Assembly (NCBI RefSeq): GCF_030864355.1
Contig: NC_083396.1
Location: 2,232,001 to 2,296,000 of the forward strand
Reading direction: 5' to 3'
DNA length: 64,000 nucleotides
Source of the DNA: Cutaneotrichosporon cavernicola
Lineage: Eukaryota > Basidiomycota > Tremellomycetes > Trichosporonales > Trichosporonaceae
Positions 1 through 64,000 of the stretch are shown piece by piece (the stretch's first letter is position 1; each line of letters starts with the position of its first letter). Made by a program: the position numbers and the translations under genes. The notes under the pieces were generated by a model. That model was given only the letters and a program-made list of their open reading frames with translations, did no database searches and had not been told where the DNA came from.

Positions 1-171
1 GAACTGACCAAGGATCTGGTCTCGCATTAGTTTGCGTTGCGTTGTCAACATGTGCCCGAACCACCTGTCGATCTTTTACGCGATGGCGCGGACATTGTCC
101 ACTCTCCGCCCCAACCACTTATATTCATGTTACTTGGCATGTTGGACATGGCATCACATCACACAACAACC

Positions 172-1158
172 ATGACTTCGTATAACACGGCCGGCACCGT
201 GTCTGCCCCGCTCGACCTCGTGAGAGGGGAGCACGAGAGTGTCACGATCAATGGCGCGCGTCGCGTCGCACCAAAGCCAAAGGTCACGCTGACCAGTTTG
301 ACCGTCAATAATGTGAGTGAGAGGGAGGAGGGGCAAGGAAGGCGCGGCGGCGGCGGCGGCGGCGGCAGAAGAAGAAGAAGAAGAAACGACAAAGTAAAAG
401 TAACGGATGGCTAACTCAAGGTCGGGACACTGCGCAAGATCAACAATGTCGTGTTTCCCATCGTCTACTCTGAGCGGTTTTATAGCGAGGTCCTGGAACC
501 CAGCCTTGACGACGTTAACAAGCTGGGTGAGTAGACTTGGCGCATGATCACTTCAGTACTGATACCAGTCTACTACGCAGACATACCCGTCGGCGCGTGC
601 TGTTGCCGCATCGAGACGGGGGCTAAGCAGGACCCGCCGACGCTTCTGATTCTGACGCTTGCGTGAGTCGACCATCTAGTCTACCATCTCATCGTCTACC
701 ACCTTGACACTCATTGGCACGCCTCCCCTTGACACACACTGGCACGCCTCCGGATTCTGTCCAACCCCAAACCACCCCCTGCTTGCTCGCGCCTCGCTTA
801 CTCCAGCGTCCTCGCTCCTTACCGCTCGCAGGGCCTCGGCTCCGCTCTCGTACGGCATGCACTCCGCTCGGCGCTGCACCCCACCGCTCCTCCCGCGCCC
901 ACGCCACCTGCTACCGGTACCGCTACTCGCGCACAGCTCACCCAGGCGCCGCCACGCAAGGTCATCAACCGCGCTATCGTGCACGTTCAAGTTGGCAACA
1001 ACGAGGCCAAGCACTTTTACGAGCGCCTCGGGTTCAAAGAGAACAAGATCCTCGACAACTACTACACGTCCACGCGTATGGAGCCGCGGGCGGCGTGGAT
1101 GCTTGTGTGCGACGATATTGCCGCTGCGCTTGGCGAGGAAGGCGCCAACGGAGCTTAG
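172..1158 (+). CDS. NAA50: N-alpha-acetyltransferase 50 (GNAT family)
   Basis: Four exons joined by eye: 172-312, 421-526, 581-662 and 807-1158, giving about 226 residues. NAA50 transfers acetyl from acetyl-CoA to the N-terminal amine of nascent proteins and in animals works beside the NatA complex and in sister-chromatid cohesion. Visible signs are the family core LRKINNVVFPIVYSERFY, then DIPVGACCCR, then the acetyl-CoA loop APYRSQGLGS (R/Q-x-x-G-x-G) and the C-terminal HVQVGNNEAKHFYERLGF strand-helix. The start at 172 is the nearest in-frame Met to the conserved core; other in-frame Mets lie at 130-150. A Pro/Thr/Ala-rich loop of about 28 residues is inserted before the HVQV strand and is absent from the animal protein. 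The first intron ends in AAG rather than YAG. It converges on the Myb/SANT gene (gap 161 bp). The family call is firm; the N-terminal 30 residues are less sure. Confidence 0.85.
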
Positions 1159-1319
1159 AGCATGCAGCATGCAGCATCATACATACCCAAATTTGTGCAT
1201 CGCCCGCAGGCGTCTACTGTAGAAAAAGATATTACCTATGTGGTGACTACGACGTCTCGTCACTATTCGTCCGCCGACGTGGCTCGTGACTCGTGACTCG
1301 TGATTGTCGTCCATCCCCT

Positions 1320-3395
1320 TTACATGCCGCTCTCGAACTCGTCGGCGCGACGCGCGCGCTCGACCTGGCGCCTCCGCGCCATGACCTTGTCGGTGAGCCA
1401 TCTGATGCGCAGAATGTCGCGGTTCAGTCCGAGATACGTCTCGACAACCGCGTTGCTCTGCTCAAACTCGGGGAGAATAAGCATAATGTCGTCGTCTGGG
1501 AGCTCCTCGAGCTGGAGACGGCGCACTGCCTCTATGCGTCTCGCACCAGCATCCGACTCTGGCGAGCCAGTTGGCCCCGGCGTGTTCCGCCCAGAGGCAG
1601 CGCCGCTCTGTGGTTGCGGGTTAGCTGGCGTCGTGAGTGCTTGGAGCTCCCCGCCAGGGGAAAAGGACATGCCCGTCGTCTTGGGGGTGAGGCCGGAGAG
1701 TGCGAGCCCTCCTGTCGACGACACTGAGGGGTTGATGATGTTGCCACCAGATTTACTGCGGATATGAGAGGAGCCTGTCAGGCTTGGCATGCTCGCTGCC
1801 GCGGCGAGCGTTCGCTCACTGCGCGGCTTGTCGGTACGTGGAACGACCATCTCTCGGCGCGTTTCAGTCGACTGCGGGGTTCGGAGTAGGCTGCTGCCCA
1901 TGTCACCGTTACTGACCGTGATCGGCGGGTACACTGGTGAGGGGAGGGAGGGGTCGTTGATGGTGGGGGTATACTGTGGTGATCGGGTCGTGTATGCGGT
2001 TTGAATGTTATATGTTGGGCTGAATTGAGTATTGATGGCTTGCGGTGCCAGTGCCGGTCGTGGAATCGAATGCGGTTGTGTCTGTTGAGCAATGAGCTGG
2101 GGAGGGTGTTGGAGGGCGTGTGTTTGAGCCTGTTGCTGGTTATGCAAATGTTGCTGCGGTTGCTGATGCGGCTGCTGGTGCTGGTGCGTTTGCATATGCT
2201 GCACTTGCTTTTGAATGACCTGGGAGGTCGAGTAGTGGAGCTGGTGTGCATGGTGAGGAGGGGTCTGGGGAGGAGCAGCAGCAGGGTGGTTGATGCTGGT
2301 GTTCTGTTGAGGTACGAGTTGCTGATACAGTGGTTGGCCAGCATGTGTCGACGAGGTTCGGGTCGGTGTCCCCTGCGGTTCTCGATGCGTGCGTATCCTC
2401 TTCCTGTCGCCGCCCTGAGGCGTCGACCCGAGCAGAGACACGTCGTATTCGAGAACGCGCTTCTGGTGTGGCATCGCGAACGCCTGATGGTTCTGGCATG
2501 TCAGCGTGTACCACACCTCACTTTGTTCCTCACTGGATCGGCAAGCCCGAAACTGTCGACGTTTTCGCTACTGTCTCCCTCTTCGGCCCATATTGGTGCC
2601 GGTTCCGGTATCGGCATGCCGTGTTGTATGCTCGTGTGTTGTTGAGGTTGACCTGGGCCGTTGATGTGAGACATCATGTGAGTCCCATCAGGTATCCCTG
2701 TGGATTGCCTCACCACACTGTGCGCCAAAACTGCGCCCGAGGTCTCTGAAGCCGACGACCCGTGCGAGGGTACTCGCCCTTTCGTTGGTCGTACTCGACA
2801 GTCACTTGGGCACAGCTGGCTGAGGCCATGAAACCAAGGAATGTAGATCTTTCTTCCCTTCTTGGTTTGGTGACCCTGCTCACATCAGCCGTCGTCCACC
2901 CATTCATCAACGTACGTTTCGCTCAGCTGCTGCCCACGACTCCTCGGACGCTTGGAGCTTGTGCTTGTGGCGATCCCACGAGAAACCGGGACGCTCCTCA
3001 AGGTATTCCCGTGCAAACTTGAACTCGCGCTGTAATCTCTGCCAGCGCGATCTGCACGCGTCTGGCGTCTTCTCTCCGCCAGTCCCGTTGGTGCTCTCCA
3101 GCGATTTGGCGGCCTCCTGCCACACCTCTGGCTCAAAGCCGTTATCGGCAGTGCGGCCCTTTTCGCGATGTCGTAGAAGCACTTCGAGAAGCAGGTCTGT
3201 GTCGGGGTCGGCCCAATGCGCGCTCTTTTTGCGGATCTTGTCCGTGCTCGTTGAGGGTGATGTCGCGAGCGATGGAGGGTGTGTCATGTGAGCACCGTGC
3301 ACCGTGTGGCGTGGGTGATGAGTGGGCATGGGCGGGGCCAATGGACCGGGCGGTCCGGGGCCCATGCCCCCATGCCCGACCGCCGCCGCACTCAT
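1320..3395 (-). CDS. Myb/SANT-like DNA-binding domain protein, Q/H-rich
   Basis: Three exons: 2916-3395, 2534-2875 and 1320-2492, about 664 residues. Residues about 50-135 hold a tryptophan-spaced trihelix like the Myb/SANT-like domain (Myb_DNA-bind_3): W at SAHWADPDTD, an EVWQEAAKSL helix, SRWQRLQREFKFAREYL, then PGFSWD. Such domains bind DNA or chromatin, and many were recruited from transposase-linked proteins. The head is Pro/Gly/His-rich. Residues about 325-425 are a Q/H-rich low-complexity stretch typical of transcription activators. The tail carries a charged helix (RRIEAVRRLQLEELPDD and VMARRRQVERARR). The second intron is ambiguous: a 29-nt or a 41-nt version both keep the frame, and I chose 41 nt. 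A nuclear regulator is inferred; the target is unknown. Confidence 0.75.
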
Positions 3396-6300
3396 GCGAT
3401 CCGAGTCGCGTTGAGACGACGATCAGGCAGAGCGATGCAATGGGAAGGGGAGGAAGGGAGCGGAGGAAGGTGGGTACCAGATAGAGTAGCGGATCTCTAG
3501 ACGACCATGGCGATACCGACTGCAGTGATTGCAGTGGCGAAGGAAGTGATGGGAAGGGAGGGAGAAAGGGAAATGGAGTGATAGCTTAGAGGATGAGAAT
3601 GAGAGAATGAGAATGAGAATGAGATCTGTAACGGTGGGATGATATCGGATTGGGAGGGGGTTGGGTGAGGAGGGGGTGGGATGAGGGTAGGAGGACGAGG
3701 AAGGGCCAAGGAGATGCGAGTGGACGGCTGACCGTGCATGGTGACGCTTAGTGGGCCTGAGTGGCCTGGGTGGCCTGGGTTGGACTCCAGGGTTTATAGA
3801 CCTTAGGTGGGGGCCAGGCTGGAAAGGAGGTCACTCACTTACCTTAGGAACATACCGCACCCATCCAACCTATTGACTCTCGTCTCTACGCGTATTAATA
3901 CTAGGACAATCTCCATCTAAGATTTCACGCTCTCCTCAATCTCGTTCTAACGACCTGCGACATTGATTACTTTGAGATTGGTATACAGACATTGTCTACT
4001 AGTTTACCAGTTGAACGAAAATACTGCGATCAGATCGTCATCATTAGGGGCCGACGGCGCCTTAAACATAAGGTAATGAATGGACGACCTGTAACCTGTA
4101 ATGTGGTCGGCTAAGGGACCAGGGACTAGTACGCAGTTGAACGCAAGCTGCAAGTTGGCTGCCCAACTTGCCAAACTTGCCCAGCATGCATGAACATGCT
4201 AACCAGGCTGTCAACCAGTAACCTGGATCCCCGAGACGACCAGTGTCCATGTCAGGAGGATGATAATATCGCGGCCCAGAACACGTTGACGTCGCGGCCG
4301 TCGCGACAGCAACCGCCAATATCGAGGATGGAAGCAAGCATGCGGCATGAGGGACAGTTAGGGCATGACCTGAGACTATATTTCGGGTCGTTTGTCTGCT
4401 GGTCGGCCTAGTCGGGCAGAGTTTGTCAACTGCGAAATGACGAACCGATTAGGGTAGTAGACCAGAGGCGTAGAGGAATGAATTCAGCTAAAGTAAAACG
4501 GGTACAAGAAATGACATGTATCAAATGACAGGACATGGAGACATTTGGACACAGTTGACCCTTCCCCTGTTCCGCGGGTGAGATAAGACGGGCCGATTTC
4601 AGCCCATCTCACCAACTTGCATGGCACTCGTGCATAGAGCAGTCATTCCCGTCCCGCCCAACCCTCCCTTACAGCAAACCACATGCATCACTACATACCT
4701 CAGTTGACAGTTGGCAGTGGTACAACACCCGCTCCCGATCGACGTGCTGTAAGTGTTACCTGCACATGAGTGGCTGGGTGCGTGAGAGTCGGTCATGATG
4801 ACAAGCCCACATAAGTTTCCCTGTATCCGTTAGTTGACAAGTCCAGGCCAGTTACCCCACCCAAGCTCCCTAGCGAGGCTGGGTGTACATTGCCCGACTA
4901 CCGAGTGGGAGTAAGAGGGGGACATGATCACTGGGAGATGCCACTGACCGCAGGGTTTGGGCACAGACACTAGCAGATCAGCAGAAGCGATGCGTATATT
5001 CACTACCCTCTGAAGCCTCAATGTGGGGGGTCGGGGTCCGGAACCTTTACCGGGTTGCCGAGGCTCTCAAGGATCGGGGATTTGGTTTAGCCAGCCTCGT
5101 CAAGGTCTGCGCTGTTGCGAATCTGAGAGACGATGGGGCCCGACACCGGGTTTCAGGATGTGTTTCGAGTCCCCCCTCAACGGACAAAGGTAGGGTTGGA
5201 GTTTGACCCTTGTTGCCTTGTGCCAGTCTTGTCGGCATCTTACGCCATGGAAGGAATACCAAGTTACGGTACCAAGATGGGAAGGAGGTGGAGGATGCCA
5301 CTTTGTTGTGTCATCGTCAGCGACAGCGTCAGTGCCTTGACTTGAAAGAGATTGGTGATCGATCGACATGTAGGATATGTAGAATATGCAGGGGTCAAGT
5401 GACTTTGAAGCAGGGTCTTTGAGAAACTGGATCTATTCCCTTTCTCACTTAATACTTGGGCCAGGATCGAAAAGGATCCCCGGCATTTGCCGGCATTTGG
5501 GATGGGCAAGTTGGACCTGGTGACATGATTGACCTTGTTTTGAGTACTGTACGTACTGTAACATTTCTCTTAACCCTCATGCTCTTCTTACTCGACAATT
5601 CCCCAAACCGCTTTCACATTTAGACATTACGGCATTAAAGGTCTCCCCTCGCCGCTTTTACCAAATCATCAAACATTTACAGTACTCAACACAAGGTGCT
5701 GAATTAGCCTCCGTAAACTTAATCCAGGAGTACATATCACCAGTAGCTCCAAAGAGGTAAAGGGGGATAAGGGTAAAATAGTCGTACAGCCGTGCCTCGA
5801 GAACAAGCCTCCGAACAATACGCGTCCTGGCGTCATGTCTACCTTGTTCCTCATTCATTTCTTGTCATCTTGTCTGTTCAACCTTGTACGACACCCAAGT
5901 ATACAACCATCTCCAACATTTGAGCGCGATTGGTCTTCATTGTTTCACAAATTGAATACGGGTCATCTGTCGTGAAGGATCTCTATATCTCTATGCCCCA
6001 CTTGATATTCCAGCTCCCCCCCCCCCCCCTCCACCCGTTTGGCATTGTCGAGTCTCCCAGTGTTACCTATATACCCGACTCTACCCTATAATATACCCTG
6101 TAGCTTTACTCTGGTTCCTCTCTCTCCCTCCGATCCCTCCACTCTTAATACATCATCAGGGTCATCCCCACTCTACCGTCATCATCATCTACCCATCACA
6201 ATCCATAAACGTCTGTAAACCATGCAGAACAACACACAACTCTGGCGGCAATGTGGGAACCATCACTCTCGACGCCAAACGCCACTAAAGAACATTAGAC

Positions 6301-6512
6301 GAGGCTTAATCTCCAAATTACGCGCAATGCATAGGTTTAGGGTTCAAGTGGCTTCAGCCATGCCGCGACGCGTCTCTTCTGTTCTCTTTGACACGTCATT
6401 AACCCTTATTTTACCACGTGGCATTATCAGTCCACTCATTCCGCCTCCACCGACTGCCGCTGACTTTGGAACCATCCCCACTCCCACAAACCACTATTGT
6501 CCACAACACACC
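3396..6512. other. 3.1-kb gene-poor intergenic region
   Basis: No open frame here shows domain-like sequence or joins others through plausible splice sites. The first 350 bases are the purine-rich 5' flank of the Myb/SANT gene. Bases 4577-4613 form a small inverted repeat (GGTGAGAT ... ATCTCACC with an inner GGG/CCC). A run of C lies near 6016-6030. The last 400 bases are a pyrimidine-rich leader or promoter for SSL1. A noncoding RNA cannot be excluded by eye. Confidence 0.5.
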
Positions 6513-8063
6513 ATGGCCACCGACGACCTGTACAATCCGGGCAACTCGCCACGGTCCGAGATCGACTCTGACGATGACCTCGATCGCGTCGGCCCTTCGC
6601 GTCGCAACCGTAACCAGAAGTCCAAGGCCAAGCAGAACGTCAACGCATGGGAGGGAACGTATAAACGCTCTTGGGACCAGGTGCAGGAGGACGAGACGGG
6701 TGGACTTCAATCGACCGTCGAGAGCCTCCTGGCGCGGGGAAGGCGGAAGCGGTAACCTTTCGTCAAGATGGAGTTGACAATAGCGCTCTCCAGTCCGAGG
6801 CACCGCTACGCCGATCACTGGTGCGACACATGTTCATCGTGGTGGACCTGTCCGAGAGCATGCGTGACATGGATTTCCGACCAGACCGCTTCCAGTTGAC
6901 GCTGCAGTATCTGCGGTCGTTCGTGGTCGAGTGGTTTGACCAGAATCCACTGGGCCAGGTCGGTGTCATCCTCCTCCGCGATCGGCTGGCGGAGATGCTC
7001 GTGCCAATGGGAGGTTAGCTTCGACCTGCTGTCGCAGCTGACGCCAGGAAATCCGCAGGACATTGTGGCAGCGCTGGCGGATAAGCGCAAACTCGAGCCG
7101 AGTGGCGAGGCGTCGTTGCAGAACGGTCTCGTGATGGCTCGCGGCGGGATGAGCCACCTTCCCTCGACCTCATCGCTTGAAACCCTCGTCATCTTCAGTG
7201 CAATCTCTACCGCCGACCCCGACGGACCTATCAACATTCACCAGGTTCTCGATGAGCTGGTACAGGCGCGCATCCGGACGACGGTCATTTCTCTGTCGGC
7301 CGAAATCAAGATCTGCAAGCAGATCGCGGAGCGGACGGGCGGCCGCTTCGGCGTTGCCATCGATGAGGAACACTACAAGGATTTGCTGTGGGAGACTATT
7401 CCGCCGCCGGCCCAAACAATCGCGCCCGTGACTATGGGTGTGCGCGACGCATTAGCTCGCGGCGGACGGGCCGCACCGGGCGGCCAAACTCGACCACCAC
7501 CCGCTGGCGATCTCATGGTCATGGGATTCCCGACCCGCCTCCCTCCCGCGGGTGAGAGCTTCTGCGCTTGTCATGGCCTCCTCAGGCGTGGAGGTTACAT
7601 GTGTCCCCGCTGCGGGGTCAAGCTGTGCGATGTGCCCACCGACTGCGAGGTGTGTGGGCTTATGGTCGTCAGCAGCCCACACCTTGCTCGAAGCTTCTGG
7701 TTACTCTTCCCCGTTGCCGCGTACAAGACTCTGTGAGCTTTGTTGGTTGTAGTAGCTGACACCAGACCCATTGACGGATTGGAAGAACTCAAGCTCGACC
7801 AATCTTGCTTCGGCTGCAATGAGCCGTTCCCATCGGTGAGGTACAGTTGTCCGAACGAGAGCTGACCTCAGATGTCGTCTGTCGCCGATGCACCACCACC
7901 AGCCGACCACACATTGAGCCCCACCGGGCGCTACCGCTGTGCCAAGTGCGAGCACGACTTCTGCATAGACTGCGACATGTAGTGAGTCCGCTGGCGCCTT
8001 TCCTTGCAAGCTGACAATAGCGTGCACGAGACGCTACATACGTGCCCCGGCTGCTCGCAGTAA
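6513..8063 (+). CDS. SSL1: TFIIH core subunit p44/Ssl1
   Basis: Six exons: 6513-6751, 6784-7013, 7048-7732, 7766-7835, 7872-7981 and 8021-8063, about 458 residues. This is the p44 subunit of TFIIH, which stimulates the XPD/Rad3 helicase in nucleotide excision repair and transcription initiation. After an acidic N-terminus comes a von Willebrand A domain (HMFIVVDLSESMRDMDF, a MIDAS-like D-x-S-x-S), then GEASLQNGLVMA and EIKICKQIAERTGGRFGVA. A C4 zinc ribbon follows (CHGLL...MCPRCG), then CGL-x-SPHLARS. The C-terminal RING-like zinc domain reads CFGCNEPF, YRCAKCEHDFCIDCD and LHTCPGC. All introns are 32-39 nt. The ATG at 6513 was chosen because upstream in-frame sequence is non-conserved leader. 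The gene converges on DIM1 with 60 bp between stops. Cyclin H of the same complex lies 7 kb away. Confidence 0.92.
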
Positions 8064-8123
8064 TCTAGTCTTACAATAGAGCTATGCTCCCTAACATAAT
8101 AATGATGCTACATATAGTGTCCT

Positions 8124-8663
8124 CTAGTACTTGTGGCGGGTGCTGTAGTCGCGCGGCGAAACGACGAGACCACGACCCTTCGATGCACCGCGGTACACCG
8201 TCTCGATGATATCGACGAGCTCCTGCTTGTCCGTGATAGCCCAATTGCTGGTGTCAGCTTGATTTGTACCCTAGCTTACATCTTGTTGTTGTTACCCGTT
8301 CCCAGGTCGATCATGATGTGCTTGTTACTGGGGTCAGATTTTCCTCGCGTCACAAAGCTCAACGGAAGAACTCACCGGTAGAAGAACATGAGGGTGCACG
8401 GGTCATACAGCTCGTACATCTTGTTAAAGTCGGGCACCTCGGTAATGTCGACGAGGTACATAATAGCAAAGTTCTGCACCTTTTCCGAAACACCATAAAG
8501 CGTCTCGTCCATAGCCATGCACTCTGAATCGTGGTCGTGCCCGAACCGAATACAGACGACTCGGTCCTCTTCGACGAGAATGGCCTGGTCGACATGCCAG
8601 CCGGAGTGGAGGCTGGTTTAGCGAGATATAGGGGCGGACTTACTGGGTCATAAAGTACGACAT
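8124..8663 (-). CDS. DIM1: U5 snRNP 15-kDa protein Dim1/Dib1 (TXNL4A)
   Basis: Four exons: 8644-8663 (20 nt), 8376-8612, 8280-8327 and 8124-8247, giving 142 residues, the usual family length. Dim1 is a thioredoxin-fold subunit of the U4/U6.U5 tri-snRNP and U5 snRNP and is essential for pre-mRNA splicing. Conserved blocks are LHSGWHVDQAILVEEDRVV, IRFGHDHD, YLVDITEVPDFNKMYELYDP, TLMFFYRNKHIMIDLGTGNN and NWAITDKQELVDIIETVYRG. The CxxC of true thioredoxins is absent, as expected for the family. Introns are 31, 48 and 32 nt. It shares a 574-bp divergent promoter with RAD21. Confidence 0.95.
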
Positions 8664-9237
8664 GGTCGGTTTTGTTCTGCGGCTGGTAGAAGAGGACGAG
8701 AAGGTGAGACGAGCGCGACGTCTAGTTGATGGAGTGGGAATACGAGTTGACGAGTTGCCAGTCGAGGCTCGTCGAGTTCGTTGGGTGGCAAATGACTGTT
8801 CCAGGCCTTCTACCAACATCCACGTGCCTAACACGCCTACTACCCACGTTAAAATGGGATGATGATATTAGGCGCGCATTTCCTTTGGCGACTGTCTTCC
8901 CTAGACGCGTTTGTGTATTGATCCCGCAATCGTCATTTAGTCGCGTCCAGCCATCCAGAAGCCACAAGCCCTAGTGACTCTTGTTCCGTCCATCTCTAGA
9001 TACTTTCCCACTACATTGTCACTTATCATTCTTGATTGAACCCCACGGCCCCGCTTCCCTATACACATCTATCTTGGGCTGCTCGCGGCCCGACTTGGCC
9101 TAGATACGGACGCGTCTTGCGCCATTTCTGGCGTGCATCCAACTCCTGATCGCTTCCCCATCCACTCTCAACCCTCCCTCAACAAAGGGTTTCCCTCCCT
9201 TTCCAAACACCACTATCCCCCCCGTCCCCAACCCGTC
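8664..9237. promoter_or_regulatory. Divergent DIM1/RAD21 promoter with two ACGCGT cores
   Basis: This 574-bp interval lies between the start codons of DIM1 (minus) and RAD21 (plus) and holds no convincing ORF. ACGCGT occurs at 8905-8910 and 9110-9115. It matches the MluI cell-cycle box bound by MBF-type factors in fungi, and budding-yeast MCD1 is known to be G1/S-regulated. The hexamer is common at this GC content, so the regulatory reading is tentative. Confidence 0.4.
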
Positions 9238-11116
9238 ATGCTCCTCTCCGATTTAGTCATATCGAAACGCGGGCCGCTGGCCAAGATCTGGCTGAGCGCG
9301 CATCACGAGCGCAAGCTCACAAAGCAGCAGACAATTGGTATCGACATTGAGGACAGTTGCGGTGCGTGTCTCTTCCGTCACTCTGCTTGACTGACATATA
9401 GAGGCGATCCTGGGCACACCGGATGACTACCCTATCGCACTCCGGATCAGTGGGCAGCTCATGCTCGGCGTCACCCGCATTTACGGTCGACAGGCCCAGT
9501 ACCTCCTCGAAGACTGCCGTGACACGCGTGAGAGAATCACGGCCTTCCTACCTGGTCTTGTCGATCTGCCAGAGGACCAGATGCGCGCGCCCAACGCCGC
9601 TATCACCCTTCCCCGATTGTCGGACGCAACGATGGCCGCCGGCACTATGGACCTCTGGGACTGGAGTGGGTTCGTCTACGAGCCCACCGGAATGTACACT
9701 GCGCCGCTCACGAGGACCAACCTCCCCGCAACGCGCGAGTACGGCGCGTTCAACTTCGGTCGACCGCGCACTCTGAGCATCTACGGCGAGTCAAGGAGTG
9801 CGTCGCTTGAGGCAGACGTCACGAGTAAGCTGGATAGTAACGAAGTGTTCGCTCCGATGGAACTGGCCATTGATACCTTGGACTTTGACGTGAGCATGGA
9901 GGTCGGGCGCGACGGACAAGACCACAGGCGGCGATCCTCCCCGACCCATCTCCCAGAGCCAGGCGAGCGCATGGACGTTGACCTCGACTTTAGCTTGGGT
10001 ACTATCGACCTCGAGCTCGAGGAACTCCCGCCGTTAATAGAGCACCGATCGTCCTCGCCCGCATCCTCGGCACTCACAACGCCGCCGCCCGAGTCTCCAA
10101 CACCCATTCCCGTATCCCCCGGCACCGCTAAGCGCCTCGCTGCCATCGCCAATAGAGGTAAACGGGTGCGCGTACTGCGGCCAGACCACGAGCTCGAACT
10201 CCCCGACCAGGCGTTCTCGGACGAGGCTGCGCAGGGACACCAAGAGGTGCCATTGTACCTCCCAAACGACGCGACCGCACATGCGAGAGCGGCCGCGGCC
10301 GATTCAGACAATTTCATCCCCATCTACCGGGAGGATGGAGAGCGCTTTATCATGGCCGGTCCCAGTTATCTTCCGCCAGCGCTGGAGGGGCTTTTCACGT
10401 TCCCCCTGCACCATCTCCGTCGTAGGAGAGAGGAGGGGCCAGAGGGAGGGAGGGAAGAGTCGCCGAAATATCCACGCCTGGAGTCGGAGGAGTTTGACAT
10501 TGAGGTCGGACGCAGGCGCAGCCACACACGAACACCGGCTATGCCGAGCATGATCGGGGACATTGGCCTCGAGCCTCTCGACGTCGACCTGAGTATACTT
10601 GGGGGAGACACCTTCGGTCTGCCCGAGTATCACCCCGACGTGACGTTTGGAACTCCTCAAAGCCGGATCTCGCGACGCCCGTCCCTGGCCCCAAGCCGCG
10701 CCGAGAGCATCGCTCGCGCCGTGCAGGAGCACGAGACTGAGGGTCCTCCACTTGCCATCTTCGATGGCGGCGAGAGCGCCCAGGGATCACAGTTTGGCAA
10801 GGACACGGGCGGGTTCAGCAAGACGACCGGCATGGCGATGGGCGTGCTCCGCCGCGAGATTGAGGCGATCGAGTCAACACTGGGCGAAGGAGAGGGCGTG
10901 TCATTCACCAGAGTTGCTAGAGGGGCGACCAAGCGCGGGGCATCACAGTTCTTCTTCGAGCTCCTTGTGCTAGGGACGCGGGATGCCGTGGGCTTGAAGC
11001 AGGAGAGGCCATATGGCGACATCGAGGTCGTTCCTAGGCCAAAACTGTGGGAGACAGGGGCGAGGGGAACAGTAGTTGCGTCGCCGTCAGTGTCGGAGCC
11101 AGTGTCGGAGGTATAG
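9238..11116 (+). CDS. RAD21: Mitotic cohesin kleisin Rad21/Scc1
   Basis: Two exons (9238-9361 and 9402-11116), 612 residues. Rad21 bridges the Smc1 and Smc3 heads of cohesin and is cut by separase at anaphase. The N-terminal Rad21_Rec8_N domain is clear: [20 protein letters not shown], then [24 protein letters not shown] and PGLVDLP. The middle is acidic and low in order, as usual for kleisins. The C-terminal winged helix reads [18 protein letters not shown] followed by [11 protein letters not shown]-rich stretches in the middle could hold separase sites (E-x-x-R), but I cannot single one out. The paralogue REC8 starts about 8 kb downstream on the other strand. The full-length N- and C-terminal match to the Rad21 type makes the mitotic assignment strong. 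Confidence 0.92.
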
Positions 11117-11343
11117 TAGGTTTAGGTTTATAGTAGTATGTATCGTCTTTATCCATTCAAGCTGGAGCTGCCAGTTGCAGGGAGCGATAAGGAGAAACCA
11201 CGACGAAACACATCCGTTTCAACACTGTACCATCCCTTCCCTGCCAAGCCACGTGGGCGACCCCGCTCGTCCATCGATCCACCGCGTCGCGTCCGTCCAT
11301 CACAGCTCTGGCCTCAGTCCACCAACTTGCCATCACCTACACC

Positions 11344-13529
11344 ATGTCAATGTCCGAACACCGCAGGAAAGAGATTGAGGCCAAACGCGCAAAGCTACAG
11401 GAACTTCGGCGTGCGCGCGAGGAACGTTCCAAGCTCCTAGCGACAGCAAGCACCCCAGGCAGCGGAACAGAGTCGGTGAGTCTGCCGCCCTCCTTCGCTA
11501 ATCCAAGCCCGCACCCCCCGCTTCGAGGAAGGACGTCAACTCGTTCGTTGACAATGTCATCGCTGCACGCCCCGGTTCGCCCTATTCGCGCCCGTCGACG
11601 GCAGGTCCGAGTGCAGCGCCAGTACGCACTGCGTCGCCCGTGAGCGCGCCGGGCACACCGGGGAGAACGAGCCGGCTCAGCGAGGTGCGCGTACCGAGCA
11701 TGAGTGGGATGAGCGGGTTTGAGTGAGTTTAGCAAAGAAGAGGCTGACGCCAGCGAACCACCACCCGAGGTGACCGTCGAGTTCATCAACACGTATGCCG
11801 AGATCTACGATATGCCCTCCAAGGCAATCAAGCCCGAGACGTACTCCAAGTCTGTGCAGACCATGGTGTCTACCAATGTGCAGACGGAGGAGTTTGACAA
11901 TGTCCCCGATGGGGCCGGACACGAGACGGAGAACGAGACGTTTAGCCGTATGGTTGCGCAGCTTGATGAGGAGCGGCGACAGCTTGAGCGCGAAGTCAAG
12001 GAACTCAAGGCCAAGACGGACAGTCTGCAACTGCAAGTTCTTCCCGATGACCAGAGACAGGCCATTTTGACCGCACCGGAATTCAGCGCCTTCCTCGAGG
12101 GAAGTAGCCGGATCGTTCAGCGCGCTTTGAGTGACGGATACGACTATATCAAGGATTACACTATTGGGCTGGATAGCGGGTACGATGATGGGGAGGGACA
12201 GCGCGTCAAGCTCGTGTGTGCATTTGCGGATGAGCGGTGGACCACTGGGCGGAGTGTGACGGACCTCGACTGGTCGCCAAAGGTGAGTTGTTGAGGGTGC
12301 TCTTTGAGCTGCGGTACGCGCTCTACGTTCTTGGATCCAGCTGGGCCATGTTGTCTTCGGTGCCGCTTCGTGCCTCGCCCCAGAGTTGCTTACACCAGTA
12401 CCCCGAGCTCGTCGCGGCCTCGTACAACAAGTCCCGGTCCGCACCAAACGACCCGCAGGGTATCGTGGCTGTGTGGAACCTGCACCTCCTTGAGCGACCC
12501 GAGTTTGTCTTCCATGCGCCCTCGGATGTGCTGTCTGTCTGCCTCTCGCCATTTCATCCACAGCTCGTGTTCGGCGGCAGTCATTCCGGACAAGTGCTAC
12601 TCTGGGACACACGTGCCAAGCACCTACCAGTAAACAAGACGCCGTTAAGCTCGTCGGGACACACGTCGCCGATATACGCAATGAAGATGGTCGGCACGCA
12701 GAACGCAAACTCTCTCATCACGACGAGTACGGACGGACTCGTCTGCTCATGGCAGGCCGACATGCTAAGCCAACCGCAGGAGGCTCTCCTCCTGACGGTG
12801 CCGAGTGGCGGGCCGGCGAGCACGACCAAGACGGACGAGGTGTCGATCGCTAGCCTCGACTTTGCGGATAACGAGACGGCAAGCTTCTGGGTCGGCACCG
12901 AGGAAGGCTCAGTCTACCAGGCGAACAGGTACGACCGGGCGTCCGCCAAGGCCGGCCTCAACGCTGATGACGTGTACCGCGGCCACGCCGGCCCCGTTAC
13001 GGGGATCCACTTCCACCCCTCTGCTGGGCCGTTTGATTTCTCCGACCTCTTCCTCACTTCTTCCGTCGACTGGACCGTCAAGCTGTGGCGTGCGCGCGGT
13101 AAAACTCACGCACCGGCACAAGCCGGCGTGCCGCCGCTGCACAGCTTTGATGAAGCGGACGACTACGTTTTCGACGTCAAGTGGCATCCCTCGCATCCTG
13201 CTCTGTTCGGTACCGCCGATGGCACGGGCAAGTTTGACCTCTGGAACCTCAATGCCGATATGGAGGTGCCCCTTGTCTCGACGCAGGTATGCAAGCACGC
13301 GCTCAACAAGATTGCGTGGGACCGCGGCACGGGCCGCAAGGCGGCACTCGGTGGCAGCGACGGCAAGGTGTACGTGTATGACGTGGCAGAGAAGGTGGTG
13401 ACGCCGCGCGAGAGCGAGTGGGTCGAGTTCCAGAAGAATGTCGGCGCGCTCGCAGCCGCGCGCGATGGAGGAGGCCTGGCAGCACTGGGCGGCCTCAGCG
13501 AGCGCTACACCGAACGGTACTACCGATAA
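11344..13529 (+). CDS. Cytoplasmic dynein intermediate chain (WD repeat)
   Basis: Four exons: 11344-11475, 11532-11722, 11754-12282 and 12399-13529, about 660 residues. The intermediate chain is the scaffold of cytoplasmic dynein 1. It binds dynactin p150 and the light chains through its N-terminus and the heavy chain through its WD propeller. The N-terminus is a charged coiled coil (RRKEIEAKRAKLQELRRAREERSK) as in the family. SKSVQTMVSTNVQTEEFD is a recognisable TQT-type LC8 light-chain binding segment. LDWSPKYPELVAASYNKS and GIVAVWNLHLLERPEFVF open the WD region, followed by SHSGQVLLWDTRA, SSVDWTVKLWR and GTADGTGKFDLWNL. Intron 1 appears to end at GAGGAAG (an AAG acceptor). Intron 3 is longer (116 nt). 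The stop is 28 bp from the convergent ATG27 stop. Confidence 0.92.
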
Positions 13530-13557
13530 TGGAGGTCGTAGTCTATGCATTGTCTCT

Positions 13558-14730
13558 CTATCCGAGGCTCGAGTACCCTCCACGCCCCGTCGATGAGCGC
13601 ACGTTACCCACCACATGCCCACCAAAGTCGCGGCTGAGGGCGGGCAGCTCGCGCCAGAAGTCGCGGTGCGGGACGAGGTCCCACCCCCGTGCGCCGTACT
13701 GTTGGTGGTTGTACACTGCGCCTAGGGCAAAGTACGCGAAGAGGATGAAGAACGATGCCCAGAAGCAAAACTTGATAAACCCCCAGAACCCGAAGCCGCC
13801 TCCGCCTCCGCTTCCGCCAGACGCGTTGGCGCACACGGCAGGTGTGGACCAGCGCAGCTCAAGCTTGCCGCCAGTGTACGACTCGAGCGTGGGCCCCGAC
13901 TCAGTTTCAGCACACGTGAGGGTGACGGTCAGTCCGTGGGGTGTGCTGCTGTCAGCTCTACGCGATGCAATGCAATTAATTGAACGTAGCAGCGGGCGCA
14001 AGGCGGCCTTCCGGCCCCGTTCAGCACAACTCACCCCGCATAGTCTGGCGCCTTGATAGCCACCGTCCAGTCCCCCTCGCGACCCGTGACGCGCACGTCG
14101 CTATCAGGCGTGTCCTCTTTCCAGAGTGGAATGACGGTGGTCACACGATCCGGATCGCTCGCTCCGGGTTTATGGTTGATGAGCGTGAGACATGCACGCG
14201 TCCCGTCCGGGCACTGGGGTAAGCGTCATTCGCGTGCAGCCGGCGATCGGCAGAACCGTATCGAGACACCTTGATAGCCCCCGTCTACCTCCACCAAAAC
14301 CTAGTCGGCGAAGGCATCGCATGAACACTGGCAGCTGCAGATCCAAGGACACAGCTGCTCGGCGGCGCATCCAGCACCATCTTGGCCGCTCACTCTCTTC
14401 CCCCCCCCCCCCTTCCTCCGCCATCACGCCACTCTCGTTCGCTCTCCCTTCCGCCCCTCCTCCAGTCGCTCTCCGCTCTCTGCTCTGTGCTCGCCACTCA
14501 ACACCCACCTGGTCCTCATCCTTGACTCCATCTTCCTTGGACAACTTGCCGCACAGGTCGATGCGAACCCGCGCCGTATTCTTCGTAGGTGGCGTCTCCG
14601 TCTCCTTGGTAGCCACCTTAACGCCACCAAGCGACGAAAGATCCAAGTCGCCAGTAGACGGAATGGCGTCGCACGACCACGCCGCTGCGAGGGGAATAAA
14701 GGCCAAGGGTAGCAATGAGCGGAGGCGCAT
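13558..14730 (-). CDS. ATG27: Autophagy-related membrane protein Atg27
   Basis: Three exons: 14509-14730, 14035-14213 and 13558-13945, 262 residues. Atg27 is a type I membrane protein with a mannose-6-phosphate-receptor-like lumenal domain that helps Atg9 cycling and vesicle formation in autophagy. A signal peptide starts MRLRSLLPLAFIPLAAAW. The lumenal domain has the family marks LSSLGGVKV, PPTKNTARVRIDLCGKL, a cysteine-rich GTRACLTLINHKPG and LTVTLTCAE. One membrane helix follows (FGFWGFIKFCFWASFFILF), then the tyrosine-containing tail YNHQQYGARGWDLVPHRDFW. The first intron is 295 nt, long for this locus, and stays in frame. It carries a C-run near 14401 and could hide a small exon. ATG27 shares a 217-bp divergent promoter with cyclin H. 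Confidence 0.9.
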
Positions 14731-14947
14731 TGCGACGTTTGGGTATGTGTGGTGATGAAAGAGGCTGATGTAAAGAACCACCATAAGAGAGAGAGATGGA
14801 CGTGCGGAACATTGGGTTTGCACGTCATTTTGACGGAATCAAATTGGCCCGCACTCACACTCACACTGATGGTCTCACACTGAGAACAACAATCTTGTCA
14901 TCTCATACCATCTCATACATATCCTTACCCCCCGTCCAAGATAGGAG

Positions 14948-16146
14948 ATGACCGACTCGAAAGCTCCGACGCCAGCGCAGTCGAGCCGCCCCAAACCGGG
15001 ACCTAGCGCGTACCATGAATCTTCACAGTTCAAACACTGGCGATACTCCGCCGCTGGACTGGACAAGCTCCGCCGCGAACTAAACATGAAGAGCAAGGAG
15101 GTGACGGCGCGCAATGTCGCCGCTGAAAAAGTGAGCGATTCTAGCCTTCTAGTCTTCCCCTTCCCCATGTGGCGCTGACCCCTGGCTGCCCAAGAATCAC
15201 TTGGTCACACCTCGACCCTTCCCACACCAGCGTACCTCTCTGTCGCGGACGAGCTCCTCCTCGTGCGCTTCTACTGCTCGCATGCATCCACGATCTGCAG
15301 ACAAGGTTTCGGTTCCCCGGAAGAAGTGGAAGCAACAGCAATATCATACATCAAGCGCTTCTACCTTAAGAACAGCGTGATGGAGTGGCATCCGAAGCAA
15401 ATCATGCCTACCTGTTTATACCTGGCCGCCAAGACGACCAACCACAACATCCCCATCGAGGTGTTTGTCAAGAAATTTGAAAAGTTCAAGGCCGAGGAGG
15501 TACTCGACCTCGAGTTCCTTGTTGCCCAGAGTTTGAGCTTTGAGTTCTGGGTGCGCGGAGCCGAGAGGGCACTGCGGGGTTGGGCACTCGAGTTGCAATC
15601 TTCCCCGATTGGTGGGGCCGGAGAACGCGCACAGCGCGCATTGCCAAAAGCGTTGCAGGCGCTTTCGGCGAGTCGGATGACGGACGCCGAGTTCTTGTTC
15701 ACGCCGGCACAGATTGCGCTTGCATGTTGGCGGGTTGCGGATAAGGAGTTGACCGACGCCTTCCTCGCCGCAAAGTATAATGGTGCGGAGGAAGACAAGG
15801 TCCCCTTTGGGATGCCTCAGGATGAGCTTTTGCGTATTTCGGGACAAGTCGAGTCCATGATCCGGACTGGGGAGGCGCAGCACGACCTCAAAAAGGTCAA
15901 GGAGGTTGACAAGCGCCTCAAGGGATGTGCAAACCCCGAGAAGGTTCCTGGCACTGCATTGTGAGTTGTCACCACGAAGACGCTAAGACCAGATACGTCA
16001 AGCGCAAGGCGGAGCTGGAGGCCAAGGCGGCGCAGGAGAAGAAGGAGAAGCAGGACAGGGCGGCGCGCGCACACGAGGCCGACGGTATGGTGTTTGGCGG
16101 GGAGTTGAAGGCGCCAACATCCAACGGCGGCCCACTCGAGGAGTAA
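14948..16146 (+). CDS. CCL1: Cyclin H (TFIIH/CAK cyclin Ccl1)
   Basis: Cyclin H activates Cdk7/Kin28 in the CAK module of TFIIH, which phosphorylates the RNA polymerase II tail. The N-terminus has the family signature FKHWRYSAAGLDKLRRELN. The first cyclin box has AYLSVADELLLVRFY, ATAISYIKRFYLKNSVMEWHP and PTCLYLAAKTTNHNI, and the second follows. A charged C-terminal helix (VKRKAELEAKAAQEKKEKQD) is also typical. Exon 1 is 14948-15130, a middle exon ends at 15960, and the last exon is 15993-16146. The first junction is unresolved. The donor at 15131 and either acceptor (15194 or 15230) leave the frame one base out, although the reading TLPTPAYLSVADE into the cyclin box looks natural. A sequence error or unusual splice may lie in 15131-15235. 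The product is about 370 residues. Confidence 0.85.
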
Positions 16147-16361
16147 TCCCACGTCCAGCGCCATTTGCAGTGTAGCCAACAGACCAGACAACAGCAGCAT
16201 AGACCAACAACATTAGCACCCCATGGGAGCCATTCCACCAGAGACACATTCGCAGCATGCATGAGTGGCACGACAGTCGCCACACAGTGGTACTAATCTA
16301 CAATCACAGGTCATTAACAACGAGAGCATTGTTCGTCATAGGTCACAGAGCGTGTGCGGCT

Positions 16362-19033
16362 CTACGCCGCCGGGATGCGGATGGTGATAGGCCCGTAAGC
16401 CGCGTCCTGCGAGAGGTGGAGCAGGCCCTTGGTTGCCAGAGCTGTGGTTCAGACGAGCCACAGACGCAGCTCACTGAGGCAGTTGCGAAAGGCAGCAGCG
16501 GCGACCCGCTTGGACTGGCCACGGGGTGCAACGTCGGTAAGCTCGAGCTCGTCCGCGCCCGTCTTGGACATGGTCCTGTCCACGTAGCTTTGGTCAGAGA
16601 ACGCAACCGTTACCTCACCTGAAGAAACCGCGGCACTGGTCCTCGAGGGTTGCCAGCGTCGTCGGTGCAAACAGGTGCCCGCATGGGAAGCGCGCGTTGA
16701 AGTTGTCCTCGGAGACTGCTGTGAGTCGCGCACTCCTCCACACCACTCACTCTGGTCGGCATCACCGTCCAGCACCAGCTGGACATGGTCGTGTCCTGTA
16801 AAGTTCACGCTGAGGACCGAACCCGAACGGGAACGGGTGGGGAAGTCATAACCAGGGCCATCGCCCGCGATGGACGAATGGCGCTGGCGCTTTCGGATGC
16901 TAGCGCATTAACTCGGCTACCGGCACACTCACGAGGCCTCCAGGGGGGACATGTCGCTGACACGCGGAGCCTTGATACCCGTTGGAGTGGTCTGGCCCGA
17001 CTGGAGCGAGTTCGGGAAGTCTGACGAGGCGGACTGCGCTGCCCACTAATGTGAGTTATGGCGTTGGCTCAAACTCACAGGCAGGTCACTCGCTGACCGG
17101 GGCAGCTCGAGCTCGTACTGATCTCAGCATATTTCGGAACGCGGGAGCTGACTTGATCGTTGCGCGGGACATCGGGGATGTCCAGAACTCCCTGGTAGTC
17201 CATGTGTGTCTGTTTGAGCAGGTTACCATCACCACGTACGTCAATGATGAGCTGGGGGTCAATGAAGGGGGCGCCGCTCCGGAGTTGAGGACCGGAATTG
17301 CCGACAAGGTCAAGGGGCTCCACTGGGTCGGCTGGGTTCTTGAGTGTCACGTTACTGCCACTCTTGACGTCCAGCTGCCACTTGAACGTATTGATCGCGC
17401 TAAAGCCGCTGATGAATGAGCTCATCTCGGGGTCCATAACTGCGGATCAGGCCAACCTCACGGGGACTCACACTTGAACCAGCTATCCGACCCGCCCAGT
17501 AAGCGCCCTGCCATCTTGGCAGCCTCCTTCTCTCGTGATTTGGCGTTGAGCTCCCGACGCCGCTGGACCATGGCGTCGACGTACGCCGCCCCCATCTCTG
17601 CGGGATCGAGGTCAAGCTCCAGATCCTGCAGTCAGCAGGCTGTCCTCGCATCTGTTCCCAGAGATGAGGGAATGAGCGGTGCTACAGAGCAGACGCATAG
17701 GGCCTTCGTCGTGGTTCCCGCGTTGAGGACCGTACTAATAGATGACGGCATGGTTGGCAACTGACGACTTGGGCTCGATCCGTTCGAGGTCGGCCGTGCT
17801 CACATGATCAAACTTGGTCCGCTTGACCCTCTTCTTCTTGGGCTTCGGCGCTGGTAGGAGCTGGGACTCGACGTCAGAAGCTTCCTGGCTACTGCTTCCC
17901 TTGCGCTTGAGACGAGTGGGCGAGCTGTGAAGCTGGTCCGGGAGGATGAACTTCCTGAGGTAAGCGGAGGTGTCACCGTTTGCTCACTCGGGACCGAGGT
18001 CCTGTGGGATGTCAAAGTTCCCAGGGTCTACTGTGTCATCTGAGGGGATGAAGTCTGACATCATGCCGTCTAACGAAGGTTTGTTGGGATCCTCAGGGCC
18101 ACCGGGACCGTCTAGGCGACTAGGAACTTCCGGAAGGTCGAGGTCTAGGTCGAGGTTGATGGGGTTGAACTCGTCTGGAACGTCGTCTGCCTCTCGTTTG
18201 TAAGGCTTGAAGGTCAGAGCCTTTTCGTTGGTGGTGTTGGGGGTGGCTATGGTCTGCTAAGCGTTCGGTGGTTGTTGCTCACTGTGCAGAGGGTTACGAT
18301 GCCTGTTGCTTCGGGGATCTTCCATGTCGACGTCCTCTTCGGAGCGCAGGGACTGGGTTCTGAGAGACTCTAAGGGCGTAGTGTGGCGGCGCTCGTGGTC
18401 CATGTCCGTAATGTCGGGATTCATCCAGTCCTGTGGTTAGATACTGTATCGTGGGGCATCAAGCTGACGATGTTGGCAAACTCAGAGTCGATCCCCAAGT
18501 ACCCCTCGAGACCGGGCGCATTGTCGGTGAAGGTGATCAGCTCCAGCCTACAGATCAGTGGGTTCAATGGCGCACTTACCGCGTGCGTCCGCCACCCGGG
18601 AGATCGAGCTCGGCACCCGCCGCAAGGTTGCCCATCGGCCCAAAGCCGAGGGCAAAGGAGCGGCGCAGCGCCGAATCAAATGTCTGCACGTCCTATGGTC
18701 AGCTGGAGGAGGGTTTTTGGAGCTCACTGAGTAGAAGTGCTCGTAGTTTTGGGAGTACACCCTGGGATCAGTGACTGAGGGAAGGTGGCATACCGCGCGA
18801 CGCCGACGAGGAGCTGACCACTCAGGCGGAGAGCGAGGGGTTCAGGTGGGGAGGCGATGAGGTCGCAGGTGCGCGGAATCTCAACCTTCTCCAGGGCCTT
18901 GCGATTGACGCGCTTGTTGCGGAGTCCGAGAGTGGAAACGAGCCTGAGGTTAGAATCGGAGGGATGGTGAGGCGTACCAGATGATACCTAGTGAGCCTCG
19001 CTTGCCCATCAGGAGCTCGTCCGTGAAGAACAT
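16362..19033 (-). CDS. REC8: Meiotic cohesin kleisin Rec8
   Basis: This is a many-exon gene. Sure exons include 18978-19033, 18794-18943, one starting at 18761, and the last at 16362-16441. Rec8 replaces Rad21 in meiotic cohesin and protects centromeric cohesion. The N-terminus reads LLMGKRGSLGIIWLVSTLG, then RKALEKVEIPRTCDLIASPP (the Rec8-type P-R/Q-T-C-x-x-I-x-S-P-P block), then LALRLSGQLLVGVARVYSQN. These are closer to Rec8 than to Rad21, which has no such TC-I-SPP motif. The middle is acidic with a basic KPKKKRVKRTK patch. The C-terminal winged helix reads AAAAFRNCLTLATKGLLHLS then AAYGPITIRIPA. Introns throughout are 30-50 nt with GTGAGT-like donors. I did not fix every central exon, so length is about 550-650 residues. 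It converges on CCL1. Confidence 0.85.
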
Positions 19034-19684
19034 GACGAGCGTGTGGGAGAATGAGTGATTGGGATAGTGTGAGTGAAGATTTTTGGGTTGAGAAAGGTGA
19101 GTGAATCAGAGAGAGGGAGGGAGAGAGAGTGAGTGAAGGAAGGTGTGGAAGTACGGTTGACTGGATGAAGGTGGAAGCAGTATGGTGGAGAAGGGTCATG
19201 CATACAGTGATAGTCGGCGCCGAGTGACCGACACATACAGACCACCCACGAGGTATGGGGGCAAACACAGATGCAAAGGTGCCGATCATTCCCCAACATC
19301 ACTCGTCTCTGTACTGTACGTTTCTTCACCGGACTTGTTGTACTGTAACCATCTCTTGGGTGGACCACCTCCACCCAGAATCCCTGAGCCGCACATCCCA
19401 GCATCTTGGGGGGATAATTTACGGAAATGAAAGTCAGATATACCACGTGGGAAATTCATCATTCCCCAAGCATCAAGAACTTCACCCAGCAATATCCCTC
19501 ACACCTTAGACTAGCCAAAGCGCCAAGGTTGACATAGCGCCTAGGTTGATAAGGCACCATTATGTACGGATTGAACTGTCAGCTTACCTTGTTGTCGCCA
19601 CTTGTACACGTTCCCGCCTTGGCTTTTCTTCCTTTCTCCTCCCTTCCTTCCTTCCTCCTTCCCCTTCCCTTCATCCAATTTATC
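19034..19684. other. Divergent REC8/CCCH-gene intergenic region
   Basis: These 651 bases lie between divergent start codons. A purine-rich block (GAGAGAGGGAGGGAGAGAGAG type) at about 19085-19140 lies within 110 bp of the REC8 start. A CCTT/TTCC-rich block at about 19630-19675 precedes the zinc-finger gene. Short ORFs here show no family resemblance. Confidence 0.5.
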
Positions 19685-21354
19685 ATGCCTTCACTGTCAG
19701 CGACAGAAAAGCGGAAGCTGCTGATACAGCAAGAGATTGCGCGTCTGCAGGGTTAGCCTGAAAACCGCCGTTTGAAGCTGACAAACAGGCCAGATCGCCA
19801 GCAGCAGCAGTTCACACTCTTCCTCGTACCACCCGTATCGTGGCTCCTCGCGCGGTGGCTCCCACGGTGGCTCCCGTGGCTACTCTCGTGGTAGCTACGG
19901 AGGGTCATCGCGCGGACGCGGTCGTGGGCGCGGTGGATCATCCAGCCTCAACCTCCGCACCCCAGGCGGTCCCAACACGTCAACTAACACAGCCTCCCCA
20001 GTGGAGAAGGAGGAAGGCGAGGTGTCACCTCCGCCTTCTCCCAAGCCTCCCGTCGGAGGGGGCTGGGTTAGTTCGACCAGTCGCGGTGGCAACATGAGTC
20101 TCATGACTGTACAGAAGAGGTGGGTGACCCAACCTTCCTCGCTCACACCCAGGAAACAGCTCAACAACACTAAGCCTGTCCCTCGCGGGCCTGCACATGT
20201 GCAGATGCTGCAGTCGACATCCGAGTCGACTCCAAGCGGGGCAGAATCGAAGCGCGTTGTCATCGACGGTGTCATCTTTCAGTTCGAGGAAGGCGGGAAG
20301 CAGCTTACGCGTATCGGAGGTGAATCAACAACGCTCACAGTCGCTCATCTTTCAGAACTCCCCTCCGCTGGCTCGTCAAGTGCTGCAGTAGGGACGCCGA
20401 CCCGCCATCGTCTCAAGTATGGCGGCCAGGACTATCGCCGAACCAAACGCGGCAACCTTGTGTCGCGAGCAGCGTGTGTTCCTCCGCCCCCATCTCTCCT
20501 TCCCTCTGACACCAGCCTCGACGCCAAGCGTGCCGAGCAGGCTAAGAAGCCTTGCCGGTACTACACCAAGACTGGTGCGTGCCACCGACTCTTCCTCTAG
20601 ATGGCCTTGTGGCCAGCTCGTTAGTACTGACCGATTCCTAACTTCAGGCCGTTGCGATCGCGCCCTGACCTGCCCTTACCAACATATTCCTGACCGCCTC
20701 TCCGTTTGTCCGGCATTTTTGAGCAAGAAGGGCTGTAATCTTGGCGAATCCTGTCCACTTTCACACAAGCCTTCCGGCCACAACACACCGTCCTGCATCC
20801 ACTTCCAATCTAGCGCCAACTGCCTCAACCCCAAGTGCCCGTATCCTCATGTGGGTGTTGCGACGGACGCACCAGTGTGTGAAGAGTTTGCTCGTGAGGG
20901 CTGGTGTGACCGAGAGGACGGAACCTGTCCGGAGCTCCATGTTTGGGAGTGCCCAGAATTCCACGCCAAGGGAATATGCTCGCGCCAGCCTAAATGCGGT
21001 CTTCCACATGTGGTACACGCCGAGAAGCTCAGGAAGGCGGCTGCGGCTAGCAAGACTCCCGAGGGGATGGCTTCTGGCAGCTTTGAGGACCAGGCAGACT
21101 TTATTGGGCTGCCTGGGGAGGTGTTCTCGGACTCTGAGAGCGACGAGGAGGACCCGGTCGAGGGGGACGAGGAGGACCCGGTCGAGGGGGACGAGGAGGA
21201 CCCGGTCGAGGGGGACGAGGAGGAGGAAGACGAGAATGTGGAGGGCAGTGACGACGAGGCCATGGGAGACAACGAAAACGAAGGTAAGCCCTGTCAGTCG
21301 ATGGAGATGGACACCGATGAGGATGACGAGGCGAGGGTGATGGAGGTGGTCTAG
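19685..21354 (+). CDS. CCCH-type zinc-finger protein, ZC3H3-like
   Basis: Four exons: 19685-19751, 19789-20119, 20153-20574 and 20648-21354, 508 residues. After a short helical start (TEKRKLLIQQEIARLQ) comes a Ser/Arg/Gly-rich RGG-like region. Five consecutive CCCH fingers follow from about residue 275: CRYYTKTGRCDRALTCPYQH, CPAFLSKKGCNLGESCPLSH, CIHFQSSANCLNPKCPYPH, CEEFAREGWCDREDGTCPEL and CPEFHAKGICSRQPKCGLPH. Five tandem fingers resemble animal ZC3H3, which works in mRNA polyadenylation and export. That role is inferred only. The acidic tail holds three perfect DEEDPVEG repeats. It is nuclear by inference. Confidence 0.85.
21142..21213 (+). repeat. Three perfect 24-bp tandem repeats in coding DNA
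   Basis: The 24-nt unit encodes D-E-E-D-P-V-E-G and occurs three times without change at 21142-21165, 21166-21189 and 21190-21213, with a partial fourth (GACGAGGAGG). Perfect identity at third positions points to a recent expansion that keeps the reading frame in the acidic tail of the zinc-finger protein. Confidence 0.95.
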
Positions 21355-21526
21355 ATGCTTTCTGTACCACTACAACTCGCATTCGCATTTGTACACGATC
21401 CATCCTCGGATCATCCTATGCATCGAGATTAAGAGAAAGGGAGGGGGAGGGGAATAGACAGGCGGAGGTCCGCTTTTGCTACAAGGATCAAGACAACACC
21501 AATGATGAGCTCCCGATGACAGACAC

Positions 21527-22861
<1,335 letters not shown>

Positions 22862-23238
22862 TTTTGAGTGTATAGCGATGGAAGGGGGTTGTGTGGAGAG
22901 AAGAGTGGAAGGAGAAAGGTGTCTTTGATTTTACCGGTAATCGGGTTGGTTTAACTCGTGGGAGTAATATCCATACAGTTGATGAGTCGAATTGATCAAC
23001 CAAAAGTGCGGCTATACCGGCAATTCGAATGGGAGAGAGAGGAGAGAGGAGTTTGAGAGAGTCAGCCTCATTTGACCACGTGGCCATCCGATTAAGTGTC
23101 AGCCTCAAACCGCTGTGCCACCGCTTGACCTCATCACTTGGGAAGCGACCCACCTCCAAGGTCGCAGTCAACAAGTTACCTCCCTTGTCGCCCTCACCCT
23201 CACCCTCTCCTCGTCCGCCCATCAAACTCATCCACACA
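22862..23238. promoter_or_regulatory. Divergent DAHP synthase/VPS55 promoter interval
   Basis: These 377 bases separate the two divergent start codons. A GAGAGAGGAGAGAGGAG-type purine block lies at about 23033-23062 and a CTCACCCTCACCCTC block at about 23193-23214. I recognise no TGACTC Gcn4-type site. Confidence 0.35.
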
Positions 23239-24237
23239 ATGTCTGCGGGATTGAAGAGTGAGTCCTAACAAGGTAAAGGAAGGGGAGGGTTATCACCGGC
23301 CTCAAACGTCGCTCCCTCAACTATCGCCACCTGTGTATCTCATGCTGACGCCCGCGATAATCCCATTCAACGCACACGTTCACATTCATTTTACGCACCG
23401 TACCACTATCATGTTTCAATTTCAAGCCGTCATCTTCCTCTCGTTTGTGCTCGCCGCGGGCTTCCTCCTGGTCATCCTCAGCTGCGCGCTGTGGAACAAC
23501 TGGCTGCCCCTGCTTGTCGGTACGTCCAGCTTTATTCTCCGGATGGCAAGCTCACACCAGCGTTCACATTCGTCCTCGCGCCGCTGCCAAACTCGATTTG
23601 TTACCGGTGCGCGCGGGCTGACGATATTTCCCCCGAGTACAACTCGGCATACGTTGACTTTGGGCGCTTCCTGACTGGCGTGCTTGTGGTGAGTGCGGCT
23701 GCGCAGACAAGGAGACGATCGGCAGGAGATAGAGGATGGGGAAGCAAGGGGAAGCAAGGGTGGTGAGGCAGGTGGTGGGCGGAGCGACGCCGTTCCAACC
23801 CGTTGCGACGTGCGGAGTCTTCTTCGGCCGAAGGCATCGGCGTCGTCAGTCGCCCGTGCGGCCGACACTGTTCGACCCACTTCAGGTCGCGTCTGGGAAA
23901 CTTGCATTCCTGGATGGAGAGAAGCGTTTGACCCAGCTGACAGGCTTGCAAAGCGCCAGCTGGGGCATGTTGAAAGGGGCCTCCCTCTCCTCTTGTTGTC
24001 ATTTCGGCCCTCCACGAATTTGCTCCTCTGCGTTCCTCCTCTGACTGCTTTCGTCAGCGCCGGTACACCCACTAACGACAGGCGACTGGCTTCTGCCTCC
24101 CCATCATCCTCGAGCACTCGGACCTCATCCAGCCCGGGGCGTGCTGGATGTCCATTGCCGGCGGCTTGCTCGTATACGGCACGATTCTCGTCTACTCTGG
24201 CTGGTTTGGACAGGACAACGACGATGACGCATTTTAG
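23239..24237 (+). CDS. VPS55: Endosomal sorting membrane protein Vps55
   Basis: Four exons: 23239-23257 (19 nt), 23427-23519, 23561-23688 and 24082-24237, 131 residues. Vps55 (leptin-receptor-overlapping-transcript family) is a small four-helix membrane protein that acts with Vps68 in late endosome to vacuole sorting. The sequence follows the family closely: VIFLSFVLAAGFLLVILSC, ALWNNWLPLLV, FVLAPLPNSICYRCARADD, YVDFGRFLTGVLV, LPIILEHSDLIQPGACWMSI and GGLLVYGTILVYSGWFGQ, with an acidic end. Intron 1 (169 nt) ends in TTTCAAG, an AAG acceptor. The third intron is 393 nt, the longest assigned in the window; I see no extra exon in it. Confidence 0.93.
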
Positions 24238-24671
24238 GCCGTTAGAGCAGCTAGTATGAGGAAGCATGTGGCGAGTGGTGTCATGCAATAGATCGTAAAG
24301 CTGTGGGCCGCAGTTGGAACTGGGAGCCCTGGGGGAGAGGTTGGGCACATGGCTGTGGCGTTGTCCAGGGCCACACCGCTCAACTTGTGCAGTTCAGCTG
24401 TGTACCGCCGAGGTTGACTGGTAGTAGGATGTAGGGCCGTCGACAAGGAATCCTGGGAAGAAGCGTAGGAATACTGGTGATGATGATGAGCTGCACAGCA
24501 TCGCTGAAACCTCTTCCCTCAACCAAAGTTGGCTGAAATCAGCAGGTACACCAGGTACAAGCGCGAAACACGGGGGCATGCCACTCCCAATATTGGCTTT
24601 GGCTTGGATGCTCATATCTCTAACTCATTCTCTTCATCACCGTCGACAACGCCCAGACCTCACGCTCTCTA

Positions 24672-24702
<31 letters not shown>

Positions 24703-24978
24703 CTCTCTCCCTCTCTCTCTCCCTCTCTCTACCTATACTCTCTCCGGACACACGCTCAGTTTTCACCAGCACCTTCTCATTTTCGTCGATCCTTTGATCG
24801 TTGCAACAAGCCAAGAGTACATTCCCGCAGGCCGCCGATCGCATCGCACACCGCATCGCAGCTTCTCACTGCGCACCATCCAAGATTTCAATGACACTCG
24901 CCTTATAAGATCAACTGCTTGCCTTGATAATACCCAAACTCGTCAGAGCTACCCCGCACCACCTAATTCATCACAACA
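24238..24978. other. Intergenic region with CT microsatellite
   Basis: This is 741 bases of 3' flank of VPS55 and 5' leader of the protease gene. A CT-rich microsatellite (CTCTCTAT variants) fills about 24664-24745. No supported gene was found. Confidence 0.5.
24664..24745 (+). repeat. Imperfect (CT)n/(TCTCTA)n microsatellite
   Basis: About 80 bases are almost pure pyrimidine with the dinucleotide CT interrupted by single A. The tract lies 230-310 bp upstream of the aspartic protease start codon. Such tracts are frequent in leaders of highly expressed fungal genes. Confidence 0.8.
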
Positions 24979-27156
24979 ATGTACCTGTCGCCACTCGCGC
25001 TCGCCGCCCTCACATTGGTCCTAGCCTACGAGGGTCTCCAGCTCGACATCGATCCCCGCGCTCTTCCCGTCCGCGATCACCACCGGGTGCCCGGATATCG
25101 CGCCTGTCCAGGCTCCAAGCACGGGAAGCGCGGCGCACCGCCAGACCTCGTTGTCGGCGGGCTCTCAGTTGAGGTGCATGGGCAGGAGCAGCCCAAGCTC
25201 GAGCGCCGGGCCGCCAACGGCTCGATCATTGCCTTAGGCTCAGCTGCCAAGTGAGTCGCAACCGTGCCGCAGCGCGCCGAGAGAGTCTCAGCAAGCACTA
25301 ACCGCAGCACGTACGTCATCCCCATCGGCCTCGGCACGCCCGGCATCGCCTACCCCCTCCAGCTCGACACGGGTAGCTCCGACCTGCTCATCGCGTCGTC
25401 AGGCTGCGGTGACAACTGTCCAGAAAGCTCCGACTGGAATCCTTACTATGGCCTCGAGTACTATTCATCCTCATTTTCGGCAGTCGGCAACAACGACACG
25501 CTGTGGAGCAGCTCGTTTAGCGACGGCTCGGTCGCGAGCGGCTTCGTTGCTCGCGAGCGTGTAGGAATCAGCACCGTGTCCATCGACGGCCAGGTGTTTG
25601 GCCTCATGAACGCGACTAACCTCACGCTGTCCGACCAGAAAATATCTGGCATCCTCGGCCTCGGCTTCCCCCGCCTCTCGATGATTTCCCGGATCCTCCT
25701 GAATCAGGATGCGGCCAGGCGGGCTGCGGCCCAGTCGCAGTTGTCCACACCTGCTGCGGCGAGTGGTGCGCCTGCGACTGTCGGTTTATCTGAGGCCGGT
25801 GCGCCCTCCTCACCGACTGCGGACGCAGCGACGATCAACGAGACCCTGTCATCTGCTCCTCAGCGACGCCAGGCAGGGAGCGCCACACTATCGAGCATGA
25901 ATATGAGCGCCAGCACTAGCGTTGCGCCTGCCGCGGCACGTTCCTCGTCGGCCTATCTCCCGCCTGTCCTCGAGTCCCTCGTCACGAAGGCTCTCGTCCC
26001 CTTCCCCGCCTTCGGTCTTGCCCTATCGCCTCCACCAAACGCCGCATTTCCGCCGCCTGACACGACATCCAAGGGCGCGGTTAGCCGATACGCTCTCAAA
26101 GTCGGCTCACTCACCCTCGGCGGTGTCTCTGAGCACTACGTTTCGTCCAACGCGACGTCGGGCCGGACAGTTAACGACATTGAGTGGCACCCCGTGATTC
26201 CGTTTGCACCACTGAACACCACTGCGTCAGGATTGCCATCGGTACCTCCAATGCCTGCTCCGACGGGCGGGACGGGCGGAGCGGGCGTGCCCCTTTCTGC
26301 CACCGAGCTGGACGGCGAGGGATACCTCTATTGGGCACTGCAGATGACGAGCGTTGCAGTCAACGGCACGGCCATGCCCGTCAACTCGACTTACCGCGCA
26401 CTCGGGATTCCGTCAATCGCAGCGATTGACGCGGGATCCAATGGTCTCTACGGACCGGAACAAGACGTCGTCCAGATCTTCCGGAGCATTAAGGACGCGC
26501 GGCAGGTCGCGACGGGCCAGTGGGCCGTCCCATGCAACACGCAGGCGACGCTCGGCTTCTCCTTCGGAGGAAAGTATATCAACCTCCAGCCCAGCGACTG
26601 GATGTACGCGGCTGTTGCCGGCTCGTCCTTCTGTCTCGCGTGGCCGGTCGCTGTACCGCAGACGGGCGACGGCGTCGACTGGACGCTTGGTGCGCCCTTT
26701 CTCCGCAGCACATACACTGTGTTCAGCTACGGCATCAACGGTGGCCAAGCGCCACAGATCGGCTTCTTACCACTACACGACACGACACCAGCTCCAGCCG
26801 GCAGCGGTGCGCCTGTCCCGGTGATTCCTGCAGCCATGACACAGACGGTGGCCACGATCCTTCCAAACCAACTCATCACGGGACCCAACTACCCCGTACC
26901 AACATACGTCTTCAACACGCCTGGCCCGCAGTCGGGCTCACCGCAGTCGATGGGCCTCGCTCCACCAAGCGCGTACTCGTTATCCGTACCGCCAGTCATC
27001 ACCCTCCCAAGCCCGAGGCCAAGTTCCAACGCTACCCAGAGCGTCCCGGACGTGCCTGGGTGGCCGGCCGACTCGGCCGAGCACGCCACGAGTGCCGCGG
27101 GGAGAGCGGGCGTCAGCGTTGCGCTGCTGCTCGCGGCGTTACTTGCTGCTCTGTAA
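24979..27156 (+). CDS. GPI-anchored aspartic protease (pepsin family A1)
   Basis: Two exons (24979-25250 and 25308-27156), 706 residues. A signal peptide (LSPLALAALTLVLA) and a pro-region precede the mature enzyme. The first catalytic motif is LQLDTGSSDLLIASSGCGDN. The pepsin flap region has SFSDGSVASGFVARERV, and KISGILGLGFPRLS follows. The second catalytic motif reads AAIDAGSNGLYGPEQDV, with alanine where D-S/T-G is usual. CNTQATLGFSFGG and WTLGAPFLRSTYTVF are typical late blocks. An Ala/Ser/Pro-rich insert of about 100 residues splits the first lobe. The C-terminus is Pro/Ser-rich and ends in a hydrophobic run (VSVALLLAALLAAL) after small residues, a GPI-attachment pattern like the yapsins. 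A cell-surface protease is inferred; specificity is unknown. Confidence 0.88.
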
Positions 27157-27636
27157 GACTAAGTGTATCATTGACGTGGAGGGCATCGTATGCTAAGGAC
27201 TTAGCCCATACTAATTATGCATTAGTCATAGTAGGCGAGATGGCGTGTCCTCGTGGTGCACTGTCAGAGCGGCCCCAGGAAAGGGCATGCCAACATGCTC
27301 TGTCCTCGATTTACAACGAAAAACTCACGCCGTTGCTGAACCGTTCGTTCAACCAATACAGATGCCGCCAGCTGCGGATTTGGCACTGCATGACCTTCCC
27401 AAACCCCTGGCTTGGGTTATTGTCGGTTGAAGGCTGCCGCGATCACCTCGCTGCTTGTACCAACTTCACTCTCCGTTAAAGCCGGGAACGGGAACTTGAT
27501 GCAGTTCGAGGCGAGACGTCATGTTGGTACATACTCAGCTACTGGCTTGCAGGGTAGCCTGTAGGGTCACTCGTTCGCACCTCACACAGTCCCTGGCCGA
27601 AAAAAGCAACCACAAGATAACTCCTGCAGTCTCTTA
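27157..27636. other. Intergenic, 3' flank of protease and of tRNA
   Basis: About 480 bases lie between the protease stop and the 3' end of the minus-strand tRNA. The only supported element is the A-run at 27600-27605 that serves as the Pol III terminator. Short ORFs here lack coding character. Confidence 0.5.
27600..27605 (-). terminator. Pol III terminator (T6) of tRNA-Gly
   Basis: Six T residues on the minus strand lie 31 nt beyond the tRNA 3' end, the expected kind of RNA polymerase III stop signal. Confidence 0.7.
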
Positions 27637-27707
27637 TACACTAGGAGGGAGACGAACCCCCGCCGAACGCATGGCAAGCGTCCATGATACCGTTTCACCA
27701 CTAGTGT
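27637..27707 (-). tRNA. tRNA-Gly (anticodon GCC)
   Basis: On the minus strand the 71 nt fold into a full cloverleaf. The acceptor stem is ACACTAG paired with CTAGTGT (7 bp) with discriminator A. The D-arm is GTGGTGAAACGGTATCAT. The anticodon stem is GACGC/GCGTT around the loop TTGCCAT, giving anticodon GCC. The T-arm is GGGGG/CCCTC (one G-T pair) with loop TTCGTCT. There is no intron. The internal A and B boxes are intact (GGTTCGTCTCC for the B box). A T6 terminator lies downstream. This was found by eye from the pairing; a covariance-model scan would settle it. Confidence 0.93.
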
Positions 27708-28324
27708 TGGTTGGTTATGTTGGAAACTGAATCTACAGATGTCAGGTAACCTCCACCCTCATATTAGTTTTGCCTCTGTCACCTCCGCTTCTAGACGCTC
27801 CGTCCTCATCGCACAGGCCTCCGCACCTAGACCTATAAGTACCTTGCCCGTTACACCGTTCTATGCATCTACACTTCATCTATGCATCTACACTTCACTC
27901 CTCAACAGCAGGGCCGCAGCTTAAAGCTGCCTGCAGCACGTCGAGGACCTCTAGAACCGAGCTAGAGGCTGCAAGTTCCAACAGATTAATGCTTGTAAGG
28001 ATGATAGAAGAGGGGAAGAACGTCTGAGAATGGGTATGGATCTGCCTTGTGGGAGGTAGCATTGTGATCGTCGATGTCAGATTGCTCGCGGCCATCAGTA
28101 CAGAGCCCAGGCGGGCGTTCTGCCATATGCTCGGTACTGGACGTGGCTCGAGTGCTGACGGCCTACATGTACACGACACGCCGTCGCTGCTCAACTCTGA
28201 TGCAGTGCTTCATGCCCTTGGCATTCCCCTACAACCTAAAGAAACTACTACTGGATGACTGCTCGGGCTTACTTGGCCTGCCCACTCACATCGGACTGCG
28301 TTTTACTTACGCTCGCTCGCTCGC
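27708..28324. other. Intergenic, upstream of tRNA and 3' of thiolase
   Basis: These 617 bases show no supported gene. A direct repeat of TCTATGCATCTACACTTCA occurs near 27861-27900, and GCTCGCTCGCTCGCTTAC lies near the thiolase stop. Confidence 0.4.
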
Positions 28325-29847
28325 TTACAGGCGCGCCTGGTCGGCGACCTTGACAGGAACATAGTCCGAGTGCTGCCTGGCGCGAACCTTGTTGAGGTCG
28401 GCCTTGGTGATGCCGCGGACCTCGTTGGCGACATTGTAGCCGTAGCGTTGGGCCGAAGTCGAGCCCTTCTTCCAGAACTCGGGCTTGCGGAGGATGGAGA
28501 CAACGCAAGCGCCACCGAGACCGAGGTTGTGCTGGAGCGCATTGCGAACATTGGGAACCTGGAGGTCGCCAGCCTCACCACGCACCTGGAGGGTGAGGTA
28601 GAAGATCATGCCCAAGCCAGTAGCGCCGAGGGGGTGTCCCTTGGACTCGAGGCCGCCAGAGGGGTTGACGACCCACTTGCCGCCGTAAGTGTTGTCTCCG
28701 CGGTCGACAATGTGGTGCGCCTCTCCGGGCTTGCTGAGACCCAGAGCGTCATAAGTAAGAAGCTCGTTGGGCGCAAAGCAGTCGTGAAGCTCAATGACCT
28801 GGACGTCGTTGGGTCCAATACCGGCCATGGCGTACGCCTTCTTGGAGGCACGGCGGGCCATGTCGGCTCCAGTGAGCTCGATACGGCTCTTGGCGTCGTA
28901 GAGAAGAGGAGCATCGGTGGTCAACGCCCATCCGGCGACTTCGACGGCGCGGTCCTCCAGTCCGTTCGCCTTGACAAAGGCCTCGGAGGCAACAACGGCA
29001 GCAGCACCACCATCCGAAGTGGGCGAGCACATAGGGAGGGTGAGCTCGCGAGTAATCTTGCGGGCGTTGCCAACTTCCTGCCAAGTAGGAGTGAACCGGA
29101 ACTGGGAGTACGGGTTCTTGGCGCTGTGGAGGTGGTTCTTGGCGGCGATCTTGTAAAAGTGCTCCTGCTTTGCACCGTACCTTTCGCAGTACTCGAGGCC
29201 ACCAGCTCCAAAGATACGGCCGGCACCGGGACCAGTCTCCTTGGTGGAGTAGTTCTTCGAGTTCTCAATCTCGACGAGCTGGCGGTGCGTGCCCTCCATT
29301 GGCGGCAGGCGGTCCTTGTACGCGCTACCGAGTGATCCAGGGGCCATGCGCTCAAACCCGACAGCCAAAGCACACTCGGCCTGGCCGGCGGCGACGGCAT
29401 TCACGGCCATAACAAAGGCCGAGGAACCGGTCGAACAGTTGTTGTTGACGTTGACGATTGGAATACCAGTCATACCGAGCTGGTAGAGGACGCGCTGGCC
29501 ACATGTAGAGTCGCCGTAAACGTATCCGGCAGCCGCGGTCTCGACCTTGTCGTAGGTCACGCCCGCGTCGATGAGAGCCTTGACGGCAGCCTCGACACCG
29601 AGTTCGTCGTACTCGCGCTGGCCGCGGGGCTTGTCAAACTTGGTCGAGCCGACGCCGATAACTATTGTCAGAACTGGAGCAGCAGGTTGGAAGGCGTGGG
29701 AGTGGAGAGTGGTGGGGGAGGGGGGGATTGTAGGCAATGTGTCATGGAAGTGTGCCAAACCGGCTTCCAAGAGCGGCTCATGCCAGCCCATTCTCCTCGT
29801 GCTCCAACTGCCCATCGACAACCTCACTCACCATAAACCTTGCCCAT
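28325..29847 (-). CDS. Peroxisomal SCPx-type 3-oxoacyl-CoA thiolase
   Basis: Two exons: 29832-29847 (16 nt, MGKVY plus one base) and 28325-29661, with an intron of 170 nt. The product is 450 residues. It belongs to the sterol-carrier-protein-x thiolase branch, which cleaves 3-oxoacyl-CoA with CoA in peroxisomal beta-oxidation. Marks are VIGVGSTKFDKPRGQREY, the nucleophile cysteine in VNVNNNCSTGSSAF, VELHDCFAPNE-type histidine region, KWVVNPSGGLESKGHPLGA-TG and the closing GLGGACVVSILRKP. The protein ends D-Q-A-R-L, and A-R-L fits the PTS1 peroxisome signal. The SCP2 lipid-binding domain of animal SCPx is absent; this is a thiolase-only form. The long ORF running upstream of 29661 is intron and should not be read as the N-terminus. 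Confidence 0.92.
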
Positions 29848-30315
29848 TGTTGCTATTGTTTCGATCTGGAGATGAATGAGAAACAAGACGGTCAGTTGTG
29901 TTGCTTACATATACTTGCGGGGTGCCTTTGTTGGGTGGGTGATTGGGAGGGGAGGGAGCTTTACCGAATTCCGGTCAGCAACCGGTACCCGGGGTGGGTG
30001 GCCCGGCAACCAACACGCTCAACCGAGCCCGGGCGGACATGACCGATCTGTGCCAGAGTTTGTCTGCAGGGATTCCTATTGAGCGTTTCAGTGTCGTGCA
30101 TATGTTGAGGGATGCATGACGCACGCCCAACTCCCAAACTACAAAGACTGAAGACGACCACCACGACCAGGCCCATGTATCGGCTGCAGCTTCGCTGATC
30201 GGTGTTCAGTCGGTATGTCCTCGGTTATCTCCCGATCTCCCGATAACCACAAGACGCCTCTACTCTCATACTTACGCTTCCACTAGGGCATTCTACTTCC
30301 TACTGCATGCTACCG
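29848..30315. other. Intergenic, thiolase promoter side
   Basis: This 468-bp interval is between two minus-strand genes. It holds a CCGGTACCCGGGGTGGGTGGCCCGG GC-rich block near 29980-30005. No gene is supported. Confidence 0.4.
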
Positions 30316-31415
30316 TTACTCGATGCATTCGACCACGGCCGAGAAACGTCCCACGAATACCCGCCGTGCTGGAGGTACGGAAACGCGTACCCATCCCTCC
30401 ATCGCGCGCGTGTGGCCCTGCCCAAGCTGGCCAAAGTCGTCTGCTGTCAGCTCATCAAGTCCACATTCAATTGAATGAATGGCAACGGAACTCACTGTTG
30501 CCGCGCGCCCATACCCCGCCGGAAGAGATGACCAGCTCAAAGTCCGGTCCGAGGGCGAGGTCGGTGATGCCCTCGTCGTCGTCGTCGTCGTCGTCATCCT
30601 CGACGAGGTTGATGTCGGCTTCATCTTTTGGGCGCGATTCGGCTCCTGTCCTGTCTTCCTCTTCTCCCGTCTGACTTTCCTCGTCTTCGGCCCCCTGCTC
30701 CTCGCCCTCTTCCTCCTCCTCTTCCTCCTCCTCCTCCTCCTCCTCACCCCTCCCAAACCTAACCCTTCTCACCCCCGCATCAAGAACAAACCCCTCCCCC
30801 GCCGCCGTAACCGCTCCCAACCGATTCCCTCTACCTCCCACCAACCTACATACACCCAACCCACTCAACTCCTCAACAACTTCCAACCTCGGCACGCCCG
30901 GATCGCGCCAATCCCACACAGCCTCAATCACCTCGCCGGCACTCAACACGGCCGCCCGGCTCTCGGTCGCCACCACCTTAAGTGGGGGCCGAAGGAGAGG
31001 ATGGTCGAGCTTAACACCGGATGCGGAGTGGGATGAGAGGCAGGGAACAGCGTAAAGTTCGCCGTCTGTGTTAGTTTACTTAGAGAGGGGACGTACCACG
31101 CACACCCAGGGCTGGACCGGCGTCGGTAACCGCTAGGGCATCCCACTCTGTGTGGATGGAGGTTGAAGGGGAAGGGAGGATAACCAGTTTTCCGCCCTCG
31201 AGGAGGGCTAGCGGCTTGTCGGTCCCTACTACCTCTGCTTTGGTCGAAGAGAGCAGCGTGTCAGGCAGCTCTAGGAGGCCCTCGTCCGTTTGCAGAATCG
31301 CATGTGTCCAGCTGTGGAAAGCTACGCGGGCGTCATTGTTCCCAGACTCGGGATAAATCCGCGTCGGTGCGCGAATATGACCTTCAGGCGTGGCACCGAA
31401 CGCGTAGATTGGCAT
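30316..31415 (-). CDS. RCC1-repeat protein, Ats1/Kti13-like
   Basis: Three exons: 31097-31415, 30496-31065 and 30316-30440, 337 residues. The first blade starts MPIYAFGATPEGHIR. The last exon has the RCC1 hallmark WARGNNDFGQLGQGHTRAME followed by a closing strand VFVGRFSAVVECIE. Size and single-domain layout fit Ats1/Kti13 of yeast, which with Kti11 serves Elongator tRNA modification and diphthamide synthesis. That role is inferred only from the layout. An acidic insert of over 60 residues, with a run of about 13 Glu and a run of 8 Asp, interrupts the propeller between blades. The start at 31415 is the first true ATG. The gap to the next minus gene is only 180 bp. Confidence 0.7.
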
Positions 31416-31595
31416 GGACAATGGTGAGTAAGAGGATGACAGTGCTGTTGTGAACCATCCATGGCTGTGTCACGTGACTTGTCCAACCCAGCCCGACCCT
31501 TCTCCCCTCCCCTCCTGCAAATCTCAGCCCTACTCAGAATGAATGCACTGCACAACACGAGACCTCTCAAAAAACTTTATCTGCGTCTAATACTT

Positions 31596-34500
31596 CTACT
31601 TCTTTCCCTTGCGCTTCCCTCGCCCAGTCCTGTTGTAGTCAAAAGGCAATGGCTCCTCGCCGGCATAGAACATCGCGTTAACGGTGATCGTCGTACGCTT
31701 CAGTTTCTCCGTTGGCCGGTTCACCGCGTTGCCATGCTCGTCAAGCTCGTACCGCGCCTTGGGTGTCACACAGCTCTTTGATGGCGGCGACCGGTGGGTC
31801 GGTTGCACGTCCCGCAGCCCACCGCGGATGACCAGGAGCCCCTCGTCCCACCGCACACGCTTGCTGTTCCGCTTGCTGTCGCTGGTGCTGCTTGTCGAGC
31901 CGTTCTTGATCTTGGCACGCTTGGCAGGGCGAGCTGGGGTCATGTATTCCTCGACGTCCCCGGGTGCTCGACGCCCGAGCACAGCACGCTCAATGATTGG
32001 ACCCTCGTCGTCTGCCGCTTCTTCGTCGTCCTCAGACTCGCCCATGCTCGCACGGGCACGTCGCTTCGCACGAGCCTCCCGGCCCTCCTTCTGCTCTTCG
32101 GCATCGCGCTCTGCTATCGTCCGTATCTTCGAGGTGGGCGAAGGCGGGCGGTCTCCCTGTACATGCACGACCTTGCGGTCAATCGTGCATAGGTACACTT
32201 CATTGCGGTTGGTATTGCGGGTCGTCACGGTCCGGAGTGTACGCTCAGACATGCCGGGTACGATGGATTCGGCGGGCGCGGCTTTGGACCTCTTGGGAGA
32301 GCTCTCCTGCGCTTGCGATGGACGCGGAGTGCGAGTGCGCAAGGAGCGGCGTGCCTCTGGCGGACAGGACTCTGGCTGTTGCACCGTCTCATCCGGGGCT
32401 TCCTCAGATCGTTTAGGAGGAATGTCAGCCGGTGGTGAATTCTCGACGGGCTCCTCGGATGGGTTGGGCGGCGATCCTTCTTGCGAAGGCGCAGTGGCCC
32501 CCTTGTCCTCCAACAGTGGTGCGCTGTCGTGCTCCTTGCCGCCTTCGCGTGACAACGACACCGTGCCCGGGGCGGTCCACGCAGGAGGCACGTCGGTCGT
32601 CGGTGGAGGCGGAGATGCCATCACGCGGGCCTCTGCTTGTGCAGGCATGTCAGACACTGACTCGGCAATTAGTTCCGTCTGCCCAGGGGGCTCGTCCACA
32701 TCCATCCGCTGGTTGATCCACTTGGGTGGGGTTGGTGGTTCTTCCCCACGGATGGGAGTGCAGTTTAAGGGCTTGTCCTTCAAAGCTGCTGGCGCCGCGA
32801 CCACGCGACCACGCTGCTTCAACGGCGTTGTGGCAGGGCGCGACGGTGTACCGAGCTGCCTGTCAGAGACGATGAATACAAGAACTCTCACCTTAAATGC
32901 CCTGGATGAAGCGGGAAGCCCACCCTGCGGCGTTGCCATGGTGCGCGACGCAACAGGTGTCATGACAGATGGCCGGTACGGCTTTCCGAGGACTGGCTTG
33001 GATGGTGACAGCATCTGGCCATGTGAGTTCACCAGGGCTGGACCAAGCGCACCTCCCATTGTGTTCGACGATGAGCAGGCCGTACTAGGAGCTTGATCCC
33101 GCACGGGCCTCGAGGGCACACCCAGGGTCGGCCGAGGACTCGGAGCTGCAACCAGGGCGACGGGCACCACTGCACAAGCCGCACCAGCTTGGCTGGCCGT
33201 ATGAAGCCGCTTCAGAGTATTGGTGCCCTCGACGGGTCTCACATCAGGGCGGCTTGGAGTTATCCGGAACAGCTTTGCGGGCGGACGATCGGCAGGATTC
33301 GCAATGGTGGTGGTGGTGGCGGGTCGCTTCGTCACAGGGCGAGGGAGGCTCGAAGTGCGCGAAATGCCGGACTCGCCAGGCGCTTGCCGCTTGACGGGAA
33401 TCTTTTGTCTTGGAGCACTTAACGCAAACGGTTTGGGCTGCGTGATCTTGCTGCTCGGTTTGAGGATCGGCTTGAGGGTCCTCTCTGGAGCCTTGCCCTT
33501 GCCTTTTAGCGAAAGCTCTGGCGACTGGATCTGGGATCTGGCGAGTGACTTGTGTTGCAGCTTGGTGGATACCTCTGGTAACAGGAGGGTGGCTTTGGAG
33601 GATAACTGTGAGCTGGTTGCCAATGGGGCCTGGGCCGAAGGCAGTAGCTTCGACGTGGACTGGTTAACGCGCGACTTGCCGAGTTTGGAAGAGAAGAGGC
33701 TCTCGAGATGCTCCTTGGCAACGGCTTTCCTGGCAAGAACCTTCTGTGCCTTGGCAGCTTGTGCGGGTGACAAGGTAGGTGACTTGGTTGGTTTCTTGTT
33801 GGGCGATGTAGAGGAAGCGGGAAAGTGAGCAAAGGGAGAGAACCCGAACCCGAATGGGAAATCCAGCGTCGGTAACACCACGTCCGTGTCCAGGTCACCC
33901 TCAAGATGAGCCAGGTCGTCAATGAGCTTGGGTTCCTGGCTACGTATTGGGTTCAACCGCTTGGGCTTGGGCTTGGGCGGAGAAGCGACCGCGAAGACGG
34001 GGATCATAACCGGGGCACGTCCAACAGGGGAGTCCATGTCGGACGCGTACGAGAGATCGGGATCGACAGCCTCAATGTCGCTTGGCCCGTTCGGTTTGAG
34101 TGGAGTGAAGGCGATTAAGTCTGCCGTCGTGTCGAGGAAGGTTGGAGCCTTGGTTGCTGAGGGAGGAGCATTGGCAAGGGTGGAGAACGTGTCTAAGCTC
34201 TCAAACGGTGAAGATGCGCGTGGTGCATCTGGGCTCGAGTTGACGTCGACATCATCCGCAAGCGCGTCGTGAGATGAGATCGATTCATCGCCCGCATCAG
34301 ATGTTTCGAGATCGGGCGTTTCCCCGGCGGGGCTTGGGGCAGTATCGAATGTGATTGCTTCCAGATCCGCAGTGACAATAGTACCATCTTCCTCTTCGTT
34401 TTCCGTGAGCACTAGCGAGTCGAAAATACTTGTGCAGCGAGGAGGAGACGGTGTATTGGGCTGCAAAGGGCACGCCCGGCTAGCCGAGGCGATGGACGTG

Positions 34501-35324
34501 TCGCTTGGGCTCGACTTGGTACTGTATGTACTGGCTCCAAGCGATATCCGCAGCCCCATACCCCCGGTATCGTTACCAAACTCGAGGGGTAATTCTTCTG
34601 GATCGTCAATGTCGAGTAAGCTCAGGCCACCCATATCGAGCCCTGGGGACATGTCTGAGGTTAGCCTACACCTGGACATGGTCGTACCGAGGTCGTACTG
34701 GCCGTCGCGGAATCCAACCGCCATGGGAACGCTCTCGGGTGGCGCGGGGACGTACTCGTCCTCAGAGTCGTAACCTTCTTCACCATCCCATTCCTCAGGG
34801 ACAGCGGTGTTCTCCTTGTCTTCCTCCTCTTCATCAAAGTAATCCTCAGACTTGTCGTCGTCATAAGGCGAGGACGGGAAGGTGTCAAGCCGCAAGGTGT
34901 CGAGGTCGGCAGAGAGGTCTTCGTGGTGCGCCGCCGATGTGCTGGGTCCAGTAACTGGCTCATCTTCCTCCAGCTCGTCGGTCCGTTCGTGGAATCCTCC
35001 CTCCCACATCTTCTCACCCGACGCCCCAGCTTCATGTGAGCTCAGAAGGAGGGTCTTGCGACGCAGGAATTCGCGCGAGTCTCGCTTCTGCAGGCGCACC
35101 GAGGAGCGGCGGGGTGCTGGAGACCGCTCGCACGTCAGAGAGGTTGCTGTGATCGATTTCGAGAGCGCTGCGACAATCTTGTGCTCGACAGCCTTAGGAG
35201 CGCCAAAGAACACGCCCGCCTCGTCATCAGACGAAGAGAAGTCGACGTCAATGTCGTCGACGCCCCAGTGTTCTGAGTGGGCAGCCATTGATCTCGAGGG
35301 AGAGAGAGCGGTGAGGGCTGACAT
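31596..35324 (-). CDS. Large Ser/Pro-rich disordered protein, unknown
   Basis: This is one long open frame, probably with two in-frame introns (34655-34687, 33 nt; 32856-32891, 36 nt). Both have GT-AG ends, so the product is about 1219 residues from the Met at 35324. An ATG at 35288 is an alternative start, and upstream in-frame sequence looks like leader. I do not recognise the protein. Near the N-terminus lie an acidic DDIDVDFSSSDDE patch, VFFGAPKAVEHKIVAALSKS and a basic RDSREFLRRKTLLL helix. The middle is Ser/Pro/Thr-rich. The C-terminal 250 residues are better ordered: RTLRTVTTRNTNRNEVYLC, a basic REARAKRRARAS stretch, then SKRVRWDEGLLVIRGG and TTITVNAMFYAGEEPLPFDY. KRVRW (about 31845-31860) fits a PP1-docking RVxF/W motif. 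A nuclear or chromatin role is a guess from basic patches. Confidence 0.7.
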   Translation of the reverse strand: MSALTALSPSRSMAAHSEHWGVDDIDVDFSSSDDEAGVFFGAPKAVEHKIVAALSKSITATSLTCERSPAPRRSSVRLQKRDSREFLRRKTLLLSSHEAGASGEKMWEGGFHERTDELEEDEPVTGPSTSAAHHEDLSADLDTLRLDTFPSSPYDDDKSEDYFDEEEEDKENTAVPEEWDGEEGYDSEDEYVPAPPESVPMAVGFRDGQYDLGTTMSRCRLTSDMSPGLDMGGLSLLDIDDPEELPLEFGNDTGGMGLRISLGASTYSTKSSPSDTSIASASRACPLQPNTPSPPRCTSIFDSLVLTENEEEDGTIVTADLEAITFDTAPSPAGETPDLETSDAGDESISSHDALADDVDVNSSPDAPRASSPFESLDTFSTLANAPPSATKAPTFLDTTADLIAFTPLKPNGPSDIEAVDPDLSYASDMDSPVGRAPVMIPVFAVASPPKPKPKRLNPIRSQEPKLIDDLAHLEGDLDTDVVLPTLDFPFGFGFSPFAHFPASSTSPNKKPTKSPTLSPAQAAKAQKVLARKAVAKEHLESLFSSKLGKSRVNQSTSKLLPSAQAPLATSSQLSSKATLLLPEVSTKLQHKSLARSQIQSPELSLKGKGKAPERTLKPILKPSSKITQPKPFALSAPRQKIPVKRQAPGESGISRTSSLPRPVTKRPATTTTIANPADRPPAKLFRITPSRPDVRPVEGTNTLKRLHTASQAGAACAVVPVALVAAPSPRPTLGVPSRPVRDQAPSTACSSSNTMGGALGPALVNSHGQMLSPSKPVLGKPYRPSVMTPVASRTMATPQGGLPASSRAFKVRVLVFIVSDRQLGTPSRPATTPLKQRGRVVAAPAALKDKPLNCTPIRGEEPPTPPKWINQRMDVDEPPGQTELIAESVSDMPAQAEARVMASPPPPTTDVPPAWTAPGTVSLSREGGKEHDSAPLLEDKGATAPSQEGSPPNPSEEPVENSPPADIPPKRSEEAPDETVQQPESCPPEARRSLRTRTPRPSQAQESSPKRSKAAPAESIVPGMSERTLRTVTTRNTNRNEVYLCTIDRKVVHVQGDRPPSPTSKIRTIAERDAEEQKEGREARAKRRARASMGESEDDEEAADDEGPIIERAVLGRRAPGDVEEYMTPARPAKRAKIKNGSTSSTSDSKRNSKRVRWDEGLLVIRGGLRDVQPTHRSPPSKSCVTPKARYELDEHGNAVNRPTEKLKRTTITVNAMFYAGEEPLPFDYNRTGRGKRKGKK

Positions 35325-35718
35325 GGCATGCGGCGGTGCGCTAGGATTGGGTGGCCCTGTTGTGTGCAGTTGGGCAAGGCGTCTCCAAGAGGTTGGCAGC
35401 AAAGGGTAGTGATATGATGATGTCAGGTGTTCCAATACTCGAGAAGTAATGGGGCAAGTAAAGCGTGTGAGGTGGATGGGGATAGTTGACGGGGTTGAAC
35501 GGGTGTACGGGTTGTTGAGCAATGTATGTGTGGTTGTTAGGTATGTTGGGTCATGTCAATGTTGTTGTGGAGGCATCCCTGCCAAGGTCCCACGTCATTG
35601 ACCACGTGTCAGGTTGGGGAGGGGGGGCGCGGTTATCAATACTGGTGGTTCTACCCTTACTGGATTCAAACGGCCAAAACCAAACAAGCCTACCACTCAA
35701 ACATCCCCCAACCAAGTA

Positions 35719-36378
35719 ATGGGTGACGACCGCCAGAACACACCATCGCCAACGTCTACGGCGGCCTAGACAAATCGCTTGATGATTGAGAGGTTGAAAT
35801 GGTGGTTCTGACTCTGCAGGACGGCAGTGCTCTACCGCCAGCTGCAGATCGAAACGAGCCAGCTGCCCGCTCCTGTCGCAGAGAAGCCGGTGTGGTTCGA
35901 TGCAGCCTTCGATGCCCGATTCACGCGGACTGTTCAGCCGCGACTAGACGCGAATAAAACCCCCTTCGTCCGCCTGGACCGTGGCATGCGCCAACTTCTT
36001 ATATTATCGTGCCCTAGAGTGAGTCACATCATCATACATCCGTGTCGCTTGAAGGTGGCTAACCGTAGCGAGCGCGTGGGAGCTGCGCGGGCAGCCAATT
36101 TGAACGCCCATTATTAAGAACCGCTCTCCGCTCTACCTAAGGCCCCTCAAGAACCTGCCAACACTTTGCTCAACAGTCCCCTCCCAAACCTCATTTACCC
36201 AGAGAGCTTCTCCGCTTCCAGTTACAGTCTGGGCATCATGAAGGGCAAGTCTGGCTCCTGACACGTAGCGCGGGAGGTTGATGCTCTCCTCGAGTTTTAC
36301 AACCTCGAGGTTGAAGGGTCACTAGACCAGCGGAGGCTTCGCCTGGCCGCTCACATTGGGCTGGTCCGTCCTGGCTGA
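35719..36378 (+). pseudogene. Decayed copy of the four-exon small-protein family
   Basis: The locus aligns exon by exon with the intact gene at 61703-62344. Exon 1 begins MGD and reaches NVYGGLDKSL, against AEVYDALAESL, but only after a frameshift near 35742. The intron 1 donor reads TT instead of GT, yet CTGAC...CTGCAG at the acceptor is kept. Exon 2 (35820-36018) has EKPVWFDAAFDARFTRTVQP, against the APAWFVAAQAQT block. Exon 3 (from 36069) has an in-frame TAA after LNAHY, then EPANTLLNSPLP against EPADTALAAPLP. The intron 3 donor is GC and the intron is shrunk to 24 nt. Exon 4 reads EVDALLEFYNLEVEGSLDQR, against QVDALLVAYSLPTIGTLEAR, and ends IGLVRPG. Several independent lesions make it a pseudogene. 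A strongly altered but spliced gene is the alternative. Confidence 0.75.
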
Positions 36379-37570
36379 CTTTGCTGAGTGTGACACAACT
36401 TGTGAGTTCGGGCTGTACCCATGCGTTTACTAGATGGCAGAATTAGCATAGCGAGAGCGTGAGTGTAGAGTTGTACAGAATAGTAGGGTGAAGGTGCATG
36501 GCGAGTGGCAGACAGAGCAAAGCGACCTTTGCTTTATATTCGGTAGCATAGTTGTAGGATTATAGGGAGTGAGGTACGAGTGGCGTCCCTTGTGGCCCTG
36601 TTTCCCTGACTGAGGAACCTTGCAAGCTAGATCTAGACTACCCACATAACTTCCTTACTTGCTAAACCACCTGCATAACTGTCCTATTGTCATTCCATTC
36701 GTATACACCATCCAACAACTCGACTAAGATACAATACAACCCTTGTCTACCCGTGCGTGTTGACGCGCCCTACGTTGGTCTCTTGATTTATTCGTCACCA
36801 TCTCATTGCTCCTTCATCAAATCTAGTATCATAGTCATCCCAGCTCCTAGATCGCAGACCACGACACAAAACACGCTTACACCCATTGTCCACTCTTGAT
36901 CAATCTACATTATACAGAAGAAGGGCCAAAGATTGGTTCCTACTTGAAACCATCGCCTCCTCCTCTTTCCACTCTCCTCCCCCCTTCTCCACCCCTCTAC
37001 CCCCCGACCCCCAAACCCAACTTGACACTCGCCCTTGGTCCCTCATCCTTCATCCCTCATCCCTCTCTCTCTCCTCTCTCCTCACTCCGCACTCCTTCCC
37101 TTGCTCCCATCCCACAAACCTCGTACACACCCAATACTGTACCACCGTACTACCGTACCATCCAGGCCCTCCACTACTGCACACCAACTGGCCACCTCAC
37201 ACCTTGTCTTGTCATTCCCTCGACACCTACACTTGGTTATCCAAGCTTCAACTTCAAACACACCTTTTATCCACTAGAGCTGGCCTTTCACTACATCAGC
37301 ATTGCACAGTCCCTCCATCACTAGCATCGCAGCATCTCAACTCTCCCTACAGTAAGTCGTGTCACGCTTCCCACAACACGCGCCCTCGCGCACTTAGGGC
37401 TGGCCGCAACGCACGACGCCGGCTTCGTGACCACGCAAACTTCCCTTCAACCGAACATCCTCACATCTCATCAACCACCCTTCCTCCAACCTAGCCCATC
37501 ACACAACGCACCGACGCAGAAGCGCTTACGCCACTCAGTGACCGACCGCCAATAGGCAACGCCGTCCTCC
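36379..37570. other. Long pyrimidine-rich leader of the DYRK gene
   Basis: From about 36680 the plus strand is C/T-rich with few G, as in fungal 5' leaders. CTACAGTAAGT at 37347-37357 and CAATAG at about 37552-37557 could bound a 5'-UTR intron of about 200 nt. Long ORFs here (for example 36886-37494) are made of Pro/Ser/Thr/His low-complexity codons and are not credible proteins. Confidence 0.45.
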
Positions 37571-40500
37571 ATGTCCTACCCAGCCGCGCGAGGCTCGCCG
37601 CCCCGCGCTGGCCACTCCGTACCCGCCCCACGCCGCTGGCCATCTAACAATGGTCCAGGCTCGGCCGACTCCACCATAGCAGACATTGCAGGTGCCCAGT
37701 TTTCAGCATCTGCCTGGACGCGACCGGTCAACAGCAGCGCCCGCTTTCCGGACGAGGCGAGTGACCGAGCTGGAGTTGGGGGCGGGCGTGAATTCGAAGA
37801 TCCACGACATCAACCCCCATCTTCGTGGATCGCAGGCCCAACACCTTCCCCCAGCCACCGCATGCCTGAGTCACAGCTGCCTTGGGCCAGTGGCGACGAG
37901 TCTCCGGGATCTCATTCTCAAGAGCGTCTGCCGAGCTCACAGTCGATGAGCTCGTTGGTCTACAACTCGCGGGGAAGACGCGCACCAGCGCCGGCTGCTC
38001 TCGACTTGGGCCACCGTGAGCACATATACTCTGCGGAACCAGAGTCGTTAGCGTACACCTCGGACCGACGCCTTGACCTGACGATGGTGAGTACAATCCT
38101 TCTAATTGTGATCGATGAGGCGCTGGGATCGTGATATCGACGGACGCCGCTGATTTTGAAGCCTGTGCCTCGTCCTTTGCCAACCGCTCCGGCCGGGAGG
38201 CGTGTCTCGATGCAGCAAACTCTTCCGAATCAACCCTCGTCTCCACCACGCATGGAGCCAGTGCCATTCCCAACCCACCACTCGCCCGCCGCATCCCGCA
38301 CGTTCCCACTCCAGACTGTCCCTCTGTCAGCCGTTGGAGGCCTAGGCCTAGGGCCTCTGGATGACCAGCGTTCATCGGTAGTGGTCGACCCACGTGCATC
38401 CGTTGCCACCAACGGCGGCGATCGTGTTTCTTACGTTTCGTGCGTCTGATAAACACTGCAGTGTTTGTGCTGTGCTGACGACCTCTGCAGAATAGACTCG
38501 TACTATTTGAACGCGGGCACTGGTGTCCTCTCACCTGGTGGACTCTCTCCTGGCGGCCTGTCTCCAGGCGACTTGCAACCTCCATACCCCCCCAGCACTC
38601 CCGAGTACATGGACCCATCAAACATTGACCGCCGCGGCCTCATCGGTGTTGGCGAGCTCGCCACTCCTCGCTGGGGCCCCTCCGATGGGCGACACCTTCG
38701 AACTCCGAGCATGTCCCAAGACTTGGCTTTGACGCCGCCTCTGCCACCTCTTGACCGCTCAACGTTTATTGGTTCTGGTCCTGGACGCCAAGCGACAATT
38801 CCTGTCAACTTGAGCGTCATGGAACGTGTTACAGAGGAAAGCCCTCGCAGGGAGCGTGTCCGACACCGCTCCGTGTCCCACGACACACCAAAACGCAACC
38901 CGCGTGCCGAACAACAGCAGCAAGAGCAACCCATCTACCACAGTCCTCCTTCCGCTCCTCCCATCGATTCTGTGATTTCTTCCCTCGGCGACTTTTCGTT
39001 TGACTCGACGATAGAACCAGGGACCTTGGCCGACTCTCTCGCGATGCCCGAGCCGAGAATCACGCCGCCCCGCAACCTGCGTGCCTCGGCACCCCCCGCT
39101 CCCCAGCACTCGTCATTACAGTCTTTTGGAGGTCTACAGTCGCAGATCCCTACTGCACTGCCGCCTGTGCCCCCACCTAACATCCCCGAGAGCGCTACTA
39201 TCACTCCGCCCGTCCCAGGCAGTGCTCGCGAGCGCATCTATGCTCGCCGCATGTCCCGCCAGCACGCGTTAGCTGCGGCTGGTGGACCAGCTCCGCAGAT
39301 GGTTGAAATTCCACCTCTGCCCGTGTTGAGCTCGGCAATGTCACCCCCGACCTCTGCCGACTCTCATACCCAATCGTTCAGCTCACGCAAGACGCCACCC
39401 GGAAACCGAGAACCTGTTGCGTCGAAGCGGCGTGTGCCTAGCAGTCCCAGTGCGCCCCACCATGATATCCTTCGGCACATTGCGCCAAAGGACTTTTCGC
39501 ACCTTCCCCCAAGTCCATCGACAGCGTCCATCAGCCATCTTCTTCGGGGATCTGCATCTGGCCACAACCTCTCCCAGGTCCACACACCTCCTGGATCCAT
39601 CTCGGTTCCAGGCAAGCCACCAATCACGCGCTCCGACTCGATAAAGTCCTCTCGCTCTCGTGCACAATCGATGAAGGCTGGTGAGGCGTCTGCCACCGCC
39701 GAGGCGCTGCGCAAGCTTGACGGGTTGGGCGCAACCCCCAGGAAAACAGGTGCTGCTGGGACGATCACTCCTAGGCGTGCAAGCTCCCCGCCCGACACCA
39801 CTCGGCGCCTGACTAGTAAGCAGAGCGCATCGAGCATACACAACTGGCGGGACAAGGACCTTTGGATGGACAATACTCCCGAACAGCTCGCAGCTCAACA
39901 GGCGCGATCGGGAGTTCAGCAGAGAGTGTCTGGGGCTCCGTCGCTGGGCGGCTTTAGCGATGTACCACCCCTCACCTTCGAGAAGCGCGAGTCCTCTCCA
40001 AGCGTTGTCGGTACGCCGACTTCACGCGAATCGCACGGCCTGCCGTCTACCACCACCAGACCTCTGTCTGGTCATCGAGACCAGCGCGAGTCGCGCGACA
40101 TCCGGGCCGAGAAGTCGATGAGACGGCCCAGTTTTGCCAGCGACCTCTCGTTGATGGAGAGCACTCATGAGCAGATCGGCGGACACACCTTTGTGCCACC
40201 GGTTCCTCCACTCCCGCGCGGCTACCAGTCTATGCGCCAGGGCTTGTCCACCATTGGATCCAGCAATCCGCTCCTACCCTCCCAATACGTTGCTCTCCAG
40301 CCAGAAGAGATGCAACGGACGACGCGGGAGACGAGTGCGCCACCTGCGCTCACCTTTCCTTCGCCCAACAGTCACCACTCGTCCGATGCGGCATCGCACC
40401 AGACGATTCCCTTGGCCGACACGCCGCGAACGCGTACAATGAGTAAGAAGTGGTCGTTCTCTTCGGCTCTCAGCTTAAATAAGTTGCACGGCCATGGTAG

Positions 40501-43500
40501 GGAGAAGGAGCCATCCACGTCGCCCACTTTATCGCCGTCTCTGGCAACCGCTAACTCGTCCATGTTCGAGCCCAGTAGCCCACCGACTCCCTGGAAGGAT
40601 GACAAGATCGGCCTCGCCTCGCCTCGTGCACAGCCTCTTGACCATGTTCGTTCGCGCGATTCCATCGACGTCGCAAGCTCGATTGCGTCGGATGCCCGGT
40701 CCAACCACAGCATCACTCCGATTGCAACGAATGGCACCAGTGGTCTCGTGCCGCCTCTGCCCAAGAGCAATTCGAAGAGACTCACGCCGTCCTCGATACC
40801 ATTCTTCAGGCGCTCGTCTGCCTCGTCCGCGTCGCTGGCCAAGCTTGCATCAGCCCCTGACCAGCACCAGCACTACCCGCAGCAGGCATCCGCGGCGGTA
40901 CCGCGACACTCTGGTCAGACGGTTCCCGCCCCAAGTGGAACGTCGTCTCAGCGAACTCCGTCTGGCAGCTCGCGGAAGTCGATGTTGGGCATGCATATCC
41001 CAGCCATGCTGCGTGGCAGCGCGTCCAAGCGCGGTCTGGCCAGCCAGCAGGTTGCTGCCCCGCAAGTTGAGAAGCAGGCTGCGCCAACCGCAACTCAGAC
41101 GAGTACAATCGGCCATGCGCGTGCTCGTCGGATGGTGAGTCGCTTTCTTTCCCGGGTAGATTTACTGACACCCAGACTCTGTCGTCTGGTGGCGACAACA
41201 CGAGCTTCGCTTCGCTCACACGCAAGCCGTCTGTCGACTCGCGTGTGTACCAGCCGACTTCACACGAAAGCACAACTGTTAACGGGAACGGCAATGCCAC
41301 GCCGACAGCCACGTCTCACCGCGACCGCGCCTCCAAGCTGCCTGTGGCTGGTCAGCAGTCGCTGCACAGCGTGTCGTCTGCATCGTCTTTGCGCAAGGTT
41401 GGCGCGGAGGCCCCTGGGCGCGTTCCTCCTGCGGCGACTCCTACCAAGATTCCACGTATAGCATCGAGGCCATCTGTGACCACGCCCAACTCTAACACGA
41501 ATGTTGCGGCAGCACACATGAGCATGCCTCCACCCGTGGTCCCACACTCGTCGTTTAGCCACCGCACGTCGACTCAATTCAACACTGGTGGCAGCAACAC
41601 AATCCCAGGATCCACAAGCGTCAATGACATTTCCGAGTTTGGTGCCGTGTCTGGCTCGGTCGGTACACGTCAGTCCCTCCAACGCCCCCCGTCGTTTGGG
41701 TCACACCGTTCGCACCTGCATGCCCCTGGATCTAGTCGCAAACACAGCGTATCTGGCATTCCAGCTCCTCCATCTTCCTCAAACATCGCTGCCCAGGCGT
41801 CACGCCGCGAAACAATGGGTGCTGCGCCGGCACCCTCTGCGGTCGCTGGCTTGCCTGCTTCTCGTCGCACGCTTCCGCAGATCCCATCGTCCGCCACTGC
41901 GATGACCATTTCTGCTGCGGCAAAGGCTCGTCCTGCCGTTTCACGTCGTGGTTCTGGCAGCCCGACTGTTACCGAGGAGCCGGCTCCGAACATGAAGCTA
42001 TCCAAGTCGTTCCACAGCAAGGCTGCCACGAGCGGGCACTCGCGCATGTCTTTGTCATCGTCGGTTGGCGCTGTCTCAGGTTCACGCCGCCAGTCCCTCG
42101 CCACCGAATCCACAGGTAGCAGCCCAGTCGACGACGAGGAGGCGATTGCGGACGCAGAGATGGGCGCCTATGTCACTCGCCGCAAGGCACGTGCGGCGGC
42201 GGGCTCGAAGAAGGACGACTTGAGCGACCTGATCGGCTTCCCCGAGGACATCGGCCCCGCGCAACCAGTCAGTCAGCGGGCGTTCATCGGTAGCAACCTG
42301 AACTCGCTGTCTGACTACGAGCGCAAGGAGGTCCTCGACTTTGACTTCATCTACTATATGGCCCGCGGCGTCAAGCGTCCCAAGCAGCCAGATGGCAAGG
42401 TTTACAACCACGGCTACGACGATGAGCGGGGTGACTACGTTGTTGTCGAGGGTGACCACCTCTCCTACCGATACGAAGTTGTCGGTATTCTGGGCAAGGG
42501 ATCTTTCGGCCAGGTCGTCCACTGCCGCGATCACAAGACTGGGGGCTCGGTGGCAGTGAAGATCATCCGCAACAAGAAACGTTTCCACGCTCAGGCCTTA
42601 GTCGAGGTCAAGATCCTGCAGCAGATCGTTGACTGGGACCCGGAAGACAAGCACTACATGGTAAAGATGACCGACCACTTCTACTTCCGCGGGCACCTGT
42701 GCATCGTCACCGAGCTGCTGAGCATCAACCTCTACGAACTTATTAAGGCGAACCAGTTCAACGGCTTCTCGACGGTGGTCATTCGTCGCTTCACGACACA
42801 GATGCTGTCGTCGCTCATGTTGATGAGGTCTCACCGAATTGTCCACTGTGACCTCAAGCCCGAGAACATCCTCCTGCGCCACCCTGCCAAGTCAGGCATC
42901 AAGGTCATCGACTTTGGCTCGTCTTGTCACGAATCGGAGAAGGGTGAGCTTTCCTCATTAAACTGCATTCTGACACCAGTGTACACATACATCCAGTCAC
43001 GTTTCTACCGCAGCCCCGAGGTTATCCTGGGCATGAACTACGCCATGGCCATCGACATGTGGTCGCTCGGCTGCATCCTCGCGGAACTCTACACGGGCTA
43101 CCCCATCTTCCCTGGAGAAAACGAACACGAGCAGCTCGCCTGCATCATGGAGGTCCTGGGCGTTCCCGACCACTACATCGTGCAAAAGGCGTCGCGTCGC
43201 AAGCTCTTCTTTGATGCCACGGGAGCTCCCCGTCCGTTTGTTAATGCCAAGGGTAAGAGGCGGCGACCGGGGACCAAGACGCTCTCGTCGGTGCTCAAGT
43301 GCAATGACGACCTGTTCATCGACTTCATCTCCAAGTGTTTGACATGGGACCCGGACAAGCGTCTCAAGCCCCAGCCTGCGATGCGGCACCCGTGGATCCT
43401 TGCGGGCAGGCGCCGTTCGCCCCCACCTCAGCCAGAGCGTGAGAGCCGGGCGTCGTTTCTTGGCTCGAGTGCGCGTCGCTCAACCGTCAATGGTGACAAG

Positions 43501-43690
43501 AAGAGCCTGGTCATCTCACCCCCCACCCCACTCGTTGCCCGAGCTCCCCAGGCGCCGCAGTCGGCGTCGCGCATTGGTGTAAGCGTGTCGACTGCGCGTC
43601 TGCACGCGCGCAACAGCACCTACGTCGTGAGTTGGCCCTTGAGTCTTGCGCTGACCACAGCCTAATGCCCAAAAAGTCAGCATGGCTTGA
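37571..43690 (+). CDS. DYRK-family protein kinase (DYRK2/Pom1 class)
   Basis: Six exons: 37571-38086, 38162-38439, 38491-41134, 41176-42943, 42980-43626 and 43661-43690, 1960 residues. DYRK kinases autophosphorylate a loop tyrosine and then act on Ser/Thr; fungal Pom1 patterns polarity and cell-cycle entry. The first 1500 residues are Ser/Pro/Thr-rich and disordered. A DYRK homology box (LSDYERKEVLDFDFIYYMA) precedes the kinase (about 1578-1876): ILGKGSFGQVVHC, AVKIIRNKKRF, HCDLKPENILL, KVIDFGSSC and the DYRK activation loop VYTYIQSRFYRSPEVILG with the Y-x-Y. MAIDMWSLGCILAELYTGYP follows. The intron at 42944-42979 is 36 nt and in frame, so it can be missed. Intron 1 ends TTTTGAAG (AAG acceptor). 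The 3' end is a 30-nt exon. Assignment to class II is by the homology box; Pom1 orthology is likely but unproven. Confidence 0.9.
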
Positions 43691-46681
43691 TGCCGGACAC
43701 GACGACGACGACAACCTACGCCACAACCATAACCTACCTCTCCACACGCCTACTGCCACGTCCTCTCATCGCGACTTTCTCTCTCCCTTGTGTATACATT
43801 ATATTGGACCCCGGCATAATGGCGCTGGAACGGCAGCGCTCAGCATACAAGACTCGGTCGGCGCGTCCACCCACAGGACACGCGCCTCTGCATGATTTTC
43901 GTACCATAGCTCGCAATAGATACTTTTACTGCCTTGCATGAGTGTAGCATGGCAAGGCGAAGCAATGCATGGTTGGGACACCGCGGGAGCCGACAGTGAG
44001 TACAGGAGTGTGCAGCGAGCAGCGAGAGCCGTGAGCAGTGCATTGGAATGTGTGTGCGCCGCAAACTCATGACGTGCATGACGCGTGGGATGGGCTACGT
44101 ACCCGTTCTGTCGCGGATCTCACCTGCGCCCACCTTTCAGTTGCTTCAACCTTCATGCAGCAACGCCTGATGGCGGCCTTGACATCACGCCTGGTGCAGG
44201 ACCAAGGCACTCTTCAACTTTCCAAGCAACAGCAACGAGCCACCGGCCCCATCGCTTAGACCTCCGCGGCATGCGGACGCTCACTGTCCATAGATACCAG
44301 GTCCAACCAAGATCCACGAGATGGTTGTGTGAGTGCGTCAGTGTGATCCAGACCGAGCATTCCGAAAGCAACGGAGAGCAGTTTGGCCCACCTACTGTGT
44401 TAATAGTACACGACACAGTCGGGCATGCTAACATGCGACGGGCCTGCCAGCCTGCCATCCTGCCATTCCGCCAACCTGTCAACCTGAGCATGCGAGTCGC
44501 AAGCTTACCACAAGTGCTTGTTCCTTCACACTGCCATTGCCCAGCCACGGCTAGCGCGACCGAGCTCCCTCCCGGCATGTTCCCAGCCCATGCAATACTT
44601 TACATGTACCACGTCCCCATCGGCTCCCATGTCTAACAAGTCGGATGCCACGCTCCCTCGCATCTTCCCACGACTTGCAGGATACCATTCGAGCACTCGA
44701 GGGCCCGAGGATCTGAGAACTTCGCAGACTTATGTGACTGCTCCCACATTCAGCTTTTTCTCATTCCAACAGCATCCGGGGCCGTAGGCAGAGACAGATG
44801 GTCCAGACCCTCGACGCCACCAAGCCAGCCAGTCGCAGTCTCAAGTCTCCGGTTCAGCCTAGTCCAATCCTAATCCCAGTCCAGTCTCAGCCAAGATCAA
44901 CCTCTGAGTCTTGCTCTAGCCCCAAAATCCAAGCTCCAAACTCAAGCTCCAAGGTTGATTTGAAACAGAAACCAGAAGTTAAACAGCTTATACATCTGCG
45001 CCCCCAGGAACCATGGCGCCGCCCAGTACGCCAATTTCAGCCAGCGGGGAATTGCACTGGATTGAGTGCGGCGGCGGGGCGCCTTGTGGCTCCGCGGGGG
45101 TCGCGGGGACGAACGAATGGTAATGTACCCCTACGCCAAGCGGATCTTACGTGAGGAATGAAGGGGATGGGATCGAGCGCCAGAAGAGTCGAGCGCATCT
45201 TCAAATCTGATTCCCCCTCGCGCCACCGCCACGGCACGCAGCTACCTTGAGGTCTTGAGGTTAAGTGGGCATGGAGATGAGCAGAGAAGCTGAACCGAGG
45301 TTCTGGAGACTCCGTCGTATGTGTTCCCGAGTAAGGGTGCTGACTAGATTTACCAGTCATATATATAGAGTGAGGGACAGTGACATGTCCATGAAACATG
45401 AGGACCAATGGGTGTGAAATGACAATGCCAATATAGGAGCAGACGCGATTCCTCAACAGGTCAGCTGGAAGAGGTAGAGACCAGAACAGTAATGTCCAAT
45501 AGTAGTAGTAGCAGTAGCAGTAGCAGTAGCAGCAGGAAGAAGTGACGTGAGCACCAGTGGCGTCAGGCAGCGCCGACGCGACGCGTTACTGAATCGAGCA
45601 AGGCGCGAAAGTGGGGCCAGACTTGAAATGGGTTTAGAGGACAAGCTCAATGCTCAAATTCCCTTGAAACGCCCTTTCAGGCGTTGTGAGCTTGAGGCCC
45701 TCTAACAGAGTAAAGAATGCGGGGTCTGTCATTTCCTGCCCTTGACCGTCGTTCGTATGCCGTCACCCACCTGTTTCCCACAGGCACATGATCACGAGGC
45801 ACCGTATTCGTCTTCCCACTTTTGATGTTGCTCCAGTCTCTGGAGTCGTACCTGTAGACTTGTAGCAGAGCACATGATGCATTTATCTGCGCCGCCAATA
45901 CACCCTCCTGCCCCACCATTTTTAACTGGCCTCTTTGGGCCTCCACCCCGCCGCAAGAAGCCATGAACTAGAGCCTGCCGCCCGCGCTGGGCCGCATTAC
46001 CTGATGCGGACAGTGGCGCATGACCCCACCCCACGGAGATGCTAACATTACTCGGGCGGTACCCCTTTGGGCTCCCTGCCTTAGGACCAGAGCCAAGATC
46101 CATGAATCATGTTCGACAGATGTCAGGCGATCAAGCGATGGAGACGACACCAATGTCGCAGCCTACGTCCTATCGGATCCAGCACCCGAGTGACCTGTCT
46201 TGTTCATTCCCCCACTACGCGTTTCTTGCTGTTGTACTCTCCGCTATCCGAGTCGTCTAACTCTACATCTACATCTACATCTGCATCCATCCGCCACCTC
46301 CGACTTGCTTCTCCTTCTTCCACTCCACGTCCTCGTCATTACCGACCCCGACAATCCCGAAGCCGACCCCGCCATCGCCGTAATATCTTACTCGTCACGC
46401 CGTTACCAATCAGGCATTAAGCGTTCAAGCGACTTTCCTTTCTTCTGGAATACAACTAGAACGCCCATCCGCAGTACATCCCTCCCGAACATTACATTAC
46501 TTTACTTTACATTCCATTCACTCGGTCCATCCTTGGACGAGTCAACCGGTGATTGTTCTACACTTGTATCCTATCGGCCTTTCTGACAAGACCGAGGGAC
46601 GGTGCCTCCGATCTCGGACCTATCTCTTCATCAGATACCTCGGTTGAAGCGGTTCTGGCAACGCGTGCCCACAACCCCGCC
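43691..46681. other. 3.0-kb gene-poor intergenic region
   Basis: No convincing coding exons were found on either strand. The longest frame (44085-44636 plus) has no family-like sequence and no codon pattern like its neighbours. The region holds a GTA/AGC trinucleotide repeat (45499-45535), a short ACATCT repeat (46263-46285) and a pyrimidine-rich leader before 46682. Bases 44800-44960 are rich in CCAAG/CTCAAG/CCAGT repeats of weak order. Confidence 0.5.
45499..45535 (+). repeat. Trinucleotide (AGT/AGC)n microsatellite
   Basis: Units of AGT then AGC (TAGTAGTAGTAGCAGTAGCA type) run for about 37 bases in noncoding DNA. They show no link to a gene. Confidence 0.8.
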
Positions 46682-48454
46682 ATGCCCCTCGACCTCCATG
46701 ACCGAGGCAATCCTTGCCCAAGTGGGCCATGTACGCCCACCCCCTTTGAGATTGTATGTACATCCATCTAGCTGGTGCTGATGTTAGAAATCGCTCGCAT
46801 TTGGGAAACCTCGCGCGATCCCGACGTCGATATCGAACGGTTCCGTCGCTTCCGACTGCAGTGCCCGTACCGAAGCGAGCGCATCCACCGCTGCAAGCGA
46901 AGAACCGCAGACGCCGGCGTCTGCACTCGCAGGCCTGGCTATTAGCTCGTGCGACGTCACACCCCTCTCATCCCCGATCATCTCCCCTCCTTCCGCTGTA
47001 ACTGGCAAGCGCCATCGCGACGGATGGACTCTGGACGAGGTACAGCTACTTGAGAATGTAAGTCGCCCGAAGCACTTGACAGGCCTTGAGGGAGAAGCCG
47101 GGAAGCTGGCACGGCAAGGCGCAGTTGCGCCGGTGCATCCCATTGTTGGATACATTCATCTGATATGGCGCCTCGTGGTGATCAATTGTGGTGCAACAAC
47201 CCCATCCACTAACTGCAGGTACTGGCTCGCCCCCCGCCCGACCTGCACTTTCCTCCCGGCTCAATGCCCCATCCCGAGATACTCGATGGCCTTACCTCAG
47301 CCCTAATGGAGAGGCTAGGCTACGAGGACATGTCGGCCACGTCGATCCCGATGGACATTGACTGCTCGTCTGTAGACACGTGGCCGCACTCGTGGGACGC
47401 GACGAGGGACAAGCTCACCGCTCTCGCTCTGGCGGAAACGCGCCTCGGCGCCGAGCTCGCCAACCGCAAACTCACGAGACAGGAACGCCTAGAGCGCCCG
47501 GGTATCAAGCGCGTGGGGACCATGGATTACCTCGACGACGAGGAGAGCACAATGCCGAGCGAGCGCATCGGCCGCATCCTTCGTCTCTCGACAACATTGC
47601 AGAACAGCGCGCGCGGCATCCTGGCTGACCGCCCGCCCACCCTCACCATTCCCGTGCCGGATCGAGCCGCGCCCCTTGCGCCGTCCCGCTCCGAGGGAGG
47701 TCTCGCCCGCACCTCGTCCTCCTTATCCGTAAGCTCGGCGGGCAGTATGAGCCGGCGTCCCTCACTTCTTGCCCGCGGCCGCAGTTTCACGGCAGAGGAC
47801 CTGGAAGGCGACGACGACGAGAGTATATTCTTTGGACAAGGCCTCAGCTCCCCACCCGACGAAGTCACGCCGACGACCCCACCGTCAGCCGAGGCGCCTG
47901 CTGTGGCAGTACTCTCTCCCTCACCCCCAGAAGAACGAGCGCCTAAGCGAGTCTCATTAGGCCGAAGCAAAAGTTACGGCCCGTCTCCTCGTGACGCCCA
48001 GGCACGCCGCGACTCATTTCTCGCCCCTTCCATGCCCCCGGCCCCAAGAGTTCTGGGCCTGGACGAGAGCCCAGGTCCCTCACCCAGTATAGAATTGGCA
48101 GGGGCGTTCGAGTGGACCGCGCGTTCACGTACCCCTCCAGGCTGGGAGAGTGATTCTGACCGAGAATGTCCACGCGAGTGTCCGCGGGAATGTCCACGCC
48201 GCCGTAAATTGCGGGGAACACTGGCGATGACGGCCTTGAATGCTGCGACAAGGGAGCGATCATCTTCCCTTTCGAGTGGGAGTGGGGGTGGGAGTGGTGG
48301 GAGCGCATCGTCACGATCGCGCTCGGCGTCACTTAGCGCCAGCGACGGGACATGTACCCCGCCCCTGGTGCTTAGTTCGATGGTGGACGAGGCTGCGCGG
48401 GGTGGTGGTACTCTCCTCTCCCCGTTTAGGGAGAAGCCATTCGATCTGGCCTGA
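46682..48454 (+). CDS. Serine-rich protein of unknown function
   Basis: Three exons joined by eye: 46682-46753, 46788-47057 and 47219-48454 (introns 34 and 161 nt), 525 residues. I do not recognise it. Residues 80-130 contain AVTGKRHRDGWTLDEVQLLE and then PPPDLHFPPGSMPHPEILDG, which look like short interaction motifs. A more ordered block follows: DTWPHSWDATRDKLTALALA, RLGAELANRKLTRQERLERP, GRILRLSTTLQNSARGIL. The rest is Ser-rich with RRPSLL, RRDSFL and KRVSLGRSKSYG, all fitting basophilic kinase sites (R-x-x-S). A tandem ECPR repeat (three copies) and a Gly/Ser run lie near the end. The start was chosen because exon 1 splices in frame into the long open frame. It is possibly a phospho-regulated cytoplasmic or cortical protein, by inference only. 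Confidence 0.75.
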
Positions 48455-49299
48455 GTGAGTGGTTTGGCGCCGGCGCGGAACCCGTCTGGTCAGAGGATGT
48501 CTGGGATGTACGGTAGTGTTCTACCTACTGGTTGTATCATGACAACATGGACCATTTGCCATTTGAGCGGTAGATGCTGATGGAGGGAATGCTTAGACGG
48601 CAGCTTGGCAGGCGTCTTGATACTGTGTGACCGCCTGACGACTGGTAGGTTGGTGGTGATAGGGGTGTGCCACGTGGCCATATCCGAGAGACTTAAGAGG
48701 TAGAGGTAGCAGACTGAAAAAGCGCAGTTAGAGCGCAGAGAGCGCAGTCACGGAATCAAGACTTGACTTGGTGGGGTTAGTCACTTTGAACTGGGAATAT
48801 ACAACCGCTGCCAAGACTTTGATAGGAAAGTGTAAACCCCACCCTAATCGGAGACAAAAGGTACAATTAGAGACAGCCGGAGTGGCCGGACTAACACCTC
48901 CACTTTCCTCCACTTTCATCCGCTCCGTTCCGGGTTAGCTCAGCCGCCTTTTGCCCGAGTCAAACCGGTTACTCAAACCTTCCCTACACTCAGGCTCTCG
49001 ACTCGCTCGGAAGTTCCAGTTCCATGTCATGTTGACATCTTGTTACATCTCGGTCAGATACTGCCTTGTCCCTTCATCACTATCATTGTTCATCTACTCA
49101 TCTACCCATCTCATTCACACGATATACCTCACTTGGAACACCCCACACGACACTTCCTGTATACATCACGGCTCATCACACGACCCGTAGTCCCATCTCA
49201 CTTGGACACCGACCAAAGCCAAACCCCACCAAGGCCGAACCCAACCCTGGCCCCACCACCCTACCACCCTACCACACCACCCCCCCACCTTCCCTCGCC
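48455..49299. other. Intergenic, promoter of the DUF1275 gene
   Basis: These 845 bases hold the 3' flank of the serine-rich gene and a C-rich leader (CCAACCCTGGCCCCACCACC type) upstream of 49300. No gene is supported. Confidence 0.5.
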
Positions 49300-50559
49300 A
49301 TGTCCGGATCAGACAAGACCGACGTCGAGCTCGCCTCTCCAAAGGCCCCACGCGGTCTCTGGGCATATCTCGACTCTAGTATCGACCCCAAGAAATCCAA
49401 TCCAATTTCACTCTACGCTTGTTTGCTCACTGGATACACTAGCGCCTTGAGCTTCTCTGTAAGTCTGGCTATGATGGATTGAACTAACGCCCAGGCCTGT
49501 TTTATCTGGTACGTAGGTTCAAGAGGATAGATCACGCCATCGCGCCATCACTTCCCATCACATCTCACATGGCCATCACACTTCTTATCGCCATCCACCC
49601 TGGTTGATTTTTCGGCCCGAGTGGCGCACTGGCTTGACGCCATCATCTTTTCTGAATGGAGACGGCACGGTACATGATCACCGCTGCCCATTTCTTACCC
49701 TTGCTGTTCCAATTTCAACCTCGCCCCTTGCCCCCTCGCCAATATTTGCTGACCCCAGGTGCGGCTTCCAAACCGGAAACGTGGCCATGTTGGGCATTGC
49801 TGTCGCGCGTACTTTTGACCCGGAATACGAACGTACATACCACTTTGAAAAGCCCGACCAACAAGCGGTTATCTCGGTCCTCGCCTTCCTGATCGGCACC
49901 TCGCTTGGACGTATCGGTGACCGCATGGGTGCGAGGAAGCGCTCATGGCTCATCCTCGGGACGTTCATTCAGTGCCTCTGCTGCCTCGCGGCCGCTCTCA
50001 CTGCCCATTACTCTGGCGAGGGACCATACGCAACGTGAGTCTGTCTCTTGGCGCTGCGTGGGCGGCTGGCTGCGGAGATGCCCACTGCGCCCACTGCATC
50101 CGCTTCCGCTGTCGGAGATCACCGAGCCGTTGGTGCTTTCTACCTGAATTGGCACCTCCACAATCCCACAATCCTCATTTGTCCAACGCTGATACCAGTT
50201 CCCGCTGGGGCCCGTCCTGGGCGACACCGCTCGGCCTGACCTGTCTCGCGTTCCTCTCGGCCTCCCTTGGTCTCCAGGGTATCATGGGCAAGCGCGTCGG
50301 CTCGCCCATGAACACGACGGTTGTGCTCACGACGACGTGGGTCGAGATCTTCAACGACCCCCTCCTCCTCAGCCTGAAGAAGCAGACTGGCCGCGACGTC
50401 CGTATTGGGGGCGTGCTTGCACTGCTGTTTGGCGCATTCCTCAGTCGCGCACTCACAAACGCTTGCAATGGTGCGGCGGGTGCGATCGGATGCCTCGCCG
50501 CGCTCCGCATGATCCAGCTCGTGTGGTGGCTCTTTGTGCCATCTCCTCCTGAGGCGTAG
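49300..50559 (+). CDS. DUF1275 (YoaK-like) membrane protein
   Basis: Four exons: 49300-49458, 49495-49508 (14 nt), 49759-50034 and 50199-50559, 269 residues. The family is of unknown function and widespread in bacteria and fungi, with about six membrane helices. Marks are ISLYACLLTGYTSALSFSAC, then FIWCGFQTGNVAMLGIAVAR (the F-x-T-G-N signature of the family), VISVLAFLIGTSLGRIGDR, LILGTFIQCLCCLAAALTA, PSWATPLGLTCLAFLSASLG, MNTTVVLTTTWVEIFNDP and GGVLALLFGAFLSRAL. The micro-exon is needed to keep the signature intact. The intron after it is 250 nt. It converges on the YAR1-like gene. Confidence 0.88.
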
Positions 50560-51010
50560 GCGTAGGCGTAACATGCGTAGGAGGCGTAAGATCGGGATGT
50601 GCTAGAGGCAAGGGGGGCATAGAGGAGATCTAGAGCGGTAGAACACTGTTGTTGGGGAGGACATTAATCATAGCATAGACATGCATTTACATTGCGGCAG
50701 GCCAGAGGTCGGAATACGTCTCGTAAACGTGTAGTGCTCACGCAGTGGAGTTGAACAGCGCTACTGCAGATCCCTCGTATCTTCTCACAGCACTGTTCTG
50801 AAGAGTTGGACACTACGCAGCGCAACTCGTCACCCAAAACCTCGACCTTTGTTCAGCTGAGAGACGCTCCAGCACGGCGCCAGACACATATTCATCTGAC
50901 CAGCAAGCACTCTCCTTCCTGGCACCGCTGCTCTGTCCTCGCCAGAGAGCCCAGAGAGCGCGATCGCCCTGCCCCTAACCACCCGTCTAGTCATTAATGC
51001 ATACAATAAT
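50560..51010. other. Convergent intergenic region
   Basis: These 451 bases lie between two convergent stops. A GTAGGCGTAGGCGTAACATG-type short direct repeat (AGGCGT) lies at 50555-50590. I see no gene. Confidence 0.45.
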
Positions 51011-52011
51011 CTAAACCTTGAGTTGCGCAGCCTTATCGGCAACGTCGTCAACAGGCTCAACCTCGACAGGCTCAACCCCCTGCTCATCACGGGACGGCAC
51101 CTCCTCCTCGGCAGCCACACCAGCAGTCATGCGTACCTCGTCGTCATCGCCCTCGATTTTCCAGATATATCCCTCGATCCAGCCCGCGACCTCTTCCTTG
51201 CCCTCGCCCGAGAACAGGGCTTCCGCAAAGGCGTCGCGTCCCGCGCCGTTGCATTGCTTCTGTCAGCATCCATCATCCAAAGAAGCCCCATATGACATCA
51301 ACATACCTTGAGGACCTGGATGCCGCCACCGTTGGTGTCGGGGACATCAACAAGCGCCTGGACGCAGGCAACGTGGTTGTTCAGCACAGCCCAGTGCACG
51401 GCCGGAGAACCGGCCTCGTTCTTGGCGGAAATTAGGGCGGGGAGAGCAGAAGCGGGGACATTGGCGAGGATGAGCTTGACGACGTCTGGGGTTAGCCACA
51501 ATCTAACGGCCCAGTTATCCGCAAGCCATCTCCTGGACGCTGGACACTGGACATGGATCAAGTCCATGGAAAGCTGGCCTGGTCTCAAGGTATCCCGCTC
51601 AGCGTCTCCGTATCCCCCAACTAGCCATCTCCCTCACACCCGTCTATACATCCCTTCCCATCCTCTCTCCAAACATTCTCCCCTCACTCCCACACTCCAG
51701 CCCCAGCCCCAGCCCCAGCCCCAGCCCCAGCCCCAGCCCCAGCCCCAGCCCCAGCCCCAGCCCCAGCCCCAGCCCCAGCCCCAGCCCCAGCCCCAGCCCC
51801 AGCCCCATCCCTAGCCCTAGCCCCGGCCCCGGCCACACTCACCCAGGTGCCCATTGCCGCAGGCCATGTGCAACACCGAGTTGCCGCGGTCGTCGCGAGC
51901 GCTCGATACCGCCCCCCAGCCATACGCATCCGCAAAGGCCTGTACGTCCTCGAGGTCGCCGTAACGCGCGCTCAGCACCAGGTCCTCGAACTCGTCGGGT
52001 GTTGGCGCCAT
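51011..52011 (-). CDS. YAR1: Ankyrin-repeat protein, Yar1-like
   Basis: Three exons: 51843-52011, 51307-51485 and 51011-51259, 198 residues, the size of yeast Yar1. Yar1 is the chaperone of ribosomal protein Rps3 in 40S assembly. The sequence has EFEDLVLSARYGDLEDVQAF, then RDDRGNSVLHMACGNGHLDV (ankyrin), then AKNEAGSPAVHWAVLNNHVA (ankyrin), GRDAFAEALFSGEGKEEVAG, and an acidic end with IEGDDDEVRM and EEEVPSRDEQGVEPVEVEPV. Two repeats plus an acidic tail match the Yar1 layout; the symbol is by layout and length, so moderately sure. The first intron is 357 nt and holds a G-rich hexanucleotide tract. Confidence 0.8.
51695..51834 (-). repeat. Intronic GGGGCT hexanucleotide repeat
   Basis: On the plus strand CCCCAG occurs 17 times without change at 51701-51802. 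Degenerate units lie on both sides (CTCCAG before; CCCCAT, CCCTAG and CCCCGG after). The sense strand of the host gene reads (GGGGCT)17. The tract is inside the first intron of the YAR1-like gene. It could form G-quadruplexes and create dipeptide-like ORFs (PQ on plus, LG/AG on minus), which are not genes. Confidence 0.95.
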
Positions 52012-52436
52012 GATGTGTGGTGTGATGGAACGTGATGAACGCGAAAATATCTGCTGGGTGGCAACTGTGCGCCAGGTCACGTGGGAAGTAGGCGCCCAGG
52101 CCCAGCCACGGCATGCCTACAACTGGCCATTCCAGCCATCACCTTGGGGCGCCTGTTGAGCAACCCGCGCACCTAATCCCCATCACATCAGCCAGCAGCC
52201 ACGCTACAGTCCAAACCTCCGACACCACGCAACTACCTAAGGGATGCATGCGTTCCGACAGGGATGATGAGCTTGCGATGGCTTGGTACGAGAATACAGG
52301 GTGATGTTGGAATGAGGCCGGTGCGTGGCGTGAGGGCAAGAGGGGGATGAACAAGACTTGGGACGAACAGGAATTATACAAAAGCCATAGTGTGCGTAGT
52401 GTGGACAGGCGTGCGTAATAGTCATGACGACGGCAT
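52012..52436. other. Intergenic upstream of the YAR1-like gene
   Basis: This 425-bp interval separates two minus-strand genes. No coding or structured element is apparent. CACGTG is present (52078-52083). Confidence 0.4.
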
Positions 52437-55400
52437 TTAGTGGATGAGGTACGTGCCGAGACACTGGATGGTGGCGATGATAGTCACAATGTAGAAGGCA
52501 TTAGGGTAGCCAGAGGGGTTGCCGCCGATGGCCGAGCTCCAGATGGCGCCGCCGATGGCAGGGCCGAAGAAGCGTGCCATTGACACGGTCGACTGGGCCA
52601 GGCCGTTGGATAGGCCAATGAGGTGGGGTGGCGACATGACGTTCTGTTGTCAGCTGTGGCCTTCTGCGCATCTCACAATTAGGATCATAATCGCCGTGTA
52701 GGCAAAGGTACCGCCGCAGTATCGGAGAGCCGAGATGAGTGACATGGACGTCATGGTGATAAAGTTGCCGGGGCTAGTGGGCGACGCGATCGGGTGCAGG
52801 AGCGGCACCAGGATGTAGCCGGGGACATAGAGCCAGCATCCAAGACGGAACATCTGGAGCATCGAGAAGCGACCAAGAGGAGGGCCAAGACGTGGGAAAA
52901 GGTAGAATTGGTAGACGAGCTGGCCGACACACATGATGGCGACGAAGACCGAGTAGTTGGCCGGTGTGACGCCGACGCCACCGCTCTTGTAAGGCGTGAT
53001 AATAAACGACAGGAAGATCTGAGCGTGCGCCGAGTCGTGGCACGCCAGCAGGCCGTACTGCGAGATGACCAGAAGCGGCAGGAGTTTCCACCGCGACGTC
53101 GGCTTCTCAGCAACATGCGTGGACGAACTCGACGATGCCGTCGGAGACGACTGCTGCTGCTCGTTGATTGCAGTGAGCGCAGGGACCCCCATACGGCGCA
53201 CGGTGCCGGTGGGAGAGAAGAGGTCGTTCCCGTCGTCAGCAGGCTCCTCGAAAGCCGCAATGCCAGGCGTGGACGCGAGGCCCGTGTTGGAGAAGATGGC
53301 GGGGATGACGTTGGACGAGCCGCTGTGGCGGCGAGACGACACACCTGATGGCCGACGGAAGCCAGCAGTCGTGCTCGCGGTGCTGAACACACGGGGTCTA
53401 CCGTAGCGCAGCGACGCCGTGCGGGTGCGGTGGAAGTTGGTGCGCGAAGGTGAGCCCAGTTGTGTAACTGGGGAAGAGAAGCTCGAGTCCAGGGGAGTCC
53501 CGCTGTTGTCCTCAGTATCGACAACCGACGACGACGCGTCGTCCAGGTCAACCAAGTTGCCTTCTCTAATTTCGTCGTCATCGTCCGCGAGGTCCTCATC
53601 ATACTCATCATCGTCGTCGAACACCGCCGTGTCTTGGGCAACGGCGGCCGAGAGCCAAAGATCATTAATGTTGAACGTGTTCTCCTCGTTGGCGAGCAGC
53701 AGCTTGGTGGCGAAGCTGATGTTGCGATCGGCATCCTCTTCGCCAACCGACCCTCTCCCTCCCTGCGCAGCAGAACGTCGGCGTGCAGCCTCGATGGCGC
53801 GGCGTGCCGCAAGCGTGGGGTGCTTTGAACGAATACCACCGTAGCCGTATGCCGTGCCGATGCTCGCCATGCTCTCGTGCCGGGGCATCGGGCGCGGGGC
53901 AGACTGGCCATACTGCGGCGCTTGTGACGACGAATAACCTGGAGTCTGGCCGTACATCGAGCCTCCAAGAGGCGTACCCTCATGAGCAGCGGGCGACAGG
54001 AGGTCACCGGTATTGCTGATACGCATAGCCTGAGACAGCGTAGGACGACGAGAGGGAGCGGGTGTCTCGCCGCGTGCCGCAGCCAGAGGTTCGTCCTTTT
54101 CCACCTCGAGCTGGATACGTTGGCCACCACGGACACCTCCGTCCCATGAGAGGAAGCATGCGAGGACGGCGCCGATGAACATGATCGAGCCGCCGAGTAG
54201 CGTGGGCAGGAAATACGGCAGGCGCTCGAACATGGGGATGCGACCAAGGAAGGTTCCGGGCCAATTAACGGAGGGGCTCTCGAACACGCCGCCAATAACC
54301 TTGTATCAGTTACGCCGTAGATGCGTTAGCTCACAGGCCCAACCACACCACCGAGGCCCCACGAGAAGCCGAGCATCGCGTACGCTCTAGTTGCGTTCGT
54401 GTCGTCCGTCAGATCGCGGACCGACCCGCGGAACTGGTAGGGTCAGTTAAAAGTCAGAGACATTCATACCACTCCGATTGCACCGCCAAAAATTCCTTGG
54501 ATAAGGCGCACGCAGATCGCTTCCGGGAGCTGCTGTCAGCTGACGTACTCGATGGTGTCATAGGCATCACTCACAGATTGCGATGTGCCGAACATGAGGA
54601 GCGCAACGCCATTCCCGAGCATGCTCGCCACAAGGACAGCGCGGCGACCATGCCGGTCGGCGATGCTGCTCCACAAGAGCGAAGTGAGGAATTGAGTGAT
54701 GTAGAAGACGGACACGAGGTTACCTTTACGTCAGCCTCTTTCTGCACGGACTCCTTTACCAGTCCAAAGACCGACAGTTGCATCGAGGTCGTCCTCCGGA
54801 GTGTGGCCCTTGGCGAGGAAGAACTTCTCGACCATGTTCAGCATGAATGGCTGGGACAAGTTGGCCGATAGCAGTTCAGACAGCATGGCCTACATCGTTA
54901 GCTTGTCATAATGAAGGCATGGCAGTGATGCCATGTAGTCACCGGAATCTGGCCCTGAGTGACAGACACCCAGTCACAGTGCGAGCTGTCAAGGGGAAAT
55001 GGCCAGGCCGGCGGCACAGCCAGCCCTTGTCGCGTCACGCTTCAGAGCCGTGTCCGATGAGCTGCCAACTCACGATGCAGAGCACGATCATGGGCAGGAC
55101 CGGGAGTGGCGTCGAGTACGCTGGCCGGATGCCAGGTACGAGGGAAGGCAGCTTGAAGTCGGCATCGTCAAAGTGGTGGTGGCTGGATCGACTGGCCGCA
55201 CGGCTGCGGCGGTGTGGCTCATGGAACGTCGAGAAGCTAGGTCGTACCGAGCTCACGCGACGGGGGTTGTGAACGGGGGTGGCGAGCGCGTCGGCAGCGG
55301 CGCTGGCCCCGGCGCCCGACGCCGAGGTGGAAGTCATTGGAAGGACGCGACCAGACGCGATGCCGAGAAAGCTTCTTTGGCCCTTGCGAGCTGTTGTTGA

Positions 55401-55550
55401 TGAGGACCGACGAGACGGTGATGGAGATGGAGAAGGGGAGTTGGATGTGGTGGCGTCGGGTACTTCGTGAAGTGGGCTCAGGGTGGACGGCGGCTCCGAG
55501 AGCTGTTGTCCAAGAGGAGAATCTGGGCCGCCTTGAGTATTAGGTAGCAT
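52437..55550 (-). CDS. MFS transporter, ZIFL/YCR023C-like
   Basis: This is a multi-exon major facilitator protein of about 800 residues. The N-terminal 170 residues are Ser/Pro-rich and cytoplasmic. The first helix reads STPLPVLPMIVLCI. The loop 2-3 motif SSIADRHGRRAVLVASMLGN (G-x-x-x-D-R-x-G-R-R type) is diagnostic, followed by AICVRLIQGIFGG-like and GFSWGLGGVVGPVIGGVFES segments. A very long cytoplasmic loop after helix 6 is acidic and Ser-rich (DEYDEDLADDDDEIREGNLV). The second half holds LLPLLVISQYGLLACHDSAH, IPF-like helices and the end TVSMARFFGPAIGGAIWSSA with YIVTIIATIQCLGTYLIH. This layout fits the zinc-induced-facilitator-like / yeast YCR023C group. The substrate is unknown. Sure parts are 52437-52636, 52680-54290 and 55080-55550; the small exons between were not fixed. 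Confidence 0.85.
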
Positions 55551-57264
55551 AGTCCAAGGCAAGGAATAGCAAGGGTGATAAGGGAGGGGAGGAAGGTTGA
55601 ATGGTACAAGTAAGTGGATCTAGTGAATCAGTTGAGTTTGATGATGGGGGAATGAGTCTGTTTGTTGTTGCCAGGGTTGACAGGATAAATTCCCGCACTG
55701 CAGTACAACTGTTGAGATGGGCTGGTCCGTCCCCTACTCTCAACCCTGGAGATTTGACTCGCGTCTCGGACTTGGCCTTGCTCCCGTCTTCGCGTACAGC
55801 GGACCAGTTTAGCGGAATAGTCTCCCCCTCGGTAGGTGTATATTGTGGCCAACCACAAAAGTGTCTCTACAAAATGGCGCCCGTGGACGGAGACTAGTGC
55901 CGTGTGAGGAGAGTATGAAGGAGTGATGGGCAGTTCGCAGTTTGCGCTGCTGAATGGTTTCAGCCTTGTTGACTGAAATGAATTGCTTGCGCGCTTTCTT
56001 TCAAGCGATCGATCTGCTACTCTTGGCCCGTTTGCATGCTCTCCTCCAGGCCCTCGCCCTCCGCTCATGGTATTGATGCCAAGTGCAGCCACCCGCCTCC
56101 ACCCATCCATGCCACCCCCGCTCTTGCCGCTCGACAGAGTCCAGAACTCAAAGAGGCCAAGGTCGCGAGCCATGCCAGCCAAGCCAAGCTTTCCAGGGAG
56201 GGTTCCTGAACCAGCCCACTAGGCCCATTTCCGTGCGTATGGTAAATACTTGAGCCGGAATCGGACTTTTGATTTCAGCGTGGCCTCAAAGTCATGTCGT
56301 TGATGGTGTGGTGGCGTGGAGCGAGGAGGAGCGATGAATGCTATGATTGGCGACGTGTCGCTCAAGTTGCTCGAGTAGGTCCGATGTACGGCGTCCCGGC
56401 GCCGGGTGTTGTGAAAGGGGCTGTGGTGGCCATAGTGGAGTGCTGTGCAACGCTGATCTTGGCTTCTTCTCAAGTCTCATCCTTCTCATCATGCTCATCA
56501 TGTGTTCAACTCAACAATTTGCTTCTCATCTACTCATACCCACTCCTTCTTTACGCCTTCTAACCTATCTTTACTCATCTCTCTCTCTTTACATTCAAAG
56601 GTGGGCAACCCCACCTTTTATCACTTTGGCCCAGATGGCTATCCCCTTACCTGTTTAGGCAACCTTCCTCGCGCCTCAAGAATCCAGTGGAATGAATGGC
56701 AGACCTTCCCTCTGCCTTTCGTCGTCACCATTCCGCACTTGCACAACACTCACTCAGCCATTCTCGACTACAAGAGCAACAGCATCTCGATTGCCTTGAT
56801 GTCGTCTCTTCTTGCTTCCACACTCGCCACCCAACCTCCCTAAAATCTTCTGACGTCATCCCAACCCATCAACACCGTCAAGACCTCGGGCAAAAGTCAA
56901 ACGTGCATGGGTTGCACGACCTCACCTTCAATCCACTCAACTGACCTCGACACGGCAACATCCAAGACGGTCACCGGTCATCGCTGCGCCCGATCGTACC
57001 ACCGTCTTCCACACATACACCTCCACGCTACGCCATTGAGGCGCAATAGCTCTGCGCCCGTAGCCACGATCACAACACCCCCCACGGATCGCCACATTCT
57101 TGACTGACCGGGCGCCGAAGCCGGTCCAGTAACCGGCAACGATCCACGCAAGCTCGGCCCTCCTCTACCCCGATCGTGGTGCTCCTGAGTACCTTGGGGT
57201 CGGTTCCTCATTGTTTTTAACTTTCCATCTTGCATCTTGTCTTCCCCAAACAACCAGATCGACC
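55551..57264. other. 1.7-kb intergenic region, divergent genes
   Basis: This interval lies between the divergent MFS transporter and esterase. ORFs on both strands (for example 55628-56182 minus, 184 codons) lack recognisable domains. Two pyrimidine-rich leaders lie at 56465-56620 and 57130-57260. I see no RNA gene. Confidence 0.45.
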
Positions 57265-59569
57265 ATGGCAGTCCGGAGACGCACGCGTGCGCCCCCAGCT
57301 CCTCTCCGATGGGAGGAAACGACCTCCATCGTCGACAAGTACTGGGGAGAGATGACGTCGGAGGCGATCCGCCAGCGCGTCGTGAGTGTCGCCGCGCGTG
57401 AGTCATGCTCACCATCAGCTCGAGTCGGCGCCGCGCAACCCGCTACATACACACAGGATAATCAGGAAGCTCTACATTGCCTTCTTCTTCCTTTACGGCT
57501 TCTTTGTCCTCGTCCCACTATGGTTCCTGTGGTACTGGCCTCGATTCACGCGTCCCAGACGATCGTGGACCGCCCAGCGATGCGTCCGCGTCCGCTGGAG
57601 CCGTAGAATCTGCGCCGTTGTTGCCCGGTGCGAAATCGACTGGCTTGGAAGGGACCTAAGCGTGCAGCTGGTAAGTCTTTGTCTCGTCGGGTCGCGTGTA
57701 AGCGGTCGCGTGAGATTGGAGCATGGAGCTCTCGGGTGGTTCGAGCGCGCGGGGTGTGCTGCATAGACGGGCGATGGAGACCGCGTCCGTGAGCGAGTTG
57801 CGCCGAGGAATCCTGGGTCTGTCTCTGACGCCGGTGTCCCTTGCGATCCGTCAAGTCTGCAGGGCGTACGACCCTTGGCGTTGCCTGAACCCGGTCTGTG
57901 CTACGCCCATTCGGAACTGCGTAAGAGCGACAGCAGCTGACGCAAACAGGATCCCTCGAGGCTTATCCACTCGCACCCAGTTACGATCGGCATCCCGCCT
58001 GACTCGTGGCTCATCGGCTATGCCGCAAAGATGATGAACCAGCTTCATGCGACGCGCGGCAAGTGGCACCCCGACATGGTCCACAGGCGGTCCCCCGCGT
58101 GGAGTAGATGGAACCCAGCGCCGTCACCGCATGGCTTTGCACCTGTCTCGGCGTTCTGGTACTCTGGACCCAAGGCGAGCCGGAAGAGCAAGGTGGCTCC
58201 CCGCCAGAGAGGAGACCCAGTGCTTCTGGCTTTCCATGGCGGCGGGTACGTCTGCGGCACGGCGGCCGAGACGGACGCCACGTCGCTCATCTACCGGAAC
58301 CTAGTGCAGTACACGCCCATCAAGCATGTCCTAAGCGTCGACTATCGTCTGGCAAACAAGGCGCCTTGGCCGCTTCCTCTTCTCGACGCGATCGCGGCCT
58401 ACTATCACCTCGTGGCCGTCGAGGGCATCGACGAGCGCGATATCCTCTTTGGCGGCGATAGCGCAGGTGGGCACCTTGCTCTCGCAACGATGCGCTGGAT
58501 CCGCGATTCAGGTCCTCAGCTGGGCTTACGTGGTCCGCGCGCAATGCTTCTCTTCTCCCCATGGAGCGATACCGGGTTCACCCACGTCTGGGGCGACAAG
58601 CTCATGAAGCACAACCTCGGCACGGACATTATCCACGACAGCTTTGGGCCATTCGCAGCGGGCCTGCTCACGCGAGCGATGCCACCTGGTTGCATACACG
58701 AAGACGTGTATTTGTCGCCAGCGTCGCGGCTTATCGCCCCGGACGAGAACATGTTTGCCGGTTTCCCGCCCATGTTCATCACCTACGGTGAGGTGGAGCG
58801 CATTTCGCTCGAGATCACCGACCTCTTCCGCCGCGTCCAGCTCGCCCGCAGAAGCCAACCAACAGTCGTTCCTGACGAGCTGTACCAGGCGCCCGACGGG
58901 GTACACGACTTTATGATATTCCCTTGGTTTGCTGAGGAGACGGCCGCGGTCCTCGAACGCCTCGACGAGTGGCTGCGCGACCTCCTGAGCCGCGACGACA
59001 CCGACGACGACGTGGTCGTTAGCACATGCCTTGGCCCGCACGCTGACCTTCCCCCACTCGGTATGATCTCGCCCGCTACCGAACTGCCGCCACCGCTTGC
59101 GCCCCTCACTGGGATCTCGGGTGGGCGCTCTGGAACGCAGTCATCGCGTCCCTCACCTCATCCCAGCCCGTTCTCGCCCTTCGCGGCCCTCTCGCCAATG
59201 ACAGCTCCCCAGTCGCCCTACTTCCATGCCCTCTCGCCGGAGGAGAAGCAGCGACGCCAGGAACACCGCGCCGCGCTCAAAGCCGCCAAGAGCCCGAGAA
59301 TGGTGCCTGTGCGCGACACGCCGCGTTTCATGTATGCCGACATGCGCCACGAGGGCCTTCACTACCTCGATATTCCTCACCTGGATCTGGGTGGAGGTGG
59401 CGGATCTGGTGTACCCATCGGCTCTGCCGCCCTCGAGGAGGATGAGCTTCGCCTCGATGCCGAGGACAAGGACGTCCAGGCCAGCAGCGACACGTCTAGT
59501 AGCGATGGCACGTCGCGTCCGTCGTCGAGTCGCGGCCAGTCGGCCTCGCCTCCCCGCTCCAAGATGTAA
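57265..59569 (+). CDS. Membrane-anchored alpha/beta-hydrolase, HSL/Say1-like
   Basis: Exons include 57265-57381, one starting at 57419, a less certain one about 57750-57921, and a long last exon from about 57952 to 59569. A helix near the N-terminus (LYIAFFFLYGFFVLVPLWFL) anchors it, with RPRRSWTAQRC after it. The catalytic domain belongs to the hormone-sensitive-lipase group. LAFHGGGYVCGTAAE (58225-58270) supplies the oxyanion hole, LFGGDSAGGHLALAT (58447-58490) the nucleophile Ser, and DGVHDFMIFPWF the His. A pairing Asp is likely in MFITYGEVE or nearby. The N-terminal anchor plus this domain resembles yeast Say1 sterol deacetylase; substrate is inferred only. A Pro/Ser-rich tail of about 170 residues is extra. 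The region 57660-57950 needs transcript data. Confidence 0.82.
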
Positions 59570-59636
59570 ACGTGCACGGAGGAAGAACACACTGTAGTAT
59601 ACTGTACATATGCATGGCACAATCTCCGCTATATCT

Positions 59637-61308
59637 CTAATGGCCGTTGGTTTGTGAGTGGCCGTTGGCGTGGCTGTGGCCGTTGGGTGCGCCGAGCTTG
59701 CGGTCCTGGCGCTCGGACTCCCGCGCGGCCTCGCGCCGCTCAATCTCGTCGTCGAGGACGAGCGCACGGGCCCAAAGCGCCTCCGTGAGCTCCGCTTCAG
59801 GATGTGAGAGGGCGAGGAGGCTGGTGTCAGTTCTCATCAACAACTCTTTTACGAGTTAGACTCACCGGGCGATTTTCATGCGCCGCTTGAGGCGACCTTC
59901 TGCGTCGTCGGTACCGCGACCAGCTCGACGCTCCTCCACAAAAAGGTCCTGAATCGCCGTGGCAACAGCTTCGGGGATCGTCAGCGCCGCGGCGTGCTCT
60001 GCGCCTCCGTGCTCGGCCAGGTACTGCCTGAAGGCCGTGAGCTGCTCCTCGCTGGCCGCCTCAGCCGACTCGGTGAGGGAAACGGGGAGCACGGCGTCGC
60101 AAGGAAGGAGGCTCTTGCCTTCGCCGCTGACGACTGCGCGGAGCGCGCACTCAATCCGCACGCCGTCCATGTACGGATACTCGTAGTTGACGGCCTGGTG
60201 TTCCACTGCATCCCTGAGGGCTTGGAGGTTACGCAGTGCCACCTCGCTGAGCGCGCCACCGGCGCCCAATCCGTCTTCGTCGACGAGGAGGAGGGTACCG
60301 GGCGCTAGCTGGAGCATCCCAGGAGCAAGGGAGGCTCCGTCACTCTTCGGCCGGAATCGCTCGGCATGCAGCAGGGGCAAAGTGAGGGGGATGTGTATGG
60401 CTGCCGGCGCGAGGGTTGCTAACCGGGAATGAAGGGGATCGGACGATGGTCGCGGGCGCACAAGGTTAAGCGCAAACGTGCCCAGCGGGGCGTGGCCCGC
60501 CGGGCGCACGGCTGGAGAGGCTAGGAGTGATAGGAGGAGTAGTTCGGCGGCGTGTTCGTCGGGCGGAGAGAACGCGCTGGCAAGGTAGGCGAGGAGGTCA
60601 GCACGCACAGCAGAGGAGGAGGGCCGCGGCGCATTCCCGATCGGAGTTAGTGTAAGCGCGTGGATCGCTGGCGCGAGGGCGGGCTCGTCGTCATCGAGCG
60701 ACGTGGGCATCGGAGCGGCTGAGACGAGTCCGACGACAGCATATGTCGATGCAGGGGATGGAGAGAAGTCGTCGTACACCTTCAGCAGGGCGCCGGTATA
60801 CTCTGTCCCCTTGGCTGTGGGGTGTTTGTCCTTGATCACGGAATGGTTGGGTTCCAGAGACAGACCAGAAAGAGCCGAAGAGAGCTCTCCAGGAGCGTGC
60901 CTCACCCATTCTTGCTCGCCTGGAATCCTGGAGTTAGATTGGAGAGAACGGTAGGTTCACTCGACAGCCCATCCGACCCAGCGCTCGCGCAGCTGGCTCC
61001 AGTCATTTGCGTCGGCGTTAGGAGGAAGGTACACCTCCGCAGGGTATCCAGTGTCCTGGAGGAGGGCGCGAAAGCGGACAAGCGTGAGCGGCCGCGAGTC
61101 GTTGCTGAATGCGGGGATCTGCGTGAGAGGTATGCCAAAGACCCAAGCTCACCGTCTCTGGGCGTTGAAGGGCTTCCTGGACTTGTGTGAGGAGGGCGGC
61201 CTGCTGCTCGGGCGTTACTGCTGTCAGCTAAAACAGCAGTCAGTGCAGCTCACCGTCACCATCCGTCTCGCGGAGAGTTATCCTGATGATGTCGTCTACT
61301 GGGAGCAT
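59637..61308 (-). CDS. MCMBP: Mini-chromosome maintenance complex-binding protein
   Basis: Five exons: 61254-61308, 61153-61220, 60961-61118, 59866-60927 and 59637-59820, 508 residues. MCMBP binds MCM3-7 and helps assemble and unload the replicative helicase. The N-terminus reads DDIIRITLRETDGD, TPEQQAALLTQVQEALQ, IPAFSNDSRPLTLVRFRALL, QDTGYPAEVYLPPNA and WSQLRERWVGWAVEIPGEQE, matching the family. In the middle HALTLTPIGN, LLLSLLASPAVRPAG and LGTFALNLVRP are seen, with GMLQLAPGTLLLVDEDGLGA and VALRNLQALRDAVEHQAVNY EYPYMDGVRIEC later. The tail is a charged helix and NGHSHANGHSQTNGH. The shift from long ORF to upstream small exons follows GTGAGC/GTGAAC donors. A palindromic MCB-type element lies 50 bp upstream. 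Confidence 0.88.
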
Positions 61309-61702
61309 GTCTGGATGAGTGATCGGTGAATGATTTGGGAAGACAACAACAACATTACGACGCGTACTTGACCAAGTACGCGTCGAACTTGAGATTTTGA
61401 TTCCGCTGGTCCCATGGAACCAGTCCATGACTCTGACCCTGGCTCTATAACACCGCCACGGTATATCTCCGTAATTCCCCATTTCACCGGCGCCACAGTT
61501 ATACATCTCCATAACTCCAGTAACTGCTAGAAAAACCCGCAGGGGGTAACTTTGTTCCATGTGTTCTTACATCATCCCTCAGGGTCTCACATCTCTTGAT
61601 GTCCACGTGGAGAGAGTCTTAAAGTTGGAGCGGATCTGGCGCAAAAACAAGTCAAAACAACGACGTCATTCCACCACTCAACCCACATCACATCGAGACA
61701 GA
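61309..61702. other. Divergent MCMBP / small-family promoter interval
   Basis: These 394 bases hold the MCB palindrome near the MCMBP side. The rest shows no ORF of interest. CCACGTGG (61603-61610) is a palindrome near the family gene, an E-box-like CACGTG. Confidence 0.5.
61358..61385. promoter_or_regulatory. 28-bp palindrome with two ACGCGT (MCB) cores
   Basis: Two perfect 13-bp arms (CGACGCGTACTTG and its complement) flank a 2-base spacer AC. Each arm contains ACGCGT, the MluI cell-cycle box bound by fungal MBF complexes. The site lies 50-77 bp upstream of the MCMBP start codon, in the 394-bp divergent interval to the small-family gene. A role in G1/S control of a replication gene is the natural reading. 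Confidence 0.6.
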
Positions 61703-62344
61703 ATGGGCGACCAAAGCCGTACCAAGGCCGAGGTTTATGATGCGCTTGCCGAATCTCTCAGCGGGTGAGAAGGAGAAAAGATCGTGATCATTGGCAGTGT
61801 GCGCAAGAGCATGCTCGAACTCTCGAGCATAGCAAGCAAGGATGACGTGCTGCCGGCGCAGGGCGCACCGGCGTGGTTTGTCGCGGCCCAGGCGCAGACG
61901 GCGGCGCGCATGGACGCCATGCAGGTCGCGATCAACGAACGTTTCAATCAGCAGGACCGTGTCTTGCGCCGCATCCTCATCCATCAGCGTTACGAGTGCG
62001 TCCACATCTCTTAATCATGCTGACTCCAGCGAAATCGTGCGCTCTGCCCGATACTTGAATGCGCCGACGGGTTACCACCACCTGCTCACCGGCATTCCAA
62101 CCATTGCTGTCGAGCCTGCGGACACAGCCCTCGCGGCCCCGCTCCCGGAGTTCACAGTCCCGGCGGGCTTTCCTAACACTGTTGACGTGTTGTGCAACAT
62201 GCGGGGTAAGTCTGTCATCCTGTATCGGGCTGACATGCAGCGGCCCAGGTAGACGCTCTTCTCGTCGCCTACTCGCTCCCCACCATCGGTACCCTCGAAG
62301 CCCGCCGCTCTCGCCTGAAGCAATTCATTGGGCTAATTGAATAG
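61703..62344 (+). CDS. Four-exon small protein of unrecognised family
   Basis: Exons 61703-61764, 61798-61995, 62030-62205 and 62241-62344, all with clean GT-AG introns of 33-35 nt, give 179 residues. I do not recognise the family. Exon 1 is a short helix (AEVYDALAESLSG). Exon 2 has APAWFVAAQAQTAARMDAMQ and continues as an amphipathic coiled coil (INERFNQQDRVLRRILIHQR). Exon 3 has RSARYLNAPTGYHHLLTGIP and then EPADTALAAPLPEF with FPNTVDVL. Exon 4 has QVDALLVAYSLPTIGTLEAR and ends RLKQFIGLIE. No signal peptide or membrane helix is seen. Two decayed copies in the same window (35719-36378 and about 62552-62781) share exon layout. A lineage-specific, fast-turning family is inferred. Confidence 0.8.
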
Positions 62345-62477
62345 AGGGGGATAACAGTTTGTGTTACCTGATATCATTGTTTTGTATCATATCATAGGAT
62401 TATAGTATTATGGTTTATGTTGTTGAGAAGCTCAAGTCAAGTGCGTCAACATGTGCAACTGTTTCCTCTTTCCCCTC

Positions 62478-62549
62478 ATTCCCTACATTCATCTCATTCA
62501 TCTCATTCATCTCATATCGTACACGCACACGCACACGCACACGCACACC
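62478..62549 (+). repeat. Microsatellites ATTCATCTC and ACACGC
   Basis: Three to four copies of a CATTCATCT-type 9-mer (62486-62515) are followed by four copies of ACACGC (62521-62544). The tract lies exactly between the intact family gene and its truncated neighbour and may mark the duplication junction. Confidence 0.75.
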
Positions 62550-62551
62550 GT

Positions 62552-62781
62552 GACAATTGGAGACGAGCCGCCCATTGCCCCGACAGTAGAATCACACTGC
62601 GTGAGAGGGAGGAAGGATTGTGCTGACTGGCAGAGACATGGAGAAATATGATCAACTCGCGACGCTGACCGACGCCAATGTCGTCTCCAGCGTTACAAAC
62701 CAAAGCCCGCCTGCCTGGTTCGTCACCGCGCATGGCGAGACCATCGAACGCCTTGAGCAGTACATCGACCTCGTTCGCTGA
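62552..62781 (+). pseudogene. Truncated tandem copy of the small-protein family
   Basis: The 5' part reads IGDEPPIAPTVESHC, against MGDQ...ALAESLSG of the intact gene, so the start ATG is now ATT. A 33-nt intron (about 62598-62630) has the same length as intron 1 of the intact gene and is alike through most of its bases, from GTGAG to TGGCAG. Exon 2 keeps SPPAWFVTAHGETIERLEQY against the APAWFVAAQAQTAARMDAM block and ends at a TGA (62779). Exons 3 and 4 are absent. Read alone it gives a 47-codon ORF from 62638. It is most likely a decayed tandem duplicate; a short translated peptide cannot be excluded. Confidence 0.65.
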
Positions 62782-63072
62782 GCTAAAAGACCCACCCCAA
62801 GGATCAGTCGACTTGTGTCTAGCCTAACCGTAGAATACAGTTGTATCGTGTACAGTTGTAAACTTGTATAGTGGATGAGTTGATGTGAGCATACAAATGG
62901 GAGCCATGGTGTATAGTTTACATGGTGCGTGCAAGGTGCGTTTAGGTGCCACGTGGGTAAAGCTGATTTGGTCCCGCGCCAGCACAATCCCAACGTCAGT
63001 CTCCAGCGACGCAGCGACACGCACCAACAACGAGCAACTCGAGCACTTATCGCTACATCTACATTGCGCATC

Positions 63073-64000
63073 ATGGTGAGCTAACAGATCCAAATGGCAC
63101 TGACGGCAGGCTGCAGCGCAGGTCTCCAAGGCCATCCCGGTCGAGACACAGCATGAGGACATGATTGTGCGATTTCCCCAAGCCTCACTGACGCCAGCAC
63201 GATGCCCAGCTCGACTACTACGGTAAGCGGCTGGCAACGGCGTCGTCGGACAAGACGATCCGCATCTTCAACACCGTCAAAGGCGAAGCCAAGGGCGAAC
63301 CCGTTGTGCTGAAGGGGTAAGTCATCGCCTCTAATTCCAAATCTGGAGAGCTGGAGACTAACCGTAGCCACACTGCGCCAGTCTGGCAGGTTTCGTGGGC
63401 GCACCCTTCGTTTGGGTCGATCCTTGCCTCGTGCTCGTACGACGGTCGGGTATTCATCTGGAAGGAGGTCGGCCCTGGTGCAGGCAAGAGCAGCGGCGGC
63501 GAGGTGCAGGACGGCTGGGAGCGGATCAAGGAGCACACCCTCCACTCGGCCAGTGTGAACTCCATTGCGTGGGCTCCGTACGACTTTGGACCGATCCTCG
63601 CATGCGCAAGCTCGGACGGCAAGATCTCCGTCCTCACCTTCCAGAGTGCGTCGCGAGATTCGAAGGACTGAGCTTGTTGAGAGCTAACGCCAGACGACGG
63701 CTCGACCGACGCGGTCATCTTCAACGCTCACGGTTCGGGCGCCAACGCCATTTCTTGGGCGCCGTCCGTCCTCGCCAACCCCACTGGCGGCAAGCCTGGG
63801 CAGCCGCAGCCGGGCGTGACTTCTGCCAAGCGCTTGGTGTCGGGCGGAAGCGATAACGCTATCCGTATCTGGGTCTTTGACGAGGCTGCCAAGAAGTGGA
63901 TCGAGGAGGAGGAGATCAAGGAGCACGACAACTGGGTCCGCGACGTCGCGTGGGCCCCTAACATTGGCCTTCCCGGGATGTACATTGCGAGCGCGAGCGA
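63073..64000 (+). CDS. SEC13: COPII/nucleoporin WD protein Sec13 (5' part)
   Basis: Exons 63073-63075, 63122-63166, 63198-63316, 63368-63645 and 63694 onward; the gene runs off the window. Sec13 is the beta-propeller of the COPII outer coat (with Sec31) and of the Nup84 pore complex. Marks are [104 protein letters not shown] and [20 protein letters not shown]. The first exon appears to be only the ATG, because GTGAGC follows at once and the next in-phase exon starts VSKAIPVET. The propeller is missing its last blades only because the window ends. Confidence 0.93.

Follow-up and report, generated by a model that had tools for sequence, protein, structure and literature searches.

A four-exon gene of Cutaneotrichosporon cavernicola as a divergent candidate relative of the Mug135_C/tdk superfamily

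The tdk genes of fission yeast are single-gene toxin-antidote killer meiotic drivers, and the most conserved part of their proteins is the domain IPR013902, which corresponds to Pfam PF08593 (Mug135_C) and is located at residues 269-340 of Tdk1 (PMC12930445). A helix of variable length precedes this domain, and a PP motif marks the linker that connects it to the N-terminal region, where a Z-shaped domain is located (PMC12930445). The genes contain internal repeats, are present in multiple copies, are often pseudogenes, and are enriched near chromosome ends (PMC12930445). A survey of IPR013902 found 478 proteins in 150 species, including 371 proteins in 107 basidiomycete species, and it was argued that fungal IPR013902 proteins may be killer meiotic drivers and that testing outside Schizosaccharomyces is hard (PMC12930445). 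The main text of that paper contains none of the terms Trichosporon, Cryptococcus, Tremellomycetes, SAP domain, or SAP-like. No other paper on the IPR013902 family was recognised among the papers listed in our literature search; PMC1885245 mentions meu23, which is named tdk11 in PMC12930445.

The window analysed here is a stretch of 64,000 nucleotides, C4:2232001-2296000, from the 20.2 Mb genome of C. cavernicola. A first reading of the window, made from the sequence only, had proposed a four-exon gene with introns of 33-35 nt at 61703-62344. This intact gene is real: when spliced, it encodes 179 amino acids identical to the annotated protein CcaverHIS002_0408940 (P0001). Third-position GC is 0.73 in its exons, compared to a GC content of 0.45-0.51 in its introns. 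By eye, a 34 nt first intron is also found in the adjoining gene, which lies from 63073 onward on the + strand and which we take to encode a Sec13-like WD40 protein, so short introns appear to be normal in this part of the genome. The neighbour on the other side (59862-60905, - strand) encodes an MCM-binding protein (Pfam MCM_bind, 127 bits); both are housekeeping neighbours. Simple repeats, CATTCATCT and ACACGC units, are present at 62465-62548 in the 3' flank of the intact gene, and the same window contains a Rad21/Rec8 family cohesin subunit at 9461-11116 on the + strand (Pfam Rad21_Rec8, 54.8 bits). P0001 was found on 4 contigs, apparently as the same protein. Four C. cavernicola strains have been described, with BRAKER gene models built using RNA-seq hints (PMC10568926). 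The coordinates of the parts of the gene and of its copies are listed in Table 1.

Table 1. Features of the intact gene, the decayed paralog, and a possible third copy in the window
Feature	Coordinates	Strand	Evidence
Exon 1 of intact gene CcaverHIS002_0408940	61703..61764	+	Spliced translation equals P0001
Intron 1, 33 nt	61765..61797	+	GT..AG
Exon 2, with P-A-W-F and the greater part of the long helix	61798..61995	+	Spliced translation; helix 46-96 in AlphaFold2 model
Intron 2, 34 nt	61996..62029	+	GT..AG
Exon 3, end of helix, EPADT..PLP linker, and start of C-terminal domain	62030..62205	+	Spliced translation
Intron 3, 35 nt	62206..62240	+	GT..AG
Exon 4, stop codon and core of the C-terminal domain (Mug135_C-like, SAP-like)	62241..62344	+	PF08593 match, fold search
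Decayed paralog with ATG; reading frame broken in exon 1, exon 3 interrupted by TAA at 36115-36117, domain ending at 36375	35719..36378	+	Protein matches; stop-free HIS471 ortholog P0003
47-codon ORF containing PPAWF, perhaps the N-terminal part of a third copy (weak)	62638..62781	+	Profile and reverse search

The sequence-only reading had also reported the same blocks, in the same order, at 35.7 kb, and this held up. The copy is real because a protein from Cutaneotrichosporon sp. HIS471, CspHIS471_0409280 (P0003), matches there at 86% identity in two stretches (P0003 residues 9-64 and 68-158). The order of its blocks equals that of the intact gene, and by eye its introns 2 and 3 are at matching positions. 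The suggested decay of copies was also confirmed: in C. cavernicola, the ATG is out of frame with the similarity block of exon 1, and exon 3 contains a TAA, whereas the corresponding stretch of P0003 is free of stops. The N-terminus of P0003 is unlike the start of the intact gene, and its first exon may be altered or mis-modelled as well. The decayed copy has been given different automatic gene models in different strains, with proteins of 130 and 92 amino acids (P0004 from HIS641 and P0005 from HIS631) that belong to this locus by sequence. Since the strains bearing these models are >99.9% identical (PMC10568926), the differences are annotation artefacts around the broken frame rather than different genes.

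A protein search of 476 candidates gave two proteins at E <= 0.001, P0001 and its HIS471 ortholog, P0002. Genome-wide, C. cavernicola and HIS471 share about 93.4% nucleotide identity (PMC10568926). An 11-residue unit of the ARMDAMQVAIN type is present once in P0001 and three times in P0002, in which the two extra units form a 22-residue insert inside the long helix. Outside this insert, 7 of 179 aligned residues differ between the strains at the intact locus, compared to 19 of 144 at the decayed locus, with the stop being one of the 19 (Fisher p 0.003). When exons 2-4 were considered alone, 6/158 residues were changed at the intact locus, and the comparison again gave a p value of 0.003. These counts support the pattern expected of retained constraint on the intact gene and relaxed constraint on the decayed one.

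Of the repeated copies proposed for the window, what remains is the intact gene, a single decayed gene, and a weak fragment that covers an N-terminal part. Among 1725 ORFs of the window, the 47-codon ORF matched the family profile at E 0.031 and, when used as the query, matched exon 2 of the intact gene at E 0.0064. It could be what is left of the N-terminal part of a third copy, or it could encode a small protein able to pair with the full-length one, and a protein search found it once in the genome. A DNA search of the whole genome with the intact gene found itself alone. Whole-genome protein searches, which detect only rather close relatives and did not pick up the 47-codon ORF with P0001 as query, found no further copy, and P0006, a distant relative described below, had no match in the genome. 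No copy was accepted from a family-profile search of 20 pieces of other DNA of 10 kb each (11 beside the window and 9 at contig ends, about 1% of the genome). Two rows at E <= 1 were obtained with the family profile and six with single proteins. The best of them, L022:8173-8490 (E 0.0096 with P0003 and 0.19 with the family profile), lies within a U2AF35-like gene recognised by eye. By eye, L024 (E 0.14 with P0003) had no supporting blocks; the other rows from these pieces were four at E 0.099-0.93 and the second family-profile row, in L020 (E 0.14). A match from a whole-genome protein search, the C1 locus L006 (E 0.24), was rejected because it resembles repetitive low-complexity sequence by eye.

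Wider relatives were sought in two further protein searches, which gave at least 5 proteins (7996 candidates scored) and at least 6 (7998) and added P0003-P0005 and P0006. P0006 is FRC08_002410, an unnamed protein of Ceratobasidium sp. 394. Because the bait alignment that led to it included synthetic rows, its profile E-value carries no weight. Direct comparison of P0001 and P0006 gave 44% identity over 57 residues of the C-terminal domain (47.8 bits), which by our own estimate would not be conclusive by itself at whole-database scale. Among the matches listed for P0006 against the ORFs of the window, the best two fell on exon 4 of each gene, with E 0.0011 for the intact one and E 0.077 for the decayed one, a result that is only partly independent because P0003 was a row of the bait. 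Like P0001, P0006 has a long helix followed by the common C-terminal domain. Unlike P0001, it lacks the P-x-W-F motif and also matches DUF3294 (PF07957), with 19.6 bits for the whole protein and 20.6 bits for a piece, against a cut-off of 20.6. No protein of C. spelunceum was among the protein-search matches, in a database that may not contain its proteins.

The sequence-only reading could not link the protein to a named domain, and here our results differ. Mug135_C matched residues 136-177 of P0001, spanning exons 3-4, with 18.8 bits (E 0.002) for the whole protein and 20.9 bits (E 4e-4) for residues 96-179. The latter was the best score obtained, and every sequence tested fell below the curated cut-off of 23.8 bits. 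As whole proteins, P0002 scored 16.4 bits, P0006 scored 14.4 bits, and P0003 had no match. Pieces of these proteins gave E 0.0019 for P0002, E 0.013 for P0006, and E 0.13 for P0003, which is not significant alone. All four proteins matched in the same register (profile positions 36/37/44-81), and none of 7 controls (six shuffled and one reversed) matched PF08593. The match is therefore better than chance, is repeated in relatives, and keeps a common register. DUF7722 (PF24847) scored nearly as high over this stretch, and it was the only match, without PF08593, for P0003 as a whole protein and for the pieces of the decayed copy. For P0001 and P0002, PF08593 ranked first, and no Pfam scan of these proteins listed the SAP family. 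Mug135_C-like sequences, both synthetic and real, tend to match PF07957, PF08593, and PF24847 over one stretch, which suggests that these are related Pfam families. Searching the whole genome with PF08593 gave no match and was uninformative, as introns split the domain and no positive control genome responded. PDB sequence matches (mL58, rabphilin-3A, and ultraspiracle, at E 0.65 or more) and the sole NCBIfam match (RecN, E 0.082, for P0006) were rejected. The earlier proposal would have fallen if the protein had clearly matched a known domain of ordinary function; the match found is sub-threshold, and the best-studied proteins with this domain are killer meiotic drivers.

The AlphaFold2 model of P0001 has a mean pLDDT of 61.5. 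In order, P0001 has a short N-terminal part, the P-x-W-F motif, a long helix modelled at residues 46-96 (pLDDT about 57-68), whose length is variable, and a compact C-terminal domain, an arrangement that also fits the tdk proteins. In a fold search, models of the C-terminal domain, consisting of a helix, an extended loop, and a helix, resembled SAP-type folds with low Z scores. The SAP-type domains it resembles include those of 3'hExo, Tho1, Hcc-1, SF3B2, and MKL1; the Rho N-terminal domain, which is SAP-like, was also among the matches. The PF08593 match begins upstream of the SAP-like core.

From these comparisons, and as far as the relationship alone is concerned, the protein of the intact gene is probably related to the Mug135_C (IPR013902) superfamily, though it has diverged strongly. 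A Mug135_C relative could also be an ordinary host gene, for example one encoding a small coiled-coil protein with a role at chromatin or on RNA during growth or meiosis, with the second locus lost as redundant. The few differences between strains, the apparently identical protein on 4 contigs, the housekeeping neighbours, and the SAP-like fold fit such a gene, as does the finding that several tested tdk genes did not drive (PMC12930445). However, the matches listed, although limited by the reach of the searches, come from two close strains and one distant fungus, a patchy distribution that is unusual for a core gene, and the number of repeats shifts between strains. We consider this explanation less likely, though it is the strongest of the alternatives. 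A more doubtful one is that the C-terminal domain belongs to some other SAP-type family that has yet to be described, so that the Mug135_C match reflects only a common SAP-like pattern. This would account for the sub-threshold score, the similar score of DUF7722, and the scatter of fold matches over many SAP-type proteins, but it fits poorly with the first rank of PF08593 for P0001 and P0002, the absence of the Pfam SAP family from those scans, and a match that starts upstream of the SAP-like core. The helix preceding the domain fits Mug135_C/tdk too.

The sequence-only reading had favoured a lineage-specific family that duplicates and decays quickly, as genes for recognition, conflict, or phase variation do. 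The copies are within 27 kb of one another, one being decayed and one fragmentary, and a repeat-number difference exists between strains. Yet no clear DNA similarity was found between the copies (best E 0.11 after self-overlap was set aside), and we conclude from this that they are old paralogs, as judged by sequence, and not a fast-duplicating or phase-variable family. Protein identity is 34-38% between the copies overall (36-38% between P0003 and P0001 over aligned parts), HIS471 has orthologs of both loci, and the DNA, protein, and profile searches yielded no further copies, the last covering about 1% of the genome. A repeat scan of the intact gene found no switch-like repeat inside it, which argues against phase variation. 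A recognition or phase-variable family is thus very improbable, while the suggestion of genetic conflict receives indirect support from the IPR013902/tdk link. Overall, the first interpretation is partly supported.

The best explanation, which we put forward as a candidate with even chances, combines a relative of the Mug135_C/tdk superfamily with a Tdk1-like mechanism. The predicted long helix, whose length differs between strains, would mediate self-association, and the C-terminal domain, a predicted helix-loop-helix of SAP type, would dock the protein on chromatin or a chromatin protein. As in Tdk1, all spores would receive a toxic form, which freshly made protein would neutralise only in carriers; the decayed second locus could be a former driver or resistance allele. 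Active meiotic drive by the intact gene is, taken separately, a rather unlikely candidate activity, and it would presuppose a sexual cycle in C. cavernicola, which counts against it. Bolder still, and improbable in our estimation, is the idea that this basidiomycete yeast carries, in the intact gene, a killer meiotic driver of the single-gene type, roughly half as large as Tdk1. Repeat number, one unit in C. cavernicola and three in HIS471, would then set poison-antidote self-recognition, and the IPR013902-like domain would serve as a SAP-type chromatin anchor. Such an anchor, if true, would explain the disturbed chromosome segregation caused by tdk drivers. That the conserved IPR013902 domain is SAP-like and acts at chromatin is a testable idea offered here. 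The locus pair, one intact and one decayed, is available in two strains with chromosome-level genomes, and the natural difference in repeat number is a candidate specificity switch. A short relative below the cut-off also suggests that InterPro-based surveys undercount the superfamily.

Compared with the tdk family of Schizosaccharomyces (Tdk1, Tdk210, and Tdk203), P0001 is about half as long as Tdk1, and its PF08593 score is under the curated cut-off. Before WF, P0001 (PAWF) and P0003 (PVWF) have PA and PV rather than PP, with PPAWF in the 47-codon ORF and no such motif in P0006. For the N-terminus, where Tdk proteins have the Z-shaped domain, the model of P0001 gives one low-confidence helix (residues 8-34). 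The intact locus, at 2.29 Mb of the 3.10 Mb contig C4, is away from the chromosome end, where tdk genes are enriched. Because the curated cut-off was missed and the Z-shaped domain, PP motif, and drive are at most putative for P0001, the protein is kept outside formal tdk/Mug135_C membership as a divergent candidate. The likenesses to tdk are the sub-threshold PF08593 match in the C-terminal domain, the variable-length helix directly before it (seen in the P0001 model and the 22-residue insert of P0002), the internal repeat of an 11-residue unit in P0001 and P0002, and the occurrence of intact and decayed copies, which number one each here, plus the weak fragment, in searches of limited reach for diverged copies.
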